A stretch of DNA of 64,000 nt from Enterococcus malodoratus ATCC 43197 (GTDB lineage: Bacteria > Bacillota > Bacilli > Lactobacillales > Enterococcaceae): the NCBI RefSeq assembly GCF_000407185.1, contig NZ_KE136482.1:248001-312000 (forward strand), read 5' to 3'. The translations under genes were made by a program, and so were the position numbers. Below the pieces are notes generated by a model. It was not told where the DNA came from, did no database searches, and worked only from the letters and a program-made list of their open reading frames with translations. Shown here in pieces: positions 1 through 64,000 of this stretch. The stretch's first letter is position 1. Each line of letters begins with the position of its first letter.

Positions 1-1
1 A

Positions 2-796
2 AAAGATATCAAGTTTCTAGAACTAGATTCGTTACGTTCAACCTATTCCTTTATGAATCAAAACGGACCGCTAAAAGACTTGAAATTGCGGCAAGCGTTG
101 ATTCGCGGATTGGATCGTGAAAGCTATGCAAATAAACTGTTAAAAGGCGGTGCAACACCAGGCAAAGCACCGATCCCGCCGACCTTGGATTTTGGCTTTG
201 ATGACTTGAAGGATGAAAATGCCTATGATCCAGCTTCAGCGAAAAAATTATTGGCAGAAGCGGGGTACAAGGATACCGATGACGATGGTTTTGTTGAAAT
301 GCCGGACGGCAAACCCTTGGAGCTGGAATTCGTGATCTACACCAGTCGTGAAGAATTAAATATCTATGCGCAGGCAGCACAGGCGAACTTAAAGGATATC
401 GGGATCAATGTCAAATTGAATACAGTCAGCTATGAAACATTATTGGATATGCGGGATTCCGGCAGCTTCGATATGCTGATCTGGAATGTGTTAGTCGCAA
501 ATACCGGTGATCCAGAAAATTATTTACGCGAAAATTGGTACAGTAAATCGCCATCGAATCAAGCAGGCTACAAAAATGAACAGGTGGATACGCTGATTGA
601 TGAATTGACAATTACGTTCGATGAGAATAAACGCCGTGAGTTAGATATCGAGATCCAGCAATTAATAATGAATGATGCGGCAACGGTCTTCTTTGGTTAT
701 GAAACAACCTACCTGTTCCATTCGGATAAGGTAACCGGACTAGAATTGTATCCAATGGACTATTATTGGTTAACAAAAGACGTGAAGTTTAAATAG
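2..796 (+). CDS. Peptide/nickel-type ABC transporter substrate-binding protein (3' part)
   Basis: The reading frame is open from the window edge, so this is the C-terminal part of a family 5 solute-binding lipoprotein (SBP_bac_5) of an Opp/Dpp/Nik-type importer. The sequence has the usual C-lobe pattern: a DLKLRQALIRGLDR helix, an Asp-rich DTDDDG loop, and a final segment naming the second lobe (FDMLIWN, YYWLTKD). It ends 13 bases before the first ATPase gene, with which it forms an operon. The two permeases expected for such a system are not downstream, so they should lie upstream of the window. The substrate (peptide, nickel or other metal chelate) cannot be told from this part. Confidence 0.85.
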   Translation, partial: KDIKFLELDSLRSTYSFMNQNGPLKDLKLRQALIRGLDRESYANKLLKGGATPGKAPIPPTLDFGFDDLKDENAYDPASAKKLLAEAGYKDTDDDGFVEMPDGKPLELEFVIYTSREELNIYAQAAQANLKDIGINVKLNTVSYETLLDMRDSGSFDMLIWNVLVANTGDPENYLRENWYSKSPSNQAGYKNEQVDTLIDELTITFDENKRRELDIEIQQLIMNDAATVFFGYETTYLFHSDKVTGLELYPMDYYWLTKDVKFK

Positions 797-809
797 AGGG
801 TGAGCGCTT

Positions 810-1595
810 ATGCTGAAGATCGAACAATTATCCGTTCAATATCAAGGAAATCCACAGCCTACACTGCACGATTTCAATCTGTCCATAGACAAGGGGGGGA
901 TTGTTTGTATCGTAGGAGAAAGTGGAAGCGGGAAATCCACCGTATTGAAGACGATTATAGGCGCATTGCCAAAAAAAACACAGATTTCAGGAATGATTCA
1001 ATTTGAAGAAATGTCACTCTTGCAGCAGTCAGTTTCTGAATGGCAGAAAATGCGTGGTACTGTCTTTTCGATGATTTTTCAAGACAGTACCGCCGCGTTG
1101 AATCCTATCCGAAAAATCGGAAAACAATACGAAGAATATATTCGCCAGCATGAATCAGTCAGCTCTGAGGATGCCCGAAAACAAGCGGAAGCGATGCTGA
1201 AGAAAATGCAGCTGCGGGATGCTCGCAGTATTATGGACAGCTATCCCCATCAATTGAGCGGCGGAATGTGCCAGCGGATAGGGATAGCGCTGGCGATGAC
1301 GTTCAATCCTCGTCTGCTTCTGGCCGATGAACCAACCAGTGCGCTGGATGTCGTGACGCAGGAACAAATCGTGGAGCAGCTGCTGCAGGTCAGAGAACAA
1401 TTTTCTGTATCGGTCCTGCTCGTTACACATAATGTGGCGATGGCGGCACACATGGCAGATCGGTTGATCGTGATGGAAAACGGCAAAATTGTTGATCAGG
1501 GTTCTCCATTAGAAGTGATTACTCAGCCGAAAAGTGCCTATACTAAAAAACTGTTAGCCTCAGTTCCCGAACTGAAAGGAGCCGCTTATGTCTGA
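810..1595 (+). CDS. ABC importer ATPase, OppD/DppD type
   Basis: Cytoplasmic ATPase of the peptide/nickel-type importer. Walker A (GESGSGKST) lies near residue 37, the signature LSGGMCQRIGIA and the Walker B LLLADEPTSALD follow in the usual order, with the H-loop at LLVTHNV. Length of 261 residues is on the short side; OppD proteins often carry a longer C-terminal oligopeptide-binding (oligo_HPY) tail, which here is only a stub, as in NikD/CntD-like ATPases. A GAGGGTGAG ribosome binding site precedes the ATG. The gene overlaps the next ATPase by 8 bases, which indicates translational coupling. Confidence 0.9.
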   Translation: MLKIEQLSVQYQGNPQPTLHDFNLSIDKGGIVCIVGESGSGKSTVLKTIIGALPKKTQISGMIQFEEMSLLQQSVSEWQKMRGTVFSMIFQDSTAALNPIRKIGKQYEEYIRQHESVSSEDARKQAEAMLKKMQLRDARSIMDSYPHQLSGGMCQRIGIALAMTFNPRLLLADEPTSALDVVTQEQIVEQLLQVREQFSVSVLLVTHNVAMAAHMADRLIVMENGKIVDQGSPLEVITQPKSAYTKKLLASVPELKGAAYV

Positions 1596-2391
1596 GTTGA
1601 TTTTAGATATTCAAGGATTGACCAAAGAATTTATCTTACCAAATAAAGAAACCTTAACAGCCTGTGATCAGCTTTCTTTTACTGCCAAAAAAGGCCAAAC
1701 AATAGGTATCGTTGGCGAAAGCGGATCGGGAAAATCGACGCTAGTCAATATGCTGATGCTGATGGAAACACCGACTCAAGGTAAGATTCATTATCGAGAA
1801 AAAAATATTCTCAATCTAAATCGACGAGAAATCTGGCAGCTGCGACCCAATATCCAGATGGTCTTTCAATCGCCCACCGCCTCGATCAATCCAAAAATGA
1901 AAGTCATCGATGTCGTGACCGAGCCGTTGTTTAATTACAAAAGATTGAAAGCAAAGGATAAACGAAAGAAAGCACAGGAGCTGTTGGCGCTAGTCGATCT
2001 TTCTGAAGAATATTTGGAACGATATGCGCATCATTTGAGCGGCGGGCAATGTCAGCGCGTGTGTATTGCTCGAGCATTAGCGTTGAATCCAGAAATTTTG
2101 ATTTGCGATGAAGCGACCTCCGCACTAGATGTGTCCGTACAAAAAAATATTATCGACCTCTTGATAAATTTACAGAAGAAAAATAATATGACAATCCTGT
2201 TTGTCAGCCATGACTTGGCGTTGGTCCAGTCCTTTGCCCATGAAATATTGGTGATGCAAAATGGGGTGATCGTGGATCGGCTGTCACAGGAACAGAATCT
2301 GAATGCTTCGGAAGTGACGTATACACAATGCTTGCTTAACTCAGTTTATTCGCTATCCAAAGTAAAACAGCGTCTTTTGCTGGAGAACTGA
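1588..2391 (+). CDS. ABC importer ATPase, OppF/DppF type
   Basis: Second ATPase of the same importer. It shows Walker A GESGSGKST, signature LSGGQCQRVCIARAL, Walker B ILICDEATSALD and the switch histidine in LFVSHDL. Such importers use a heterodimer of two related ATPases, so it pairs with the product of the preceding gene. The start codon lies inside the end of that gene, preceded by AAAGGAG. Length of 267 residues fits the family. It is followed after 19 bases by the M14-type hydrolase gene in the same operon. Confidence 0.9.
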   Translation: MSELILDIQGLTKEFILPNKETLTACDQLSFTAKKGQTIGIVGESGSGKSTLVNMLMLMETPTQGKIHYREKNILNLNRREIWQLRPNIQMVFQSPTASINPKMKVIDVVTEPLFNYKRLKAKDKRKKAQELLALVDLSEEYLERYAHHLSGGQCQRVCIARALALNPEILICDEATSALDVSVQKNIIDLLINLQKKNNMTILFVSHDLALVQSFAHEILVMQNGVIVDRLSQEQNLNASEVTYTQCLLNSVYSLSKVKQRLLLEN

Positions 2392-2410
2392 CCAAAGGAG
2401 AAAATCTATC

Positions 2411-3346
2411 GTGAAACATTTACTGGAGCAGCAGTCCTCTGCTAGTGCCAAAAATTATTATTTCCAAGTTCGAGGAACAAAGCTAGAACTTCCCGTATCG
2501 ATCATCAAAGGTAAAGAATCGGGGCCGACAGTATTGATTACCGCAGGCATTCACGGGTCTGAATATCCTGGGATCGAAGCCGCGAAACGATTGATTCAAG
2601 AGATAGATCCCGATAGGCTTGTTGGAAATTTGCTGATTTTTCCTTGTATCAATCAACGCGCTTTTTTTGAACGCGCCGCATTCATCAATCCCGCCGATGG
2701 AAAAAATCTTAATCGCTGTTTCCCGGGAAATCCGACAGGGACAGAATCAGAAAGACTCGCTTATGCGCTGGAAACAGAGATATTTTATTTGGCGGATTTC
2801 TATCTGGATTTTCACAGTGGAGATTTGTCAGAACAACTAGAATCATTTGTCTTTGTGCCCGGCTTTGGTGAGGACTCGGTCATGCAAAAAGCTCGGCAAG
2901 CAGCGAATTATTTAAATTTGCCTTTTGGCGTAGCTTCCCAAAGTCGTACAGGCGCATACAATCACGCTTCTATAATAGGTGTTCCGTCCTTGTTGATCGA
3001 GCGCGGAGGGTATGGCGAACGATGTGCCAAAGATATAGCCGGATTCGTTGACGATGCTAAAAGAATCATGACGCATTTAGGAATGCTGGAGCACTCACTA
3101 CTAAAGAAGAAAGAGCTGAAATTACTCACCCAAATCTGCTATTTTGATAGCACATTAACAGGTTTATGGACACCTGCTTGCAAAATAGGAAACGTAGTCA
3201 AAAAGGGTCAGCTTTTAGGAGTAACAGAAGATTTCTTTGGAAATATTTTGGGAGAATATACTGCTGAACAAGACGGACAGATCTTGTATCAAGTCACAAG
3301 CTTGCCGATTGTTAGCGGAGAAGTGCTGATTGCTTATGGATATTAA
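2411..3346 (+). CDS. Aspartoacylase/succinylglutamate desuccinylase-family (M14-like) hydrolase
   Basis: Zinc-dependent amide hydrolase of the AstE/AspA branch of the M14 fold. The metal site is visible: HGSEYPG supplies His and Glu, and LDFHSGD supplies the second His; the conserved NPADGKNLNRCFPG loop is also present. The C-terminal ~80 residues form the beta-barrel-like domain seen in this family. The start is GTG, chosen because AAAGGAG sits ten bases before it. Position as last gene of a peptide/nickel-type ABC operon suggests that it deacylates or cleaves the imported compound; that link is inferred. Confidence 0.85.
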   Translation: MKHLLEQQSSASAKNYYFQVRGTKLELPVSIIKGKESGPTVLITAGIHGSEYPGIEAAKRLIQEIDPDRLVGNLLIFPCINQRAFFERAAFINPADGKNLNRCFPGNPTGTESERLAYALETEIFYLADFYLDFHSGDLSEQLESFVFVPGFGEDSVMQKARQAANYLNLPFGVASQSRTGAYNHASIIGVPSLLIERGGYGERCAKDIAGFVDDAKRIMTHLGMLEHSLLKKKELKLLTQICYFDSTLTGLWTPACKIGNVVKKGQLLGVTEDFFGNILGEYTAEQDGQILYQVTSLPIVSGEVLIAYGY

Positions 3347-3481
3347 CAAGCTTTACAGGCAACTTGTATTTTATTGCTGATTTAAAAGAAATCATTGATC
3401 AAAAAAGCTAGCTTATCACACCGTAAACAAAGAGCTGAATTGAGAAGAATGATGATTTCTAAAACAAAAGGTATACCTATG

Positions 3482-3512
3482 ACCCCTGCGATCAAAAATT
3501 GCAGGGGTATTT
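3482..3512 (+). terminator. Probable terminator after the ABC importer operon
   Basis: An 8-bp perfect stem (ACCCCTGC/GCAGGGGT) with an 11-base loop lies about 135 bases after the hydrolase gene. The following T-run is poor (ATTTAA), so termination strength is uncertain. Confidence 0.5.
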
Positions 3513-3525
3513 AACGTCCACTGAA

Positions 3526-3585
3526 CTAGTTCTTGATGAGAGCTACAATCAATCCCATAAAGGCATATCGAATAAACTTACTCAA
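3526..3585 (-). CDS. Possible 19-residue hydrophobic peptide
   Basis: A perfect Shine-Dalgarno sequence (GGAGGTGAT, 3600-3592) is followed after six bases by TTG and a 19-codon frame. The peptide has a basic N-terminus (SKFIRY), a hydrophobic core (AFMGLIVALI) and a C-terminal KN, which resembles small membrane peptides of type I toxins or holin-like peptides. An in-frame ATG lies six codons upstream but lacks a ribosome binding site. No family is recognised and the call rests on the binding site and composition only. Confidence 0.35.
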   Translation of the reverse strand: MSKFIRYAFMGLIVALIKN

Positions 3586-3901
3586 AGTCGCATCACCTCC
3601 CATCCGGAGTAAGAGGGATGACGACTAAATCAAGTTTATCTACGCATATTCAGTTAGAGAAGGCAAAATTTAGTTTTTTAAGTTTTATCAGACTTTATTC
3701 AAGAAGGGCCTTCCTTATTCTTGAGGTTTTTATGTATAGAATAAAGGTTTGGCATAACGGAGATTAGTTGAAAAATTGATAGGATGGATGAAGAAATGCG
3801 AGCTTAATTAGGGTAGTGAGATGAAAATGTAGATTCACAGTATGGGTGATTATGGAGTGACAAAATAAGCCACACTATGAATGAAATCACGGCAAAAAAA
3901 C
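3586..3901. other. Intergenic stretch with no recognisable gene
   Basis: About 315 AT-rich bases between the small peptide and the next minus-strand gene. A short CATCC/GGATG inverted repeat lies just upstream of the small peptide (3601-3620). No ORF with a ribosome binding site or RNA element was recognised in the rest. Confidence 0.5.
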
Positions 3902-4198
3902 TCAAACAGTGATTAAAAAAATGAAAAGAATCAAAAGGGCATAAATTAGTAGTCCCATTGGATTTCTCGGATTTATGGTTAATCCATATCCTATAGGTCT
4001 AGACACAAATAATTTATTCTGTTTCTTTGGATTTAAAATGAGAACAAGCACGGCATTCATAATAAGAACTAAAGCAATGATGAGACCAATGTAGTTTATG
4101 CTCATATTTGATAGCAAAGTATTCTTTAAGACGTATAGAATGATAATAATTATTGCAAGTATGGCAAGCGCAACACCAATTACTTTGTCTTTGTTCAA
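3902..4198 (-). CDS. Small membrane protein of unknown function
   Basis: A 98-residue protein with three predicted membrane segments: residues about 7-25, 35-56 and 82-98. The loop between the last two is polar and contains NPKKQNK and TINPRNPMG. The start codon is TTG, supported by GGAGG nine bases upstream (4209-4205 region). It has no recognised family. It lies on the minus strand downstream of a Ser/Thr-rich lipoprotein gene, about 240 bases away, in a stretch of small accessory genes. Confidence 0.6.
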   Translation of the reverse strand: MNKDKVIGVALAILAIIIIILYVLKNTLLSNMSINYIGLIIALVLIMNAVLVLILNPKKQNKLFVSRPIGYGLTINPRNPMGLLIYALLILFIFLITV

Positions 4199-4263
4199 TT
4201 AAAATTACCTCCAATAGTTGCTCGGTAAAAATTTTTTTGAGAATTTATATCTTTCGGGATGGA

Positions 4264-4404
4264 CTAGAGTGCCTGCAAGTCAATGTGGCCTCCGCCAACG
4301 TATGGTTTATGGACTGAATCAATAGATATGGCGGAATTTCTATTGATTTGAGAAGTACAGGTCGTTACTAGAAAACATACGCTTAATACTAAAATGACTT
4401 TTAT
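4264..4404 (-). pseudogene. Coding-like fragment resembling a secreted/lipoprotein N-terminus
   Basis: This open frame reads like a signal peptide (IKVILVLSVCFLVTTC) followed by a short polar region ending in HIDLQAL. No ATG, GTG or TTG start is present; the frame begins after a stop at the end of the neighbouring lipoprotein gene, and only ATA would be available. It may be the remnant of a duplicated lipoprotein gene, or a chance frame. There is no clear ribosome binding site. Confidence 0.25.
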
Positions 4405-4437
4405 CTTTAGTGGAAGACTTGTTGGGTATTCTATTTT

Positions 4438-4938
4438 TTATAATCTGCTTCCGTAAGCGTTTGTTTCGAACACTTCTCCTAGAGGGGTTACTCTGTAAAA
4501 TCCAACTGTGCCAGAGCCTCCTTGCTGAGCTATTTCTAATGAGTGTAGTGAGAATAAGAAATGTGCATCAATTTGCATATAGAAATCTAGTTGCAGATTT
4601 GGATTTGAAACTAATGGTTGTGTATCGATAATTCTTTGTTTAGCTTGTTCTGCTGTAGTTACGTAAGTTGTTTCTTGTAGCTGAGCTTCAGTAGGCACTG
4701 TCGACGATGCTTGATTAGGGACAGTTGATGCTGTGTCTGAAATTTGTTCAGTAGATTCCACAACGGTGGACGAGCTGGTAGTTGATTCTGGTAATTGAGA
4801 GCTTGAAGATGTTGCTGTTACTGTTACAGATGCTTTTGAAGAAGACGTCGAAGTTTTAGTGTGTGCTGATTTTTCTTTTTCACAACCAGATAAAGCTATT
4901 AAACTTAAAAGAATGATGCATAAAGTTATTCTTTTCAT
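4438..4938 (-). CDS. Ser/Thr-rich lipoprotein of unknown function
   Basis: A 166-residue lipoprotein precursor. The signal peptide ends in a lipobox (IALSGC, Cys19). Residues about 25-90 are a low-complexity Ser/Thr/Val spacer of the kind that carries a domain away from the membrane, and the last ~75 residues form a small folded region with no family recognised (TAEQAKQRIID near its start). The ATG is preceded by GAGGTCTC. The same architecture is seen in the lipoprotein at 30828, but the C-terminal regions do not look alike. Confidence 0.75.
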   Translation of the reverse strand: MKRITLCIILLSLIALSGCEKEKSAHTKTSTSSSKASVTVTATSSSSQLPESTTSSSTVVESTEQISDTASTVPNQASSTVPTEAQLQETTYVTTAEQAKQRIIDTQPLVSNPNLQLDFYMQIDAHFLFSLHSLEIAQQGGSGTVGFYRVTPLGEVFETNAYGSRL

Positions 4939-5117
4939 ATAGAGACCTCACTTGAATTTTTAAGTAATAATAACAATAGTTTATGAATTAACAGCAAGGA
5001 AATAATAAAATAAAAAGAACAACATAGTGGTGCATTACTAATAAAAAAGGTTTTTCAGGTAAGGTCAATATTGCTGGTTTAGTTGTTTAAAATAACTGGT
5101 CATATTAAATCGAATCG

Positions 5118-5151
5118 AAAAAATACAAGAGAATTTTCTCTTGTATTTTTT
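5118..5151. terminator. Bidirectional terminator
   Basis: A 16-bp perfect inverted repeat with a 2-base loop, A-rich at one end and T-rich at the other. It sits just past the 3' end of the minus-strand gene ending at 5155 and would stop transcription in both directions. Confidence 0.8.
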
Positions 5152-5154
5152 GTC

Positions 5155-5454
5155 TTAGTTAGTAGCGAAATAATTATCAATATGATTCTTTATTTCTTCA
5201 AAATCGTTAGTCATAAATAATTTTGCAGGAACTTGAATTATTGGAAGATTATTTTCGTTATCAAAAGGTGTAAATGGGTTAGGGACTACCAAATAATCAA
5301 CGGAATCCTTATCTCTAATGTAGTTGATGGAGACGTTGTAGTCTTTTGAAAAATAATCTTTCAAATCCTCGTTATTCCTGACACGTGGGTTCGCAAATAT
5401 TGAACCATAGTTAATTCCTGTGCTGACAGTTAATACAAAGCATATTTTCTTCAT
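5155..5454 (-). CDS. Unknown 99-residue protein, weakly PTS IIB-like
   Basis: The protein begins with a buried strand (KKICFVLTVSTG) and ends with a strand plus helix (LPIIQVPAKLFMTNDFEEIKNHI). That beta-alpha arrangement recalls the IIB domains of lactose/galactitol-type PTS, but the catalytic Cys loop (CxxGxGTS) is missing, so phosphotransfer activity is not supported. A clear AAGGGG ribosome binding site precedes the ATG. It stands alone between two terminators. Function unknown. Confidence 0.6.
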   Translation of the reverse strand: MKKICFVLTVSTGINYGSIFANPRVRNNEDLKDYFSKDYNVSINYIRDKDSVDYLVVPNPFTPFDNENNLPIIQVPAKLFMTNDFEEIKNHIDNYFATN

Positions 5455-5573
5455 AATATATCCCCTTACATATAAGGATATATTTATGAAAACGCTTTGT
5501 AAATATAAAATTTACCAACAGATGAAACAGCGTATATTGAGTGCTACCAATGAACTTTTGAATTAAAACAAAT

Positions 5574-5597
5574 AAAAAGGGACAGTCGTCCCTTTTT
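5574..5597 (-). terminator. Terminator of the 29-residue peptide gene
   Basis: A 9-bp stem (AAAAAGGGA/TCCCTTTTT), extended by one inner C-G pair, with a T-run on the minus strand, overlapping the stop codon of the small ORF. Its tight fit supports a very short transcript. Confidence 0.75.
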
Positions 5598-5685
5598 AAA
5601 ATCTGTTATTCTTAGAAACCAATGATTTGGCTAAAGTTACTCCTGTAACGATTACACCAACGTAGACTGCAATGATTATCGTCAT
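5596..5685 (-). CDS. 29-residue hydrophobic membrane peptide
   Basis: The frame starts at an ATG preceded by a strong ribosome binding site (GAGGAGG, 5701-5694) and encodes a single hydrophobic helix (TIIIAVYVGVIVTGVTL) with a polar, basic tail (KSLVSKNNRF). A strong terminator overlaps its stop codon. The composition resembles small single-span membrane peptides, including type I toxins, but no antisense RNA was identified and no family is recognised. Confidence 0.55.
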   Translation of the reverse strand: MTIIIAVYVGVIVTGVTLAKSLVSKNNRF

Positions 5686-5784
5686 GATAACGGCCTCCTC
5701 TTTTACATTAAGAGTAAAGGAATCAAAAGAAAAAATCAATGGACCTTAGTTACGGATAATTCGGCTAACGGAAGATATCAATGA

Positions 5785-5828
5785 CAAAAAAATAAGCATC
5801 TACCATGATTAACATGTAGATGCTTTCA
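5785..5828 (-). terminator. Terminator for the 49-residue protein gene
   Basis: A 9-bp stem (AGCATCTAC/GTAGATGCT) with a 12-base loop, followed on the minus strand by a run of seven T. It lies 40 bases past the gene ending at 5866. Confidence 0.75.
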
Positions 5829-5865
5829 GTACGAACAGTAATTGTCCATTAGAGATTTACACTCC

Positions 5866-6015
5866 TTATGCGATTTTTGCTAATTCTTGTACTGCATTTT
5901 CAATTGTGGTACCTGTAGCACTTTTGTTTTCGTTGTTTTTGTCGAAAACAATAAATAGATTCAAGTCAGTATCTAAAGTTACTCGGTACTCTAATTTTTT
6001 GTTAGTGAATGTCAT
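5866..6015 (-). CDS. Small acidic/polar protein of unknown function
   Basis: A 49-residue protein beginning MTFTNKKLEYRV, with a beta-strand pattern (YRVTLDTDLNLFIVF) and a short C-terminal helix (ENAVQELAKIA). A longer frame extends twelve codons upstream, but AAAGGAG lies eight bases before the internal ATG used here, so this start is preferred. It has its own terminator. No family recognised. Confidence 0.6.
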   Translation of the reverse strand: MTFTNKKLEYRVTLDTDLNLFIVFDKNNENKSATGTTIENAVQELAKIA

Positions 6016-6295
6016 ATAGCATTCTCCTTTCTCATTAGTGACGAAAGGCAACTAAAACGTTCATAACGAAATTCCATTTATTAATATACCACAATTCAAG
6101 AAATTCTCCTAATAAGTAGGTCGAGGGTTAATACATAAACTTTATAGACCAGTTGTTGGGAGACTTTAGATGAAACTCAAACCGACTCTTGACGAAGTTC
6201 GACTTCGGGAATGATTTTCTATTGTTTAGGTTTTTTTACCCTGAGCGAAATTATATATGATAGTATTTCTTTGTATAGAAGGCGAGTATTGAGTG

Positions 6296-6421
6296 ATGCA
6301 AAACTCGAAGAAATTGAATGTTCTGTATATCAAAAAAGATATTGAAAGAACTAGTTGTACTAATGAAGCGATAAGAAAATCAGTAGCAAGGGAATGTATA
6401 TCGAGTCATGGATGGAAATAA
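6296..6421 (+). CDS. Possible 41-residue basic peptide
   Basis: A short frame beginning MQNSKKLNVLYIKKDIER, mixed polar and basic, without membrane segments. It overlaps the next small ORF by 14 bases in another frame. The ribosome binding site is poor (GGCGAG). A possible promoter (TTTACC and TATGAT) lies about 50 bases upstream. The frame could be real and coupled to the next gene, or spurious. Confidence 0.3.
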   Translation: MQNSKKLNVLYIKKDIERTSCTNEAIRKSVARECISSHGWK

Positions 6422-6587
6422 AAAGATTTATATCCGAGGAGTTATTCAAGTAATAGTGTTCATGTTAATTGTTGGGTTACTGCTTTACGGATCTCAAAAT
6501 TTTTCACTAAAAAATTTCTTATTAGGAACACTAGTCTTTTCATTAGGTGTATGTGTCAGTGTGTATTTAAGGGTGAGTAAACGGTGA
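6408..6587 (+). CDS. Small two-span membrane protein
   Basis: A 59-residue protein starting MDGNKKIYIRG. It has two hydrophobic segments (about residues 11-28 and 36-54) separated by a short polar loop, and a basic C-terminus (RVSKR). The overall form, positive-inside at both ends, fits a real hairpin membrane protein. The only start is the ATG; the ribosome binding site is weak, so it may depend on translation of the overlapping upstream ORF. No family recognised. Confidence 0.45.
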   Translation: MDGNKKIYIRGVIQVIVFMLIVGLLLYGSQNFSLKNFLLGTLVFSLGVCVSVYLRVSKR

Positions 6588-6839
6588 TCTCTTTACTTCA
6601 CTAAAGCAAAAAAATGAACGAGATTATTCAAGTCTAGTTATTATTCAAAGGGCAAATATTTTTTATTTATTATTACTTATTTGTGTTATCTAGCCCAATT
6701 GTTTGCTGAATGCTTCTGAACCTTTATTTTATTAAGTAAATCTGTTATTTTGAATATAGATAAAGACGCTTTCTGCGAGGTTTAGAGTTATGAAATAGAA
6801 GATGAACAATACTATTTAACTTGAAAGTTGTGGTTTATC

Positions 6840-6945
6840 TAAAACTGAATAGTTCAATCGGCGGTTAGGAAAAAGGTGAAATTCCTTTACAGTCCCTTTC
6901 TACTGTAATGCATGAGGCAAAGTCAGACACTAGCGTTGATTGATT
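6840..6945 (+). promoter_or_regulatory. Cobalamin (B12) riboswitch
   Basis: Conserved blocks of the AdoCbl aptamer occur in order: AGGAAAAAGGTGAAATTCC, ACAGTCCC, CTACTGTAA and the B12-box-like AAGTCAGACACT. The element lies 100 bases upstream of a transcobalamin-like lipoprotein and an ECF S-component and is followed by a terminator, so it should switch transcription off when cobalamin is bound. About 250 bases upstream of it (6588-6839) hold nothing recognised. Confidence 0.85.
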
Positions 6946-6986
6946 CGAACAAGCAATATCAGGGTCGTTTGTTTCAATATTTATTC

Positions 6987-7014
6987 AGACACCCATGATT
7001 TTGGGTGTCTTTTT
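6987..7014 (+). terminator. Expression-platform terminator of the B12 riboswitch
   Basis: An 8-bp stem (AGACACCC/GGGTGTCT) followed by five T, located between the aptamer and the first gene. It is the likely OFF structure of the riboswitch. Confidence 0.8.
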
Positions 7015-7043
7015 AGTTAATAAAGTTAAAGGGGATAAGGATA

Positions 7044-7451
7044 ATGAAGAAAAGAAATTTAGTTTTTGCGGGATTAGTGAGTTTGATGTTATTTGGCGGA
7101 TGTTCATCAGATCAAGCAGATTCGACAGATAGTTCGTCTGCCAAAGAGACAGTTTCAAGTACGAAAAAAAATGAGCTTCACTCAAGTATCACGTTATTAG
7201 ATGGTGACAAGGAGCTGTCGAAAAAGGAGATCACGTTTAAAGAAGGACAAAATTTATTTGATGCACTAAAGGATAACTACACTATTGAGGATGATGATGG
7301 AATGATCACCTCGATCGATGGTCATGCTCAAGATGCCAAAAATAAGAAGTATTGGGTCTTTACAATAAACGATGAGCAAGTGAACGCTGGGGCAAAAGAT
7401 GTCGTGTTGAAGAAGGACGATCGTGTGGTGTTCAAACTTGAACAATTCTAG
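7044..7451 (+). CDS. DUF4430 transcobalamin-like lipoprotein
   Basis: A 135-residue lipoprotein precursor. The signal peptide ends at LFGGC (Cys20), followed by a Ser/Asp-rich spacer and a DUF4430 domain (about residues 45-135), recognisable from ITFKEGQNLFDALKDNY, GMITSIDGH and KYWVFTINDEQVNAGA. DUF4430 corresponds to the C-terminal fold of transcobalamin and intrinsic factor. With the B12 riboswitch in front and a transporter S-component behind, it is likely a surface cobalamin-binding protein that hands the vitamin to the ECF transporter; this role is inferred. AAAGGGGATAAGG precedes the ATG. Confidence 0.85.
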   Translation: MKKRNLVFAGLVSLMLFGGCSSDQADSTDSSSAKETVSSTKKNELHSSITLLDGDKELSKKEITFKEGQNLFDALKDNYTIEDDDGMITSIDGHAQDAKNKKYWVFTINDEQVNAGAKDVVLKKDDRVVFKLEQF

Positions 7452-7995
7452 ATCAATCTATTCCATCTTTTCATTAGGGGTAAAAGAATTAAGTCTGTTG
7501 TCGATGATGGTCGCTTTATGTGTCGTCAGTCGAACGTTCTTCCAATTTATTGTGAATGTGCAGCCTGTTACGGCGATATTATTGATTATCACGATCTATT
7601 GGGGCGCCTATCAGGGATTATTAGTCAGTATTCTATCCATTCTGATTACAAACTTTTATATGGGGATGGGTGTTTGGACCATCGCCCAAGTCGCGACCTA
7701 TTTTCTACTTATTTCACTGACCGGATTGTTAAAAAAAATTCCGAAATTTAAACAGAGTATCCTGATCCAGGCGGTCTATGCAGGGATCACAGGCTTGCTA
7801 TTTGGATTTTTGATATCAGCGATTCAAGCACCATTTTTGGGTATCTCAGCATTTTTGCCTTATTATTTGGCAGGTATCCCTGTAGATGTAATGCACGCCG
7901 TTGGAAATGTTGTGTTCTATCTATTATTGACGCCTGTTTTGAAAAAATTATTAACAGAGACGATACGAAAGTGGCGCAGAGCAAGCAATGGATAA
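7423..7995 (+). CDS. ECF transporter S-component, probably cobalamin-specific
   Basis: A 190-residue integral membrane protein with about six hydrophobic segments, of the ECF S-component type (compare the early SMMVALCVVSRTFFQF helix and the C-terminal AGIPVDVMHAVGNVVFYLLL helix). Substrate assignment to vitamin B12 (CbrT-like) is inferred from the upstream cobalamin riboswitch and the transcobalamin-like lipoprotein. The GTG start overlaps the lipoprotein gene by 29 bases; GAAGGA six bases ahead of the GTG supports it. The shared EcfA/A'/T module is not in the window and must be supplied from elsewhere. Confidence 0.8.
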   Translation: MWCSNLNNSRSIYSIFSLGVKELSLLSMMVALCVVSRTFFQFIVNVQPVTAILLIITIYWGAYQGLLVSILSILITNFYMGMGVWTIAQVATYFLLISLTGLLKKIPKFKQSILIQAVYAGITGLLFGFLISAIQAPFLGISAFLPYYLAGIPVDVMHAVGNVVFYLLLTPVLKKLLTETIRKWRRASNG

Positions 7996-8170
7996 ACAGT
8001 TTATAAGTTCAAAGCTTGTCTGCGTGAGAAAATGATTTACAAATAGTCGGCCTTTTTAATGAATTATCATGAATCCATTTTTAAGTTGATTTTCTATACC
8101 TTTTTCTATAATTTCGAATGATAAAATTAGCTTAGAAAATTCCGGATAATTGCTGAAAAGGTGGGAAACG

Positions 8171-8452
8171 ATGATAGGAAGTATTGCAGGATTATTAACA
8201 ACGATTGCCTTTGTCCCTCAAGTAATCAAGATATTGAAAACAAAGGATACGCGATCAATCGCATTTGAAACATGTCTCTTACAAGTTGCAGGTGTCTTTT
8301 TGTGGATCATTCATGGTTTAGTGCAGTCAGATACCGCGATTATCATGGCTAATGTCGTAACACTGTGCTTAACCAGTATCATCCTAGTTTGCAAACTGCT
8401 GTCCAGAAAACACGGTGTGGAAGTTGAGGCTGATGTTTTGAAGGATAAGTGA
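8171..8452 (+). CDS. SemiSWEET family sugar transporter (PQ-loop)
   Basis: A 93-residue protein with three membrane helices, the half-size bacterial counterpart of SWEET transporters, which works as a dimer. The PQ motif is in AFVPQVIKILKTKDTRS, close to the N-terminus as expected, and the third helix (IMANVVTLCLTSIILVCKL) contains the conserved Asn. A TTG seven codons upstream would also open the frame, but AAAAGGTGGG lies just before the ATG used here. It stands alone, followed by its own terminator. Confidence 0.85.
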   Translation: MIGSIAGLLTTIAFVPQVIKILKTKDTRSIAFETCLLQVAGVFLWIIHGLVQSDTAIIMANVVTLCLTSIILVCKLLSRKHGVEVEADVLKDK

Positions 8453-8500
8453 AATAGCAGAAATAGTGATAGTTTTTAGGGTGAAATTTCAATCATTTCT

Positions 8501-8538
8501 AACCCCCCTTCGATTATATTATCGAAGGGGGTTTTTAT
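8501..8538 (+). terminator. Terminator after the semiSWEET gene
   Basis: An 11-bp GC-rich stem (CCCCCTTCGAT/ATCGAAGGGGG) with a 6-base loop and a T-run. Confidence 0.9.
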
Positions 8539-8539
8539 C

Positions 8540-8913
8540 TGTGTTGAAACATATTTGCTTATCCAAAGGCCATGGCGAAAAATTCCAATAAAAACAATAT
8601 TCCGGAGAGTGAATTTGGTAAACACAAACAAAAATATCTATTTATAGAATTTATTCACTTTTTTTATATTTTAAACTTAAATTTTTGTTCTTTTTTACGT
8701 TAGAATATGATATTTTAAAGTGATTGAAGAATTTCTATCAAAAAGTATTTGTTCTTATAGAGAGTCAAAAAGAAGAAACTTATGAGGTATTCTGAAAAAT
8801 GTTAAGGGTTTTGTTTGGATATGGTGAACATAAATAAGTGATTAATATTGGATAATCCCATTAAGTCATTGATTTTGTTAGATAGTGAAAAATAAAAGTG
8901 TTAGGAGAAGAAA
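8540..8913. other. AT-rich intergenic stretch
   Basis: About 370 bases with no firm gene. A 43-codon frame beginning MAKNSNKNNIPESEFGKHK (8572-8703) is present, but AAAGG is only two bases from its ATG and the second half is low-complexity AT, so it is not called. The rest presumably holds the promoter of the lipoprotein gene at 8914. Confidence 0.5.
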
Positions 8914-9522
8914 ATGAAAAAATGGATTGTGTTGGTATTGTTGGTAGGAATTTTGTCAGGTTGCGGGTCGGGTGGAGCGAAAGAAACAAGTGAAACAAAA
9001 AAACAGACAGAAACAGCCTCTACAACTGCGGCATCGAGCTCTAAAAAGGCGACATCAAGTTCTGAAAAGAAACTCAAGTTGACAGATGTTGATTTTCAAG
9101 TTGAAGGAACAGCCTACAAAATGAAAATTTTGGATAAGTGGGAGATCCTTGAAGACGAAGAATTCTCATTTAGCGCAGGTAATGAAGATGAGGCGGACGG
9201 TGTAATGGTTTATGGCATAAAAAAGACAGATGTCAATGATATTGAGATATTAAAAAATTCTTTGAGAGATGAATATGTTGCAGTGGATGATTTTCAAATA
9301 AAAGAGGAAACGATCAAAGAAGAAGCGTATCAAACTTCACATTATACCGGTGAGTTGCATAGTTTTGTTGGTGTAGCTGAGGGAGCGAATGCCGAACTTC
9401 GTTTCTATGTATTAGAGACGGAGACAGATTATGTCGTTGTTAACTTCTTTGGTCTGCCGTCATTCTTTGATAGAAACGAGGAACTTGTCACTGAGATGAT
9501 GAATTCTTTTGTGGCTGTATAA
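8914..9522 (+). CDS. Lipoprotein of unknown function (PsbP/DUF1795-like fold possible)
   Basis: A 202-residue lipoprotein precursor with a clear lipobox (GILSGC, Cys17), a Thr/Ser/Lys-rich spacer to about residue 52 and a globular domain. The domain pattern (an early KWEILEDEEFSFSA segment, then a late LRFYVLETETDYVVVNFF strand pair and a final helix) resembles that of the lipoprotein at 11138, so the two may be distant paralogs. GTTAGGAGAAG precedes the ATG. Function unknown; similarity to PsbP-like lipoproteins is a guess from layout. Confidence 0.7.
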   Translation: MKKWIVLVLLVGILSGCGSGGAKETSETKKQTETASTTAASSSKKATSSSEKKLKLTDVDFQVEGTAYKMKILDKWEILEDEEFSFSAGNEDEADGVMVYGIKKTDVNDIEILKNSLRDEYVAVDDFQIKEETIKEEAYQTSHYTGELHSFVGVAEGANAELRFYVLETETDYVVVNFFGLPSFFDRNEELVTEMMNSFVAV

Positions 9523-9530
9523 GTAGAATG

Positions 9531-9570
9531 CGCATGAAGCTTGGATATACATATTCGAGTTTCATGCGTT
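9531..9570. repeat. Inverted repeat between lipoprotein genes
   Basis: A CGCATGAA/TTTCATGCG hairpin with a long loop just after the lipoprotein gene. There is no T-run, so it may be an mRNA-stabilising stem rather than a terminator. Confidence 0.4.
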
Positions 9571-9630
9571 ATGTGTATACAAGACATGATTGTTGCACTC
9601 TGATAAAAGCAATGCAAAGGTGGTTTCTAA

Positions 9631-10332
9631 ATGAAGAAATACTTATTCCCCCTCTTAATTTTATTTGCTATTTTAAGCGGCTGTTCAACAAAGTCCCCAT
9701 CAATGATAACTCATGTAGATCAAAGCGATGGTCGGTTTGATTACATCACAGGAGAAGCACTGTCTGATATAAAAGGCGTTGTTTCTGTCAGAGAGGATGG
9801 GTTTAGAGATCAAGTTTCGATAAAAGGGAAAAAATTTGATCTTGCTATTCCGTCAGAAATTAGTGATAAAAAACTGAGACTCAAAGTTGCTTTAAAAAAC
9901 GGACAAAAAACAATTCTTGAAATTAAGCTGCCGAAGAGAGCAGTAATTGATTCATACGATAATTTCGCTGATCGAATGAACGGGACTATGAATGACCTAG
10001 ATGAAAATACTGAAACGAGGTTTCCTCTCACTACAAATGATGGCACTTTTATTGCTGATGACGAGAATGAAGTGCAAACCTGGATTCATGTTCGAGATAG
10101 TAAATTGGTCGGATTAAGTATGACCGCTGGAGCGGAAGCAGAGGAAGAACTAGCAGCGATTATTGTCTCTTTTATTTTAAGTTATGAGGTCAATAACGAT
10201 AAGGTATATGAAGCGTTCAATAATTTTTTAGATTCTGGAAAAACAACCACGGTCACTGCTAGTGGGTATAAATTTAAATTTGATCATGGCGATAACAGAG
10301 TAACTATCGATATAATCAAATCAGTTGATTAA
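9631..10332 (+). CDS. Lipoprotein of unknown function
   Basis: A 233-residue lipoprotein precursor, lipobox AILSGC (Cys18). Residues 25-110 look like a small beta-rich domain (an Ig-like pattern: FDYITGEALSDIKGVVSV, then DLAIPSEISDKKLRLKVAL), and the remainder is a mixed domain with an Ala/Glu-rich helix (AGAEAEEELAAIIVSFILSYEV). No family is recognised with confidence. The ribosome binding site AAAGGTGG lies before the ATG. It is followed 23 bases later by the DUF805 gene, likely in one transcript. Confidence 0.7.
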   Translation: MKKYLFPLLILFAILSGCSTKSPSMITHVDQSDGRFDYITGEALSDIKGVVSVREDGFRDQVSIKGKKFDLAIPSEISDKKLRLKVALKNGQKTILEIKLPKRAVIDSYDNFADRMNGTMNDLDENTETRFPLTTNDGTFIADDENEVQTWIHVRDSKLVGLSMTAGAEAEEELAAIIVSFILSYEVNNDKVYEAFNNFLDSGKTTTVTASGYKFKFDHGDNRVTIDIIKSVD

Positions 10333-10355
10333 AGTGAACGATTAAAGGAGTTCTT

Positions 10356-10946
10356 GTGTTGATAAAGATTAATAAGGATATTTGTTATGTAAGTTTTCCT
10401 GCAGCAATTAAGCAATTCTTTACTGGTTATTTCGATTTTAAAGGCAGAACAACTAGAGCGGGGTATTGGTGGGTTATGGTAGTTTTTTTAATCCTCTCAC
10501 TTCTTTCGATTCCTGTTCTCGTTTATCAATTTGTAAGTATGACAAGCATGCTCCTTCAGGGGATAGATGATGAACAGGCTCTGGATTACGGAACGAATAA
10601 TTTGATGATGTTGATGATGGTCGCACTGGTCATATATTTATTAATCTTTTTTATTCCAAGCATGGCCTTGTTTACTAGACGATGCCGAGATGTTGGCTTT
10701 AGGGGACGAGGTGTTTTAGTGTTGTGGATCGTGTCTTTAGTATCAACGATATTTGCTTCAATGGGATTTTTTCTTTATATATTTCTTATTTATTTTTCTT
10801 ATCAATCGGGGGCAGATATTCTTTTTGTGTATTTAAATTATATTATCGGAGTCTTCTTCTTCATTTTGACCGTACTCCCATCCGATTTCTTAACTACTAA
10901 ATCTAAAAGTAAAATTGTCCGGTTCTTTTTTAGAGTAAAAATGTAG
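10356..10946 (+). CDS. DUF805 integral membrane protein
   Basis: A 196-residue protein of the DUF805 (YhaH) family: the N-terminal YFDFKGRTTRAGYWW motif, then membrane helices, the central FTRRCRDVGFRG motif and two more helices. The start is GTG with AAAGGAG five bases ahead. The function of DUF805 proteins is not established. Linked to the preceding lipoprotein gene. Confidence 0.85.
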   Translation: MLIKINKDICYVSFPAAIKQFFTGYFDFKGRTTRAGYWWVMVVFLILSLLSIPVLVYQFVSMTSMLLQGIDDEQALDYGTNNLMMLMMVALVIYLLIFFIPSMALFTRRCRDVGFRGRGVLVLWIVSLVSTIFASMGFFLYIFLIYFSYQSGADILFVYLNYIIGVFFFILTVLPSDFLTTKSKSKIVRFFFRVKM

Positions 10947-11137
10947 ATATAACTGTACGAAGGAAACATACTTAGAAATATCTCCAGAATATAATGATCA
11001 TTTCGTGGAGCATGAGCTAGGCGGAAATTTGTTCCAGTTGAAGGTTTTTATTAGTTAAGAAACTTTTGACAGGATGGTGTTAGACCAAACCATTGATGAA
11101 GCGGGAGCTATTATGAATAACCTATAAAGGAGAAAAT
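10947..11137 (+). other. Intergenic stretch with a coding-like remnant
   Basis: About 190 bases. One frame ending at TAA near 11059 reads YLEISPEYNDHFVEHELGG and then FQLKVFIS, which looks protein-like, but it has no start codon or ribosome binding site and may be the tail of a decayed gene. Confidence 0.3.
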
Positions 11138-11704
11138 ATGATAAAGAAGTTAGTTGTATTGGGATTATTATTGTTGGTAGGTGACGGGTGTGCGACTGAA
11201 GATTCGGGAGCTACTGAAGAAACCCAGAAATCTCAAATGGTACAAGAAAGTAAACGGAAAATAGAAAAAAGAGAAGTAGTGGATGTGGTGGCAGAAAATG
11301 GGGAGATTTTCCATTATACGTTGCCAAAGGGCTGGGAAAAAAGAGTAGATGAAAAGTCTGATTTCTTTGCCAGCTCGAGCAAAGAAGGGGTGAATATTTT
11401 TATAAGTGATCATGGAGATTTTGAAAACTTTATGGCTTACCAAAATGCATTTATTAAAGGCATTGAATCTTTAGGAGATAACATGGTTGAGCAAGGAAAC
11501 ACGGTGGGAAAGGCGGGTATGTCAGGTGTTGAATTTGTGGTTGAAATGGATAGAGAAGGACAAAAATTCAAGACATTGATGTATGTTTTAGAAACGGAAA
11601 AGAATTACTTGGAAATCCATGCATCGACACATCGTAGTCGTTTCGATGGTAACCGAGAAGTACTTAAGGAAGCGGCTGACTCGCTTGAAAGAGCAGAAAA
11701 ATAA
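11138..11704 (+). CDS. Putative lipoprotein, related in layout to the one at 8914
   Basis: A 188-residue exported protein: a hydrophobic signal (KKLVVLGLLLLVG) followed by DGC, a charged spacer and a globular domain with YTLPKGWEKR at its start and LMYVLETEKNYLEIHAS near its end, which parallels the lipoprotein at 8914. The lipobox is abnormal: Asp at -2 and Gly at -3 where LxGC-type residues are expected, so lipidation may be impaired. AAAGGAG precedes the ATG. A strong terminator follows. Confidence 0.65.
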   Translation: MIKKLVVLGLLLLVGDGCATEDSGATEETQKSQMVQESKRKIEKREVVDVVAENGEIFHYTLPKGWEKRVDEKSDFFASSSKEGVNIFISDHGDFENFMAYQNAFIKGIESLGDNMVEQGNTVGKAGMSGVEFVVEMDREGQKFKTLMYVLETEKNYLEIHASTHRSRFDGNREVLKEAADSLERAEK

Positions 11705-11758
11705 GTGTTTTTTGTTATTAAAAGTCCTTACGCATTAGATATAGTGACACCAAAAAAG

Positions 11759-11794
11759 AGCGCTCAAAGCATTAATCTGCTTTGAGCGTTTTTA
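11759..11794 (+). terminator. Terminator
   Basis: A 10-bp stem (CGCTCAAAGC/GCTTTGAGCG) with an 8-base loop and a six-T run. Confidence 0.9.
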
Positions 11795-11806
11795 AAATAA
11801 AAAAGG

Positions 11807-11950
11807 TTACATTAGTTCATTGTTTATTTTTCGGACAACAGCACTGCTTAGCCCTATAGCTTCGGGTACTTGCGGATTTTTCAGCAAATTTTCGAGAGTT
11901 TTGTGGGAATAATCGTTCAGGAAAAATTTAAAAAGCGTGGTATACGATTG
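11807..11950 (-). pseudogene. Coding-like fragment without a start codon
   Basis: An open minus-strand frame of 47 codons whose last part reads KTLENLLKNPQVPEAIGL and then SSAVVRKINNELM, with amphipathic helices like a DNA-binding or antitoxin C-terminus. There is no ATG, GTG or TTG in frame and no ribosome binding site, so it looks like the 3' remnant of a decayed gene placed between the terminator and the rib promoter. Confidence 0.3.
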
Positions 11951-11970
11951 TTATTTTAAAAATTCTTCTG

Positions 11971-11999
11971 TTGACGCCTCAAAAAAAGAATAGTAGTAT
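11971..11999 (+). promoter_or_regulatory. Promoter of the riboflavin operon
   Basis: TTGACG and TAGTAT are spaced by 17 bases and lie about 20 bases upstream of the FMN aptamer, so transcription would begin just before it. Confidence 0.75.
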
Positions 12000-12017
12000 T
12001 TTTGGTGAATTGAATAG

Positions 12018-12148
12018 TAATCTTCGGGGCAGGGTGTAATTCCCGACCGACGGTGACAAGGCGTGCCTTGAAGTCCGTGACCCGCATATTTGCGGTTGAT
12101 CCAGTGAGAATCTGGAACCGACAGTTAAAGTCTGGATGGGAGAAGAAA
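12018..12148 (+). promoter_or_regulatory. FMN riboswitch (RFN element)
   Basis: A near-consensus RFN element: CTTCGGGGCAGGGTG, CCGACCGACGGT, AGTCCGTGACC, GGTTGATCCAGTGAGAATCT, ACCGACAGTTAAAGTC and GGATGGGAGAAG occur in order. It controls the riboflavin genes that follow. Confidence 0.97.
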
Positions 12149-12219
12149 AACTTATCAGGAAATGGATGGGGAAAGTGTACACTTTTTTTGTCATCATTTC
12201 TTTGAGTTTGTCTGTTACG

Positions 12220-12250
12220 GCCTCGTGTATGTGCTTACACGGGGTCTTTT
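12220..12250 (+). terminator. Expression-platform terminator of the FMN riboswitch
   Basis: A 9-bp stem (CCTCGTGTA/TACACGGGG) with a 6-base loop and T-run, between the aptamer and ribD, expected to form when FMN is bound. Confidence 0.85.
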
Positions 12251-12272
12251 TGTTTGGAAAGGAGGAGATTGG

Positions 12273-13328
12273 ATGCATGAAAAGTACATGGAGCTCGCGA
12301 TTGATGAGGCGCTGAAGGGAAAGGGTAAAAATTTTACCAATCCATTAGTTGGCGCAGTCATTGTAAACGATAATCAGGTCATTGCAAGAGGCGGACATCT
12401 AGCTTATGGAGAGCCTCATGCAGAGAAAAATGCGATCCATTCATGTAAAACTCCCGAAAAACTATTCAACTCAACGATCTATGTGACACTGGAACCGTGT
12501 AATCATTATGGGAAACAACCGCCTTGTACGCAGGCCATTTTACAAAGCGGAATCAAACGGGTGGTGATCGGCCAGCTCGATCCGAATCCTTTAGTTGCTG
12601 GCAAAGGCAAACAGTTTTTGGAGGATCATGGAATCGAGGTGATCACCGGGATTTTGGAAAAAAAGGTCCAAAAATTGAACGGACACTATAATTTTTATTA
12701 TGAGCATCAGCGTCCTTTTATTACGTTGAAACAGGCGATTTCGCTTGATGGGAAAATTGCTTTGGCCGGTCAAAGAACGGCTTTAACTGGAGCGGAAGCA
12801 TCGGAAAAAGTTCATGAAGAACGCGGCGATTATCAAGCGATTTTGATTGGGAGCAACACAGCGCTGATCGATAACCCATCGCTGGGAACAACGAAATCCA
12901 CCGCCTTTCCGCCTTATCGAATAATTTTAGACCGAAAAGGAGAGACTCTGAGTCATAAAGAACTGACTATTTTTCATGACGGAAGCAGTCCGGTGCTGAT
13001 TTTTACTGAGAACATGCAAAAAGCTGATGTGCCGAAGCATGTAGAGGTTATCTGTGAAAAAGCGCTAACAATTCCCGTGGTTGTCTCGGAATTATTTAGT
13101 CGGACGATCCAATCTGTTTATGTTGAAGGGGGAGCGAAGATTCACGATGCTTTCCTGGCTAGCGGTTATTGGGATGAGCTGATTACCTATTTGACGCCGA
13201 AAATTATTGGCGGTGATGGGACTGCGAGTTTTACTAGCTCGCGGAGGACAGAGCAGGTGACGGCGATAAAAACTATTGCGATTGAAACCTTTGGCGAGGA
13301 TCTAAGAATCACGGGAAGGAGAGGATAG
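12273..13328 (+). CDS. ribD: Bifunctional riboflavin deaminase/reductase RibD
   Basis: Cytoplasmic enzyme for the second and third steps of riboflavin synthesis: deamination of the pyrimidine made by GTP cyclohydrolase II and NADPH-dependent reduction of its ribose. The N-terminal deaminase has the zinc site His49-Ala-Glu51 (EPHAEKNA) and PCNHYGKQPPC (Cys76, Cys85) and the NPLVGAVIV motif; the C-terminal half is the RibD reductase domain (QAISLDGKIAL, VEGGAKIHDAFL). The ATG preceded by GGAGGAG is used; a frame extending 37 codons upstream runs through the riboswitch terminator and is rejected. First gene of the FMN-controlled operon. Confidence 0.95.
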   Translation: MHEKYMELAIDEALKGKGKNFTNPLVGAVIVNDNQVIARGGHLAYGEPHAEKNAIHSCKTPEKLFNSTIYVTLEPCNHYGKQPPCTQAILQSGIKRVVIGQLDPNPLVAGKGKQFLEDHGIEVITGILEKKVQKLNGHYNFYYEHQRPFITLKQAISLDGKIALAGQRTALTGAEASEKVHEERGDYQAILIGSNTALIDNPSLGTTKSTAFPPYRIILDRKGETLSHKELTIFHDGSSPVLIFTENMQKADVPKHVEVICEKALTIPVVVSELFSRTIQSVYVEGGAKIHDAFLASGYWDELITYLTPKIIGGDGTASFTSSRRTEQVTAIKTIAIETFGEDLRITGRRG

Positions 13329-13329
13329 A

Positions 13330-13932
13330 ATGTTTACGGGACTCATTCAAGAAACCGGAAAAATTACCCGGCTCGTTTCTAGCGGCCGAACGATTTTACT
13401 GACTTGCCAGGCCTCAAGCGATTTATTGGTGGATTACAAAGTGGGAGATAGTATGGCGATCAATGGGGTTTGTCTGACGGCTGTGAAAAAAACGGAGCAA
13501 ACATTTACCGTTGAGATCATGCCGGAAACTTATCAGCGAACGACCTTTTCCAAAGCGAAAATCGCTGACGAGGTAAACCTTGAACGTGCTTTAGCTTTCA
13601 ACGGCCGCATAGAAGGGCACTTTGTCGCAGGGCATGCGGATACGACGACTAGATTGGCAGAAAAAAGAGTATTGGAGAATGCATTGATTCTGACCTTTGA
13701 CTACCCGCAGGAGTTGGTGGGCGAGATCATTCCTCAAGGCTCCATCGCGATCAATGGTGTCAGTTTGACTGTGACAGGAGCAAACGCGCGCCGTTTCTCA
13801 GTTGGTTTGATTCCTCATTCGAAGGATCAGACCAATCTAGGGAAATTGAATCGTGGCGAGTTAGTAAATATCGAGACGGATTTGTTAGGTAAATATGTCA
13901 AAGCCCAAAGAAAGGAACAGCCTTATGAGTAA
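13330..13932 (+). CDS. ribE: Riboflavin synthase alpha subunit
   Basis: Last step of the pathway: dismutation of two 6,7-dimethyl-8-ribityllumazine molecules to riboflavin. The 200-residue protein starts with the diagnostic MFTGLIQETG and has two internally similar lumazine-binding halves, each with an AINGVCLT/AINGVSLT strand (near residues 45 and 140). It follows ribD after one base and overlaps ribBA by 8 bases. Confidence 0.95.
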   Translation: MFTGLIQETGKITRLVSSGRTILLTCQASSDLLVDYKVGDSMAINGVCLTAVKKTEQTFTVEIMPETYQRTTFSKAKIADEVNLERALAFNGRIEGHFVAGHADTTTRLAEKRVLENALILTFDYPQELVGEIIPQGSIAINGVSLTVTGANARRFSVGLIPHSKDQTNLGKLNRGELVNIETDLLGKYVKAQRKEQPYE

Positions 13933-15106
13933 AAATAGTATAGATGCAGCAATCGAACACTTACGAAAAGGACAGCTGGTGATCGTAGCAGACGATGATG
14001 ATCGGGAAGCCGAAGGGGATTTAGTCGGGATCGCGAACGTAGCGACCACGGCCACGGTGAATTTCATGACGAAGCACGCCAGAGGACTGATCTGCGCACC
14101 GATTTCCGAAAAGGTTGCCCAGCACCTGCAGCTTTCTGAGATGGTCGAAAGAAATACGGACAGCTTTGGCACAGCTTTTACTGTAAGTGTGGATCATCGT
14201 TCAACGACGACAGGAATTTCGGCAGGTGAACGCGCGCAGACGATTCAGGCATTGGCAGATCCGCAGACACAGGGGGCGGATTTCAACAAACCTGGACACA
14301 TTTTTCCGCTGATCGGAAAAGCTGGTGGAGTATTGGAGAGAAGGGGACACACCGAAGCAGCTCTAGATTTGGCCAAATTGACCAATCAAAGTGAAGCCGC
14401 CTATATTTGTGAAATTTTAAATGACGACGGCTCAATGGCGCGGCGTCCGCAATTGGAAGAATTAGCGGAGCAGTGGGAAATGCTGCTGATCACGGTCGAA
14501 GAGCTGGCGAATTATTTTACGGAACAAGACCCAATTACCGTTCAATTACCGACAGAATACGGCGAATTCGAATTGACATTGTTTGAGGATTCGCAGCAAC
14601 GAGAGCACTTGGTTCTTTCAAAAGGCGATATATCAAATCCAGCACAACCGTTGTTGGTACGTATTCATTCAGAATGCCTGACCGGCGATATTTTTGGCTC
14701 ACATCGCTGTGATTGCGGCGAGCAGCTCCATGAAGCGCTGCGTTTAATCGAAGCAGAAGGAACTGGCGCTGTTTTATATTTGCGTCAAGAAGGCCGAGGC
14801 ATTGGACTGAAAAACAAGCTGCGGGCTTATCAGCTTCAAGAACAGGGCCTGGATACCGTTGAAGCAAATGTTGCGCTTGGTTTTGAACCAGACGAACGCG
14901 AGTACCAATTTGCTTCAGAAATTCTATCGTCCTTCGGCATCAAGGACATCCGCTTATTGACGAATAATCCGGAAAAAATGAAGGAATTAGAAGCAAACGG
15001 CATCCATGTAAGTCAAAGAGTTCCCTTGGAAGTAGCCCCAGTCAAAGAAAATGTTAACTACCTAAAAACTAAGAAGGAAAAGTTTCATCACCTATTATCG
15101 ATCTAA
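13925..15106 (+). CDS. ribBA: Bifunctional DHBP synthase/GTP cyclohydrolase II
   Basis: Supplies both building blocks of riboflavin. The N-terminal half is 3,4-dihydroxy-2-butanone-4-phosphate synthase ([13 protein letters not shown], then [17 protein letters not shown]); the C-terminal half is GTP cyclohydrolase II with its zinc cysteines ([17 protein letters not shown]) and RQEGRGIGL. The ATG beginning MSKNSIDAA is chosen because AAAGGAACAG precedes it; an upstream in-frame start ten codons earlier has no site. It overlaps ribE by 8 bases. Confidence 0.95.
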
Positions 15107-15122
15107 GAAAGGGAGAATTAAA

Positions 15123-15584
15123 ATGCCACAATTTGAAGGAACATTTGAAGGTCAAGGAATCAAGGTTGGAATCGTTGTTGCCCGCTTCAATGAGTTCATT
15201 ACCTCCAAACTTTTGAGCGGAGCGGTGGATAATTTGCTACGGCATGGAGTGCGAGAAGAAGATATCGATGTTTATTGGGTACCAGGCGCATTTGAGATTC
15301 CATTTATCACCAAAAAGCTAGTCAAATCCGATAAATACAGCGGCCTAATCACACTAGGCGCAGTCATCCGAGGCGCCACCACCCACTACGAACTTGTCAG
15401 CAATGAAGTCGCTAAAGGAGTCGCTCACATCGGTTTAGATTCAGAGATTCCCGTCATGTTTGGCGTCTTAACCACTGAAACGATTGAACAAGCCATCGAA
15501 CGAGCAGGAACCAAGGCTGGAAATAAAGGTTCGGAAGCCGCACAAGGGCTGATTGAGATGGTTTCGTTGAATAGTGTTGTTTGA
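15123..15584 (+). CDS. ribH: 6,7-dimethyl-8-ribityllumazine synthase
   Basis: Joins the butanone phosphate to the pyrimidine to give the lumazine precursor; the enzyme forms large icosahedral or pentameric assemblies. At 153 residues it has full family length, with [13 protein letters not shown], the VPGAFEIP loop, [12 protein letters not shown] (catalytic His) and [10 protein letters not shown] good AAAGGGAG site precedes the ATG. Last gene of the operon, followed by a terminator. Confidence 0.96.
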
Positions 15585-15611
15585 TAGAGATTTTCACTTA
15601 AAAAATGACTA

Positions 15612-15645
15612 CAAAACCTGCGATCGTTTAAATCGCAGGTTTTTT
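15612..15645 (+). terminator. Terminator of the riboflavin operon
   Basis: A 10-bp stem (AACCTGCGAT/ATCGCAGGTT) with a 6-base loop and T-run. Confidence 0.9.
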
Positions 15646-15770
15646 ATTAAAGCAATCTTGTCGAACACCCCCATAAATCATGATAAAATCAACGATCAAT
15701 TTCATGTTAGATTATTTCGGAGCATAATATCAAACTATCGGGCGAGGCGTATTGATTTATTATATGTACG

Positions 15771-15796
15771 AATGAAGTTTTACGTTAAACTTCATT
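15771..15796. promoter_or_regulatory. Distal operator for the LacI-type regulator
   Basis: A 26-base palindrome with a single mismatched pair, whose core GTTTTACGTTAAAC (15777-15790) matches the proximal operator at 15968 in 13 of 14 positions. LacI-family proteins bind such central-CG palindromes; the regulator gene is at 21189. The 191-base spacing would allow looping. Confidence 0.65.
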
Positions 15797-15924
15797 GAAA
15801 AAAATTTTATTCTGATGATTATCTTAGAAATTACTAATTATCCACTCCTACGTTAGTTCAAGCAAACAAGAAAGTTTGATTTATCAAGGGTTTTTGGTGT
15901 TTATAAAGGAAATAAACATTTTTC

Positions 15925-15953
15925 TTGATAAAAGGGCTTTCATGTTTTATAAT
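15925..15953 (+). promoter_or_regulatory. Promoter of the mannose-family PTS operon
   Basis: TTGATA and a perfect TATAAT are spaced by 17 bases. The proximal operator begins 15 bases after the -10 box, covering the expected transcription start. Confidence 0.85.
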
Positions 15954-15967
15954 GACCTTGTAAGTTA

Positions 15968-15981
15968 GTTTAACGTTAAAC
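15968..15981. promoter_or_regulatory. Proximal operator (LacI-type)
   Basis: A perfect 14-base palindrome, GTTTAACGTTAAAC, immediately downstream of the promoter and 28 bases before the first PTS gene. Position fits repression by the operon's own LacI-family protein. Confidence 0.75.
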
Positions 15982-16008
15982 CAAAAAACTATTAAAGGAG
16001 AGATTTTT

Positions 16009-16479
16009 ATGCCGATTGCAGTTGCTCGAATTGACCAAAGAATGATTCACGGAATTGTAGTAAATCAATGGTTCGCTCATGTGCAGCCGAAAAGGTACAT
16101 GGTGGTGGATGATTTAGTAAGTCAGGACGAAGTGCAAAAAGCCGCGATGCGTTTGTCAAAGCCTACCGGAACAGGGATGAGTATTATTGATACGAAAAAG
16201 GCCATTCATAATTTTAAAAATGGAAATTATGATAACCAAAAAGTCTTTTTGATTGTCAAGCAGCCAGAAACATTGATCAAGTTTTTAGAGGCAGGAATTG
16301 AGATTCCTCGGGTTGATTTAGGAATCATGTTTGATGCTGACGGAAAAGAGAAAATTTCTAAGTTCATTTCTCTTACTGAACAGGAGAAAAAGGATCTTGA
16401 GCGAATTCAAAACTTGGGTGTCCCGGTCTATATTAAGTATGTACCTGATGACCAAGATGAGCCTTATAGTACAAAATAA
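16009..16479 (+). CDS. PTS mannose/sorbose-family EIIB
   Basis: Cytoplasmic phosphotransfer subunit of a mannose-family PTS permease. The active-site His is His14 in ARIDQRMIHGIV, the hallmark of this IIB type; 156 residues is normal length. AAAGGAG precedes the ATG. The operon order is IIB, IIC, IID, HAD phosphatase, GH31, LacI regulator, IIA. The sugar is not determined by the PTS subunits alone. A weak cre-like sequence (TGATAACGCTTTAT, 16484-16497) follows the gene and could mediate CcpA control. Confidence 0.92.
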   Translation: MPIAVARIDQRMIHGIVVNQWFAHVQPKRYMVVDDLVSQDEVQKAAMRLSKPTGTGMSIIDTKKAIHNFKNGNYDNQKVFLIVKQPETLIKFLEAGIEIPRVDLGIMFDADGKEKISKFISLTEQEKKDLERIQNLGVPVYIKYVPDDQDEPYSTK

Positions 16480-16523
16480 GAAATGATAACGCTTTATGTG
16501 AGCGGATAAAGAGAGGGATAACG

Positions 16524-17315
16524 ATGCCAGATTTATTACAAAATATTTTAATTATCTTATTGGCGGTAATCATGACGTTGGATGTACAAGGGATCGCGGT
16601 AATGACAGGGTTTCCAGCAATTATAGGTTTATTTGCCGGGTTAATAATGGGCGATATGCAAACTGCAATGGTTATAGCTGGTACGTTTCAATTAATGAAT
16701 TTAGGTGTTGCTGGTTTGGGCGGCTCTTCTGTTCCAGATTATGGGCTGGCAACTATTATTGGAACTTTTGTAGCTGTTCGAGCAGGAGTTGGAACGGGGA
16801 CAGCGTTAGCAGTGGGGTTGCCAGTCGGCATGTTGGCTATTCAATTAGATGTTTTAGTAAAAATGGTCAATACTGCCTTTGCAATGAAAGCGAAGGAAGC
16901 CGCGAATGCCGGACACTTTAAAAAAATGAATTTATGGTTATGTGTCGGACCGATGTGTTTTGCTCTAAAACAAATTATACCGACGACAATTATGGTTTTC
17001 TTTGGAACAGATGCCGTTGAACTTATTTTAAAAGTAATTCCAAAATGGATGACAGAAGGGTTGAATATTGCTGGGGGAATGCTGCCGGTAGTTGGTGTTG
17101 CTTTGTTGCTCCACTATATGCCAGCTAAAAAGTACTTAACTTTTTTAGTTGCCGGATTCGTGTTTTCTGCCTATTTGAATCTGCCGGTTTTGGCAATTGG
17201 TTTGTTAGGCTTTAGCGCCGCATACTTTATCTTTAATGTTGAAATGAACAAAGCCGCAACAGTGACAAGCGGAACAATCAATACTCAAGTGGAGGGTGAC
17301 GATTATGATGAATAA
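16524..17315 (+). CDS. PTS mannose-family EIIC
   Basis: Membrane subunit that forms the sugar channel with IID. The 263-residue protein has several hydrophobic helices and the family motif around GTFQLMNLGVAGLGGSSVPDYG. The ATG is preceded by GAGAGGG. It overlaps the IID gene by 11 bases. Confidence 0.92.
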   Translation: MPDLLQNILIILLAVIMTLDVQGIAVMTGFPAIIGLFAGLIMGDMQTAMVIAGTFQLMNLGVAGLGGSSVPDYGLATIIGTFVAVRAGVGTGTALAVGLPVGMLAIQLDVLVKMVNTAFAMKAKEAANAGHFKKMNLWLCVGPMCFALKQIIPTTIMVFFGTDAVELILKVIPKWMTEGLNIAGGMLPVVGVALLLHYMPAKKYLTFLVAGFVFSAYLNLPVLAIGLLGFSAAYFIFNVEMNKAATVTSGTINTQVEGDDYDE

Positions 17316-18141
17316 TGCAGTAGAAGGCAAGCAACCGAATGAACCAATCTTGACCAAAAAGGATCGTCACAAGGCGGCGTTGCGCTATATGTTTATGGGG
17401 GTAAATAATTTTAATTATGAAACGCAACAGGGTCCAGCAGTGGTCTTTTCATTGAACAAAGCTTTACGAAAAATCTATTCGGATGATCAAGAATACATTG
17501 AATCGTTGAATAACCATTTTAAATACTTTAATACGACGACTGCCATGGCTAATATCATTCTCGGTGCTAGCTTGGCAATCGAGGAGCGAGACGGCGGTAA
17601 GTCAATTGAATCGGTGCAATCACTGAAAACGTCATTGATGGGACCATTTGCAGGGGTTGGCGATACGTTGATTTGGATCTTGATACCCACGATTTTGGGT
17701 TCGATTTCTGGTTATATGGCCTTAGAAGGAAACCCAGTCCGAGCAGTCATGTGGCTTGTTTTCAATCTTATCTTTGCCTTTGTGAAGCTAAAGCTTTGGG
17801 ATTTAGGCTACTCATCGGGAGTCAAGCTTGTGACCACTTTAGGTGAAAAATTGACTATTTTTACTGAAGCTGCCTCTGTTATGGGATTAACCGTAGTAGG
17901 AGCGTTAATTTCTACCGCAGTAAAAGTCCAAACTGGTCTGACTTTTAAAACAGGTGCTGTAAAATTGCCGCTTCAGTCAGATGTTTTGGATAAAATCATG
18001 CCCGCGTTATTACCAGTATTGCTGACGATCGTTGTCTATAAATTAATTGGCAGTAAAAGATGGACGACTACCAGAATTATTGTTTTGCTAATTGTCATTT
18101 CAATGGTTGGTGCATTTTTCGGAATATTAAAACCGATGTAA
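17305..18141 (+). CDS. PTS mannose-family EIID
   Basis: Second membrane subunit of the permease, about 278 residues, with the typical long polar N-terminal part (FMGVNNFNYETQQGPAVVFSL) and MGPFAGVGDTLIW motif before the C-terminal helices. A GTG nine bases earlier would extend the frame but lies inside the ribosome binding site GGAGGG (17291-17296), so the ATG at 17305 is preferred. Confidence 0.92.
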   Translation: MMNNAVEGKQPNEPILTKKDRHKAALRYMFMGVNNFNYETQQGPAVVFSLNKALRKIYSDDQEYIESLNNHFKYFNTTTAMANIILGASLAIEERDGGKSIESVQSLKTSLMGPFAGVGDTLIWILIPTILGSISGYMALEGNPVRAVMWLVFNLIFAFVKLKLWDLGYSSGVKLVTTLGEKLTIFTEAASVMGLTVVGALISTAVKVQTGLTFKTGAVKLPLQSDVLDKIMPALLPVLLTIVVYKLIGSKRWTTTRIIVLLIVISMVGAFFGILKPM

Positions 18142-18167
18142 AAAAATCAACGAAAGGACTGAATAAA

Positions 18168-18983
18168 ATGAGTGAAATCCAATTAATTGTGATTGATCTA
18201 GATGGTACCTTATTAAATGCACAAAAAGAAATAACTGCAAGGAACATAGAAGCCATTCGACAGTCCTCTGCTAAAGGGATAAAAATCGCGATTGCTTCTG
18301 GGAGACTTTATCCTGACATTGTTCGACTATTCAATCGGGAACTGCAGGTTTCAGGGTACAAAATTTGTTTGAATGGTTCGTACATTTTAAATGAAGAAAA
18401 TCAAGTGATCTCAAAAACTAGGATCGAGCGATCATTGCTGAATAAAATTTTCGAGATCGCCTACAACAACGAAGTCAGCCTCTTTTGTAACGGTCTGATA
18501 TACAGTGTCAATTTTGCCGGTATAGATTCGGATGAAAGTGTACTTAATGGTCGTACTCTATGGGTGAAAGACAGCGACGAATTTAATCAAAAATTAGATG
18601 AGATGGCTTTAAATATATATAAGTTTGGCCTTCACTCGACAAATTTGGATCGACTAAAAGAAGCTGTAGAAGACCTCCGAGCTTTAGGAATTTCAATGGT
18701 ACGAACAGAGACTTATTTTTTTGAAGGTGCCAATCAAGGCATCAATAAGTTCGAGGGAATTAAACAGGTTGCTCAATCATTAGGAATTTCTACTAAAAAT
18801 ATCCTGGCGATCGGTGATCAAGAAAATGATTTCGAAATGATTAGAAATGTAGGATTTGGTGTTGCTATGGGAAATGCTATTCCCGCCATCAAGTCTGTTG
18901 CGAAATATATAACAAATACAAATGAGAGAGACGGAGTAGCGCAAATCATTCATGATTTGATACTCAAGGAGGATGACGCATGA
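18168..18983 (+). CDS. Cof-type HAD-superfamily phosphatase
   Basis: A 271-residue HAD hydrolase with all four motifs: DLDGTLL (nucleophile Asp), SGR after IAIAS, a Lys in the INKFEG region, and IGDQENDFEM (metal-binding Asp pair). This C2-capped Cof group dephosphorylates sugar phosphates and similar small molecules. Sitting between the PTS and the glycosidase, it may dephosphorylate the imported sugar phosphate; that is inferred. The frame is open 36 codons upstream, but AAAGGACT lies before the ATG used. It overlaps the GH31 gene by 4 bases. Confidence 0.9.
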   Translation: MSEIQLIVIDLDGTLLNAQKEITARNIEAIRQSSAKGIKIAIASGRLYPDIVRLFNRELQVSGYKICLNGSYILNEENQVISKTRIERSLLNKIFEIAYNNEVSLFCNGLIYSVNFAGIDSDESVLNGRTLWVKDSDEFNQKLDEMALNIYKFGLHSTNLDRLKEAVEDLRALGISMVRTETYFFEGANQGINKFEGIKQVAQSLGISTKNILAIGDQENDFEMIRNVGFGVAMGNAIPAIKSVAKYITNTNERDGVAQIIHDLILKEDDA

Positions 18984-21082
18984 ACATTGTCCAAGGAGCG
19001 TATTATCGCTTTACAGTGATTACAAATAAATTATGTCGCGTAGAATATTCAAAAACGGGGAAATTTGAAGATCGGCCGACGCAGTTTGTTCAGGAACGGG
19101 ATTTTGGAGAAGTTGATTACACCGTTAAGGAAAATAATGGGGGACATCTCGTTGAAATTATAACGGATTCATTTCACCTGTATTATGATGGGGGAGATTT
19201 CTCGGCATCCAGCTTATACATCGATGCAAAGTATAATTATGGCACCTATTTTTCAAGGTGGCATTTTGGCGAAAGTGATAAAAAAAATCTGCTTGGAACG
19301 GTTGAAACACTAGATGGCATTGATGGGGAGGTTCCGTTAGAGCCGGGGATTCAAAGTAAAGATGGTTTTAGTTACATTGATGATACGGGGTCATTTGTTC
19401 TATTGGAGGATGAATTTATTCCAAGGAATCCACAAGAAGTCGACGGATACTACTTTGCTTATGGACATGATTATCGCAAAGCATTGAAGGATTTTTATCG
19501 TTTATCTGGGAAAACGCCTATGATTCCGCGCTATGCGTTAGGAAACTGGTGGAGTCGTTACTATAAATACACCCAGGAAAGCTACTTGCAATTAATGGAT
19601 CGGTTTGAAGCGGAGCAGATCCCAATCAGTGTTTCGGTAATTGATATGGATTGGCATAAAACGGATATTCCTGAACGTTTTGGTTCTGCTTGGACAGGGT
19701 ATTCTTGGAATAGAGAGCTGTTTCCAGATCCTGTGAAATTATTTGAGGAGCTCCATTCTAGGGGAAAGCATGTCACGTTGAATGTACACCCAGCAGCTGG
19801 AATCAGAGCATTTGAAGATAGTTATCCTGCGGTTGCCGAACGGCTGCAGCTTGATCAAACCGCTGAAGAGCCGGCAATCTTTGATTTCAGTAATCCTGTA
19901 TTTAGAGAGAGTTACTTTGAAGATGTTCATCATCCAATTGAAGAACAGGGTGCAGATTTTTGGTGGGTAGATTGGCAGCAAGGAGATAGTCGTGACAAGT
20001 CGAAGGTAGAGCCATTATGGGCGTTAAATCACTATCATTTTCTGGATAACAGCAAACGAAATCATGGCGACGGATTATTACTTTCTCGTTATGCAGGACC
20101 GGGTTCACATCGCTATCCATTAGGTTTTTCGGGAGATACTCAAATAACTTGGGCATCGTTAGCTTTTCAGCCATATTTTACTGCGACAGCAACGAATATT
20201 GGGTATACTTGGTGGAGTCATGATATTGGCGGTCACTACAAAGGTTCCTACGATGCACAATTGTCGTTACGATGGTTACAGTTCGGAGTTTTTAGTCCAA
20301 TCAATCGTTTGCATAGTTACGATAATCCTTTTGTTGGAAAAGAACCATGGAGTTTTCCTATCCAGATCGAACGAGCCATGAGCAATTTCTTGCGCCTTCG
20401 TGGAAAACTGATTCCTTACTTGGATACAGCAAATTATCATACGAGTTTCTCTGGTCAAGCACTGATCGAACCAATGTATTATCAATATCCTGATGAACGA
20501 GAAGCTTATGAGTTTTCTAATCAATATCTTTTCGGCAGCGAGATGTTTGTTGCACCGATTACAACGCCGACAATAGAAGATATTGGCATGAGTACGGAAA
20601 ATGTCTGGCTGCCTGAAGGAGTTTGGTATGATTTCTTTAGCGGTCTAAGGTATCAAGGCGGAACGAAAATCAAAGTGTGCCGAGATATCGATTCGATCCC
20701 CGTATTTGTCAAAGCCGGAGGGATCGTTCCATTAAATGAGAACTATATGGAAGACCCAAGCAAGCTGCCAGAAACAATTAGTGTTCAGGTTTTTCCTGGA
20801 AAAGACAACTGTTACTCTATGTTTGAACATGTAGGAGAACATATTGCAGAAACAATTTTTGAATATAATGAAAAAAGTAGACAGTTAACCTATACTGTAA
20901 ATGATCCAGAAAACATTCTTCCAGAGAACAGAGAAATAAAAACGATCATTCATAATGTTGAAGAAAACCAAAATGAGTTGGTTAAGGCGGAGATTATGAG
21001 ACGGTTGCAATTTACTAAAATGAGTTTCACAGCGAAAAAAGAGGTTTTCCGTTTTCTTCCGACAGCTTTCGCCAATCCGTAA
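18980..21082 (+). CDS. GH31 family glycosidase (alpha-glucosidase/alpha-xylosidase type)
   Basis: A 700-residue cytoplasmic glycoside hydrolase with no signal peptide. An N-terminal beta-sandwich is followed by the GH31 barrel: the nucleophile is Asp331 in FWWVDWQQG and the acid/base is Asp386 in GFSGDTQITW; the substrate-site WWSHDIGGH follows. Family members cleave alpha-glucosides, alpha-xylosides or alpha-galactosides; the WQQG variant does not settle which. The gene is translationally coupled to the HAD gene (ATGA overlap), so PTS import, dephosphorylation and hydrolysis probably form one pathway. Confidence 0.9.
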   Translation: MNIVQGAYYRFTVITNKLCRVEYSKTGKFEDRPTQFVQERDFGEVDYTVKENNGGHLVEIITDSFHLYYDGGDFSASSLYIDAKYNYGTYFSRWHFGESDKKNLLGTVETLDGIDGEVPLEPGIQSKDGFSYIDDTGSFVLLEDEFIPRNPQEVDGYYFAYGHDYRKALKDFYRLSGKTPMIPRYALGNWWSRYYKYTQESYLQLMDRFEAEQIPISVSVIDMDWHKTDIPERFGSAWTGYSWNRELFPDPVKLFEELHSRGKHVTLNVHPAAGIRAFEDSYPAVAERLQLDQTAEEPAIFDFSNPVFRESYFEDVHHPIEEQGADFWWVDWQQGDSRDKSKVEPLWALNHYHFLDNSKRNHGDGLLLSRYAGPGSHRYPLGFSGDTQITWASLAFQPYFTATATNIGYTWWSHDIGGHYKGSYDAQLSLRWLQFGVFSPINRLHSYDNPFVGKEPWSFPIQIERAMSNFLRLRGKLIPYLDTANYHTSFSGQALIEPMYYQYPDEREAYEFSNQYLFGSEMFVAPITTPTIEDIGMSTENVWLPEGVWYDFFSGLRYQGGTKIKVCRDIDSIPVFVKAGGIVPLNENYMEDPSKLPETISVQVFPGKDNCYSMFEHVGEHIAETIFEYNEKSRQLTYTVNDPENILPENREIKTIIHNVEENQNELVKAEIMRRLQFTKMSFTAKKEVFRFLPTAFANP

Positions 21083-21188
21083 AAATTCTCAAGTTATATT
21101 GAAACAATCGAGCATTCTGCAATTCGAACAATGCTGGCGGAGATGAGCTATCTAATCGAATAATGGAAAGTTTAGAAAGGTTGATGAA

Positions 21189-22211
21189 ATGAAAGTAACG
21201 ATCAAAAAAATAGCTGAAGAAGCCGGCGTATCAGTTACGACCGTTTCAAATGTAATAAACAATCGCTCGCATCGAGTCAGCAAGGAGAAACTTGCGCTGA
21301 TTAACTCGATCATAAAAAAATACAATTACACGCCGAATCAAAATGCTCGGTCGCTCGTTAAAGCTCCAAGCAAGCTAATTGGACTGATCTATTATTCCAA
21401 ACGTCATAGTCGGAATATTGTGAACCCCTTTGTATCTGAAATTCTTTCAGGTGTTGAATATGAGGCGAAAGAACAAGATTATTTCGTGCTCTTTCACAAT
21501 GTTCAAAAAGCTGAGGATTTAATCAAAATTCAAACAAACTGGAAATTCGCAGGGTTTGTCATCGTCGGTGTGCCTTCTGGAATGTTTAAGGAAATCGATC
21601 AATTATTAGAGGTTCCTGTGGTGTACATTGATACTGTATTGGACGCACCAGACTTGCGAACCGCTTTATCAAATCCGAATACGATGTTTGTCAACACAGA
21701 GGATTCTGAACTAGAGGCTATTGCAACGAGGCATTTGATTGAGAAAGGACACAAAAAAATCGGGTTTGTTTCTCGAGGATTTGATGAACAGGAACCGAGT
21801 GTCAATGAGCAGCGGTATGCTGGATACAAAAAGGCGATGCTGGAAAATGGTTTGACAGAGCTGTCAAAAATTGAGCGTTCACAAAAGGTTCATTTTGAAG
21901 ACTTTTTATCAGAGTTAAACGAGTTGACTGCGGTCGTCGTCACGGAAGATTTTCTTGCGATTGAGTTGATTAAATTTTTGAAAGATCATCAGTTGATGTT
22001 ATCTGTAGTAGGAATCGATGATATTGAGTTCGCCTCGTTGGTAGAACCACCTTTAACAACGATTCGAATTGACCATGCGGAAAAAGGGTCGATTGCGATC
22101 AATAAATTGATTGCTAATATTTCTGAAACGTTCGCGGGGCAATTCACAAGTGTGAACGGAGAATTAATTGTTCGAGAATCGGTTAAGGACATCTCCGAAT
22201 CAATCGATTAA
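21189..22211 (+). CDS. LacI-family transcriptional regulator
   Basis: A 340-residue repressor with an N-terminal HTH (KIAEEAGVSVTTVSNVINNRSHRVS) and hinge, and a periplasmic-binding-protein-like effector domain. It is encoded within the PTS/GH31 operon and is the natural candidate for the two GTTTAACGTTAAAC-type operators at 15777 and 15968. The effector is presumably the imported sugar or its phosphate. Confidence 0.92.
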   Translation: MKVTIKKIAEEAGVSVTTVSNVINNRSHRVSKEKLALINSIIKKYNYTPNQNARSLVKAPSKLIGLIYYSKRHSRNIVNPFVSEILSGVEYEAKEQDYFVLFHNVQKAEDLIKIQTNWKFAGFVIVGVPSGMFKEIDQLLEVPVVYIDTVLDAPDLRTALSNPNTMFVNTEDSELEAIATRHLIEKGHKKIGFVSRGFDEQEPSVNEQRYAGYKKAMLENGLTELSKIERSQKVHFEDFLSELNELTAVVVTEDFLAIELIKFLKDHQLMLSVVGIDDIEFASLVEPPLTTIRIDHAEKGSIAINKLIANISETFAGQFTSVNGELIVRESVKDISESID

Positions 22212-22234
22212 AGCTGCGAGAAATAGGAGGAAAT

Positions 22235-22654
22235 ATGAGAAAAATTATTTTAGCAAGTCATTTGAATTTTGCCAAAGGCTTAGAAGAAACGGTAAAGTTT
22301 ATTATGCCGAATACAACTGAGATCATCACGATTACGGCATATACAGAAAACATTCCAGTAGAAGAAGAAATTGCGGAGCATCTAGCAGATTTAACGACTG
22401 ATGATGAGGCAATAATTTTCACGGATCTACTTGGAGGGTCAGTTAACCAAGCCTTTGTCCCATATTTATCCAAACCACATATCCATGTAATTACAGGAAT
22501 GAATTTGCCGGTCATTATGACTGTTTTACTGGGATTGACCGATGATTATGCGGATCAAGCATACTTTGAAAAGGCCGTTACAGAAGGTCGCGAGCAAATA
22601 CTGTATGTAAATTCTTACCTATCAGAGCAGATGCTCGATGAAGAAGACGAGTAA
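22235..22654 (+). CDS. PTS mannose-family EIIA
   Basis: The 139-residue IIA subunit accepts the phosphate from HPr on His9 (ILASHLNFAKG) and passes it to IIB. The EAIIFTDLLGGSVNQAF motif is characteristic of EIIA-Man. AGGAGG precedes the ATG. It is the last gene of the operon, separated from the other PTS subunits by the phosphatase, glycosidase and regulator genes. Confidence 0.92.
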   Translation: MRKIILASHLNFAKGLEETVKFIMPNTTEIITITAYTENIPVEEEIAEHLADLTTDDEAIIFTDLLGGSVNQAFVPYLSKPHIHVITGMNLPVIMTVLLGLTDDYADQAYFEKAVTEGREQILYVNSYLSEQMLDEEDE

Positions 22655-22657
22655 ACT

Positions 22658-22708
22658 ATAAAAAGCTCTAGAAATGATGTGAAAACAGTCATTTCTAGAG
22701 CTTTTTTC
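22658..22708 (+). terminator. Terminator of the PTS/GH31 operon
   Basis: A long stem (AAAAAGCTCTAGAAATGA paired with TCATTTCTAGAGCTTTTT) with a T-run. Confidence 0.92.
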
Positions 22709-22815
22709 TGTGTAAATTTCTCCATCTATTATGGCTTCCGCTCACTCAAACTATAGCTGAAGAAGTGAGTGGAAGTAACCTACGCAAATGTATTTAATTT
22801 AGAGAAAGGCAGAAT

Positions 22816-23433
22816 TTAGTTGGATGATTCTGGATCACGGGAATGAATATCCGGGTCGTCCTTGTTTCGATTCTTCTTTCTTCGAATCCATTGGAGAAAG
22901 CTTTTTCGTGTACGTGATTGTTTAACAGAATCAGGTTGTGTGACATCTTCTATAGGCTCGCTGACAGAATTGTCTTCTATTTTCGGAATGGCCGGTTCTC
23001 CGATTTGTGGTGTATTTATTAATAACGAAGGGTGTCTACTCGGTATTTCTGTGGGGCCTTCAAGCTTCTTTGCGATCGCATTTCTTGAAGGTTCGAATAA
23101 ATAGTCGTAATTGTTTCCAGTTTTGACACGTGGCAACTCCGTTGGTTGTGCTGTTTTTACAGATGCTTTGCGCTGTTCGAGAGATTCATTTTTCTCGATT
23201 TTCGGATCGTTTTTCACATCAAAAATCTCAGTCTCTTTGGTTGTCACGATCTTCGCCGTCACTACGGAATCAAATAGTTTTACGCCGTTTTGTTCAAAAA
23301 TATCTAAGCTGGTCAATAATTCGCAAGCCTCTTTGATCACTTGTGGCGGCAGATCGGCATTCACATCTTTATATGTCCAATCGTGTTCTTTGCCCAGACC
23401 GTTGGTAAATGTTGTCACTAAATCCTTTTTCAT
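22816..23433 (-). CDS. DUF2922 protein with long basic C-terminal extension
   Basis: A 205-residue protein. Residues 1-75 match the DUF2922 pattern (LVTTFTNGLGKEHDWTYKDV, a helix ending in LDIFEQNG, then LFDSVVTAKIV), a domain that usually makes up a whole protein of ~70 residues. The remaining 130 residues are a Pro/Glu/Asp-rich linker and a strongly basic segment (RKSFLQWIRRKKNRNK), which is unusual. GGAAGC lies upstream of the ATG. Last gene of a minus-strand cluster with another DUF2922, a DUF1659 and an unknown protein. Function unknown. Confidence 0.7.
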   Translation of the reverse strand: MKKDLVTTFTNGLGKEHDWTYKDVNADLPPQVIKEACELLTSLDIFEQNGVKLFDSVVTAKIVTTKETEIFDVKNDPKIEKNESLEQRKASVKTAQPTELPRVKTGNNYDYLFEPSRNAIAKKLEGPTEIPSRHPSLLINTPQIGEPAIPKIEDNSVSEPIEDVTQPDSVKQSRTRKSFLQWIRRKKNRNKDDPDIHSRDPESSN

Positions 23434-23480
23434 TTTTTTGCTTCCTTTCTTAAATTTTTATTTGCGCAGGTAAGTTAATC

Positions 23481-23864
23481 TCAAGGTTCATTTGTTTCGT
23501 CGGGGCGGGCAAAGGGTATCAATGAGCGGAAGAATGACATAGCCTTCTGACCAAAATTACGGACAGGAAACACTTTCGAATTCAACGCTCGCCATTCAGG
23601 TGCCATAAAGTAATCTTTGAAGTAATAGAAAAATCGCTTCATCGTGCGAGTCGCTTTTGTATGCATGAAAATTTCTCGGACAAGATCCTTTAGAATGTGG
23701 GCAAACTCCTCTGCACCGAGTTGATACCGTACTCGCAAGGTTAAGATATATTTGATTGTTAAGCTGCTGTTTTGTGTCTTGTAATAGTTTTCAGTAATTC
23801 TTTTTTCTAAGGTTTTTGATTTTAAGTTGAAAAGTTGTCGGTGAGACAAAGTTTGTTCATTCAT
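23481..23864 (-). CDS. Unknown 127-residue basic protein
   Basis: Predominantly helical and basic (TLEKRITENYYKTQ, LRVRYQLGAEEFAHILKDL, RTMKRFFYYFKDYF), without membrane segments or signal peptide. No family recognised. GAGAGG lies about eleven bases before the ATG. It sits between two DUF2922 genes, so it is probably part of the same functional unit. Confidence 0.6.
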   Translation of the reverse strand: MNEQTLSHRQLFNLKSKTLEKRITENYYKTQNSSLTIKYILTLRVRYQLGAEEFAHILKDLVREIFMHTKATRTMKRFFYYFKDYFMAPEWRALNSKVFPVRNFGQKAMSFFRSLIPFARPDETNEP

Positions 23865-23891
23865 GGGATTCTTATCCTCTCTTTCTTAGTT

Positions 23892-23920
23892 GGAGGAGGG
23901 CGGATGCGCCGCCGCTCCTC
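23892..23920. repeat. GC-rich hairpin inside the DUF2922 cluster
   Basis: A GGAGGAGGGCGG/CCGCCGCTCCTC inverted repeat with a short loop between two minus-strand genes. There is no T-run, so it may be an mRNA-processing or stabilising element that changes the ratio of upstream to downstream products. Confidence 0.4.
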
Positions 23921-23931
23921 ATTCACCTAGT

Positions 23932-24144
23932 TTAAAAAATAATTGTTTCTACCGTTTCTACATATTTCGCGCTAACGACTTCGTTAAAAAGTTTTTCGTC
24001 GTCCTTTTCAAATAGGTGAAGCAGGGTGAAGCGTTCTAAAATGCCTCGGATTTCTTCGGTTGATTTTCCTTCGCCAGGATCGGCATAGCTCCATGTTTGT
24101 GAGCGGCCAGCGCTGGTTTTAAAGATTGATACGATTTTTTTCAT
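23932..24144 (-). CDS. DUF2922 protein
   Basis: A 70-residue protein of DUF2922 type: starts KKIVSIFKTSAGRSQTWSYADP, then a helix (STEEIRGILERFTLLHLFEKD) and a closing VVSAKYVETVETII strand. It is paired with a DUF1659 protein directly upstream, an association common in Firmicutes; the function of either is not established. GGAAAGGAAAAC precedes the ATG. Confidence 0.8.
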   Translation of the reverse strand: MKKIVSIFKTSAGRSQTWSYADPGEGKSTEEIRGILERFTLLHLFEKDDEKLFNEVVSAKYVETVETIIF

Positions 24145-24166
24145 TTTTTGTTTTCCTTTCCATTAA

Positions 24167-24373
24167 TTATTTAGTCACTCGCGATTGGCTAGTGATGATC
24201 ACGCCATCAAGTAATGTGCCGTCTTTGTCTAAGTCCTTCATGATTTCGCCTAATTGGATGATTTCATTTTCATCTGGATCATCGACCACATTTGCGAAAG
24301 TGACCTTCTTTAATTTCTGTACCCCTAGTTGAGATAAGTGAACTTGTAATTTAGTGCCTAACTTTTGAATCAT
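24167..24373 (-). CDS. DUF1659 protein
   Basis: A 68-residue protein starting MIQKLGTKLQVHLSQLG, with the DUF1659 layout: an N-terminal strand, a segment rich in Asn/Asp (FANVVDDPDENEIIQLGEIM) and a terminal strand (GVIITSQSRV). The frame continues 20 codons upstream, but GGAGG lies seven bases before this ATG, which is preferred. First gene of the minus-strand cluster. Confidence 0.75.
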   Translation of the reverse strand: MIQKLGTKLQVHLSQLGVQKLKKVTFANVVDDPDENEIIQLGEIMKDLDKDGTLLDGVIITSQSRVTK

Positions 24374-24863
24374 TTTAACGCCTCCATGTTTTGTATTTTT
24401 TGTTCCGGCCGGTGACTCAACGATAAAGCACAAAACAAAACTAGGTCAAAGTCGCGAAAATTGCATTTCGGGAACAAAATTGCAGGCTTTTTGTGCATTT
24501 ATTTTTCAAAAACCTTGATTTCATCGGGTTTGTAAAAAAGAGAGAGGAGAAATGGCTGTATTTTTCACGGCGAAATGCAAGTTTGCCTAATTTGACATAG
24601 AGTACCTCTATGTGCATAGTAGATAAATATTGATATAGCAGTGTTCTTATTGAAAAGAGCGCACGATTTCCGAGAAAACAGCAGCAGAATTTTTCTGTAA
24701 CTGATACCCAATTTAATCTTTTCTTAAGGGTTTTGAGAATACCGATAGGAGAAAAGATGGACAAAAAAACTGATCACAAGGCATTTCATCTAGTATAATG
24801 ATTCAATACTCCTGACTAATGATTCTGCAGGAACGAGAATACGACGAACAGAGAGGAGAACAA
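24374..24863. other. Divergent intergenic region between the DUF1659 cluster and pepD
   Basis: About 490 bases. A 107-codon minus-strand frame (24441-24764) starts at TTG without a ribosome binding site and has Cys/Phe-rich composition, so it is not called. A TATAAT box lies about 70 bases ahead of the dipeptidase start (24794 region), with a weak -35 (CTGATC). Confidence 0.5.
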
Positions 24864-26240
24864 ATGAAGAGAAAGAATAAAGCTTGTACGACCCTATTAG
24901 TTGGGAAAAAGGCTGCCAGTGATGGTTCAACAATGATCGCGCGTATCGAGGACGGTTTTGAGAAGCCTAATCCGCAACATTTCGTTGTGGTTTCCCCAGA
25001 GCAGCAGCCCCGCCGCTATTGTTCTTCCATTACTTCATTCGAGCTTGAACTGCCGCAAAATCCCTTGCGCTATACATCTACTCCTGATTTGGATGATCGT
25101 TTCGGCATTTGGGCCGGTGGAGGGATCAATAGTCAGAATGTGGCCATGACAGCATGCGAAACGATCACTAATAATGATCGGATATTGGCGATTGATCCGT
25201 TGGTTGATACTGGGATAGGTGAAGCGGATTTCATTACCTTGGTCTTACCATACATCCATTCTGCAAAAGAGGGCGTGCTGCGTTTAGGAAAGCTGATCGA
25301 AACGTACGGAACCTATGAAATAAATGGCATTGCGTTTTCAGACAGTGACGAGATCTGGTATTTAGAAACGATCGGAGGCCATCATTGGGCGGCGGTTAGA
25401 ATTCCAGATGAGGCATTTGTCCTTGTGTCGAATCGTTTAGCGATCGATCACTTTGACTTTAATTCTCCAGACAATTTATCCGCCACGGGACTACAAGATT
25501 TGATTGAAAAACACCAGTTGAATCCAACGAATGATGAACTAAATTTGAGGGATATTTTTGGGACTTTTACAAATGGGGATCAGCACTACAACAACCCTAG
25601 AGTTTGGTATATCCAGAAAGTCTTTTGTAAAAACAACTCGTCCCATCCTGAAGATCAGGACTTGCCATTCCTAGCGTATCCGGATAAAAAGCTGACTATT
25701 GAAGATGTTAGATGGGCTCTTAGCTCCCATTATCAAAATACCCCTTACGATCCTTACGGAGAAGGGGAGATGAGCGACAAATCACGCTACCGTTCCATTG
25801 CTTTGAATAGAAATGAAGAGACACATATTCTTCAGATCCGAAATAATGTTTCCAAAGAAATAGCGGCGATTCATTGGTTGGCCTTTGGACCGAATACGTT
25901 TAATACGCTGGTGCCTTTTTATGCAAATATCACTCAGACACCAACGATATTTAATGAGATTGGGAGCACATTTAAGGCGAATGACATCTATTGGTTGAGT
26001 AAGGCAGCGGCACTACTTGGGGATTCAAATTTCTCTCGGTTTGAAACTTTGAGGGATGAAACAGTCTCAGAAGCAATGATCGAATATAGGAAAATCCAAT
26101 TAGCAACTGATTCATGCGAGGTGGAGGACGGTCAAATGATTCAAGACCATCTAGAAATCGCCAATAACAAAATGGCAGAGATTGCACTCACAAAGATGAA
26201 TGAACTTTTGGGAGAAATGATAAAAAGATTGGGAAAATAG
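24864..26240 (+). CDS. pepD: C69-family dipeptidase PepD
   Basis: Cytoplasmic dipeptidase of the N-terminal-nucleophile C69 family (458 residues). The start MKRKNKACTTLLVGKKAASDGST fits PepD enzymes, in which the Cys (here Cys8) is exposed by removal of the short propeptide and acts as nucleophile. RIEDGFEKPNPQ and FGIWAGGGINSQNVAMTACETI are typical conserved parts. A frame 15 codons longer exists, but GAGAGGAG is placed for the ATG used. Stands alone. Confidence 0.93.
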   Translation: MKRKNKACTTLLVGKKAASDGSTMIARIEDGFEKPNPQHFVVVSPEQQPRRYCSSITSFELELPQNPLRYTSTPDLDDRFGIWAGGGINSQNVAMTACETITNNDRILAIDPLVDTGIGEADFITLVLPYIHSAKEGVLRLGKLIETYGTYEINGIAFSDSDEIWYLETIGGHHWAAVRIPDEAFVLVSNRLAIDHFDFNSPDNLSATGLQDLIEKHQLNPTNDELNLRDIFGTFTNGDQHYNNPRVWYIQKVFCKNNSSHPEDQDLPFLAYPDKKLTIEDVRWALSSHYQNTPYDPYGEGEMSDKSRYRSIALNRNEETHILQIRNNVSKEIAAIHWLAFGPNTFNTLVPFYANITQTPTIFNEIGSTFKANDIYWLSKAAALLGDSNFSRFETLRDETVSEAMIEYRKIQLATDSCEVEDGQMIQDHLEIANNKMAEIALTKMNELLGEMIKRLGK

Positions 26241-26705
26241 TTCATCATGTGATGGATACCGAAAAGGTTCCTAAGAAATTGATGGTTCCTTCAAACATTT
26301 TTCCCTCCAAAGTACTGTAGGATATTCGCAGAGAAGTAGTAGTGATGCAAATGAGAAGGCCTATTTAATGGGTCTAAAAATTTGTGATCGTGATTGTCGA
26401 AAATACAGAGGTAGAAAAAAAGTTAAATACTGAGCCACACTACGCAACTCAGAAATTGAGTTGCGTAGTTTTTTGAATATTAAAAGAACTTCCTAATCAA
26501 AAAAATCCTGTCAATGTAGGTCATGATAAAAAAGACAATATATTCAAATGGAAGAGATTCATTACATAGCAAAAAATGCTATCATGGGAAATAGTGATTG
26601 TTTGTTTTATTTAAGAAGCAAACACAGCTAGTTCATTTTGAAATTCCGCCGGTATATTTGGCGCGTCACAATAATAAACAGGATTATATAAGGAGTTGCT
26701 TATTT
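26241..26705. other. Intergenic region after pepD
   Basis: About 465 bases. It contains a strong terminator at 26439-26475 (13-bp stem ACTACGCAACTCA/TGAGTTGCGTAGT plus T-run). The remainder holds no recognised gene; the frame upstream of the DUF4931 gene (from TTG 26598) lacks a ribosome binding site. Confidence 0.6.
26439..26475 (+). terminator. Terminator downstream of pepD
   Basis: A 13-bp perfect stem with a 5-base loop and a run of six T. It is about 200 bases after the pepD stop. Confidence 0.9.
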
Positions 26706-27497
26706 ATGGAAAATAAAAATGAGGAGCGGGCGTTGGTCTTTTTGCCGCAGGCTGCTAATGGGAAGCCTCAACATATGGGGGCTGAAAAAAATGGCTGTCC
26801 TTTTTGCGATTATGCAGAAGAGGAGAATATTTTAAGAAGAGAAAAAGAAATGCTGTGGATTCGCAATAAATACCAAACGCTGCAGGATACATTTCAGACG
26901 ATTATTATTGAAAGTAATGACCATAATAAGGATATCTCCACTTATACAACAGCGGAAAATCGAGAATTATTCAACTTTGCATTTGAATGCTGGTTAGAAA
27001 CGAAAAAAGATCCGCAGTTTGAATCTGTGCTGTTTTATAAAAATCATGGGCCATTATCAGGCGGCAGTTTAAAGCATCCGCATATGCAAGTTGTAGGGTT
27101 AAAAAAGCTTGATGGAGAAGCGCAGGTTCATGCTGATAACTTTACTGGGATAAGCGTTTTGTCGCAAGATAATGTGGAGATTAATTTCTCAACCATGCCT
27201 GTAATGGGATTTTTAGAAATCAATATTATTGTTGATGCGAAAGAGCCAACAGCTATCAATAGTTTGGCGGATTACGTGCAAAAGACAGTTGGTTATGTAT
27301 TGAAGGACTATCATCATGGTCGATGTGATAGCTACAATTTATTTTTCTTTGAAGAAGCAGGAAAGTACATCGTCAAATTAACTCCGCGTTTTATCGTATC
27401 GCCATACTATGTCGGATATAAAATAGCTCAAAATTTTTCTGAGGAGCATCTGCTGGCTTTGCGAGAAGAGTTTAGAGAAAGTTTGTTGGATGAGTAA
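26706..27497 (+). CDS. DUF4931 protein, GalT/HIT-like nucleotidyltransferase fold
   Basis: A 263-residue protein related to galactose-1-phosphate uridylyltransferases. A zinc-binding CPFC (Cys31, Cys34) lies near the N-terminus and the HIT-type active-site motif GGSLKHPHMQVVGL is present. DUF4931 proteins are of unproven function; a nucleotidyl transfer or hydrolysis reaction is inferred from the His triad. The ATG with AAGGAG ten bases ahead is preferred over an upstream TTG. Monocistronic, followed by a bidirectional terminator. Confidence 0.8.
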   Translation: MENKNEERALVFLPQAANGKPQHMGAEKNGCPFCDYAEEENILRREKEMLWIRNKYQTLQDTFQTIIIESNDHNKDISTYTTAENRELFNFAFECWLETKKDPQFESVLFYKNHGPLSGGSLKHPHMQVVGLKKLDGEAQVHADNFTGISVLSQDNVEINFSTMPVMGFLEINIIVDAKEPTAINSLADYVQKTVGYVLKDYHHGRCDSYNLFFFEEAGKYIVKLTPRFIVSPYYVGYKIAQNFSEEHLLALREEFRESLLDE

Positions 27498-27577
27498 CGA
27501 ATACGTTAAGAATTAAAAAATCAGAAACAGAACTGCGTAATAGAGATTTAACGATGACGGATTCGCTAGATAAATTG

Positions 27578-27626
27578 AAATAAGGTTAAGGCAAAGTTGT
27601 AGTTTTTACTTTGCTTTAACCTTTTT
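27578..27626. terminator. Bidirectional terminator
   Basis: GGTTAAGGCAAAGT and ACTTTGCTTTAACC form a stem with flanking A/T runs between the convergent DUF4931 and EIIC genes. Confidence 0.85.
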
Positions 27627-27660
27627 TCTTTTTGTTCGTTAATTCGTTATTGACAGTGAC

Positions 27661-28962
27661 TTATAGATCTTCATCCACAAGTTTTGTCTTATTATTTTCC
27701 ATAACCTTGAAAAATGGATAGTAGATAACGGCGCTAACAAGGATCAATACTAAGCAGAATACTACATTTCGCCAATCCATACTTGAAAGATAGGCTTGCG
27801 CAAAGAAAGGAGTGAAGGAAGGATCGACAATCAATCCCACTCCAATCAGACCGATACTTTGAGCGAAATACGTCAGCAGCAAAGAAACAATGGGTGTTAT
27901 CAAAAATGGAATTGCTAAAATCGGATTAAAAACAATCGGAAGTCCAAAGATTACGGGCTCGTTGATTGAGCAGATGCCTGGTATAAGCGACAGCTTTCCA
28001 ATCGTTCGGTATTCCGATACTTTACTTCGCATCATTAAAATCACTAAACCCAATGTTCCACCAGCTCCACCTAAAACGGAGATCCGAAACATTTGTAAAT
28101 TCATCAGGTGGGTCATGGTCTCACCGTTAGCCATTTGCTCAGCATTTAATCCCGTTTGGGCCATGCCTAGAGTGAAGACGATTGGAAAAATGATGGATGA
28201 TCCGTTAATGCCGAACAACCACAGAATATTTCCTAAGGTTACTATTAACAAGAATCCACCAAGACTTCCGGCGATATTAGTTGCGGGTGTCAAAACTTGC
28301 ATCACGGTTTCTGGAAAAATCTTTTTTGTTGTTACTAGGAAAATCAGATTAATCCCATAAAAGAGAATGATATTCGTTAATAAGGGGACTAGCGTGTTGA
28401 TAAAAGTCGCAACCATAGGCGGTACAGTATCGGGCAATTTTAATTTGATATTTTTCACTTCAAAGAATCGATTTACTTCAACCACTAGCAAACCAATAAT
28501 GATTGCTACGAAAAGACCATTCGTCCCTAAATAATTTAAGTTGATACTGCCTTCGCTAACGGGTGTACATACCATTAGAAAAATGACTGACGCCACCATA
28601 CCATTCATTGATGGATTGATCTTGTATTCGCTGGACAGAGAAAAAGCAATTCCGAAAACACTGATCAGCCCGATGATGCCCATGGTCAAATTGTATGGGG
28701 CTGTAATCAAATCATAATTCGCTACAGCAAAATCCTTCCAACCAGCCATAAATTTCATGAAAAAATTAGCTGTCTCCGGATTATAACGATCGATATTGAT
28801 TGGCGGATTCGCAAAAATCAGAAAAAAGGATCCAATAACAATAAATGGCAAACCAAACATCATGCCGCTAGATATTGCTTTAAGATGGCGTTGATTCCCG
28901 ATTTTTGCGGCAACTGGGCTGAGTACTTCATTAAGTTTCGTTATGATCGTAGAATTTTCCAT
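27661..28962 (-). CDS. PTS lactose/cellobiose-family EIIC
   Basis: A 433-residue integral membrane permease of the lactose/cellobiose PTS superfamily. The start (NSTIITKLNEVLSPVAAKIGNQRHL) and the GICSINEPVIFGLPIVFNP motif are characteristic of CelB-type IIC proteins. GGAGGTCAT precedes the ATG. The IIA and IIB partners are not adjacent and must be encoded elsewhere. It lies downstream of an MgsA-C-like gene, 12 bases away, and opposite an RpiR regulator. Confidence 0.92.
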   Translation of the reverse strand: MENSTIITKLNEVLSPVAAKIGNQRHLKAISSGMMFGLPFIVIGSFFLIFANPPINIDRYNPETANFFMKFMAGWKDFAVANYDLITAPYNLTMGIIGLISVFGIAFSLSSEYKINPSMNGMVASVIFLMVCTPVSEGSINLNYLGTNGLFVAIIIGLLVVEVNRFFEVKNIKLKLPDTVPPMVATFINTLVPLLTNIILFYGINLIFLVTTKKIFPETVMQVLTPATNIAGSLGGFLLIVTLGNILWLFGINGSSIIFPIVFTLGMAQTGLNAEQMANGETMTHLMNLQMFRISVLGGAGGTLGLVILMMRSKVSEYRTIGKLSLIPGICSINEPVIFGLPIVFNPILAIPFLITPIVSLLLTYFAQSIGLIGVGLIVDPSFTPFFAQAYLSSMDWRNVVFCLVLILVSAVIYYPFFKVMENNKTKLVDEDL

Positions 28963-28974
28963 GAGTATGACCTC

Positions 28975-29592
28975 CTATACTTGCCAAGGGTTAAAAACAA
29001 ATGTACTTGGTACTACATGATCCGGGTCATATTTTTCTATGATTTTTTCATATTGCTCTTTATAGTCATTGTCGACTTTTGCTTGTGGGATGACTTTACT
29101 GGCTTCATGTAAGAAATGTTCTGAACCACGGCCCATTTCCTGCCCGCGAGTTGTGTGTTTATCCAAGGCAATATCGGGTATCTCAGGCACATACCCCATA
29201 GCGAAACTCTTTATCACAATATTTTTGAGCAAATCGGACGAACGATCCTTTTCTGATCCGCACAAGTAACGAATAGCATGGAAGAAAAACATCGCGCGGT
29301 CGGATTCATTATACTGAAACTCTTTGCGCATCATATTCAAGTTATTAATCATAATGGCTGCCATCGCATTTCCCATACCTACATCTTCAACACTGATGGC
29401 TAATAAACGTCTCCATAATTTTTCTTCAAATTGCGGTGAGGTGATATACATTTCATAGGCAAACTCACAGGCAGCTTTTTCTTTTCCTCTCCGGATGGAT
29501 TTCTGTAATGCTGAGATGACTTCATCACCTCGCAAGCCGTTGCGTGTAGTCATTTTTGCCCATGGGTCCTGAATAAAATTATTTTCTGTCAT
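28975..29592 (-). CDS. Stand-alone MgsA/RarA C-terminal-like protein
   Basis: A 205-residue protein resembling the C-terminal domain of MgsA/RarA AAA+ ATPases (DEVISALQKSIRRGKEKAACEFAYEM; RRLLAISVEDVGMGN; a final HYK-like segment), but with no ATPase domain (no Walker motifs). Such C-domains form tetramers in RarA. As a separate gene in front of a PTS permease its role is unclear; it could be a sugar-processing or regulatory protein that reuses the fold. AGGAG precedes the ATG. Co-transcribed with the EIIC gene and divergent from the RpiR gene. Confidence 0.75.
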   Translation of the reverse strand: MTENNFIQDPWAKMTTRNGLRGDEVISALQKSIRRGKEKAACEFAYEMYITSPQFEEKLWRRLLAISVEDVGMGNAMAAIMINNLNMMRKEFQYNESDRAMFFFHAIRYLCGSEKDRSSDLLKNIVIKSFAMGYVPEIPDIALDKHTTRGQEMGRGSEHFLHEASKVIPQAKVDNDYKEQYEKIIEKYDPDHVVPSTFVFNPWQV

Positions 29593-29631
29593 GATATAAT
29601 ACTCCTAACTAAAGAATTTGAGGTGGATCTT

Positions 29632-30324
29632 ATGGATACTGAAACGCTAATTGATAAATATCAGTTGAATGATTCAGAAGCTGAGGTTTTGCGATTTATG
29701 GATAAAAATCGTGATTCGTTGAGAGATTTAGGAATTCGCGATGTAGCCAAAGCGTCTTATGTCTCAACTGCGACAATCGTCAATATGGCGAAAAAAATAG
29801 GTTATTCCGGTTACAGTGAATTGGTTTTTGCCTATGGCAGCAGACATTCAACGATCAGTCTCCCTAAGCATTTCTCAAATGAAGAAAGGGACGAATTTAT
29901 CCGTTTACTATCTGATTATCGAAATAAACGGATTATGATCCTAGGATCAGGTTTCTCGCAAAATATCGCGAATCACTTTTCTGAAACACTTAATCTTTAT
30001 GGTTTCCGTGCGACTGCCAACAGCCATCTGGAGTTTCTGCGAGAACAGGTTGAAAGGGATGTTCTGATTTTTATTATCTCTAATTCAGGCGACACTTTTC
30101 GTCTAGCTGAGCTTGCAAAAATGGCAAAAGATCACCATATTGATTTAATTGCTTTTGTCGGTGAAAAGAAATCGAGAATTGGACAGCTGGCAACATTAAC
30201 AATTAGCACAGATACCTATACTCCACGGGTTCTATCGGAGTATCAGCCTAACCTTTTCTTTGGAACAACGTTGAATCAATTCGAGATATTATTAAGCGAA
30301 GCATTATCAGCTATCTTTGATTAG
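29632..30324 (+). CDS. RpiR-family transcriptional regulator
   Basis: A 230-residue regulator: N-terminal RpiR HTH (GIRDVAKASYVSTATIVNMAKKIGYSGYSEL) and C-terminal SIS sugar-phosphate binding domain (IMILGSGFSQNIANHFS; FIISNSGDTFRLAELA). GAGGTGG precedes the ATG; an in-frame GTG three codons upstream falls inside that site. Divergent from the MgsA-C-like/EIIC operon, which it most likely controls in response to a sugar phosphate. Confidence 0.9.
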   Translation: MDTETLIDKYQLNDSEAEVLRFMDKNRDSLRDLGIRDVAKASYVSTATIVNMAKKIGYSGYSELVFAYGSRHSTISLPKHFSNEERDEFIRLLSDYRNKRIMILGSGFSQNIANHFSETLNLYGFRATANSHLEFLREQVERDVLIFIISNSGDTFRLAELAKMAKDHHIDLIAFVGEKKSRIGQLATLTISTDTYTPRVLSEYQPNLFFGTTLNQFEILLSEALSAIFD

Positions 30325-30492
30325 AAGAACGATGTGGCCACTGTTTCTTCAAGTCCTAGTATAAGTGCTGTACTTAGAAATGTAAGTGTTTACTAAGGGT
30401 TGTGAACATGTTTAGGGATTTACAAACCTGTTTACTGAATCAATTGAAATAGGGGAAGTACTGACGACTCATTCTCTTATAACGTTAAAACC

Positions 30493-30522
30493 AAAAAGGA
30501 ACTCCCGGATTGGAGAGTTCCC
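30493..30522 (-). terminator. Minus-strand terminator of an unidentified transcript
   Basis: A 7-bp stem (GGAACTC/GAGTTCC) with a 10-base loop, followed on the minus strand by TTTTT. Confidence 0.6.
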
Positions 30523-30639
30523 ATTATGAAATATGTGTATAGGGTAAGAGAAAAAGGGTCCATGACACTGACGGAAAAAAATAAGTTGCATTCAATGCCG
30601 ACTGCGAATAGACTGAGAGAGGTTTTTCTCAAAACAATA

Positions 30640-30672
30640 AAAAGGGCTGCCAGTTACCGAAGCAACTGGCAA
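30640..30672 (-). terminator. Second minus-strand terminator
   Basis: An 8-bp stem (TGCCAGTT/AACTGGCA) with an 8-base loop; on the minus strand it is followed by GCCC and TTTTT. Confidence 0.6.
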
Positions 30673-30827
30673 AATGAAAAAGATTTTTGGGTTGAATATA
30701 CAATAATAAATGGAACTTAATTGAACCTTAAATAGAAAAAATGTCTATGATCAAGAATCCGACGATGGATTCCATTCATATATAGGCTCATGCTTAAAAA
30801 AACAATTTATACTTTGGAGGAATAACG

Positions 30828-31604
30828 ATGAAAATAAGCAGTATTTTAGTGCTAGGGCTTGGTTCGGTATTACTATTATCCGGCTGCGGCTCTACGAAGG
30901 ATAAAGGCGAAAGCACGCCTGTGAGTTCGACAGAAATCAAGGTATCCGTCACAGCAAAAAGTGACTCATCAACTTCAAAAACATCATCCGAGACATCTTC
31001 AAAAATATCATCAACTTCGTCCTCTGAAACAAAAGAGACGCAGAGTATGAGTCAGGAGGAAAGTATTGCCAGTAAGGGTGCTCGGTTGAGTGACAGTCAA
31101 AAAGCTCAAATTAATCTAGCTTTTCTTGATTGGGCAGGGCAGCGTGCCGCGATAGGAAATATGGCAGTTAGCGATTGGTTCTTTGATCATGGAGCAGCGG
31201 GGCATGGAGATTGGTATGCCAATACGCCAGATGGTCAGGTCCAGGTTCAAAATTTTGATATGCCGGGAAAAAGAGCCTTTCCTATTCGGGCAATAGGCGG
31301 GTGCATCTTCTATACAGCGAAGGATGGCGGCGTCGGCAAACAAGAGCTTTATGCGGATTCTTTTGCCGCAAATTATTCTGTTAAGCTGGATAAGGATAAA
31401 CCTGTAAGCAAATATTTGCTGGGGGATAATGGCGTGGTCTACGAGTTGAAAACCGGAAACGGAGTACCAGTAAGTACCAATACAGGATTTGGTGAATACG
31501 CGGATGATGGCACTCAAGGAAGTTATACACCGGATTTGGACTTTCAAATCTCAGAGGACAGTGCGGCGCAAGAAAAACTTCAGGAACTTATTCGAATTTA
31601 TTAA
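30828..31604 (+). CDS. Ser/Thr-rich lipoprotein, probably DUF4767
   Basis: A 258-residue lipoprotein precursor: lipobox LLLSGC (Cys20), a Ser/Thr-rich spacer (residues 25-85) and a C-terminal domain resembling DUF4767 (NLAFLDWAGQRAAIGNMAVSD; a Tyr- and Gly-rich middle; a final FQISEDSAAQEKLQELIR helix). DUF4767 is common in lactic acid bacterial surface lipoproteins and has no assigned function. TTGGAGGAA precedes the ATG. Monocistronic with its own terminator. Confidence 0.75.
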   Translation: MKISSILVLGLGSVLLLSGCGSTKDKGESTPVSSTEIKVSVTAKSDSSTSKTSSETSSKISSTSSSETKETQSMSQEESIASKGARLSDSQKAQINLAFLDWAGQRAAIGNMAVSDWFFDHGAAGHGDWYANTPDGQVQVQNFDMPGKRAFPIRAIGGCIFYTAKDGGVGKQELYADSFAANYSVKLDKDKPVSKYLLGDNGVVYELKTGNGVPVSTNTGFGEYADDGTQGSYTPDLDFQISEDSAAQEKLQELIRIY

Positions 31605-31673
31605 ACGAACCTGCTCATAAACTTTTTAGAAGTTTTTTGTCATAACCGTTCTTTTATTACCTATTTTCATTTT

Positions 31674-31724
31674 CTAAAACGGTAACGAATGACTCTCATT
31701 GAGAGATTCGTTGCCGTTTTTCTA
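31674..31724 (+). terminator. Terminator
   Basis: AAAACGGTAACGAAT pairs with ATTCGTTGCCGTTTT (one G-T pair), followed by T-run. Confidence 0.85.
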
Positions 31725-31899
31725 TTTAAACGGCCATCCTTCTTTCCCAACTAAATGTATGTGAAAAAAGACAGCGTTTTTGATATATTCAAATCGATAA
31801 TTAAAAGGAAAAAGAATGAAATTTACCTAGATTAAAGGGAATGCTACTATTTTACATAGAAGGAAGAATAAAACTTTTAGAAGAGAAGGAGTAAGTCAA

Positions 31900-32448
31900 T
31901 TGGATTACAAAAGATTATATGCTATTTATTGCAACGAAGAAGATAACAGCGGTTACATTTCAGGAAAGTACTATTTTTCACGAACGAAATACCTGCATAT
32001 TACTGAATTGTACTTCGATCAATATCCTGACGATGATGTACCGATACAGGTGCTGCAAATCGCGAATATAGAGACATTTTCATGTAAATCAACAGCACAA
32101 CGACAAATCAAGAAATATACTCTATGCACGAATATTGAGGATATAGAAAACTTAGTGGTGAGAGAATTAAGTTATAGAGAAATCGAACTGATTGATAGGT
32201 GTCGGAGGTTTATGGAGGGTCGCAAGAAGGCTCAATTGTACTTGAAACAATTCGAAAATAAAAATTTTGAATGCTCTGCTTGTGGAAATAAGGAAATATC
32301 GGAAATGATCGTGGGTGAAATGACCTATCAAGTGTTGGATGAACACGAAACAACCAGAGTTGACGTCCAGATACCGAAAGAGGTGAGTGTGTATTGTAAT
32401 AAATGTGCAGCGAAGATTTATAGTGAGAATCAAGCGACTCCTGCGTAG
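31900..32448 (+). CDS. Unknown protein with C-terminal zinc ribbon
   Basis: A 182-residue soluble protein. Residues 1-120 are mixed alpha/beta with no family recognised; near the C-terminus two pairs of cysteines (CSACG and CNKC) about 45 residues apart form a probable zinc ribbon. The start is TTG with AAGGAG eight bases ahead. Monocistronic, followed by a hairpin terminator at about 32522-32562 (imperfect ACGAGTCGGC/GCCGCTCGT stem and T-run). Confidence 0.6.
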   Translation: MDYKRLYAIYCNEEDNSGYISGKYYFSRTKYLHITELYFDQYPDDDVPIQVLQIANIETFSCKSTAQRQIKKYTLCTNIEDIENLVVRELSYREIELIDRCRRFMEGRKKAQLYLKQFENKNFECSACGNKEISEMIVGEMTYQVLDEHETTRVDVQIPKEVSVYCNKCAAKIYSENQATPA

Positions 32449-32521
32449 TCCTGATGAAACAGATCAATAGTAAGTAGATAGTGTGGGGAGTTAGTTAAAA
32501 ATAGTTGATGAATGCTTAAAA

Positions 32522-32562
32522 AAACGAGTCGGCTGTGTAATTTTGCCGCTCGTTTTTTTGTT
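32522..32562 (+). terminator. Terminator
   Basis: An imperfect stem (AACGAGTCGGC/GCCGCTCGTT) followed by seven T, between convergent genes. Confidence 0.75.
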
Positions 32563-32582
32563 ATATAGCAGGAAACCCACAG

Positions 32583-34130
32583 CTACAAAATCACTTGAAA
32601 ATTATGATTAGCTTCGGCTTTGATGATTGGATGTTCTTTTAGATAATCTGCGATTAGTTCGGTCATGTCGACTTGGATTTCTCGCACAATTTTATCAGCG
32701 CTGAACATATTGTAATTGCCGCCGCCGATTGCACGGTATTGATTGGTCACGACTTCAAGTTCTTGGTCAGCGGTGATGGGAAGGTTGTTGAAATTTAGTC
32801 TCGTTATTCGTTGTCCGGCGGGCCGGTTCATATCGATTGTGTAGTCAATTCCTTCGTACATATCGTAATTATAGTATTGTGGTTTGGGCTGGATAAAGGC
32901 CGGATTAAAGACGATTTTGCCATCTTCCACTGCTAAATAATTGGCGGTTTGCTCTAATGCGGCGCGCAGGTCTGCGCCGCTGACTTTGATTACTGCCAAA
33001 GTATTTGGATAGATATAGTTTGTAATGACATCCCGCATGGTGATCTTCTGGCCAAAACCTTTTCCTTCATTATTAAAAAGTGCGGTGCCTGATATTGCGG
33101 CTCCGCTGGCGAACAGCTGGACTCGATTGATAAATTCTACATAAGGATGTTCGATCAGGCGAGCCTGCATCGGATCATCAATCCGCATATCCCCTTCAAC
33201 TTGCCCTAATGTTTGATCAAGCCAATGTTCCAATTCTCTTTCCATAGGTTCAATCGCGCTGAGAATTTGGGGATCGGGCGCGACATCTTCAACAGAATGC
33301 AATGTCGCATGGCTGTCCGTGACAACGAACTGTTCACCCATTTTCTCGACGGTTAATTGAATTTTTCCGATATGATTGCCTTGGTAACCAGGCTGAACAA
33401 CCGGAACGCCGTTGATTTTCGTCGCGATTGTTCGATGCTGGTGCCCAGTAAAAAGAGCGTCGATACCCGCAACTTCCTGCAGCAATTGATAGCCTTCGTT
33501 TTCCCCAGTTAGCGCCTCGGTTGCTTCACCTGTTGCTAGATCTTTTTCAAATCCGCCGTGATAGCTTACTACGACTAAATCTGCTTGTTGCTTCAGGAGT
33601 GGTACGTATTTTTTGGCTGTCTTAACGATGCTTTCGAAGGTCATTCCTTTCAGTGTCTCTGGCTTTTCCCAATGTGGGATGTATTGGGTGGTGAGTCCTA
33701 ATACCGCGATTTTTATCCCAGCTTTTTCGAGGATAGTATAGGCCTTACCAAAATAGGGCTGCCCAGCTTGATTTAAAATATTCGCCGCTAGAACAGGCGC
33801 CTGATAATTTTTGATGGCCTCTTTTAAATAATCGAGCCCATAGTTAAACTCATGATTGCCAATGAGCTGAACATCGTAATTCATCAAATTAATCAGGTTT
33901 GTCAGTTCTTTCGCCGAGTGCTGTTCTTTGGCGAGATAATAGCTCAGAGGGGAGCCTTGAATAAAGTCGCCGTTTTCGATTGCAATCACAGGCCCATCTG
34001 CTTGCGCCCGCAATTCTTTCAATTTAGCAGCAGCCTTAGCCGCACCGATAGGCAAGTCTGTTTTGCCGGAATAGGTGGTTGGGTATACGTACCCATGCAT
34101 GTCGCTCGTTTCCAGAAGAGTAATGATCAC
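32583..34130 (-). CDS. 5'-nucleotidase / 2',3'-cyclic phosphodiesterase family protein
   Basis: A 515-residue metallophosphoesterase of the UshA/CpdB/YfkN type: N-terminal Calcineurin-like domain with metal motifs TSDMHG, IENGDFIQGS, IGNHEFNYG, VSYHGG and GHQHR, and a C-terminal 5_nucleotid_C domain. Unlike most relatives it has no signal peptide, so it should act in the cytoplasm. AGGAGGAGAAAC lies before the ATG. It follows the metallophosphoesterase and phosphonate-type ABC genes in the same direction, so imported phosphate esters are its likely substrates; inferred. Confidence 0.88.
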   Translation of the reverse strand: MIITLLETSDMHGYVYPTTYSGKTDLPIGAAKAAAKLKELRAQADGPVIAIENGDFIQGSPLSYYLAKEQHSAKELTNLINLMNYDVQLIGNHEFNYGLDYLKEAIKNYQAPVLAANILNQAGQPYFGKAYTILEKAGIKIAVLGLTTQYIPHWEKPETLKGMTFESIVKTAKKYVPLLKQQADLVVVSYHGGFEKDLATGEATEALTGENEGYQLLQEVAGIDALFTGHQHRTIATKINGVPVVQPGYQGNHIGKIQLTVEKMGEQFVVTDSHATLHSVEDVAPDPQILSAIEPMERELEHWLDQTLGQVEGDMRIDDPMQARLIEHPYVEFINRVQLFASGAAISGTALFNNEGKGFGQKITMRDVITNYIYPNTLAVIKVSGADLRAALEQTANYLAVEDGKIVFNPAFIQPKPQYYNYDMYEGIDYTIDMNRPAGQRITRLNFNNLPITADQELEVVTNQYRAIGGGNYNMFSADKIVREIQVDMTELIADYLKEHPIIKAEANHNFQVIL

Positions 34131-34209
34131 TCTCGTTTCTCCTCCTTTTTGGCTCTTTTTTATGATAGTGAAGAGACCGATGCATCAAGCCAATCGGTCT
34201 CATTTTTAT

Positions 34210-35013
34210 TTATCTGCTCATATCGAGCGTTTTTAGAACATGGCCCGGCATAAAGTTCTCGGATGTCTGCCGAGTCACTCTGCCATTTTTGAGCTGATAG
34301 AGATTGTACCCGTGGCGTTCTTCAAAACGAACGAGGCCATCGCCTTCGTCCTCACCAACAAAGGACATACTGGAGACGGTGAAATAGGGGATGCCATTAA
34401 TCTCATCACTGAAGGTGTGATGAGTATGCCCATTTAGAATACAACGAATATCATAGGGAACGAGCAATTCTAAGAAGCGTTCGGTTCCCGGCCATTTTGG
34501 CATCGCGCTTTGCTGCGCCAGCAGGTGATGGTGGGTCACTAAAATAATCGGCTGATTTTTCTCTTGTTCCAAGGCGTGTTCCAGCCAGTGGAATTGCTGT
34601 TGGTCAACGATTCCATCGGCATAGCCGTAACTAGAATTATCAAAGGAAATCACGCTGAACTCAGGATATTTCACGATCCGATTGTAAGGAGCAGAGGAAG
34701 CCGCTTCTTGACACCAGCCAACATGAAAATGCTCTTTGATATCATGATTGCCTAAAGTGACAATAATTTCCGTATCGCCCAGTGCCTTTTTCAGCCAGTC
34801 CTTCAAATAGCGATAATCGTCGATTTCTCCATCCTCAGTCAAATCCCCGCTGATGATCACAAGATCAAGAGTGGTTTGGCTGTGCAAATGGGTCAAGCAC
34901 TCACCTAAAGGAATGAGAGGATTCTGCATTTTCGCCAACATGCCTTTATAGCCCTCGTCACAGGCTTCATATTCTCTGCGAAAATGAATATCTGATATAT
35001 GCAATATGTTCAT
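34210..35013 (-). CDS. Metallophosphoesterase (CpdA/cyclic phosphodiesterase-like)
   Basis: A 267-residue cytoplasmic phosphodiesterase with the dinuclear metal motifs HISDIHF, ISGDLTEDG, TLGNHD, VTHHHLL and NGHTHH. Related enzymes hydrolyse cyclic nucleotides or glycerophosphodiesters. The frame extends 32 codons upstream through the end of the permease gene, but the ATG just two bases after the permease stop starts with the conserved NILHISD strand and is taken as the true start (translational coupling). It ends 79 bases before the 5'-nucleotidase gene. Confidence 0.88.
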   Translation of the reverse strand: MNILHISDIHFRREYEACDEGYKGMLAKMQNPLIPLGECLTHLHSQTTLDLVIISGDLTEDGEIDDYRYLKDWLKKALGDTEIIVTLGNHDIKEHFHVGWCQEAASSAPYNRIVKYPEFSVISFDNSSYGYADGIVDQQQFHWLEHALEQEKNQPIILVTHHHLLAQQSAMPKWPGTERFLELLVPYDIRCILNGHTHHTFSDEINGIPYFTVSSMSFVGEDEGDGLVRFEERHGYNLYQLKNGRVTRQTSENFMPGHVLKTLDMSR

Positions 35014-35015
35014 AA

Positions 35016-35798
35016 TTATCTCAATTTCTTTCTTATGATTCCGGTTATTTGATCTAAAATAAACACGGTAACAACAACACCGATCAAAATAATGCTGACT
35101 TTGCTCCAAGAGCGTGTCTGGATCGCGAAAATCAGCGGTGCGCCGATTCCGCCAGCGCCTACTAAGCCGAGTGTTGCTGCGCTGCGAACAGCGATTTCAA
35201 AATGATTCAATGCTAACGAACAATAGATCGGCATCAGGTAGGGGATTCGTACAAAGAAGATTGTTTGCCAAAAATTGGCTCCAACCGCATGCATCTCTTC
35301 CACTAAACGTTCATCCATCGCTTCCATTTCTTCGGTAAACAATTTCCCAAGCATTCCAATCTGGTGAACGCCGATCGCCATGACGCCAGCAAAAGGTCCT
35401 GGTCCGACGACTTTTACAAAAATAATCGCAAAAACTAATTCAGGAAAAGCCCGTAAAACGTTACAGACAAATTTCCCCAGCTTCGTCACCCAAGGATGGG
35501 CCTGCCATAAATTTACGGCACTGATTAATGTTATCGGGATAGCCAAAACAGTCGCGATCATCGTTCCTAGACAAGCGATCCCGATCGTTAGCAGCAGCAG
35601 GCTTAGCAAATCTTCACCGCTGCCGTCATATAAAAAGCCCCAATCAGGCTGACCTAGCCCGCGCAGCACATCCATTCCCATAGCAGGTGAGAAGGTTCTT
35701 AAACCAGAGTAGTCTAGAGTTGCTGCTGATAAGACAACGAGGATGACCAATACGGCTAATAACACCAGTGTTTTTCTGCTCATTTCGCGAATCATCAT
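35016..35798 (-). CDS. phnE2: Phosphonate-type ABC transporter permease (second PhnE)
   Basis: A 260-residue inner-membrane permease of the PhnE family. The EAA loop is in EEMHAVGANFWQTIFFVRIP, followed by the family motif AATLGLVGAGGIGAPL. It overlaps the upstream permease gene by 4 bases. Two distinct PhnE proteins would form a heterodimer, as in several Gram-positive phosphonate/phosphite importers. Confidence 0.9.
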   Translation of the reverse strand: MMIREMSRKTLVLLAVLVILVVLSAATLDYSGLRTFSPAMGMDVLRGLGQPDWGFLYDGSGEDLLSLLLLTIGIACLGTMIATVLAIPITLISAVNLWQAHPWVTKLGKFVCNVLRAFPELVFAIIFVKVVGPGPFAGVMAIGVHQIGMLGKLFTEEMEAMDERLVEEMHAVGANFWQTIFFVRIPYLMPIYCSLALNHFEIAVRSAATLGLVGAGGIGAPLIFAIQTRSWSKVSIILIGVVVTVFILDQITGIIRKKLR

Positions 35799-36574
35799 AA
35801 CAGGGACCTCCTGACGCGTTCACTCATTTTGTCCACGATCGCTACTGTGATCAAAATCGTCAAGATAATGATCGATACCCGTTCGTAATTCAACAATGCC
35901 AAGGAAGAGTTCAAGATGACACCAATCCCACCGGCACCTACGTAACCAAGAACGGTCGAGGCACGAACATTAACTTCAAACGCATAAAAGGCATAGCTGG
36001 CAAATTGACTCAATACTTGCGGGGCAATCGACCAGATCGCGATCTGCATCTTGTTGGCACCGACTGCCGCAGCGGCTTCGATCGGACCAAAATCAATCGT
36101 TTCGATCGCTTGGAACATCAATTGTGAGACCATTCCAAAGGTAAAAACAGCGATCGTCAGTACCCCCGTTGCTTCACCAATGCCAAAAACCGCAACAAAT
36201 AATGCCGCTAAAAGCAGGGTAGGAATCGTTCGAACCAACCCTAAAAGAAAACGGAAAATAGTAGAGAGCCAGCGGTTTTCAGTGACAACGGTCGTCGCCA
36301 AAAAGCTGACAGGAACGGCGAAAATCAAGCCGATCACAGTTCCCAATAGAGACATCTGCAGCGTTTTGATCATCGGTTCCACCAGTTTAGGCAGATAGCT
36401 GAAATCAGGATGAACAAAGCGGGATAAGAAGGCGGTCATTTGACTAGAATTTTGAAAGACCTGTGAAAAATCGGCCGCGGTGATCCAGACGCTTCCCTGA
36501 AAGCAGGCAACTAGGAATAAAAGAATAAGCAGGTGTTTGTACCATTTAAAGTGAACTGTCTCTTTCAAGCTCAT
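35795..36574 (-). CDS. phnE1: Phosphonate-type ABC transporter permease (first PhnE)
   Basis: A 259-residue PhnE-type permease: [21 protein letters not shown] is the ATPase-contacting loop and [16 protein letters not shown] the conserved distal motif. A TTG-started frame is eight codons longer but has no ribosome binding site; the ATG beginning MSLKETVHF is preferred. The start lies 29 bases inside the end of phnC, so translation is coupled. Confidence 0.88.
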
Positions 36575-37337
36575 CGATTTCGCCTGCCTTTTCTTCAAAA
36601 ATTGCTTTACCGTAAATTTGATTCAAACGTTCATCGGTCAAAGCTTCTGGTGAGCCGTCAAAAACGACTTGACCAGCATTCAGCGCGATCACACGAGTGG
36701 AAAACTCACGTGCCAGCGGGACCGAATGCAGATTGACGATGACGGTTTTGTCCATCGTTTGATTGATTTTTTTCAAATCCTCCATGACTTTTTGCGTCGT
36801 GATGGGATCTAAAGAGGCGACTGGCTCGTCGGCTAAAATGATCGGCGCCTGCTGAACCAGCGCACGAGCAATCGAAACCCGCTGTTGCTGACCGCCGCTC
36901 AGCTCGTCACTGCGTGTTTGTAATTTGTCAGACAGACCGACAGTTTCCAAGGCTTGTTTGGTTTGCTGATAATCTTCTTTTGTGAAAAGGCCAAAAATAC
37001 TTTTCCAAGTCGAATAATAGCCCAAGCGTCCAGACAAGACATTCTTCTGAACGGTACTGCGCTTTACCAGGTTAAAGCTTTGCGAGATCAAGCCGATCTG
37101 GCGGCGAATTATTCGTAATTCCTTTTTGTTTGCTTTTGTAATAGAAGTCTCGTTGATCCGAATGTCGCCTTCAGTCGTAGAGACCAGGCGATTGATGCTG
37201 CGCAGCAGAGTACTTTTTCCGGCTCCGCTCAATCCGATGATGGAAACAAATTCGCCATCTTCAATAGTTAGATTAATCTCCTTTAGTCCTACGACGCCAT
37301 TCGGATAAACCTTCGAAACATTGTCAAAAATTATCAT
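36546..37337 (-). CDS. phnC: Phosphonate-type ABC transporter ATPase
   Basis: A 263-residue ATPase of the PhnC family: Walker [11 protein letters not shown]-loop ISQSFNL, signature [15 protein letters not shown], Walker [13 protein letters not shown] and H-loop VNLHSV. GGAG precedes the ATG. Second gene of the operon phnD-phnC-phnE-phnE. Confidence 0.93.
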
Positions 37338-37395
37338 TATCGTTCTCCATTTTTTAAAGTGTCAGCAAAGAAGTTTGCTGACACTTACTGATGTA

Positions 37396-38325
37396 TTATT
37401 CGGCTGCTTTTTTCGTGTAATCTCTGATCGTGTCGTACGCAGAATCGGCCGCTTCTTCATAGCCTTGATGTCCCCATAGTGACATTGCTTCGGCGCCATC
37501 TTCGTCATCCTTCATTTCAAGGAACGTCTTTTTGATCTTCGCTTTCAGGTCTTTCGACATATCTGGTTGAACAGCGATCGCGTCATTTGGAATGTCGCCT
37601 TCAGTTAAATACAATACTTTCAAATCTTTAAATAAATCATTATCTGAAAAACTAGAGGCAAATACATTTCGGGCACCTTCAAAAACAAAGGCCGCATCCA
37701 TTTGTTTATTCAACACTGCGGTAATCTCACTAGGAATATCGTTGACAGTCGTCATTTTTGTTTCGGTCGTTGGATCAACGCCTGCATCTTTAAGTTCAGC
37801 AACGGGATAGATATAACCGCTGGCAGAGTTTGGACTTAATGTCGCGATATTTTTTCCTTTAAGATCAGCAAGTTTCGTCATATCGCTGTCCGCCCGAACT
37901 AAAACTTCACCCTTAAAGGTATTCGTCAATTTGTCTTTTAATGGAAGACCAGTTTTTTGATCGTAATCGCCTAACTGAGAAGTTAGGATAGCTTCAGCAG
38001 CATTTGCGTCCTTTGCTTGAACATAAGCAGCGGGGGGCATAATGCCGACATCGACTTGACCTGAAGACATTGCTTCGACAATCGTTGAATAATCAGTAGC
38101 TAAGGTAACTTCTACGTCGCGATCTAGTTTCTTAGATAGGTATTTAGCGAAGGGCTTAGCCTTTGCTTCCATGCTGCCGTCGTTGTTTGTCGGAACGAAT
38201 TGAACCACCAATTTTTCTTTACTGTCCTTATCGGAACTGCTATTTGTACTGCCTGAACCGCAACCCGCTAAAGCTGTAAGTAACATGACTCCGATAAACC
38301 CTTTTGCTAACTGTTTTAACTGCAT
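37396..38325 (-). CDS. phnD: Phosphonate/phosphate-ester-type ABC substrate-binding lipoprotein
   Basis: A 309-residue lipoprotein of the PhnD family (lipobox ALAGC, Cys22). The family signature is visible in MEAKAKPFAKYLSKKLDRDV and VDVGIMPPAAYVQAKD, and SPNSASGYIYP supplies part of the phosphonate/phosphite-binding pocket (Ser/Thr cluster). GGAGG precedes the ATG. First gene of the operon, divergent from a Crp/Fnr-type regulator. No C-P lyase genes are near, and two phosphoesterases follow, so the ligand may be a phosphate ester or phosphite rather than a phosphonate. Confidence 0.9.
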   Translation of the reverse strand: MQLKQLAKGFIGVMLLTALAGCGSGSTNSSSDKDSKEKLVVQFVPTNNDGSMEAKAKPFAKYLSKKLDRDVEVTLATDYSTIVEAMSSGQVDVGIMPPAAYVQAKDANAAEAILTSQLGDYDQKTGLPLKDKLTNTFKGEVLVRADSDMTKLADLKGKNIATLSPNSASGYIYPVAELKDAGVDPTTETKMTTVNDIPSEITAVLNKQMDAAFVFEGARNVFASSFSDNDLFKDLKVLYLTEGDIPNDAIAVQPDMSKDLKAKIKKTFLEMKDDEDGAEAMSLWGHQGYEEAADSAYDTIRDYTKKAAE

Positions 38326-38407
38326 TTTTTTCCTCCTGTTAGGTATGTATTTCTATTACGTCTAAATCATAGCAAGGAATGAAAAATAAAGAAGTGACGC
38401 ACGTCCT

Positions 38408-38448
38408 ATTTTACACAATTTTTACATACAATTTACAAACAATTATAA
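38408..38448. promoter_or_regulatory. Pho-box-like repeats in the phnD/regulator promoter region
   Basis: TTTACA occurs three times at exact 11-base intervals (38410, 38421, 38432), with a degenerate fourth copy (TTATAA, 38443). PhoP boxes of Bacillus are TTWACA-like hexamers with about 5-base spacers, which gives the same period. A minus-strand -10 (TAAAAT, 38413-38408) for phnD overlaps the first copy, so the other copies occupy the -35 side of phnD, as in PhoP-activated promoters. Confidence 0.6.
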
Positions 38449-38460
38449 AAATCGTTCGTA

Positions 38461-38489
38461 TTGAGCGGATATTCAATCTAGGCTATAAT
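38461..38489 (+). promoter_or_regulatory. Promoter of the Crp/Fnr-like regulator gene
   Basis: TTGAGC and TATAAT with 17-base spacing, 31 bases before the ATG. Confidence 0.7.
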
Positions 38490-38520
38490 AAAGAAAAAAC
38501 TCTTTAGAGGTGACCTTTTG

Positions 38521-39201
38521 ATGAAAAAGATTCAAGACGCTGAGCAACTATCTGCCTACGTTGAGATGCATCATTTGCAGGATTATATGGACTCAGATAT
38601 TTTGGCGATGGCTTCTTTACAATATTTCGAAAAGGAAGAGCACCTCATTCGAACGGGAACGACTTCTGATTTTCTTTACTTTTTAGTAGATGGAACGGTC
38701 ATGGTCTATTCCTATTCTTCCGATACGCAAAATATTTGTATCGACCATGCAAAGCCCGCGACACCGCTGGGAGAAGCCTCTTCATTATGGGGTCTGCTGC
38801 CAAAAAGCAGTGTGAAGGCTGTCTCAAATTGTATATGTGTCAGTATCCCGCTGAACCAATATCGGGAACAGCTGCAGCAGGATGTCCGCTTTTTACAAAA
38901 TATTTGTCAGCTGCTTAGTTACCGGTTGAACTCAGGAATCAACTTGGCGAACTCGTTAACAGAACCAGTGGAAACACGGCTAGCTAAATTCATTTTAACG
39001 AACCATGAAAATGAAAAATTCTCTTTTCGTCTGACGACTTGCGCCTCTATCTTAAATGTCAGCTATCGCCATCTTTTACGAACAATCACGAATTTTCGTG
39101 ATGCGAATATCTTGGAAAAAAAGAAAAATTATTATTTAATCCATGATTTCGACGCGTTGAATGATTTGGCTGAAAATCTTAGCAGTCCGGCAAAATCATA
39201 G
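38521..39201 (+). CDS. Crp/Fnr-family (YeiL-like) transcriptional regulator
   Basis: A 226-residue regulator: an N-terminal cyclic-nucleotide-binding-type beta-roll (residues about 20-115, with FLYFLVDGTVMVYSY) and a C-terminal helix-turn-helix (TTCASILNVSYRHLLRTI). The layout resembles YeiL. GAGGTGACC precedes the ATG (an in-frame TTG lies directly before). Divergent from phnD and so a candidate regulator of the phn operon. The key Arg/Glu of cAMP binding are not evident, so the effector is unknown. Confidence 0.85.
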   Translation: MKKIQDAEQLSAYVEMHHLQDYMDSDILAMASLQYFEKEEHLIRTGTTSDFLYFLVDGTVMVYSYSSDTQNICIDHAKPATPLGEASSLWGLLPKSSVKAVSNCICVSIPLNQYREQLQQDVRFLQNICQLLSYRLNSGINLANSLTEPVETRLAKFILTNHENEKFSFRLTTCASILNVSYRHLLRTITNFRDANILEKKKNYYLIHDFDALNDLAENLSSPAKS

Positions 39202-39252
39202 AAATCAATCCTAAAGTAAGACGCATTCTACTTTAAAAATAAAAAGAGCTTT

Positions 39253-39293
39253 AACCACCATCGTCCAAATGAATTGCGATGGTGTTTTTTTGA
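39253..39293 (+). terminator. Terminator
   Basis: An 8-bp stem (CACCATCG/CGATGGTG) with a 13-base loop and seven T. Confidence 0.85.
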
Positions 39294-39432
39294 GTGAAGA
39301 GAAAAAATAGAAGTGCCAGGTCAGCATCATTAAAAGATAATAATTCTTAGAAATACAATAGTGTTCAGTATATAGGTATGCTATACTTTAAAAAAATGTG
39401 TCAAGACACCTATTGCGAAGGGGAGAAAAATA

Positions 39433-40485
39433 GTGAAGAAGGTTCTCGTTTCATTCTTATTTTTAGCGTCATTTTTAACGCTAGTCGGCTGTTCTCAAAA
39501 TCAAGGAGAGGAAAAGGCCGAAAAAGAGGGGAGTAAAATAGCGCTAGTTTTAGGGTTTGGTGGAGTCGATGATCGTTCCTTTAATCAGGCCGGTTGGGAA
39601 GGCCTTGAGACTTGGGGAAAAGACAAGCAGTTAACACCAAAGAAAGACTTTACCTATATCGAAACAAATAATCCTGAAGACAATAGTACGAACATAGATC
39701 AAGCCATAAAGAACGGGTTCACAACGATTATTAGTTTAAGTTATTTGCAGGCAGAGGAATTGAAAAGCGCGGCCGAAGCGAATCCTGAATTGAATTTTGC
39801 TCTGGTCGATGGTGATATTTCCGGTAAAAAGAATATTTCTTCAGCGACGTTTAAGGATCAGGAAAGTGCCTATCTAGCCGGACTATCCGCCGCCTATACG
39901 ACCAAAAGTAATAAAGTTGGATTCATTGGCGGAATGGAAGGACCGGTCATTCAGCGTTTTCAAAGCGGCTTCGAAGCCGGAGTTAAGGCTGGTGCAACCG
40001 CTCAAAACAAAGAAATAAGCGTGAATAGCCAATATGCAGCATCCTATGATTCGCCAGATAAGGGAAAAGCAATCGCGGCGTCTATGTATAAGGACGGTGC
40101 AGATATTCTTTATCAAGCAGCAGGAAGTACCGGTGCCGGCGTCTTCCAGGAAGCGAAAGCCCGCAATGAAAATGATTATAGTAAAAAGGTTTGGGTCATC
40201 GGCGTCGATCGTGATCAAGCGGATGAAGGTGACTATAAATTGGAAAATGGCGACACGGGTAATTTTACGTTAACTTCCACTAAAAAGAATGTTGGTGCGG
40301 CGGTAAAAGAATTTGCGGAGACCTCTTATAACAACAAATTTCCTGGTGGGAAGCACTTAACCTTTGGTCTAAAAGAAGAAGGTGTTGATCTAACGAAAGG
40401 GCAGCTATCTGAAGAAGCCTATAAAGCTGTTTCGGATGCCAAGGAAAAAATTATTAACGGAGAAATGTCTGTGCCGGATAAATAA
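39433..40485 (+). CDS. BMP-family nucleoside/basic membrane lipoprotein
   Basis: A 350-residue lipoprotein of the BMP (PnrA/TmpC) family, lipobox TLVGC (Cys20). Conserved parts are GGVDDRSFNQAGWEG, the Asp-containing FALVDGDI, GFIGGMEGPVIQRFQSGFEAGV and a C-terminal YKAVSDAKEKIINGEM. These proteins bind nucleosides for ABC (BmpA-NupABC) uptake; the ATPase and permeases are not adjacent. The start is GTG with AAGGGGAG upstream. Monocistronic with a terminator. Confidence 0.92.
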   Translation: MKKVLVSFLFLASFLTLVGCSQNQGEEKAEKEGSKIALVLGFGGVDDRSFNQAGWEGLETWGKDKQLTPKKDFTYIETNNPEDNSTNIDQAIKNGFTTIISLSYLQAEELKSAAEANPELNFALVDGDISGKKNISSATFKDQESAYLAGLSAAYTTKSNKVGFIGGMEGPVIQRFQSGFEAGVKAGATAQNKEISVNSQYAASYDSPDKGKAIAASMYKDGADILYQAAGSTGAGVFQEAKARNENDYSKKVWVIGVDRDQADEGDYKLENGDTGNFTLTSTKKNVGAAVKEFAETSYNNKFPGGKHLTFGLKEEGVDLTKGQLSEEAYKAVSDAKEKIINGEMSVPDK

Positions 40486-40521
40486 TTTTTCTGACATAAG
40501 CTATTTAAGTATAAGTGATAA

Positions 40522-40553
40522 AAGATTCAGCATAGATGCTGAATTCTTTTTAT
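40522..40553 (+). terminator. Terminator
   Basis: GATTCAGCAT/ATGCTGAATT stem with a short loop and T-run. Confidence 0.85.
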
Positions 40554-40605
40554 AATTGTAATAGTACAGATAAAAAATTCAAAAACAATTACGGGAGGCT
40601 TCGAA

Positions 40606-41436
40606 ATGGACAAGAGTGTATTAATAAACGATAGCATCGACTATATTTTGTCTCATTTAGAAGAACCCATCACGATAGCTGATGTGGCCGATCATCTTTC
40701 TTACTCAAAGTATTATTTTTGCCGCATGTTTAAGGACGTAACTGGCGAGAGCGTCTATTCCTTCATCAAGCGAGTCAAGCTAGAACAAAGCGCGATTGAT
40801 TTAAAGATAAAAAGGGAGAAACAAATTTCGCAGATCGGCCTGGAATATGGCTACAGTGCCTCAAATTATAGCTCTGTATTCAGAGAAATGTATGATCAAT
40901 CGCCCATTAAATTTAGGAAATCTGTCCAAGCCAATACAATCCAAAATCCATTCGATTCACAGAAGCAAGAGCATCTATCCTCGTACGAAGAATATCAAGA
41001 AAAGATTCAAATACGCGAGGTCAATCACCTATTTGTTGTTTACAAACGACAGATTGGCAATTACATCGAGCTAAAGCAAGAATGGGCGTCCTTTATTGCT
41101 GAGAATGCCTACTATGATGAATCGGCGATTTTGATGGAAAAATATTATAGTGATCCTTCTGTAGCGCTTGAAGATCATAGTATTTGCGATCTATGTTTTA
41201 CAGTGGACAAAGCCTTTGATGCTGAGAATACAAAACAGGTCGAAGGTGGACGATGTGCGGTTTTTCCTTTTCAAGGAGCTATCGAGGATATCTTTTCAGC
41301 GATCCAAGGACTGTTTACGATTTGGCTGCCGCAAAGCAAGTATCAAATGAGCAAGAAATATGGGTTGAATATTTATCGCAATATTGATTGGGAAGCGGGC
41401 TATGTTCAAATGGATATTTGTATTCCAATAAAATAG
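40606..41436 (+). CDS. AraC-family regulator with GyrI-like effector domain
   Basis: A 276-residue regulator: two AraC HTH motifs in residues 1-105 (ITIADVADHLSYSKYYFCRMFK; ISQIGLEYGYSASNYSSVFRE) and a GyrI-like ligand-binding domain in residues 125-276 (VNHLFVVYKRQIGNY; the acidic-pocket region and the terminal YVQMDICIPI strand). Such proteins (Rob/SoxS-like BmrR/GyrI group) sense drugs or cationic compounds. GGGAGG precedes the ATG. Its terminator is shared with the leader of the next gene. Confidence 0.9.
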   Translation: MDKSVLINDSIDYILSHLEEPITIADVADHLSYSKYYFCRMFKDVTGESVYSFIKRVKLEQSAIDLKIKREKQISQIGLEYGYSASNYSSVFREMYDQSPIKFRKSVQANTIQNPFDSQKQEHLSSYEEYQEKIQIREVNHLFVVYKRQIGNYIELKQEWASFIAENAYYDESAILMEKYYSDPSVALEDHSICDLCFTVDKAFDAENTKQVEGGRCAVFPFQGAIEDIFSAIQGLFTIWLPQSKYQMSKKYGLNIYRNIDWEAGYVQMDICIPIK

Positions 41437-41463
41437 AGCAAGAATTCAGAAGTTTCACAAGCG

Positions 41464-41524
41464 ATTCTTTTCTACAATAAAGTTATCTAAGACAGATAAT
41501 TTTTATGTAGAAAAGAATTTTTTT
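41464..41524 (+). terminator. Intrinsic terminator or attenuator between AraC and DUF1062 genes
   Basis: A 13-bp perfect outer stem (41464-41476 with 41506-41518), with an internal TTATCT/AGATAA hairpin and a seven-T run. It ends the AraC transcript or acts as an attenuator of read-through, because the next ribosome binding site lies 3 bases later. Confidence 0.85.
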
Positions 41525-41541
41525 GTAAAGGAGGTATTTGT

Positions 41542-41577
41542 ATGAGAATGGTGATTCCACCTTATCTTGGGCAATAG
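41542..41577 (+). CDS. 11-residue leader peptide upstream of the DUF1062 gene
   Basis: A very strong ribosome binding site (AAAGGAGG, 41527-41534, spacing 7) is followed by ATG and the peptide MRMVIPPYLGQ, then TAG. A hairpin (CTTGGGCAAT paired with ATTGCCCAGG, 41566-41591) covers the last codons and the stop and ends just before the ribosome binding site of the next gene. The layout is that of a translational attenuator. The PP pair is a slow-translation motif. Not matched to a known leader. Confidence 0.6.
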   Translation: MRMVIPPYLGQ

Positions 41578-41591
41578 TTTGATTGCCCAGG
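41566..41591 (+). promoter_or_regulatory. Hairpin at the end of the leader peptide
   Basis: A 10-pair stem including one G-T pair and a 6-base loop. A ribosome on the leader codons would melt it. It abuts AAAGGAAGG, the ribosome binding site of the DUF1062 gene. Confidence 0.6.
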
Positions 41592-41607
41592 AAAGGAAGG
41601 ATAAAAG

Positions 41608-42180
41608 GTGAGAAAAGTTGTCTGGACGATAAATTTTTTGAGTACTCCGACGATAACGCGTCATTGCAAGAATTGTAACAGAGATATGGAATTTTCTTGT
41701 TCAGAACGTTTTCGCATCAATGCTCAGGGAAAGTATCTGGATGTCTGGCTGATTTATAACTGTAAAAAATGTAAAACTAGTTGGAATTCAACCATTTTTT
41801 CAAGAGTTCATACGAACAAAATGGATCAAGAATTACTGGCACTTTTCCAAAACAATGATCCGATGCTTGCAAGACAATACGGCTCTGATCGCACGATTTT
41901 AAATCAAAACGGCGTGACTCTTCGAAGAGTTGAGTATGAAATTTTAGGCGAGAGGTTCGAACTGGATGAACCCGTCATTTTAGAAATTCAAAGTGACTTT
42001 CCACTAAAGATTAAATTGTTCAATCTGCTTAAAGCTAAACTGGATCTTTCAACTAGCGAATTGAAACAGTTCTTAAAAGAAGGAGCTATTCAAGGGGCAG
42101 CTGTGAATTGTTTTAAGAAAAAAGTACATGAGAGTACGACCATTATTTTTAATCAAACAGAGGAACTTATTGATTCTTAA
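41608..42180 (+). CDS. DUF1062 protein
   Basis: A 190-residue cytoplasmic protein of the DUF1062 family: an N-terminal zinc-ribbon-like part with HCKNCN and YNCKKCKTSWNS (four cysteines), a middle region with YGSD, and a C-terminal S4-like or helical part (DLSTSELKQFLKEGAIQG). Such proteins have no assigned role. The start is GTG with AAAGGAAGG seven bases ahead. It is preceded by an 11-codon leader peptide and hairpin and follows an AraC/GyrI regulator, which suggests drug-responsive expression (inferred). Confidence 0.85.
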   Translation: MRKVVWTINFLSTPTITRHCKNCNRDMEFSCSERFRINAQGKYLDVWLIYNCKKCKTSWNSTIFSRVHTNKMDQELLALFQNNDPMLARQYGSDRTILNQNGVTLRRVEYEILGERFELDEPVILEIQSDFPLKIKLFNLLKAKLDLSTSELKQFLKEGAIQGAAVNCFKKKVHESTTIIFNQTEELIDS

Positions 42181-42206
42181 ATGAAATACGTTTCGTCGAA
42201 TATAAA

Positions 42207-42253
42207 AAAACCATCGAGTTGATCAATGATCGATTGCCCGATGGATTTTTTGA
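42207..42253 (+). terminator. Terminator
   Basis: AAAAACCATCG pairs with CGATGGATTTTTT around a long loop that contains a second small palindrome (TTGATCAATGATCGA). Confidence 0.8.
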
Positions 42254-42357
42254 TTTTTTACATTCTGTGTATCTTATTACAGTCTTAAAACAAATAAGAA
42301 TATTTCATGATATATTAAAGAAACAGGTCCATAAAATATCTATGAGAAGGTGAGCCT

Positions 42358-43035
42358 ATGGTAAAAATTTTGATGGTCGAGGATGAGCAGGAAATCAGCG
42401 AGCTGGTTGTCTTTTATTTAAAAAACGAAAATTATGAAGTGATTACTTGTGAAACTGGGCAAGCTGCCTTGGAAAGGATTCACACAGAAGATTTTGCGCT
42501 GGCGATTTTAGATGTGATGCTGCCGGATATTAGCGGATTCGAATTGTGTCAGGCGATTCGAAAAAAATATACCTATCCGATTATCATGCTGACGGCTAAG
42601 GGTGAAGAGATCGATAAGATAACCGGGCTTACACTTGGAGCAGATGATTATATGACGAAGCCGTTTCGCCCCTTGGAGTTAGTCGCACGGGTGAAGGCGC
42701 AGTTGCGAAGAGCAACTCAATACAGTAATTTAGGTCGTAATATCCTGATGGTCAAGGGGATCGAACTGGATGTGGAGAAACGGAAAGTGTTTCTGAATGA
42801 GCAGGAGCTGTATTTGACACCGATTGAATTTTCAATCCTAAAACTATTGATGGAGAGACAGGATCAGGTGGTGAGCTCGGAACAAATATTCAGAGAAGTC
42901 TGGGGCGAAAAATACTACGTAAACTCCAATAATACGATCATGGTACACATTCGTCATCTAAGGGAAAAGCTGCAGGATACCGGCGAAAAATACAAATATA
43001 TTCAAACCGTTTGGGGCATTGGCTATAAAATCTGA
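42358..43035 (+). CDS. VanR-like OmpR-family response regulator
   Basis: A 225-residue response regulator. Receiver domain with acidic pair Glu8-Asp9 (VEDE), phosphorylated Asp52 (LDVMLP) and Lys101 (TKPFRPLELVARVKAQLRR), then a winged-helix DNA-binding domain (TPIEFSILKLLM, NNTIMVHIRHLREKL). The HTYPIIML/DKITGLT-GADDY stretch closely follows VanR of glycopeptide-resistance clusters. AGAAGGTGAG precedes the ATG. It is followed by a D,D-carboxypeptidase gene; the matching VanS-like kinase is on the opposite strand beyond it. Confidence 0.9.
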   Translation: MVKILMVEDEQEISELVVFYLKNENYEVITCETGQAALERIHTEDFALAILDVMLPDISGFELCQAIRKKYTYPIIMLTAKGEEIDKITGLTLGADDYMTKPFRPLELVARVKAQLRRATQYSNLGRNILMVKGIELDVEKRKVFLNEQELYLTPIEFSILKLLMERQDQVVSSEQIFREVWGEKYYVNSNNTIMVHIRHLREKLQDTGEKYKYIQTVWGIGYKI

Positions 43036-43038
43036 CTC

Positions 43039-43055
43039 CTTAAGAGAACTTAAGA
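43039..43055 (+). promoter_or_regulatory. Direct repeat, candidate response-regulator binding site
   Basis: CTTAAGA occurs twice with a period of 10 bases (43039 and 43049), about 75 bases before the carboxypeptidase start. OmpR/VanR-family regulators bind such tandem sites. A single CTTAAG lies upstream of the kinase gene (45225 region). Confidence 0.4.
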
Positions 43056-43125
43056 TAGAAATAAGTGAATATTAAAAATTGCCTTTCTAGTAGATGCTTA
43101 AATAGGTCTATAGGGAGGTTTTTTT

Positions 43126-44028
43126 ATGAAAAGGCAATTTAAAAATTGGATGGCTTTGCTCTTGCTAATTTTTTTCATCCTAGCAGGTGTACTTTTGTAT
43201 CGGGTAGGAAATACATTTAGCAGTGCCAATTTATCAAAATCGGAATCGTTGATCTTAAACAAACAAATTTCGTCCGATCATTATTTACTAAAATCAAGAA
43301 ACGGGTCGGAGATTTATCGCAAAGGCGAAACACAAAGAATTTCGATCGCTTCCTTGACGAAAATAATGACGGCAATTTGTATTATTGAACATGCAACGGG
43401 TCTTGATCAGTCCGTGACCGTCCCTCAGAATATTTTTTTCGAAATTGAACAAAATAATTTGGCTGTGGCTGGATTAATGCTCGGTGAGAAGATTAGCTAT
43501 TGGGATTTATTGCACGGCATTATTTTGCCTTCGGGTGCAGATGCAACATTGACTGCTGCTTTAGGAATCTGTGAAGATGAGCAATCATTTGTTGAAATTA
43601 TGAATGAAAAAGCGGCACAGCTCGGAATGACAGCCACTCATTTTGCCAATTCAACAGGATTGGATGCGGCCGGTCATTATTCGACCATCAAGGATATGAT
43701 GATCCTTTTGGAATACGCGCTCAAAAATGACTCCTTTTATCAAATTTTTACTTCATTGAATTATCAAGGTTCAGCAACCAACAGGCATCCAGAAGGAAAT
43801 TATTTCACCAGCAGTATGATCAGTCGAGGAGAAAGTCTTGAGCTTTCAAAAGGGAATATTATCGGTGGAAAAACGGGTTATACACCAAAAGCTGGTTTAT
43901 GTTTGGCTAGTTTAGCAGAGATTGATGGCGAGGAATATTTATTGATTATCGCAGGCTGTAAGGGCAGCGATGAATCTAAGCAATTCAATGTGATCGAGAG
44001 TCGTACTTTTTATAATAGTATTCAATAA
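43126..44028 (+). CDS. Serine-type D-Ala-D-Ala carboxypeptidase (S11 family)
   Basis: A 300-residue membrane-anchored peptidase: N-terminal hydrophobic anchor (residues 9-26), then an S11 (DacA/DacC/VanY-type) domain with Ser76-x-x-Lys79 (ASLTKIM), the SGAD motif in place of SxN, and Lys249-Thr-Gly (GGKTGYTP). It trims the terminal D-Ala of peptidoglycan stems. It is shorter than typical PBP5-like enzymes and lacks their C-terminal anchor domain. GGGAGG precedes the ATG. Between the VanR-like gene and the convergent VanS-like gene, it is a probable target of that system; inferred. Confidence 0.9.
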   Translation: MKRQFKNWMALLLLIFFILAGVLLYRVGNTFSSANLSKSESLILNKQISSDHYLLKSRNGSEIYRKGETQRISIASLTKIMTAICIIEHATGLDQSVTVPQNIFFEIEQNNLAVAGLMLGEKISYWDLLHGIILPSGADATLTAALGICEDEQSFVEIMNEKAAQLGMTATHFANSTGLDAAGHYSTIKDMMILLEYALKNDSFYQIFTSLNYQGSATNRHPEGNYFTSSMISRGESLELSKGNIIGGKTGYTPKAGLCLASLAEIDGEEYLLIIAGCKGSDESKQFNVIESRTFYNSIQ

Positions 44029-44029
44029 A

Positions 44030-44057
44030 AAAGCGTAGAATTTTCTACGCTTTTTCT
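44030..44057. terminator. Bidirectional terminator
   Basis: AAAGCGTAGAA/TTCTACGCTTT stem between convergent genes, T-rich in both directions, overlapping the end of the kinase gene. Confidence 0.8.
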
Positions 44058-45154
44058 AAAGGCAGTGCGATCGTAAAAGTGGTGACTCCATTATCACTAG
44101 TTACTGTAATCGTTCCTTGATGAGCCAAAATGATTTCTTTCGCGATCGCTAAACCTAGCCCAGCGCCGCCGGTTTTGGTCGATCGTGATTTATCCAATCG
44201 ATAGAATTTTTCAAAAATATTTGATAATTGATTTTCAGGAATAGTCATTCCTTCATTCGAGATACTAAAGGTCATCCTTTCAGCATCACTTGAAAGATGC
44301 AGCCGAATCGTTGAATGTGCGGTCCCGTAGTTCATCGCATTTTTTAATAAATTATTCAATACCCGAGCCAACTGTTCATTGTCCGCGAAGATGGTCAACG
44401 TTTCGGGGCCTTCATAAACCAGAGATTGAGTTTTTTCTTTGAGTAAAGGATAAAATTCATCCGCCAGCTGATTTAATAGAAAGACAAAATCAAGTTTCTC
44501 TTTATACAGCTGAATATCATGCAGATTAAAGCGGGTGATATCAAAAAAATCGTCAATCAGATGTTCCAGCCTTGTCGATTTTTCCAAGGTGATCGCCAAA
44601 AAGTGCTTCTTTTGTGCGTCTGTTAAATCATCTGAATCGATCATCAAATTGAGATAGCCGATAACGGATACTAAAGGCGTCCGTAAATCGTGAGCCAAAT
44701 AAGTAATCAAATCTTTGGTTCGCTGTGTTTCGCGTTTTAACAGAATTTCGTTGTTCTCAATATTCGACTTAATTTTCAGCAGCTCATTATCAATCATCAG
44801 TTCGCCTGTCGGAGCGGCAGAAGGTTCTGAAAAGAAAACAGCGATTTTCCCCGCAAGCAGCCGAGTATTCTTTGTCAGTTGGATGCGATGGATAATATAA
44901 CTGACCAATGACACAATGAAGATGATGGTGAGCGCATAAAGAATAAGAAACAATTTGACGTTCGGCCAGTCAATATAGGTTTGAGTGTACTCTGCGCCAT
45001 CAGAGGTAGGAACAGAATTTGAACGAACTAAGGTATTATAAAAACCGTCAAAAATAGTATGATGCAAATCGGTTCGATTAAAGAGAAAATACAATCCGAC
45101 AAAAAGAACGATGCTTAATAAAATAAACGCTAGGATACTTGTTTTTCTGCTCAT
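44045..45154 (-). CDS. VanS-like sensor histidine kinase
   Basis: A 369-residue membrane kinase. Two membrane segments (about residues 7-25 and 67-87) enclose a short extracellular loop; then a HisKA domain with His155 (YLAHDLRTPLVSVIGYLNL) and an HATPase domain (NNLLKNAMNYG; EKFYRLDKSRS; GGAGLGLAIAKEI). The dimerisation and catalytic domains follow VanS closely, while the sensor loop is distinct. It is convergent to the carboxypeptidase gene, an unusual arrangement because vanS normally follows vanR directly. Confidence 0.9.
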   Translation of the reverse strand: MSRKTSILAFILLSIVLFVGLYFLFNRTDLHHTIFDGFYNTLVRSNSVPTSDGAEYTQTYIDWPNVKLFLILYALTIIFIVSLVSYIIHRIQLTKNTRLLAGKIAVFFSEPSAAPTGELMIDNELLKIKSNIENNEILLKRETQRTKDLITYLAHDLRTPLVSVIGYLNLMIDSDDLTDAQKKHFLAITLEKSTRLEHLIDDFFDITRFNLHDIQLYKEKLDFVFLLNQLADEFYPLLKEKTQSLVYEGPETLTIFADNEQLARVLNNLLKNAMNYGTAHSTIRLHLSSDAERMTFSISNEGMTIPENQLSNIFEKFYRLDKSRSTKTGGAGLGLAIAKEIILAHQGTITVTSDNGVTTFTIALPLEKA

Positions 45155-45286
45155 TTACGCTACCTCACTTTATGGTCTCTTTATAAGTGTAGCAAACGCA
45201 TAGAGCAGAAAGAAGTTGAGAAGTCTTAAGTTTTCTTCATTTTTTTACGAGTCAGACAGAGGAAAGAGGAATCAAGAAAACTTTTA

Positions 45287-45328
45287 TAGACAAATCATTT
45301 TGAATCGATTAAACTACAGATGTAGTTT
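45287..45328 (+). promoter_or_regulatory. BlaI-type operator and promoter of the blaI-blaR operon
   Basis: A promoter TAGACA/TAAACT (17-base spacing; -10 at 45310-45315) overlaps the palindrome AAACTACAGATGTAGTTT (45311-45328), whose TACA-n2-TGTA core is the BlaI/MecI recognition element. Repression by the first gene's product is expected. Confidence 0.8.
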
Positions 45329-45342
45329 GAAGGGAGTCAGTG

Positions 45343-45717
45343 ATGGAAAAAGAGATAAAAATTACCGATGCGGAACTAAAAATTATGGAATACGTTTGGA
45401 AAAGAGCCTCTGTTGATTCAAAGGAGATTATCCGAGCATTTGAAAAAGAGGAAGAGTGGAGTCCGAATACGATTCGAACGCTATTGGTTCGTTTGGAACA
45501 AAAAGGGGTTGTCGACCATTCAAAATCAGGCAGAGTGTATGTCTATCACGCACTAATCCCGAGAGAATATTTCGTGAAGCAGGAAAGCCAAAAGTTTATT
45601 CACAAATTTTTTGATGGCAAGGTCAGTGATTTCGTTTCGAATTTTGTTGAGGATGAATCGATTGATGAAAAGGAAATCGACGAGTTGCGGGAATTATTAA
45701 ATAAAAGGAGAAAATAG
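45343..45717 (+). CDS. BlaI/MecI-family repressor
   Basis: A 124-residue dimeric winged-helix repressor (ITDAELKIMEYVWKRASVDSKEI; SPNTIRTLLVRLEQKG; YVYHALI) with the C-terminal helix used for dimerisation. In bla/mec systems, cleavage of the repressor after beta-lactam sensing releases the operators. AAGGGAG precedes the ATG; a GTG directly upstream is in frame but less well spaced. It ends immediately at the start of the blaR1-like gene. The two AAACTACAGATGTAGT operators are its presumed sites. Confidence 0.93.
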   Translation: MEKEIKITDAELKIMEYVWKRASVDSKEIIRAFEKEEEWSPNTIRTLLVRLEQKGVVDHSKSGRVYVYHALIPREYFVKQESQKFIHKFFDGKVSDFVSNFVEDESIDEKEIDELRELLNKRRK

Positions 45718-47475
45718 ATGACTCATTTTCTTTTGAATATCATTTCTGCCAACCTGTACCTGATTCTTTTATTCATACTTAGAAGGCTGCTCGACAAACA
45801 GCTTTCACCAATCTATCAAGGCAAATATTGGAATCTAGCGGGATTGACCGTCTTCTTCTTTATTCCCAATCAGCTTCTTACGGGATTCAGGGATCTTATT
45901 TATTACCGAATGCAAAGTGTAATGCCAGGTCGAGCACTTCCGACTTCGCTTCATTTGGATAATGCTCAAAGTTTCATGGGAGAAACGGCCTCTGGCTGGA
46001 TGAATGACAATGCACTTCCAGCGAATGATTTCGGCTCTATTTTTTTATGGTCGATGGCAGCTGTATGGTCGATCGGTGTTGTGATTTTTCTGGTTCGAGC
46101 AATCTATTCTTATAGCCAATTTCGGAAAATGATTCGAGCGGCTGTACAAGTAGATGATCAAAGAGTTCAAAAACAATTGGCAAAAGCAGAGAACTGTTTG
46201 GGATACAGCAGAAAAGGATTGGTTCTCCTACAGACTGATGGAGTCGATAGCCCGGCGACATTTGGTGTTTTTCGCCCCAAGATTGTTTTGCCGAACAGCT
46301 TTATTGCTAAAGCTTCAAATGAACAGCTATTTTTCATTTTATTACATGAACTGGTTCATCAGAGAAATAGGGACACGGTTCAAAATAATCTTTTATTTGG
46401 GCTGTCGATTCTAAACTGGTTCAATCCCGTAAGCTATTGGCTCGTCAAACAAGCAAGAAGCGACCGAGAAATTTCTTGTGATCAGTCTGTGATGCGTTTA
46501 TTGAATGAAGAGGATGTTTTCTTTTATGGAACGACATTGCTGGATTATGCGCAAAAAAATCAGAATTCATATTTGCTTGGTTTTTCCGGTAAGCGCAAAG
46601 AGCTGACGAGAAGAATCGAATGCATCAGCAGCTTTCAGCCCTCATCGACCAAAAAATTGGCTGCTAAATTCATGGTGGTGATCGCTCTAGTTGTCGGTAT
46701 TTTCTTGATAGTCCCGCAAGCGCGGACTGACGAAACGGATCAATTTTCGCGGCAAGAACCGCTGGTTGAACAGAAATCCGATCCGCTTTTTGATCAAAAC
46801 GAAAATAATTCGCTGGTCATTTATGATGAGAGCAAGGATCGCTATCTGACCTACAATCAAGCGGCAGGGCATAAACGCTATTCGCCTGACAGTACCTACA
46901 AAATTTGGAGTGCGCTGTTCGCACTTGATGCACATAAGATTGATCAGACAAGTAATGTACGGGCTTGGGATGGAACGGACTATCCAATTGACAGCTGGAA
47001 TCATGATCAGAATCTTCAAACAGCCTTAACGAATTCCACGAATTGGTATTTCCAGCAGCTTGATTCGGAATTGGGAAAAACGAAGTTAAAAGAAAACTTT
47101 CGTTCAATCAACTATGGAAATATGAATCTTTTAGGTGGAATTGATAATTATTGGCTGGAATCGTCCTTGAAAATATCGCCATTTGAACAAGTGGATCTGT
47201 TTAGAAAGCTGCTGGAAGGAAAGCTGTCATTTTCGACCGATAATGTGGCTTTTGTAAAGGAGGCCATTCATTTACAAACACAGCCGGAATATGCACTTTA
47301 CGGAAAAACCGGGACCGGCAACAGTGTAACAACGAGTACAGGCTGGTTCCTTGGGTCGATGGAAACGAATAAGGGAAACTATTATTTTGCCTGTCATTTA
47401 CAAGGAGCAAAGGCAACTGGATCAGCAGCGGCTGAAAAAACATTAGCAATATTAAAGGAGCTAGAAATTTATTGA
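45718..47475 (+). CDS. BlaR1/MecR1-family beta-lactam sensor protease
   Basis: A 585-residue membrane signal transducer. The N-terminal half has four membrane segments and an M56 metallopeptidase domain with His210-Glu-x-x-His214 (LLHELVHQRNRD) and DREISCDQSVM. The C-terminal extracellular part is a class D-like penicillin-binding sensor with Ser392-Thr-Tyr-Lys395 (SPDSTYKIW), NSTNWYFQ and GKTGTG. Acylation by a beta-lactam would activate the protease and release the repressor. It starts with no gap after the repressor gene, with AAAAGGAG upstream. Confidence 0.93.
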   Translation: MTHFLLNIISANLYLILLFILRRLLDKQLSPIYQGKYWNLAGLTVFFFIPNQLLTGFRDLIYYRMQSVMPGRALPTSLHLDNAQSFMGETASGWMNDNALPANDFGSIFLWSMAAVWSIGVVIFLVRAIYSYSQFRKMIRAAVQVDDQRVQKQLAKAENCLGYSRKGLVLLQTDGVDSPATFGVFRPKIVLPNSFIAKASNEQLFFILLHELVHQRNRDTVQNNLLFGLSILNWFNPVSYWLVKQARSDREISCDQSVMRLLNEEDVFFYGTTLLDYAQKNQNSYLLGFSGKRKELTRRIECISSFQPSSTKKLAAKFMVVIALVVGIFLIVPQARTDETDQFSRQEPLVEQKSDPLFDQNENNSLVIYDESKDRYLTYNQAAGHKRYSPDSTYKIWSALFALDAHKIDQTSNVRAWDGTDYPIDSWNHDQNLQTALTNSTNWYFQQLDSELGKTKLKENFRSINYGNMNLLGGIDNYWLESSLKISPFEQVDLFRKLLEGKLSFSTDNVAFVKEAIHLQTQPEYALYGKTGTGNSVTTSTGWFLGSMETNKGNYYFACHLQGAKATGSAAAEKTLAILKELEIY

Positions 47476-47517
47476 TTTCTAGTTTCTTATTACTATCAAA
47501 AACTACAGATGTAGTAT
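47472..47517 (+). promoter_or_regulatory. Promoter and BlaI-type operator of the PBP gene
   Basis: A TTGATT/TATCAA promoter (16-base spacing) is followed at once by AAACTACAGATGTAGTAT (47500-47517), which shares 16 of 18 bases with the operator in front of the repressor gene. This puts the transpeptidase gene under the same repressor. Confidence 0.75.
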
Positions 47518-47536
47518 ATGGAAAGGTGCAGAAAAA

Positions 47537-49549
47537 ATGAAACGAAGTGAGAAACACAAGCGCGGCAAGGGAATCGTTATCGTTACGGGAATTTTGATTA
47601 TCGGTTGTCTTTTCTTTTTCGGCTACCGCACGATAAATGAACAACGGATGGAGGCAAAAGGTAAGGAAACGATTAAGGTCTTTGTTGATCGACTTTCGAA
47701 AGGGAAATATCAGGAGTCTTTAAAATATCTTTCTGAAGACTCGTTAAAGGCGCTGGATTTTTCAAAGCAGCAAGTAAATGAAAAGTACCAAAATATTTAT
47801 GGCAGTATCGGTGTTCATGATATCAAGATTAAGAATCTTAAAATAAAGAAGAATCAATTTGCGTATACGGCGGTTCTTTATACAGGCTTAGGAAAGTCGT
47901 TGAAGCAAAATTATCAAGGAACATTCACGAAAGGAAATAGTTTAATCGAATGGGCGCCGAATTTGATTTTTTCTGGAATGAAACGAACAGATAAGGTGGC
48001 TTATCATTACCTTTCTGCCACAAGAGGAGAGATCGTGGATCGAAATGGACATGGCCTAGCCAATAATGGTGAGATCGTTAACTTTGGGGTCGTGCCTAAA
48101 GCGCTGGGCGAAGGGGAGCAAAAACAGGAAAAAATCAAAAAAATCAGTGAAGCTCTAGGTTTGACTGAAAAAGCCATCAATACGGCATTGGAGCAAAGCT
48201 GGGTCAAGGAAGAGTATTTTGTTCCATTAAAGACTGAAACGAAGGTACCAGAAAACTTCGAGGCCCCAGACGGATTAGAGGTGCAAACGGATATTGGGAG
48301 AACCTATCCAATCGGTGAGGCGGCCGCGCATCTTATTGGATATGTTGGAGCGGTAACAGCAGAGGACATGAAAAAAAATAAAGGTTTATCCGAAGGCAGT
48401 ATTATTGGTCGGACTGGGCTGGAAAGAGTATTTGATAAAAAACTGCGAGGTCGCGATGGCGGGTATATTGCTATAACGAACAGCGAAGGGAAAGAAAAGG
48501 AAATTCTGCAAAAAATCAATGTCGTTGAAGGGAAAAAGATCCAATTAACGATCGATGTCCAAGCGCAATACTTGGCCTATAAATCATTAGATAATGAGCG
48601 AGGATCAAGTGTAGTGACGGAACCGAAAACGGGAGATTTGCTGGCTGTCGCCAGTTCGCCGAGCTTTGATCCCAATAAATTCGTTCATGGAATTAGTCAA
48701 ACGGATTACGACAAACTTTCGAAAGACGAAGCTTTGCCATTTTTAGCAAGATATTCAAACGGTTATGCGCCAGGATCGACCTTCAAGTTGATCACAGCCG
48801 CAATCGGATTGGATGCCGGAACAATTGATCCGAACCAAGCTTTAGCGATCAATGGATTAAAATGGCAGCAGGATGCTTCTTGGGGAGGATACAAAGTAAC
48901 TCGTGTTTCCGATGTTTCGCCAGTCGATTTAAGGACGGCGATGATTTATTCCGACAACATCTACATGGCTCAAGAAACTTTAAAAATGGGGGAGAAAACA
49001 TTTCGTGCGGGCTTAAACAAATTTATTTTCGGAGAAGAGCTAGATTTGCCGATCGAAATGAATCCCGCGCAAATATCCACCGAAAAGAATTTCGGCTCAG
49101 ATATTTTATTGGCCGATACCGGTTACGGACAAGGGCAGCTGCTATTAAATCCGATTCAGCAAATCGCGACCTACTCAGTTTTTCCTAATAATGGAACGAT
49201 CGTTTATCCGAAACTTTTGCTGTCGCAGGAAAATAAAACAAAGAAGAATGCAGTCTCTGCTGAAACGGTCGCCCGTATTAATCAAGACATGCAGGCAGTT
49301 GTGGAAGACCCTAACGGCACCGCCAATAGTCTGCAGTCCTTAGGGATTCCGCTCATGGCAAAAACTGGAACCGCAGAAATCAAAGAAAAACAAGATGAAC
49401 GCGGGCAGCAAAACAGTTTCCTTTACGCCTTTGACAGTCAGAATCAAAAATTTTCGGTCCTGCAATTTTTAGAAGACCGTCCAGACAGCAAGTCGGCCGT
49501 GGGAATGGTTCCAGAATTGTTGAAATATCTAAAAGAGAATTACAACTAA
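47537..49549 (+). CDS. MecA/PBP2a-like class B penicillin-binding protein
   Basis: A 670-residue transpeptidase: membrane anchor (residues 12-30), an NTF2-like MecA_N domain (about 38-145), the dimerisation domain (RGEIVDRNG; IGRTYPIGEAAAHLIGYVG) and a C-terminal transpeptidase domain with Ser414-x-x-Lys417 (GSTFK), Ser472-Asp-Asn474 (YSDN) and Lys609-Thr-Gly (AKTGTAE). The same layout is found in S. aureus PBP2a and the enterococcal low-affinity PBP5. With its own operator and a BlaI/BlaR1 pair upstream, it is likely a beta-lactam-inducible, low-affinity replacement enzyme; affinity is inferred. GAAAGGTG lies before the ATG. Confidence 0.93.
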   Translation: MKRSEKHKRGKGIVIVTGILIIGCLFFFGYRTINEQRMEAKGKETIKVFVDRLSKGKYQESLKYLSEDSLKALDFSKQQVNEKYQNIYGSIGVHDIKIKNLKIKKNQFAYTAVLYTGLGKSLKQNYQGTFTKGNSLIEWAPNLIFSGMKRTDKVAYHYLSATRGEIVDRNGHGLANNGEIVNFGVVPKALGEGEQKQEKIKKISEALGLTEKAINTALEQSWVKEEYFVPLKTETKVPENFEAPDGLEVQTDIGRTYPIGEAAAHLIGYVGAVTAEDMKKNKGLSEGSIIGRTGLERVFDKKLRGRDGGYIAITNSEGKEKEILQKINVVEGKKIQLTIDVQAQYLAYKSLDNERGSSVVTEPKTGDLLAVASSPSFDPNKFVHGISQTDYDKLSKDEALPFLARYSNGYAPGSTFKLITAAIGLDAGTIDPNQALAINGLKWQQDASWGGYKVTRVSDVSPVDLRTAMIYSDNIYMAQETLKMGEKTFRAGLNKFIFGEELDLPIEMNPAQISTEKNFGSDILLADTGYGQGQLLLNPIQQIATYSVFPNNGTIVYPKLLLSQENKTKKNAVSAETVARINQDMQAVVEDPNGTANSLQSLGIPLMAKTGTAEIKEKQDERGQQNSFLYAFDSQNQKFSVLQFLEDRPDSKSAVGMVPELLKYLKENYN

Positions 49550-49563
49550 ACAGTACGTACAAA

Positions 49564-49598
49564 AGCGAGCTGTCCGACTCTTGGATCAGCTCGTTTTT
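49564..49598 (+). terminator. Terminator after the PBP gene
   Basis: CGAGCTG/CAGCTCG stem with a 14-base loop and T-run. Confidence 0.85.
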
Positions 49599-49688
49599 GC
49601 TATTGTATGGGCCAAAAAGGCTTTTGTGATGCCTTCTCATTTTAGCGTATACTTGATTTATAAGAAAAATCGAAAGAGGAGGAACGAA

Positions 49689-50117
49689 ATGAATTTCACG
49701 AAAATCACCGCGATTTATACGATGATGTATGCGATTATCAGCTTTATTCTGTTAGTAACGATTGGTGTCTTTACGGTTGCTTCCAGAGGAGCCGTTATTT
49801 TGACGCCATTTGTTGGACCGCCTTTTTTCATCGGTTTTCTGCATATTGTCGGCTTTATTTGTGAAATTATTTGTTTCCGTGTGAATAAGAATTTTCCTGC
49901 GAAAAGGAGACCCGTCCTTCTTTCCCTAATTTTTTATATCATCGAAATAGTTGCTTTGGTTCTGCCATTTATCGGTATGTTTGCAAAAATGAATACCTAT
50001 CTTATACAAAATGTGGTTCTTTACGCAATGGGAAGTATCCCGGTGACGAAGGTCTGTTTATTGGTTTTGTCGCTTATTATTTTGGTGAAGTTTCGCAAGA
50101 GAAAGGACACTATTTAA
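49689..50117 (+). CDS. Four-span membrane protein of unknown function
   Basis: A 142-residue integral membrane protein with four hydrophobic helices (about residues 7-28, 36-60, 76-96 and 108-135) and a basic C-terminus (KFRKRKDTI). GAGGAGG lies before the ATG; a longer frame begins in the PBP terminator and is rejected. No family recognised with confidence. Its own terminator follows at 50130-50162. Confidence 0.65.
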   Translation: MNFTKITAIYTMMYAIISFILLVTIGVFTVASRGAVILTPFVGPPFFIGFLHIVGFICEIICFRVNKNFPAKRRPVLLSLIFYIIEIVALVLPFIGMFAKMNTYLIQNVVLYAMGSIPVTKVCLLVLSLIILVKFRKRKDTI

Positions 50118-50129
50118 AAAGATCGAAAA

Positions 50130-50162
50130 AAAGGTCGCTTCAAAAAAGAAGCGGCCTTTATA
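50130..50162. terminator. Bidirectional terminator
   Basis: AAAGGTCGCTTC/GAAGCGGCCTTT stem with an A-rich loop and A/T flanks, between convergent genes. Confidence 0.85.
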
Positions 50163-50183
50163 TGTTGGGAAAAATCTATTAAA

Positions 50184-51167
50184 TTAGGTCGTTTTGCCTT
50201 GGATGAGTTTGATCGGCAGCGCGTAGTATTGCTCCAATTCTTTTTCTGGGTCTGTAATTCGCTGAATCAATAAATCTACCAATAAATCAGCAAAATCAGA
50301 AATTGGTTGGGCAATCGTCGATAATTGCGGGAAATAATTTTGAACAAATTTTGTTCCATCATAACCAATCAATTTTAAGTCCTCTGGAATAGAGATCTTC
50401 ATTTCTTGGCAGATATTATAGACTAAGATAGCAGTTAAATCGTCTGTACAAAACAAGCTGTCCAAATCTTCATTTTCCAAAATCCGCTTGATTTCTAAAG
50501 TCTTCAGAGCCATTGAATTCGCTCTGGAATCAATCGCAAACACTCTAGACTCCAATTCTTTCTCTGCTAAAAATTGTTCATAACCTTCTAAACGTCCGTT
50601 AGTAGGGGAGTTTGATTTTAAACTTCCAGTAAGAATCCCGATTTTTCTGCATCCACGCAAATATAAATTTTCGGTTGCTAGATAGCCGCCGTGGAAGTTA
50701 TCGCTGCCGATAATCGGAATTGATTCAGACAAATGGCGGTCAAATGAAACGATCGGCAAGCCGATGTCTTCATACTCTTTGATGCCCAAATTATGTGCGC
50801 CGGCGATGATCCCATCCACGCGATTTGCGGAAAGCATATTGATATAGGCACGTTCTTTTTCCTTATTGTTGGCACTGTTGCAGAGAATGGTCTTGTAGCC
50901 TTGCTCAAATAAGGTGGTCTCCAGCTTATCGACCAGCTCACCAAAAAAAGGATTGGAAACTGTTGGAAAAATAACTCCGATTAATTGAGTATTTTTTCCC
51001 TGCAAAGAACGGGCGAGAGAATTTGGCTGATAATTTAATTCCTTCATCGCTAAATGTACTTTATCAATAGTCTTTTGACTTAATGATCCATAATTATTGA
51101 TTACGCGCGATACTGTAGTGGGAGAAACGCCTGCTTTTTTTGCGACATCTGTCAGTTTGATTGCCAT
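50184..51167 (-). CDS. scrR: LacI-family repressor of the sucrose genes
   Basis: A 327-residue LacI-type regulator with the N-terminal HTH (KLTDVAKKAGVSPTTVSRVINNYGSLS), hinge (NSLARSLQGK) and effector domain. It lies directly after scrB in the same direction (16-base gap) and next to scrA, the usual place for ScrR. The paired operators at 52795 and 52872 are its probable targets. Confidence 0.92.
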   Translation of the reverse strand: MAIKLTDVAKKAGVSPTTVSRVINNYGSLSQKTIDKVHLAMKELNYQPNSLARSLQGKNTQLIGVIFPTVSNPFFGELVDKLETTLFEQGYKTILCNSANNKEKERAYINMLSANRVDGIIAGAHNLGIKEYEDIGLPIVSFDRHLSESIPIIGSDNFHGGYLATENLYLRGCRKIGILTGSLKSNSPTNGRLEGYEQFLAEKELESRVFAIDSRANSMALKTLEIKRILENEDLDSLFCTDDLTAILVYNICQEMKISIPEDLKLIGYDGTKFVQNYFPQLSTIAQPISDFADLLVDLLIQRITDPEKELEQYYALPIKLIQGKTT

Positions 51168-51183
51168 CGTATCATTGTACTCC

Positions 51184-52683
51184 TTAGTCGTTTTTCATAT
51201 TGCGCAAACACCAGAAATCACCAGAAAAATCTCCGGATGTTCCTTCAAGGTAAACATCCTTTTCATTTTCAGCCGGAAATACTCGCGCAGTCAAAACGTG
51301 CTGTCCGCCATTCACGAAAATTTCGCAAACAGAATGATCCACAAAGATCTGTAAGGACAATGGTTTGTTCTCTTCAAGTGAGAGGCTGCGAGTTGTGCCG
51401 TATTCCTGAGCAAATGGATTGCTGACGTGTGTACGATCTACACTAATCATACCATTTTTTGCGTCGAAATCGAGGACTAATGAGTGCTCCATTTCCTCAT
51501 CTGAGTAAAGTAGAAGACGCCCTTGACTGTCTGCGGAAAAATCGAGCACTAACTCATAACAATTATTGGTTTTATCAGCAATCACAGCGGCTTTTGGTGA
51601 CAACTTTCCACTAACAGAGGTTTGATCTTGTCTCAACTCGATCAGTTCCTTTACAGGAGTTTGGTACAATTGACCATTTTTAAGCTGCAATTCTTTGATG
51701 ATACTGAGGCAATGAGCCCAGCCTTCTGAATCACTAGGGTATTCCACTTCAGGAAGTCCGATCCAGCTCACCGCTAAAGCTCTTCCGTCTGGCGCATTAA
51801 AGGCTTGAGTAGCATAGACATCAAATCCATGGTCTAAATTGCTTAACGAACTTGCGTTTTTTAGAGCAGGCTGCTCACCGTCAAAGGTATCAGCAATAAC
51901 GTAAGTATTTGGATAAATATTTTGATAGTCCATAATGTTTTTATCAAGACCTTGCGGGCAGAATAGTAAAACCGGTTTGTCTTCAATAAAGATTAGGTTT
52001 GGACATTCCACCATGAAGCCCATTGACTGATTTGTGAAATCTAAAGGCCCCTCAAATTGCAGATCTTCTAATGTTTCACCAGAGTAAACCAATACTTTTC
52101 CTTCAAGCTCTTCGGTTTGTGCACCAATCAGCAGCCAATATTTATTTTGATAAAAAAGAACCTGCGGGTCACGAAATTCATGAGTATATCCTTCAGGCGG
52201 TGCAGGAATAATCGGTGTGGCATCTTTAGTGATTACGCCATCTCTACCCATATGGGCCAACATTTGATAAGAAGTTCGCGTCCAATCAGCATCACGGACA
52301 TTTCCTGTATATGCCAAAACTAACTCATCGCCGATGACGATTCCTGAGCCTGAGTAAACACCATGCTTATCATAAGGCGAGTCGGGGAGCAGAGCGATTC
52401 CTTCAGATTGCCAGTCTACGAGATTTTCGGATGAAACGTGGGCCCAAGATTTCACTCCATGAACGGGTCCCATCGGATAAAGCTGATAGAAGAGGTGCCA
52501 CTTGCCATTGAAATAAGAAAAGCCATTGGGATCGTTTAGCAGTCCGCTTTTTGGTTGGACATGGTAACTTTGCCGCCAATGAGACTTGCGAATAGTTTCG
52601 TTCAAAAAAAGTTGATATTTATCGTCCCATTGATGGTAAGGCAGGTAGCGCAGGTCATCGGTCCATTTTTTTATTAGTTCCAT
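51184..52683 (-). CDS. scrB: Sucrose-6-phosphate hydrolase (GH32)
   Basis: A 499-residue cytoplasmic invertase that splits sucrose-6-phosphate to glucose-6-phosphate and fructose. GH32 motifs: nucleophile Asp51 in LLNDPNGF, FRDPQV, and the acid/base Glu in MVECPN; the C-terminal beta-sandwich follows. AAAGGAGATATC precedes the ATG. Divergent from scrA. Confidence 0.94.
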   Translation of the reverse strand: MELIKKWTDDLRYLPYHQWDDKYQLFLNETIRKSHWRQSYHVQPKSGLLNDPNGFSYFNGKWHLFYQLYPMGPVHGVKSWAHVSSENLVDWQSEGIALLPDSPYDKHGVYSGSGIVIGDELVLAYTGNVRDADWTRTSYQMLAHMGRDGVITKDATPIIPAPPEGYTHEFRDPQVLFYQNKYWLLIGAQTEELEGKVLVYSGETLEDLQFEGPLDFTNQSMGFMVECPNLIFIEDKPVLLFCPQGLDKNIMDYQNIYPNTYVIADTFDGEQPALKNASSLSNLDHGFDVYATQAFNAPDGRALAVSWIGLPEVEYPSDSEGWAHCLSIIKELQLKNGQLYQTPVKELIELRQDQTSVSGKLSPKAAVIADKTNNCYELVLDFSADSQGRLLLYSDEEMEHSLVLDFDAKNGMISVDRTHVSNPFAQEYGTTRSLSLEENKPLSLQIFVDHSVCEIFVNGGQHVLTARVFPAENEKDVYLEGTSGDFSGDFWCLRNMKND

Positions 52684-52794
52684 CTTTGATATCTCCTTTT
52701 ATACAGATGCAAAGTTTATTCGTTTGTTAAATGTTCCATATCTTTTTTAGCAAACGCATTCTTTCGCTATAAAGATACTTCAAAAACGGATGAT

Positions 52795-52810
52795 TGTCAA
52801 ACGTATATCA
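52795..52810. promoter_or_regulatory. scr operator (scrB side) with minus-strand -35
   Basis: TGTCAAACGTATATCA; on the minus strand its end supplies TTGACA, followed after 17 bases by TATCTT, the likely scrB promoter. It is the mirror image of the scrA-side operator. Confidence 0.75.
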
Positions 52811-52871
52811 AATGTATAAATCTTATATTTGCTTGATTTATTACCAATAAAATTTTTTATTAAAATCATTT

Positions 52872-52909
52872 TGATAAACGTTTGACATTTATGGAATATG
52901 TTGTATGAT
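52872..52909. promoter_or_regulatory. scr operator (scrA side) and scrA promoter
   Basis: TGATAAACGTTTGACA (52872-52887) supplies the -35 TTGACA of the plus-strand promoter, with TATGAT at 52904-52909 (16-base spacing). Its reverse complement matches the other operator at 15 of 16 bases. Confidence 0.8.
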
Positions 52910-52948
52910 AAAAGTGAAAAAAGCGATTACATTGGAAGGGGAAAAATT

Positions 52949-54901
52949 ATGAATCATAAAAAAGTAGCCGCAGAAGTAAACAAAGCATTAGGAGAGGGGA
53001 ATATTCAAGCCGCCGCTCATTGTGCGACTCGATTACGGTTAGTGCTAAAAGACCCTAGCAAGGTTGATCACACTGCTTTAGACAATAACGAGGATGTCAA
53101 GGGGACATTTGAAGCTAATGGTCAATTCCAAATTATTATTGGTCCGGGAGATGTGAACAAGGTTTATGCGGAATTGGTAAAATTGACGAATGTAAAGGAA
53201 GCGTCTACAGAAGATTTGAAGGCTGTCGCTGCCGAGGGTAAGAAACTAAATCCGATTATGGCATTTATCAAAGTCTTATCAGATATTTTTGTACCGATCG
53301 TTCCTGCGTTAGTAGCGGGTGGGCTATTGATGGCGATCAACAATGTGTTGACCTCGCCGAATCTATTTGGTCCGCAATCAGTAGTTGAAATGTTTCCCAA
53401 TATTAAGGATATTGCCAGCATCATTAATTTATTAGCTTCAGCACCGTTTGCCTTTTTACCGATTTTAGTTGGATTCTCGGCAACTAAACGCTTCGGTGGT
53501 AACGGGTATTTGGGGGCAGCGATGGGTATGGTTATGGTTATGCCCGATCTGATTAACGGATACGGTGTTGCCAACGCGATTACAGAAGGAACGATGCCTT
53601 ATTGGAATATTTTCGGCTTGCAAGTAGCGCAGGCTGGATATCAAGGTTCTGTATTACCAGTGTTAGCTGTTTCTTGGATTTTAGCAACGCTAGAAAAATT
53701 CTTCCATAAAAAAATCTCTGCCGCATTTGATTTTACCTTCACACCAATGTTAGCAATTATTATTACTGGTTTCTTGACCTTTATTTTCGTGGGACCTGTG
53801 ATGCGGACAGTTTCAGATGGATTAACCGATGGCTTAGTCTGGTTATATCAAACGACTGGAGCAGTCGGATTAGGAATTTTTGGTCTATTTTATTCACCAA
53901 TCGTAATTACCGGTTTGCACCAAAGTTTCCCAGCAATTGAGACGACTTTGCTAGCGGATGTTGCCCGAACAGGGGGATCGTTTATTTTCCCTGTAGCTTC
54001 CATGGCTAACATCGCGCAGGGGGCTGCGACCTTGGCAATTTTTGTTTTAACAAAAAATGAAAAGCAAAAAAGTTTAGCTTCTTCTGCAAGTATTTCTGCA
54101 CTGCTTGGGATTACAGAACCGGCGATTTTCGGGATTAATTTGAAACTTAAATTCCCATTCATCTGTGCCATGATCGCCTCTGGCGTAGCAAGTGTTGCAC
54201 TTGGATTATTTCATGTATTATCTGTAGCGATGGGGCCTGCGAGTGTGATTGGCTTCATTTCAATCGCACCAAAATCGATCCCATTCTTTATGATTGGTGT
54301 CGTAATTAGCTTCGTATTAGGGTTTGCTTTAACCTTTGTTTACGGAAAAAATAAAATGGATGTTCCTGCAACTTCAACAGCTGACGGTCAAGAAGCTGTT
54401 GTGATCAATGAAGATCCTGAACAAGCGATGGCTGTTCAAGATGATGTATTGGCGGCAGTGGTTTCTGGAAAAGTTGTTCCATTGAAGGATGTCAATGATC
54501 CCGTGTTTTCTACTGAAATGATGGGTAAAGGTATTGCGATTGAACCTGAAAGCGATCAGTTATTCGCACCAGCGGATGGTGTGCTGACGGTCATGTATGA
54601 TTCGAAACATGCCTATGGAATTCAAGCGGACAGTGGTGCGGAGATTCTCATTCACATCGGTATCGATACGGTTAATTTGGCGGGGAAATTCTTTACGACC
54701 GATAAAAAGAAGGGTGAACGAGTTAAAAAAGGTGAATTGTTAGGAACCTTTGATAGAGCAGCGATTAAAAATGCCGGATATGATGACACCGTCATGATGG
54801 TGATTACGAACTCTGCTGCTTATGGTGAAGTCAGCGGCTTAAATAAGATACAGGTCGTTTCTGGCGATGATTTAGTCGCAGTGAGTGCCGCCAATGAGTA
54901 A
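52949..54901 (+). CDS. scrA: PTS sucrose-type EIIBCA
   Basis: A 650-residue fused permease: IIB (Cys25 in [12 protein letters not shown]), IIC (residues about 105-460, [12 protein letters not shown] motif) and IIA at the C-terminus (from about 500; [17 protein letters not shown], with the active His in [13 protein letters not shown]). It imports and phosphorylates sucrose. The ATG is chosen because GAAGGGG precedes it; the frame extends upstream through the promoter. It overlaps the GH13 gene by 8 bases. Confidence 0.92.
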
Positions 54902-56522
54902 TAACTGGTGGCAAAAAGCAGTCATCTATCAAATCTATCCACGAAGCTTTCAAGATAGTAACGGCGATGGAATCGGCGATTTAAATGGAATCATCCAAAG
55001 ATTGGATTATCTCGCTTTTTTAGGGGTTGACGCTCTTTGGCTGAGCCCGGTATATTCTTCGCCGAATGATGATAATGGCTACGATATCAGTGATTATGAA
55101 GCCATTGGATTTGAGTACGGCTCGATGGCTGATATGGATCGATTGATTCAAGAAGCTGCGCAGCGAAAAATTAAAATTATTATGGATTTAGTGGTGAACC
55201 ATACCTCAGATGAACATGTATGGTTTCAAGAGGCATTGAAAGGTAAGGATAATCCTTATCATCAGTTCTATGTTTGGCGAAGTCCAGTTGATGGCGGCGC
55301 GCCGAATGATCTGCAATCAAATTTTAGCGGTTCTGCTTGGACCTATGTTCCACACTTAGATGAGTATTATCTGCATCTGCATTCAAAAAAACAGCCGGAT
55401 TTAAATTGGGAAAACCCGCAAATGAAGCAGGCGATCTGGGACATGATGAATTTCTGGCTGGCTAAAGGAGTCGGCGGTTTTCGCTTAGATGTGATTGATT
55501 TAATCGGCAAAGAACCTGATCGCGGGATCACGAAGAATGGTCCTAAGTTGCATGATCTGCTGCAAGAAATGAATCGCCACACCTTTGGCAAGCATGATGT
55601 TGTCACTGTCGGCGAAACGTGGGGAGCCACACCTAAGATTGCAGAACTGTATTCGAATCCAGCAAGAAATGAATTATCGATGGTTTTTCAGTTTGAGCAT
55701 ATCAATTTGGACAAACAATCAGGTAAACGAAAATGGGATTTAAAACCCTTAAATCCGCAAGAATTGCATGAAGTTTTTTCAAAATGGCAAACCGAGTTGG
55801 ATGAAAAGGGCTGGAATTCTTTGTTCTGGAATAATCACGATTTACCGCGCATTATTTCCCGCTGGGGTGACGATTCAGAAGAGTTTCGACTAGTGAGCGG
55901 CAAGATGTTGGCGATCTATCTACATTTTATGAAGGGGACTCCTTATATTTTTCAAGGGGAAGAGCTTGGGATGATTAATTATCCGATCAAGGAAATTCAA
56001 GAAGTTGATGACATTGAAAGTATTCGAATGTACAATGAACGACTTGCGCAGGGGTATCCCGAAAGTGAGTTGATTACATCAATCAATGCAAAGGGACGCG
56101 ACAATGCACGCCATCCGATGCAATGGGATGGACAATTAAATGCCGGGTTCTCATCGGTCGAACCTTGGCTGCCGGTACATCCGAATTATCCAACAGTCAA
56201 TGTAGAGGATGCATTGGCAGATGAAAATTCTCTTTTTTACACGTATAAACAACTCATTCAATTAAGAAAAAAATATGATGTGATCGTGTATGGAAAATAT
56301 CGGGCAATTAAAACAAACAATCCGTTAGTTTTGGCTTATCAACGATTTGATCAGAACGATGTAGTGACAGTGGTGGTCAATTTTTCGAACACCACTCAAC
56401 AATACAGCTTAGAGATTCTATTGTCGGATAATGAACGATTAATTCATAATTATCCTGAACGCTCGGAACAGTGGCATGAATTAGCTCCCTATGAAGCGTA
56501 CGCCGTTCGAAAAGCAAAATAA
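54894..56522 (+). CDS. GH13 alpha-glucosidase (oligo-1,6-glucosidase/DexB type)
   Basis: A 542-residue cytoplasmic GH13 subfamily 31-like enzyme. Barrel motifs: VNHTS, GFRLDV with nucleophile Asp199, VGETWG with acid/base Glu241, and NNHDLPR; the QPDLNWENP segment is also typical. It cleaves short alpha-1,6 or alpha-1,4 glucosides. The start ATG overlaps the end of scrA (ATGAGTAA), so it is coupled to sucrose transport and could process sucrose isomers or isomaltose-type sugars brought in by the same PTS; inferred. Confidence 0.9.
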
Positions 56523-56566
56523 AAGCATTGCCCGCTATATTACTTGCGGGCAATGCTTTTTCTTTT
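56518..56566. terminator. Bidirectional terminator
   Basis: AAAGCATTGCCCGC/GCGGGCAATGCTTT, a 14-bp stem with a 10-base loop between convergent genes. Confidence 0.92.
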
Positions 56567-58736
56567 ACACTTTCTTCCAATGGAATAGGAGTGTGGAGAA
56601 GTCTTCTTTGATTCGTGGAATTGCGATACCGGCATAATTTAATTCGGATCCAGACACGCATTGTCCTGTATCTATGTTTTCATAGATTGTTTGATCATCT
56701 AAATAATGTGTTTTCAAATTTTTCACAGGTACGGCTGGTCGAGCTAATCCATTGAAATAGATTACCGCAGCTTCTGTATCATTGACAAACAACCATGCGG
56801 AAGCAAAGAACTCATTTGGTGCTTGCAGGCGATAGAATTTTCCAAATTGGAATAAGAGGCGATGCACCTTATAGAAAGTGATTTGCTCGATAATTTTATT
56901 TTTTTCATTGTCTGGCAGACTAGTAAGATCTAATTCATAACCTAGATTCCCACTCATGGCAATCAACCCGCGAGTATGCAGACTTGTTTTTCGACCTACT
57001 TGATGATTTGGCACAGGAGAAACATGGGCTCCCAACATGATCGGCGGATATAAATAGCTATAACCAGCTTGGATTTGACTGCGGCAAAGCGCATCGGTAT
57101 TATCGCTCGTCCAAGTTTGCGGCATGTAACACATCATTCCTGGATCAAAGCGGCCGCCGCCGCTTGAACAATTTTCGAATAAACAATCTGGATACTGCTT
57201 AGTGATTGTTTCAAGTATGCGATAAAGGCCGAGTACGTAGCGATGCGAAATTTCCTTTTGCTGAGCTGCTGGGAAAGCCAAACTACCGACTTCAGTTAAA
57301 TGCCGATTCATATCCCATTTGATATAATCAATTTTTCCCGTTGCTAAATAGTTGCTCAAAACCTCAATAAGATAATCTTGGACAACAACTTGGCTTAGAT
57401 CCAGCACCAGTTGGCGGCGCCCTTCAGTCATCGGATAATCAGGAACCTGTAAAACCCAATCTGGATGCTTTCCATATAAACGACTGTTTTTCGAGATCAT
57501 CTCAGGTTCGAACCACAAACCGAATTTCATTCCTTTTTGCTGGATTTTTTTTGCCAAGCCGGCAATACCCTGCGGCATTTTTGCTGGATTTTCGAACCAA
57601 TCCCCCAGTGAAGAAGTGTCATCATCACGGTGACCAAACCAGCCATCATCTAAAACAAAGAGTTCGATTCCTGTGTCTTTAGCCAAGTCCGCTTGGTCAA
57701 GCAAGTCCTTTTCTTTAAAATCGAAATAGTTGGCCTCCCAAGTGTTTAGCAGAATCGGCCGTTCCTGTTTTTGCCAAGAAATAGGAACCAACTGTTCTTG
57801 ATAAACTTTGTGGAATGTTTGTGACATGCCGTTAAACCCTTCGTTCGAATAATTAATTACGACTTCTGGTGTCTGAAAGGTTTCTTTCGGAGCCAAACAC
57901 CATTCAAACGTTTCAGGTTGGATTCCCAACTGCACACGGCTAGAGCCATACTGTTCAACTTCCACTTGAGCAGCAAAATTCCCGCTATAAACTAAATGAA
58001 ACGCGTAAACTTCTCCTTGAAATTCATCAGTTGTAGAATCAGCCAAAGCCAAAAATGGTTGGTGCTGCGGGCTGCTGGTACCGCGAGAGCTCTCAATTTT
58101 TTGGATGCCAGTATGCAGAGCTTGTCGAGCTATGTTGGCTTCATTAGTGTGAGCGCCTGTTAATGTGACCATATCAAAATCATTTCGCGGCAGGTCGAGC
58201 ATCATCGAACCGGCATTTTCGAGAAAAACAGTTTCTTTTCCGTGATTAATAAAGCGAACATTGCGGGTGATGACGGGATGATCTTCATAAAGATTGTAGA
58301 CAAGCGTCATTTCTAGCTGTTGGATCTCATCAACCAGCATGATTTCTAAAGTTGTGGCATTTTCCCCGCGTAAACTGGGCAGTCCATTCAAAGGCACTTT
58401 CCCAGAAGAGATAGTGTGATCACGATAAAAGAAATTTGTAACATTTGATCCGTTCATTCGTCGGATTTGATAATTACTGATCCGATGATCTCCGGTTCCT
58501 TGAGTGCTTGTTTCCATAGGCAAAGCATTTAATGAAAAGGTTCGATCCGCTATATCTGGATTTGTCGCAAAGCCGCGATCGATTCGCTGCAAAGCATTGC
58601 TCCCAGTATAAAAGGGGAGAACTTTTCCAAAATAGCGATGGGTAATATATTTTTCTTTTTCTATTCCGATAATGTAACTGATATGTGAATTAGACAGGTG
58701 GAACGTTTGCTTTTCGAAATCAAATGTAATAGGCAT
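56565..58736 (-). CDS. Alpha-galactosidase (GH36)
   Basis: A 723-residue cytoplasmic alpha-galactosidase that releases galactose from melibiose/raffinose-type sugars. Motifs: nucleophile Asp475 in YIKWDMNR, acid/base Asp531 in SSGGGRFDPG, and VLDDGWFGHRDDD in the barrel. GH36 enzymes of this length form tetramers. AAAGGAG precedes the ATG. It is divergent from an AraC-type regulator gene. Confidence 0.93.
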   Translation of the reverse strand: MPITFDFEKQTFHLSNSHISYIIGIEKEKYITHRYFGKVLPFYTGSNALQRIDRGFATNPDIADRTFSLNALPMETSTQGTGDHRISNYQIRRMNGSNVTNFFYRDHTISSGKVPLNGLPSLRGENATTLEIMLVDEIQQLEMTLVYNLYEDHPVITRNVRFINHGKETVFLENAGSMMLDLPRNDFDMVTLTGAHTNEANIARQALHTGIQKIESSRGTSSPQHQPFLALADSTTDEFQGEVYAFHLVYSGNFAAQVEVEQYGSSRVQLGIQPETFEWCLAPKETFQTPEVVINYSNEGFNGMSQTFHKVYQEQLVPISWQKQERPILLNTWEANYFDFKEKDLLDQADLAKDTGIELFVLDDGWFGHRDDDTSSLGDWFENPAKMPQGIAGLAKKIQQKGMKFGLWFEPEMISKNSRLYGKHPDWVLQVPDYPMTEGRRQLVLDLSQVVVQDYLIEVLSNYLATGKIDYIKWDMNRHLTEVGSLAFPAAQQKEISHRYVLGLYRILETITKQYPDCLFENCSSGGGRFDPGMMCYMPQTWTSDNTDALCRSQIQAGYSYLYPPIMLGAHVSPVPNHQVGRKTSLHTRGLIAMSGNLGYELDLTSLPDNEKNKIIEQITFYKVHRLLFQFGKFYRLQAPNEFFASAWLFVNDTEAAVIYFNGLARPAVPVKNLKTHYLDDQTIYENIDTGQCVSGSELNYAGIAIPRIKEDFSTLLFHWKKV

Positions 58737-58826
58737 GGATATTGCTCCTTTCTGCTGTATACTATAATCATAAGTAAATAGACAGAGGCGGACAAGAATA
58801 AAAAATTTGAACTAGGGGGTAAAAAA

Positions 58827-59633
58827 TTGCAGGATTATTTTTCAGAGAGCTATTATTATTTGGAAAATTATGGGTTGCCTTATCTCAAAGGACTTGGATT
58901 TGGACATGGTGGGGAACATTATTTCTGGGATAACAAAAAGCGAAAAGATCATCTAATTGTGCTGCAATATACGTTGGCAGGAACAGGATATTTTGAAATG
59001 GAGGGGCAACGGACCATTCAAAGAAAAAATAGTTTTTTCCTGGCCGAGATTCCTAGCGATTGTTGTTATTATGGCGAAAAAGACTGGCGGTTTTTGTATT
59101 TTGAATTTTCCAAGGAAGCTCTTCAATGGTTCTTTCCAATAAATCAAACGCATCTGGATAGTTCCTCGCGGTTTCAAGAATTGCTGCTGACTATACATGA
59201 TCAATTGAAGGGGCAAACAGATGTCGATTTTTTTGAAAATTCTCAGTTGGCTTATTCCTTAATCGTAGCGCTAAAAAAAGAATTGCTGACGGTACGAGTA
59301 GAAAAATATCCGTTGGCAAAAGAAATAAAAGATTATTTGGAGCAGCAGTATCAAAAGGAAATTGGTTTAATGGATATCGAAGAGCACCTTGAATTATCTA
59401 GGTATAAAGCGATTCGCTTATTTGAAAAAGCCTATACCGTTTCTCCGATGGCCTATTTAAAAAAATATCGAATCAAACGAGCATTACCATTTTTGCTGGA
59501 TAATCAGCGAACTATACATGAGATTGCCAAGCTAGTTGGAATGTCGAACGGAAACTATTTTGCTAAGGTTTTCAAGGCAGAGATGGGGATGTCTCCAAGC
59601 GACTATCAAAAAAGCCGACATAATTTCAAATAA
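58827..59633 (+). CDS. AraC-family regulator (RafR/MsmR-like)
   Basis: A 268-residue regulator with an N-terminal cupin-type sugar-sensing domain (residues about 15-125) and a C-terminal AraC DNA-binding domain (GLMDIEEHLELSRYKAIRLFEKAY; IHEIAKLVGMSNGNYFAKVFKAEMG). The start is TTG, with AGGGGGT six bases ahead. Divergent from the alpha-galactosidase gene, which it likely activates in the presence of alpha-galactosides. Confidence 0.88.
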   Translation: MQDYFSESYYYLENYGLPYLKGLGFGHGGEHYFWDNKKRKDHLIVLQYTLAGTGYFEMEGQRTIQRKNSFFLAEIPSDCCYYGEKDWRFLYFEFSKEALQWFFPINQTHLDSSSRFQELLLTIHDQLKGQTDVDFFENSQLAYSLIVALKKELLTVRVEKYPLAKEIKDYLEQQYQKEIGLMDIEEHLELSRYKAIRLFEKAYTVSPMAYLKKYRIKRALPFLLDNQRTIHEIAKLVGMSNGNYFAKVFKAEMGMSPSDYQKSRHNFK

Positions 59634-59649
59634 GACTACTTGTCAGTAA

Positions 59650-59690
59650 TAAAACGTGCACCTCTTATATACAAGAAGTGCACGTTTGTG
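59650..59690. terminator. Bidirectional terminator
   Basis: AAACGTGCAC/GTGCACGTTT stem between convergent genes. Confidence 0.85.
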
Positions 59691-59699
59691 TGCCAATGA

Positions 59700-60167
59700 T
59701 TATAAGAAATCTTGAATGAAGTCCCGATTTTCGGGTCTTTTTTTTAGCTCTAAATGAGCAATTTTTTGGATCAGAGTATCTAAAGTGACTTCGTTCATTT
59801 CATCTTCGACCTTTTTCTGCAGGGCATCATAGTTCTCGTTCAATACATCTTGGATATTGGCGCCGACGATACAATCAGGATTGGTTTTTGGATCTACTTG
59901 AATCAGCTTTGTATTGCCCTCAATACTCTGATAGACATCCAGCAGTGTAATTTCCTCTGGTCGTTTTGCCAGCGTTGGATTGGGTTTTCCTATTTGTGTC
60001 AGAATCAGACCAAATTTTTTCAATTGGCTCATGATTTTTCGAATATTGGCGGGATTGGTCTCCACGCTTTTAGCGATCATATCACTGGAGAGAAACTCCG
60101 TATTTTTATAAATTTCGATATAAGTGAGAATGTGGAGCGCATCACTAAACTGCATCGAATATTTCAT
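59700..60167 (-). CDS. Rrf2-family transcriptional regulator
   Basis: A 155-residue Rrf2 protein: winged-helix HTH (SSDMIAKSVETNPANIRKIMSQLKKFG). It has a single cysteine (DCIVG) in place of the three-Cys cluster of iron-sulfur members such as IscR, so it is more like the redox/electrophile-sensing YwgB/YwnA branch. AAGGGA precedes the ATG; the longer frame upstream has none. Divergent from two NmrA-type oxidoreductases, which it probably represses. Confidence 0.88.
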   Translation of the reverse strand: MKYSMQFSDALHILTYIEIYKNTEFLSSDMIAKSVETNPANIRKIMSQLKKFGLILTQIGKPNPTLAKRPEEITLLDVYQSIEGNTKLIQVDPKTNPDCIVGANIQDVLNENYDALQKKVEDEMNEVTLDTLIQKIAHLELKKRPENRDFIQDFL

Positions 60168-60195
60168 TTTTATTCGTCCCTTCAAAAACTCTTTC

Positions 60196-60224
60196 TTGAC
60201 ATATCTTATCATACTACGTATTAT
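60196..60224 (+). promoter_or_regulatory. Promoter of the NmrA-type oxidoreductase genes
   Basis: TTGACA and TATTAT with 17-base spacing. The region between (TATCTTATCATACTACG) carries imperfect dyads that may be the Rrf2 operator. Confidence 0.75.
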
Positions 60225-60274
60225 CAAAGGTGTAAATTATAAATGTACAGCAAAAAAATGAAGGAGTGGCTATT

Positions 60275-61120
60275 ATGAACTATTTAGTAACAGGAGCAAC
60301 TGGTGGATTTGGCGGTTATGCCTTAGATTTCTTGAAGGAAAGTGTACCTGACTCTGAAATATATGCCTTAGTTCGCAGTGAGGAAAAAGGCGAGGCATTA
60401 AAGAAAGCTGGTTTTAATACACGTATTGGTGATTACGCGGATGCGGAATCGATGAAAGCAGCCTTAAAGGGTATCGATCGTTTGCTATTCGTTTCCGGTG
60501 CGCCAGGCAATCGGCAAGAAGAACATGGAAATGTTGTTGATTCAGCTAAGGAAGCCGGTGTATCGTATATTGCTTATACAAGTTTTGCAGGAGCGGATCA
60601 CGCAACAAGTCCTCTAGCTGCTGATCATCTCTTTACTGAAAAACGCATTGAAGAATCAGGAATCCCTCATACCTTTTTACGAAATAATTGGTATTTAGAA
60701 AATGAAATGCCGATCGTTCAAGCGGCATTGACTGGCGATAAATTTGTTTACGCGGCTGGTAATGGGAAGACTGGTTGGGCATTGAAACGCGAGTATGCAG
60801 AAGTTGCGGCAAAAGCATTATTAGGTGAAGATTTCCCAGCAATTCTTGAATTATCAGGAAAACCTGTGACTTACGAAGTATTGGCTCAGGCATTAAAACA
60901 AGCAGCCGGGAAAGAATTCGACGTGGTCAATTCAGACGATAAGGGCTTTGTGGCAAATTTAGCAGCGAGCGGTCTTCCTGAATCAGTGGCGGAAATCTTT
61001 TTATCTTTCCAATATGATATTAAGAATGATCAGTTGGATGTCGTTTCCGCTGATTTTGAAAAGGCATTGGGCAGACCGCTGGTTAGTTTAGAAGCTGGAT
61101 TTAAAGAATTATTAGCCTAA
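60275..61120 (+). CDS. NmrA-like NAD(P)H-binding oxidoreductase (QOR2-like)
   Basis: A 281-residue Rossmann-fold protein (YLVTGATGGFGGYALDFL) of the NmrA/QorB (YtfG) group, NAD(P)H:quinone reductase-like, with VSYIAYTSFAGADHATSPLA matching the substrate region. AAGGAG lies eight bases before the ATG; a GTG three codons earlier is within that site. First gene after the Rrf2-facing promoter, followed 49 bases later by a paralog. Confidence 0.88.
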   Translation: MNYLVTGATGGFGGYALDFLKESVPDSEIYALVRSEEKGEALKKAGFNTRIGDYADAESMKAALKGIDRLLFVSGAPGNRQEEHGNVVDSAKEAGVSYIAYTSFAGADHATSPLAADHLFTEKRIEESGIPHTFLRNNWYLENEMPIVQAALTGDKFVYAAGNGKTGWALKREYAEVAAKALLGEDFPAILELSGKPVTYEVLAQALKQAAGKEFDVVNSDDKGFVANLAASGLPESVAEIFLSFQYDIKNDQLDVVSADFEKALGRPLVSLEAGFKELLA

Positions 61121-61169
61121 GTGATGAGGATAGGCGTGTATTTTGATTGAGGAGAAGGAAGTGGATGGA

Positions 61170-62030
61170 ATGAACTTTGCAGTAACTGGTGCCGCTGGAA
61201 ATTTAGGGAGTCGTGTGGTGACTAAGCTGGCTGCTTTAGTCGATAAGAAAAATATCGTGGCGCTCGTGCACACACCAGCTAAAGCACAAAACTTAAAAGA
61301 ACAGGGCGTAACAGTCAGAGCAGGCGACTATACGGATGTTGACAGCATGATTGCGGCATTGAGGGAGATTGATCTGGTGATTTATATTCCCAGCAAGACT
61401 TATGATGTGGTTCAGCGTGTCTTGGAACTAGAGAACACGCTGACTGCGATGAGGAAAGCAGGAGTCAAGAAGATTATTTTCGTTAGTTTCTTTGCCGATC
61501 AGGAAAAGAATCCTTTCACTATGTCTCCTTATTATGGTTACGCGCCAAGACGTTTGGCCGGCTCTGAATTTGAGTATACGGTCGTTAAAAATACGCTGTA
61601 TGCTGATCCGTTGGTTCCGTATTTGCCGGAATTGATTGAAAGAAAACAAATCATCTATCCGATTGGGGCAGAAAAACTGTCATTTATCTCACTGGAGGAT
61701 AGTGCGGAAGCGTTGGCCAAGTTAGTTGTTCAGCCAGATTTACGAGATCAAGGTCAAACTTATTTGCTCAGCCAGAAGGAAAACTATTCGATGGATCAGT
61801 TGGGCTCGATAATGAGCGATGTGACGGGAAAAGAAATCGGCTATCAGCCTGTTACGCTAGAAGAATTTGCGGAGATTTATCGTGGTGACGGCGATGGCAA
61901 AGAACTGGCTTCCATGTATCAAGGCGGTGCATTGGGATTATTAGGAGAAGTGACGAACGATTTCGAGACGATTACTGGGCACGCACCGCTGGATATGAGG
62001 CTCTTTTTACAAGAAAATTATAATAAATAG
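61170..62030 (+). CDS. NmrA-like NAD(P)H-binding oxidoreductase, paralog
   Basis: A 286-residue paralog of the preceding protein (FAVTGAAGNLGSRVVTKL near the start; AGVKKIIFVSFFADQEKN). It has the same domain layout, with a C-terminal NmrA segment. An upstream TTG is in frame, but AAGGAAGTGG lies before the ATG used. The pair presumably arose by tandem duplication and acts in reducing quinones or electrophiles. Confidence 0.85.
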   Translation: MNFAVTGAAGNLGSRVVTKLAALVDKKNIVALVHTPAKAQNLKEQGVTVRAGDYTDVDSMIAALREIDLVIYIPSKTYDVVQRVLELENTLTAMRKAGVKKIIFVSFFADQEKNPFTMSPYYGYAPRRLAGSEFEYTVVKNTLYADPLVPYLPELIERKQIIYPIGAEKLSFISLEDSAEALAKLVVQPDLRDQGQTYLLSQKENYSMDQLGSIMSDVTGKEIGYQPVTLEEFAEIYRGDGDGKELASMYQGGALGLLGEVTNDFETITGHAPLDMRLFLQENYNK

Positions 62031-62033
62031 TTA

Positions 62034-62073
62034 ATCGGCTCTCTTATCTTATAAACAAAGATAGGAGAACCGA
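62034..62073. terminator. Bidirectional terminator
   Basis: ATCGGCTCTCTTATCTT pairs with AAGATAGGAGAACCGAT with minor mismatches, between convergent genes. Confidence 0.8.
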
Positions 62074-62080
62074 TATTTTG

Positions 62081-62686
62081 TTATTCTGGTTTTTTCGTAA
62101 TAATACGAAACATAGTGGCAAGATCCTCAGACGCCATTTGCACCTTTGACTTTTCAATCAAAATGTTTTTGCCAGTCATGATATATGAGGGCATGATTCG
62201 AATGTCCTGATAGAAAATTTCACTTTTCCGTATTTTGTAAGTAGAGATGGCAGGAACGGCATTTTTCTTGGTCGCTTTTTTTGTTATTCGATTAAAGCAT
62301 TTCTTTGCGACATCACCCATCAGCATAATAACCTGAACATTTGGAAAAAGGGACAGTTCTTTTTCCAAATAAGGCAAACTTTTCTCGATACTGGCATTAT
62401 CGACTGTGGATTCTGTCTTAGGCATCTTTATCGCATTTGTCAGATAAATGCCTTGATCTAAAATTTCCTGAACCGTTGTGACCTCGATACCGGCCTTTTG
62501 AAATAATGGAATTGTCGTTTCTAGATAGGTTGCATCTTCTGATCCATAGAAATCATTTTCTGGATAGGCTGGAACGACTTCATTGATCATGATTGCCTTT
62601 ATCGATGCTGGATCGATAGTGATGTCGTTCAAATAAACCAGCGGATCGCTGCCAACCTCTTTTTCAATTTCCTGTTTAATATTCAT
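62081..62686 (-). CDS. Uracil-DNA glycosylase superfamily-like protein
   Basis: A 201-residue protein with the UDG-superfamily pattern: an early IMINEVVPAYPENDFYGS strand-loop, YLTNAIKMPKTES (Asn at the base-binding position) and VIMLMGDVAKKCFNRI. Many such standalone proteins in Firmicutes lack demonstrated glycosylase activity, so repair function is not certain. AGGAGG precedes the ATG. Monocistronic. Confidence 0.7.
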   Translation of the reverse strand: MNIKQEIEKEVGSDPLVYLNDITIDPASIKAIMINEVVPAYPENDFYGSEDATYLETTIPLFQKAGIEVTTVQEILDQGIYLTNAIKMPKTESTVDNASIEKSLPYLEKELSLFPNVQVIMLMGDVAKKCFNRITKKATKKNAVPAISTYKIRKSEIFYQDIRIMPSYIMTGKNILIEKSKVQMASEDLATMFRIITKKPE

Positions 62687-62919
62687 CTTCTAACCTCCTA
62701 TAAAATCAGTGTACTATACAAATCTTGACAAAGTATGTCCAGTTTTCGTAAATTGGGATGTTTAAAAGCGAAATAATGAATCGTTTTTAAGGTCACAGTC
62801 TGTCCCCAAAAAAGTGAATGAAAAGAAAATATTAATTTTGCCCTCCGAGCAGATTAGTTTCCTTCGAAAATTAATCGTGTTACGGTAATTTTATCAACTG
62901 ATAAGTGGAGGTCTTTTTT
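62687..62919. other. Intergenic region before the FtsX-type permease
   Basis: About 230 AT-rich bases. No RNA element or additional gene seen; the promoter of the following ABC operon should lie here. Confidence 0.4.
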
Positions 62920-63981
62920 ATGTTTTTAGCGATTAATGAAATCAAACATTCCAAGCTGCGTTATACGTTAGTGATGGGTGTCATGTTTTTGATTGCCTAT
63001 CTGGTGTTCTTTTTAACAGGGTTGGCTTATGGGCTGGCACAGGACAATCGGACGGCAGTAGACAAGTGGGATGCCGACAGTATTCTTTTGACAGAGGAAG
63101 CGAATAATAATTTGAATATGTCTATGATCCCTTTGAAAACCTTTGATGAGGTGAAGGCGGATGAAAAAGCGTATCTTGCGCAAACGGCCGGAGTCATAAA
63201 AGGCGAGGGCGGAGAAAAAATTGATGTCAGCTTTTTCGGGATCGACAAGGATCAATTTTTAGCACCGAAATTGACCAGCGGAAAAATGTTCTCCTCCGAT
63301 GATGAAGCTGTCGCTGATATTTCTCTGAAGGATGAGTACGATTTGAAAATCGGTGAGACTGTTAAAATGGCCGGAAATGATAAAACATTGAAAATCGTCG
63401 GTTTTACAAACAACGCGAAATTTAATGTAGCACCGGTTCTTTACACAACAATCGGCGCATATCAGGAAATTCGCTTTGAAACGCAAGGAACGAGTGAAAA
63501 CACTCGAATTAACGCGATCATCACTCGTGGGAAAGTTCAATCCACTCCTGACGATTTAGATAAGACGGATATAAAAAGTTTTATCAATGATCTGCCAGGC
63601 TATAGTGCTCAAGTATTGACCTTTGGCTTTATGATCGGCTTCTTGATCGTAATTGCCGCGATCGTAATCGGTATATTTATCTATGTATTAACGATGCAAA
63701 AGGCAGAGATCTTCGGTGTTATGAAGGCCCAAGGTATTTCTAGCAGATACATTTCTAATTCCGTAATTGCGCAAACCTTTTTACTTGCGACTGTTGGAGT
63801 AGTGATCGGACTGGCCGCAACATTGGGAACGGCACTGGTGCTGCCCGATGCGGTTCCTTTCCAAGTCAATATGCTGTTCTTTGGCGGTATTAGTTTGATG
63901 ATGATTGCGGTAGCGTTGATCGGTGCGTTCTTCTCAGTTAGAACAATCGTCAAGATCGATCCATTGAAAGCAATCGGGTAA
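62920..63981 (+). CDS. FtsX-type ABC transporter permease
   Basis: A 353-residue membrane protein of the MacB/FtsX (YknZ-like) type: N-terminal helix (about residues 12-40), a large extracellular MacB-type domain, and three C-terminal helices (LTFGFMIGFLIVIAAIVIGIFIYVL and after) ending in VRTIVKIDPLKAIG, the usual closing motif. GGAGGT precedes the ATG, five codons inside the open frame. It is followed after 12 bases by the next gene, probably its ATPase. Confidence 0.9.
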   Translation: MFLAINEIKHSKLRYTLVMGVMFLIAYLVFFLTGLAYGLAQDNRTAVDKWDADSILLTEEANNNLNMSMIPLKTFDEVKADEKAYLAQTAGVIKGEGGEKIDVSFFGIDKDQFLAPKLTSGKMFSSDDEAVADISLKDEYDLKIGETVKMAGNDKTLKIVGFTNNAKFNVAPVLYTTIGAYQEIRFETQGTSENTRINAIITRGKVQSTPDDLDKTDIKSFINDLPGYSAQVLTFGFMIGFLIVIAAIVIGIFIYVLTMQKAEIFGVMKAQGISSRYISNSVIAQTFLLATVGVVIGLAATLGTALVLPDAVPFQVNMLFFGGISLMMIAVALIGAFFSVRTIVKIDPLKAIG

Positions 63982-63993
63982 GGGGGAGAAAAC

Positions 63994-64000
63994 ATGAGTG
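63994..64000 (+). CDS. Start of the next gene (cut by the window end)
   Basis: ATGAGTG preceded by AAGGGGGAG at normal spacing. Operon context suggests the ATPase partner of the permease, but only two codons are visible. Confidence 0.5.

What the first reader, a model, noticed from the sequence alone, without database searches (positions are those of the whole stretch)
45287..49549. Self-contained mec-like module: BlaI repressor, BlaR1 sensor, PBP2a-like enzyme and two matching operators
Seen: a BlaI-type repressor, a BlaR1-type sensor with both HEXXH protease and STYK sensor motifs, and a MecA_N-containing class B PBP, all on one strand. Both the repressor operon and the PBP gene carry nearly the same operator (AAACTACAGATGTAGT core) in the promoter. 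Known: TACA-n2-TGTA is the BlaI/MecI site. Inference: this is a chromosomal inducible low-affinity PBP system in an enterococcus-like host, unlike the usual enterococcal PBP5, which lacks BlaR/BlaI control. No recombinase, IS or SCCmec-type border is in view, so it may be native and could be an ancestor or cousin of mecR1-mecI-mecA.
Basis: partly seen in the sequence, partly recalled or inferred. Interest (0 to 1): 0.78.

Follow-up and report, generated by a model that had tools for sequence, protein, structure and literature searches.

The report
Mobile, penicillin-switched PBP5 cassette in enterococci
This stretch carries an extra cell-wall enzyme of the enterococcal PBP5 type together with its own penicillin sensor and repressor, and related copies sit on other plasmids, so it looks like an enterococcal counterpart of the MRSA resistance module, built from different parts.

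Summary
Window 45343-49549 holds blaI, blaR1 and a MecA_N-type class B PBP on one strand, with two operators, the only perfect ACTACAnnTGTAGT sites in the 4.62-Mb genome.

The interpretation needs three corrections. (1) The PBP is a PBP5-family enzyme (PBP4(5) model 986 vs cut-off 700; PBP2a model 401 vs 750), additional to the genome's native PBP5. (2) It is probably not on the main chromosome: its 1.19-Mb contig has no 16S rRNA match, and the samples taken match E. raffinosus/E. gilvus megaplasmids. (3) It is not immobile: four related loci are empty, and copies lie on three smaller plasmid-type molecules, two bounded exactly by IS6-family ends. PBP identities contradict species kinship.

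In E. pallens and two relatives the only PBP5 gene lies directly behind blaI-blaR1 with one operator. The enterococcal BlaR1s form one clade apart from mecR1.

Most likely: a beta-lactam-induced, horizontally moving PBP5, convergent with mecA-mecR1-mecI. Induction and low affinity are inferred. No paper describing it was found in the held library.

The parts
45287..45315 (+). promoter-like TAGACA-17-TAAACT in front of blaI
   Evidence: consensus match; scan not above chance overall
45311..45328 (+). operator O1 AAACTACAGATGTAGTTT, overlapping the -10-like hexamer
   Evidence: a perfect site lies about 28-31 bases before blaI in 9 of the 10 enterococcal modules examined, and in the tenth (broken blaI, start extrapolated) at 35
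45343..45717 (+). blaI: BlaI/MecI-type repressor, 124 aa, N-F cleavage site at residues 100-101
45718..47475 (+). blaR1: M56 metalloprotease plus class-D-like penicillin sensor, 585 aa
   Evidence: (blaR1_generic 462.5 vs cut-off 400)
47458..47485 (+). 12-bp hairpin across the blaR1 stop codon (weak terminator-like), between blaR1 and pbp
   Evidence: -11.4 kcal/mol, z -4.45, 0 of 200 shuffles as stable; only a short T-rich tail; not reported by the terminator scan
47500..47517 (+). operator O2 AAACTACAGATGTAGTAT in front of the PBP gene
47537..49549 (+). pbp: class B PBP of the PBP4(5)/PBP5 family, 670 aa
49556..49606 (+). strong terminator-type hairpin after pbp
   Evidence: -24.5 kcal/mol, z -5.70, 0 of 200 shuffles as stable; not reported by the terminator scan
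40490..49642 (.). whole insert relative to the empty site of three E. raffinosus megaplasmids (borders in congener G011: 40489 and 49689)
   Evidence: L140, L141, L142 7798|8001 and L148 4351|4498 against the window
40606..41436 (+). AraC-type regulator, on the same insert
   Evidence: below all cut-offs
41608..42180 (+). 190-aa protein of unknown family, on the same insert
42358..43035 (+). VanR-like response regulator, on the same insert
   Evidence: 333.4 bits, cut-off 350 (not met)
43126..44028 (+). S11 D-Ala-D-Ala carboxypeptidase, on the same insert
44045..45154 (-). VanS-like histidine kinase, on the same insert
   Evidence: 301.1 bits, cut-off 400 (not met)

Best explanation
A beta-lactam-inducible second PBP5 on an enterococcal megaplasmid. 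Without drug, BlaI dimers sit on O1 and O2 and repress both blaI-blaR1 and pbp. A beta-lactam acylates the BlaR1 sensor (Ser of STYK, residue 392), the M56 protease is activated and cuts BlaI at the conserved N100-F101 bond; both promoters open and the extra, presumably low-affinity PBP5 takes over transpeptidation beside the native PBP5. The blaI-blaR1-PBP5 association exists in two forms: a three-gene arrangement with one operator at the native PBP5 locus (E. pallens, strains 665A, 669A), and a mobile form with a second operator for the PBP, found on avium-group megaplasmids and captured by IS6-family elements onto smaller plasmids. Shown here: gene content, motifs, operators, PBP5 membership, megaplasmid-like contig, empty sites, IS6-bounded copies, discordant divergence. 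Inferred: induction, cleavage, low affinity, resistance, and that the mobile form came from a pallens-type ancestor.
For: Domains and motifs; the best solved relatives are MecI for BlaI and BlaR1 entries 8exp/8exs for BlaR1; the cleavage bond matches Asn101-Phe102 of S. aureus BlaI (PMC9834060, passages seen) and is kept in 5 of 5 enterococcal BlaI proteins checked; a perfect operator in front of blaI in 10 of 10 enterococcal modules and in front of pbp in 7 of 7 mobile-type modules; PBP4_5 model met, PBP2a model not; PBP inside a 22-row clade of avium-group PBP5s at 100/100; second PBP5 in the same genome at 59%; copies on pHG52, the E. avium 352 plasmid and G007 contig C3, the last with RepA_N, TcpC and a TraG/TraD-type domain, two of them bounded exactly by IS6 ends; empty sites; module PBP 96.0% but native PBP5 87.5% between window genome and G007, and 75.7% against 89.2% between window genome and E. 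raffinosus DSM 5633; Ka/Ks 0.077-0.32 between window and G007 or pHG52 copies, so the genes are under purifying selection.
Against: No expression, binding or affinity data exist here. The pbp promoter itself is weak: no sigma-70 match was found at O2, so part of pbp transcription may come by read-through from blaR1. The hairpin between blaR1 and pbp has a poor T-tract. BlaI scores below all curated BlaI/MecI cut-offs. In the E. raffinosus DSM 5633 record blaI is broken, so regulation is not kept in every host. Placement of the mobile PBPs with the pallens PBP5s is weak (76/64), and grouping them instead with native avium-group PBP5s is not rejected (AU p 0.233). The ends of contig C2 do not overlap, so it is not shown to be a closed plasmid.
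Confidence: 0.77

Rival explanations
1. A true mec relative: the module descends from, or gave rise to, the staphylococcal mecA-mecR1-mecI complex.
For: Same functional parts, same operator core, MecA_N domain; BlaI's best solved match is MecI.
Against: PBP scores 986 on PBP4(5) and 401 on PBP2a (cut-off 750), MecR1 264 of 1200, MecI 86 of 250; MecA was used as outgroup and is 37.5% identical, while the module PBP lies among enterococcal PBP5s; the 10 enterococcal BlaR1s form their own clade at 100/100 while mecR1 groups with three other BlaR1 rows at 98/92 (the tool warns of long branches on both sides); gene order is co-directional, not divergent as in L100.
Confidence: 0.04
2. The module was inherited vertically on the avium-group megaplasmid, with loss in some strains and local rearrangement, and is only secondarily mobilised.
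For: Window and raffinosus inserts lie within about 0.7 kb of each other at the same megaplasmid locus; module nucleotide identity (72%) is near the lower end of the flanks (73-82%); module protein identities (84, 66, 76%) partly overlap those of 17 neighbouring genes (69-95%).
Against: The modules lie on opposite sides of one hypothetical gene, with empty sites in 3 E. raffinosus megaplasmids and G011; module PBP divergence contradicts native PBP5 divergence in both directions.
Confidence: 0.3
3. The PBP is an ordinary duplicated housekeeping PBP and blaI-blaR1 serve another target elsewhere.
For: BlaR1 loci in Bacilli usually lie beside beta-lactamase genes (28 of the 32 loci fetched).
Against: No other perfect operator in the genome; two class A and one metallo-beta-lactamase query find nothing in the window (the rest of the genome was not searched for beta-lactamases); operator O2 sits directly in front of pbp in 7 of 7 mobile-type modules; module genes travel together.
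Confidence: 0.08
4. A remnant: the module is decaying cargo without function.
For: blaI broken in one E. raffinosus record.
Against: Intact frames and motifs and low Ka/Ks among window, G007 and pHG52 copies; operator palindromes kept, with only the two central bases and the flanks varying.
Confidence: 0.05

Closest known systems
mecA-mecR1-mecI of staphylococci (compared: NZ_KT780704, L100)
   Same: Penicillin sensor-protease, repressor and MecA_N-type class B PBP, TACAnnTGTA operators, mobile context.
   Different: PBP is PBP5-family (37.5% identical to MecA); order blaI-blaR1-pbp co-directional instead of mecA divergent from mecR1-mecI; BlaR1 of a separate clade; no recombinase found on the insert; relatives lie between IS6-family elements.
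Enterococcal PBP5 / PBP4(5) (E. faecium PBP5, E. faecalis PBP4; host names recalled)
   Same: Family model NF051842 met; best solved matches are PBP5 structures; the tree places it among avium-group PBP5s.
   Different: Additional copy (58% to the native PBP5), not at the native locus, under BlaI/BlaR1-type control, on mobile DNA.
bla operons of staphylococci and Bacillaceae (BlaR1-BlaI with beta-lactamase)
   Same: BlaR1 and BlaI architecture, operators, cleavage site.
   Different: Target is a PBP; no beta-lactamase found in the window; enterococcal BlaR1 clade separate at 100/100.
Niallia taxi pMEGANia pbp-blaI-blaR1 locus (L096)
   Same: PBP5/MecA-like PBP (48.5%) with blaI, blaR1 and operators; no beta-lactamase found in the 17-kb locus with three queries.
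   Different: Order pbp-blaI-blaR1, two operators before pbp, BlaR1 outside the enterococcal clade.

Membership tests
PBP4(5)/PBP5 low-affinity class B PBP | Passes the curated family model NF051842 | tested here: met
   986.2 bits vs cut-off 700
PBP4(5)/PBP5 low-affinity class B PBP | MecA_N, PBP_dimer and transpeptidase domains with SxxK, SxN, KTG motifs | tested here: met
PBP4(5)/PBP5 low-affinity class B PBP | Falls inside the enterococcal PBP5 tree | tested here: met
   inside a 22-row avium-group clade, 100/100
PBP4(5)/PBP5 low-affinity class B PBP | Low acylation rate by penicillins | not testable with these tools
   needs purified protein
PBP2a (MecA/B/C/D) | Passes NF000237 MECA_PBP2A | tested here: not met
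   400.8 bits vs cut-off 750
mec gene complex (mecA-mecR1-mecI) | MecR1 and MecI models | tested here: not met
   264.5 of 1200 and 85.8 of 250
mec gene complex (mecA-mecR1-mecI) | PBP gene divergent from the sensor-repressor operon | tested here: not met
   co-directional in the window; divergent in L100
SCCmec-type element | ccr recombinase on the element | tested here: not met
   the eight larger ORFs of the insert were scanned and none is a recombinase
SCCmec-type element | SCC ends / attachment site | not tested
   no search for SCC ends was made
BlaR1/BlaI signalling pair | BlaR1 with M56 protease (HEXXH) and STYK sensor; passes the generic BlaR1 model | tested here: met
BlaR1/BlaI signalling pair | BlaI with N-F cleavage bond; TACAnnTGTA operators at target promoters | tested here: met
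BlaR1/BlaI signalling pair | Curated BlaI/MecI subfamily cut-off | tested here: not met
   best 99.1 of 180 (BlaI_of_BCL); Pfam PF03965 is met at 126.5 with cut-off 22.6
BlaR1/BlaI signalling pair | Induction by beta-lactam | not testable with these tools
   needs expression data
IS6-family pseudo-compound transposon (relative on pHG52) | Segment bounded by two IS6-family copies in the same orientation | tested here: met
   IS ends at 5992-6798 and 12712-13520, transposases both on +, module segment exactly between; outer 8-bp flanks differ, so no target duplication
IS6-family pseudo-compound transposon (relative in E. avium 352) | Segment bounded by two IS6-family copies in the same orientation | tested here: inconclusive
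   segment ends coincide with IS6-type ends at 7413 and 17938, but the right one runs into the record's start and its transposase was not seen
IS6-family pseudo-compound transposon (window itself) | IS6 ends beside the module | tested here: not met
   0 matches of a 15-base IS6-end pattern at up to 2 mismatches in the window

The most novel reading that the evidence does not exclude
Enterococci evolved their own mec: blaI-blaR1 became joined to the native PBP5 gene in a pallens-type lineage, the whole inducible unit escaped to avium-group megaplasmids (gaining a second operator so that the PBP is switched separately), and IS6-family elements are now carrying two divergent versions onto mobilisable plasmids of E. 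raffinosus and E. avium. One version may be the unassigned 'PBP7' held responsible for penicillin resistance of E. raffinosus.
Probability: 0.42. Interest if true: 0.8.

Novelty: new variant of a known kind. Interest (0 to 1): 0.66.

Why it matters
Enterococcal beta-lactam resistance is usually described as a matter of PBP4/PBP5 level and sequence; a 2025 review (PMC12641126, passages seen) does not contain the word BlaR, and a 2022 review (PMC9866002, passages seen) says that no pbp5-carrying plasmids had been described in E. faecalis or E. faecium. A PBP5 that is switched by the drug and lies between IS elements would be a second, independent origin of a mec-like system, with an apparent intermediate stage (native-locus operon) still alive in E. 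pallens. It also makes an old question testable: a 2024 paper (PMC11677854, passages seen) states that E. [quoted passage not shown] strain-to-strain presence and absence of the module (present in 2 of the 5 E. raffinosus megaplasmids compared) gives natural comparisons. MecA-based screening would probably not see it (inference from the PBP2a model scores).

Tried and rejected
Chromosomal location: judged unlikely. Circularity of contig C2: tried by comparing its two 6-kb ends, no overlap found, so closure is not shown. Descent from mec: rejected. Target-site duplications at the window and raffinosus insert borders: I looked at the sequences by eye and saw none; at pHG52 the outer 8-mers differ. 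Whether two separate insertions or one insertion plus rearrangement explains the modules on either side of the hypothetical gene: not settled. Mobile+pallens PBP clade: 76/64 only; the alternative is not rejected. G006 as a further empty site: uninformative, since its homology starts only at the lacI gene. G007 contig C3 as a known plasmid: in the eight rows shown for a 20-kb piece no match covers more than 4%, but RepA_N, TcpC and a TraG/TraD-type domain are encoded. Structure prediction was not used, since close solved PBP5 structures exist.

Literature: 9 searches. Some listings were capped (15 of 38, 15 of 308, 15 of 64). For all 6 papers, which includes both, I saw the BlaR1/BlaI passages: they concern staphylococcal genes, blaZ operons, lists of regulators or references. 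Of the two papers one was looked into (a blaZ passage); PMC12345554 was seen as a listing only. Passages were also seen in PMC10323788, PMC12641126, PMC9834060 and PMC11677854. No whole paper was read. The library lacks most subscription papers, so 'not described' is limited to these searches.

Rows dropped: the PBP tree used 54 of 55 extracted PBPs (L194 left out as partial). Not extracted: L017, L038, L076 (fragments or split genes), the distant non-enterococcal hits L044-L075 and L077, and whole-genome copies other than L105, L106, L146 and five class-survey PBPs. One search used 35 rows. The BlaR1 tree used 47 rows; one search used 42 of these 47 (two rows with in-frame stops and three under 470 residues removed). 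Class survey: 32 of the 50 non-window match rows were fetched; the 18 left out match only the sensor end.
Full report
WHAT IS THERE. Window 45343-49549 encodes, co-directionally, a 124-aa BlaI-type repressor, a 585-aa BlaR1 with M56 protease and class-D-like sensor, and a 670-aa class B PBP with MecA_N, dimerisation and transpeptidase domains. Catalytic motifs are intact: HELVH, STYK, STN and KTG in BlaR1; STFK, SDN and KTGT in the PBP; and the N-F bond in BlaI (residues 100-101), which corresponds to the Asn101-Phe102 bond cut in S. aureus BlaI (PMC9834060, passages). Two operators, 45311-45328 and 47500-47517, precede blaI and pbp. The perfect ACTACAnnTGTAGT palindrome occurs nowhere else in the 4.62-Mb genome. 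A stable 12-bp hairpin overlaps the blaR1 stop codon (z -4.45) and a strong one follows pbp (z -5.70), although the terminator scan reported neither. So there are probably two transcription units with one shared switch; the pbp promoter itself is not a good consensus match.

WHAT THE PBP IS. It passes the PBP4(5) family model (986 vs 700) and fails the PBP2a model (401 vs 750). Its best solved relatives are PBP5-type entries; PBP2a follows far behind (755.6 vs 369.8 bits). In a 35-row tree it falls, with the other mobile-module PBPs (100/100), inside a 22-row clade of avium-group PBP5s (100/100). The same genome has a second PBP5-family gene at C1:188766-190751, 59% identical, at a locus shared by related enterococci; this is taken as the native one. 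Of 20 genomes of the genus-level group, all 20 have a PBP5-family match, and three (window, G007, G015) have two. G015, G012, G005 and G010 are equated with E. raffinosus DSM 5633, E. pallens, 665A and 669A by equal contig lengths.

TWO FORMS OF THE blaI-blaR1-PBP5 ASSOCIATION. BlaR1 relatives occur in 6 of 20 genomes of the genus group and 8 of 105 of the family (the two extra ones match only the protease end, in 369-370 aa frames). In three (E. pallens, 665A, 669A) there is a single PBP5-family match. Its neighbours are those of native PBP5 genes in congeners on both sides in E. pallens, upstream only in 669A and downstream only in 665A. blaI-blaR1 lie immediately upstream, with one perfect operator before blaI and none before pbp. 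In the other form (window, G007, pHG52, two E. raffinosus megaplasmids, E. raffinosus DSM 5633, E. avium 352 plasmid) the PBP has its own operator (7 of 7) and, where the rest of the genome was searched (3 of 7), is an extra gene. All 10 enterococcal BlaR1s form one clade at 100/100, split into these two forms at 100/100 each, while mecR1 groups with three other BlaR1 rows at 98/92 (with a long-branch warning; an earlier tree, agrees on the enterococcal clade). The PBP tree joins mobile and pallens PBPs only at 76/64, and the alternative with native avium-group PBP5s is not rejected (p 0.233); the origin from a pallens-type operon is therefore a lead, not a result.

IT SITS ON A MEGAPLASMID-LIKE CONTIG. 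Contig C2 is 1,188,036 bp and holds none of the 7 16S rRNA matches, which lie on C1, C3 and C4. The window stretch and two further 20-kb samples of C2 match E. raffinosus megaplasmids (one sample up to 70% of its length, the other up to 44%, at roughly 79-81% identity), and the two samples also an E. gilvus 0.92-Mb plasmid; a C1 sample has no match and a C3 sample only small ones. The ends of C2 do not overlap, so it is not shown to be closed.

IT MOVES. (a) Empty sites: in the E. raffinosus megaplasmids of strains CX012922, Er676 and ATCC 49464 both insertion points are unoccupied and no module protein is found in the 20-kb loci; congener G011 is also empty. The megaplasmids of F162_2 and HG-5 carry the module. 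(b) The window insert (about 9.2 kb, 40490-49642) and the E. raffinosus insert (about 4.4 kb) lie on opposite sides of one small hypothetical gene. (c) pHG52, an 80-kb MOBP plasmid of E. raffinosus HG-5, holds window bases 43772-49686 at 98.2% identity exactly between two IS6-family copies in the same orientation. (d) The 87.7-kb Inc18/MOBP plasmid of E. avium 352 holds the raffinosus-type module in a 10.5-kb megaplasmid segment whose ends coincide with IS6-type ends, the right one running into the record's start. (e) G007 holds it on an 83-kb contig with RepA_N, TcpC and a TraG/TraD-type domain, with IS6-type terminal sequences at some distance on both sides. (f) Divergence contradicts kinship: window against G007, native PBP5 87.5% but module PBP 96.0%; window against E. 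raffinosus DSM 5633, native 89.2% but module 75.7%. 17 neighbouring genes give a median of 88.1% (range 69.0-95.4) between window and E. raffinosus F162_2, so 75.8% for pbp alone is within the range of the neighbours; it is the comparison with native PBP5 and the G007 case that argue for transfer. HG-5 carries both module types.

HOW IT PROBABLY WORKS. As in staphylococcal bla/mec: sensor acylation, activation of the BlaR1 protease, cleavage of BlaI, release of O1 and O2, and synthesis of a PBP5 that keeps cross-linking under drug. Parts and sites are shown; each event is inferred. The separate operator on pbp in the mobile form, against the single operator of the native-locus form, is the main regulatory difference seen. 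Purifying selection among close copies (Ka/Ks 0.077-0.32) supports function. In one record, E. raffinosus DSM 5633, blaI is broken; intact copies exist in other records.

WIDER CONTEXT. In 398 sampled genomes of the class, 46 including the window's have a BlaR1 match at the threshold used. Of 32 match places fetched with wider flanks, 28 have a beta-lactamase gene nearby and 5 a PBP 38-42% identical to the Priestia PBP or MecA, 2 of these without a detected beta-lactamase (three beta-lactamase queries; 18 further match rows were not fetched; some contigs end near the gene). Niallia taxi pMEGANia has a PBP-blaI-blaR1 locus. BlaR1-controlled PBPs may thus have arisen more than once; that is inference from a small sample.

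NOVELTY. Each component belongs to a known kind; the combination, a BlaR1/BlaI-linked PBP5 in native-locus and mobile forms, was not found in nine searches of the held library, some with capped listings, and the library lacks most subscription papers. The E. raffinosus megaplasmid paper PMC10323788 has no occurrence of beta-lactam, ampicillin or pbp in its main text by word search (12 of 18 passages shown). I therefore rate it a new variant of a known kind.

Noticed in passing
window 42358-45154: A VanR-like regulator, an S11 D,D-carboxypeptidase and a VanS-like kinase on the opposite strand lie on the same insert, next to blaI; both regulators score below the curated Van cut-offs (333 of 350, 301 of 400). 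A carboxypeptidase fragment and the whole kinase travel with the module on pHG52.
   Followed up: partly
L094 / L099 (E. raffinosus HG-5): One strain carries both divergent module types, on a megaplasmid and on an 80-kb plasmid.
   Followed up: partly
L096 5260-9437 (Niallia taxi pMEGANia): Another PBP-blaI-blaR1 locus with two perfect operators before the PBP and no beta-lactamase found in the 17-kb locus.
   Followed up: partly
L198, L201 (unnamed Bacilli genomes G190, G123): PBP genes 41-42% identical to the Priestia PBP lie near blaI-blaR1 without a detected beta-lactamase.
   Followed up: no
plasmid records H5-H15, H18-H20, H22, H23, H25-H30: PBP4/PBP5-family genes lie on plasmids of E. 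hirae, E. faecium, E. gallinarum and E. faecalis; in the BlaR1 search only four plasmid records, none of these, reach 60% identity to the window BlaR1.
   Followed up: no
G000 C3:350899-351237 (L107): The only other BlaI-family match of the genome passes the CopY/TcrY copper-repressor model (154.8 vs 121.95).
   Followed up: yes
L003 (E. raffinosus DSM 5633): blaI is broken in this record while blaR1 and the PBP gene are open; intact blaI copies exist in other E. raffinosus records.
   Followed up: partly
window 45718-47475: BlaR1 diverges faster (66% between window and E. raffinosus) than BlaI (84%) and the PBP (76%).
   Followed up: no
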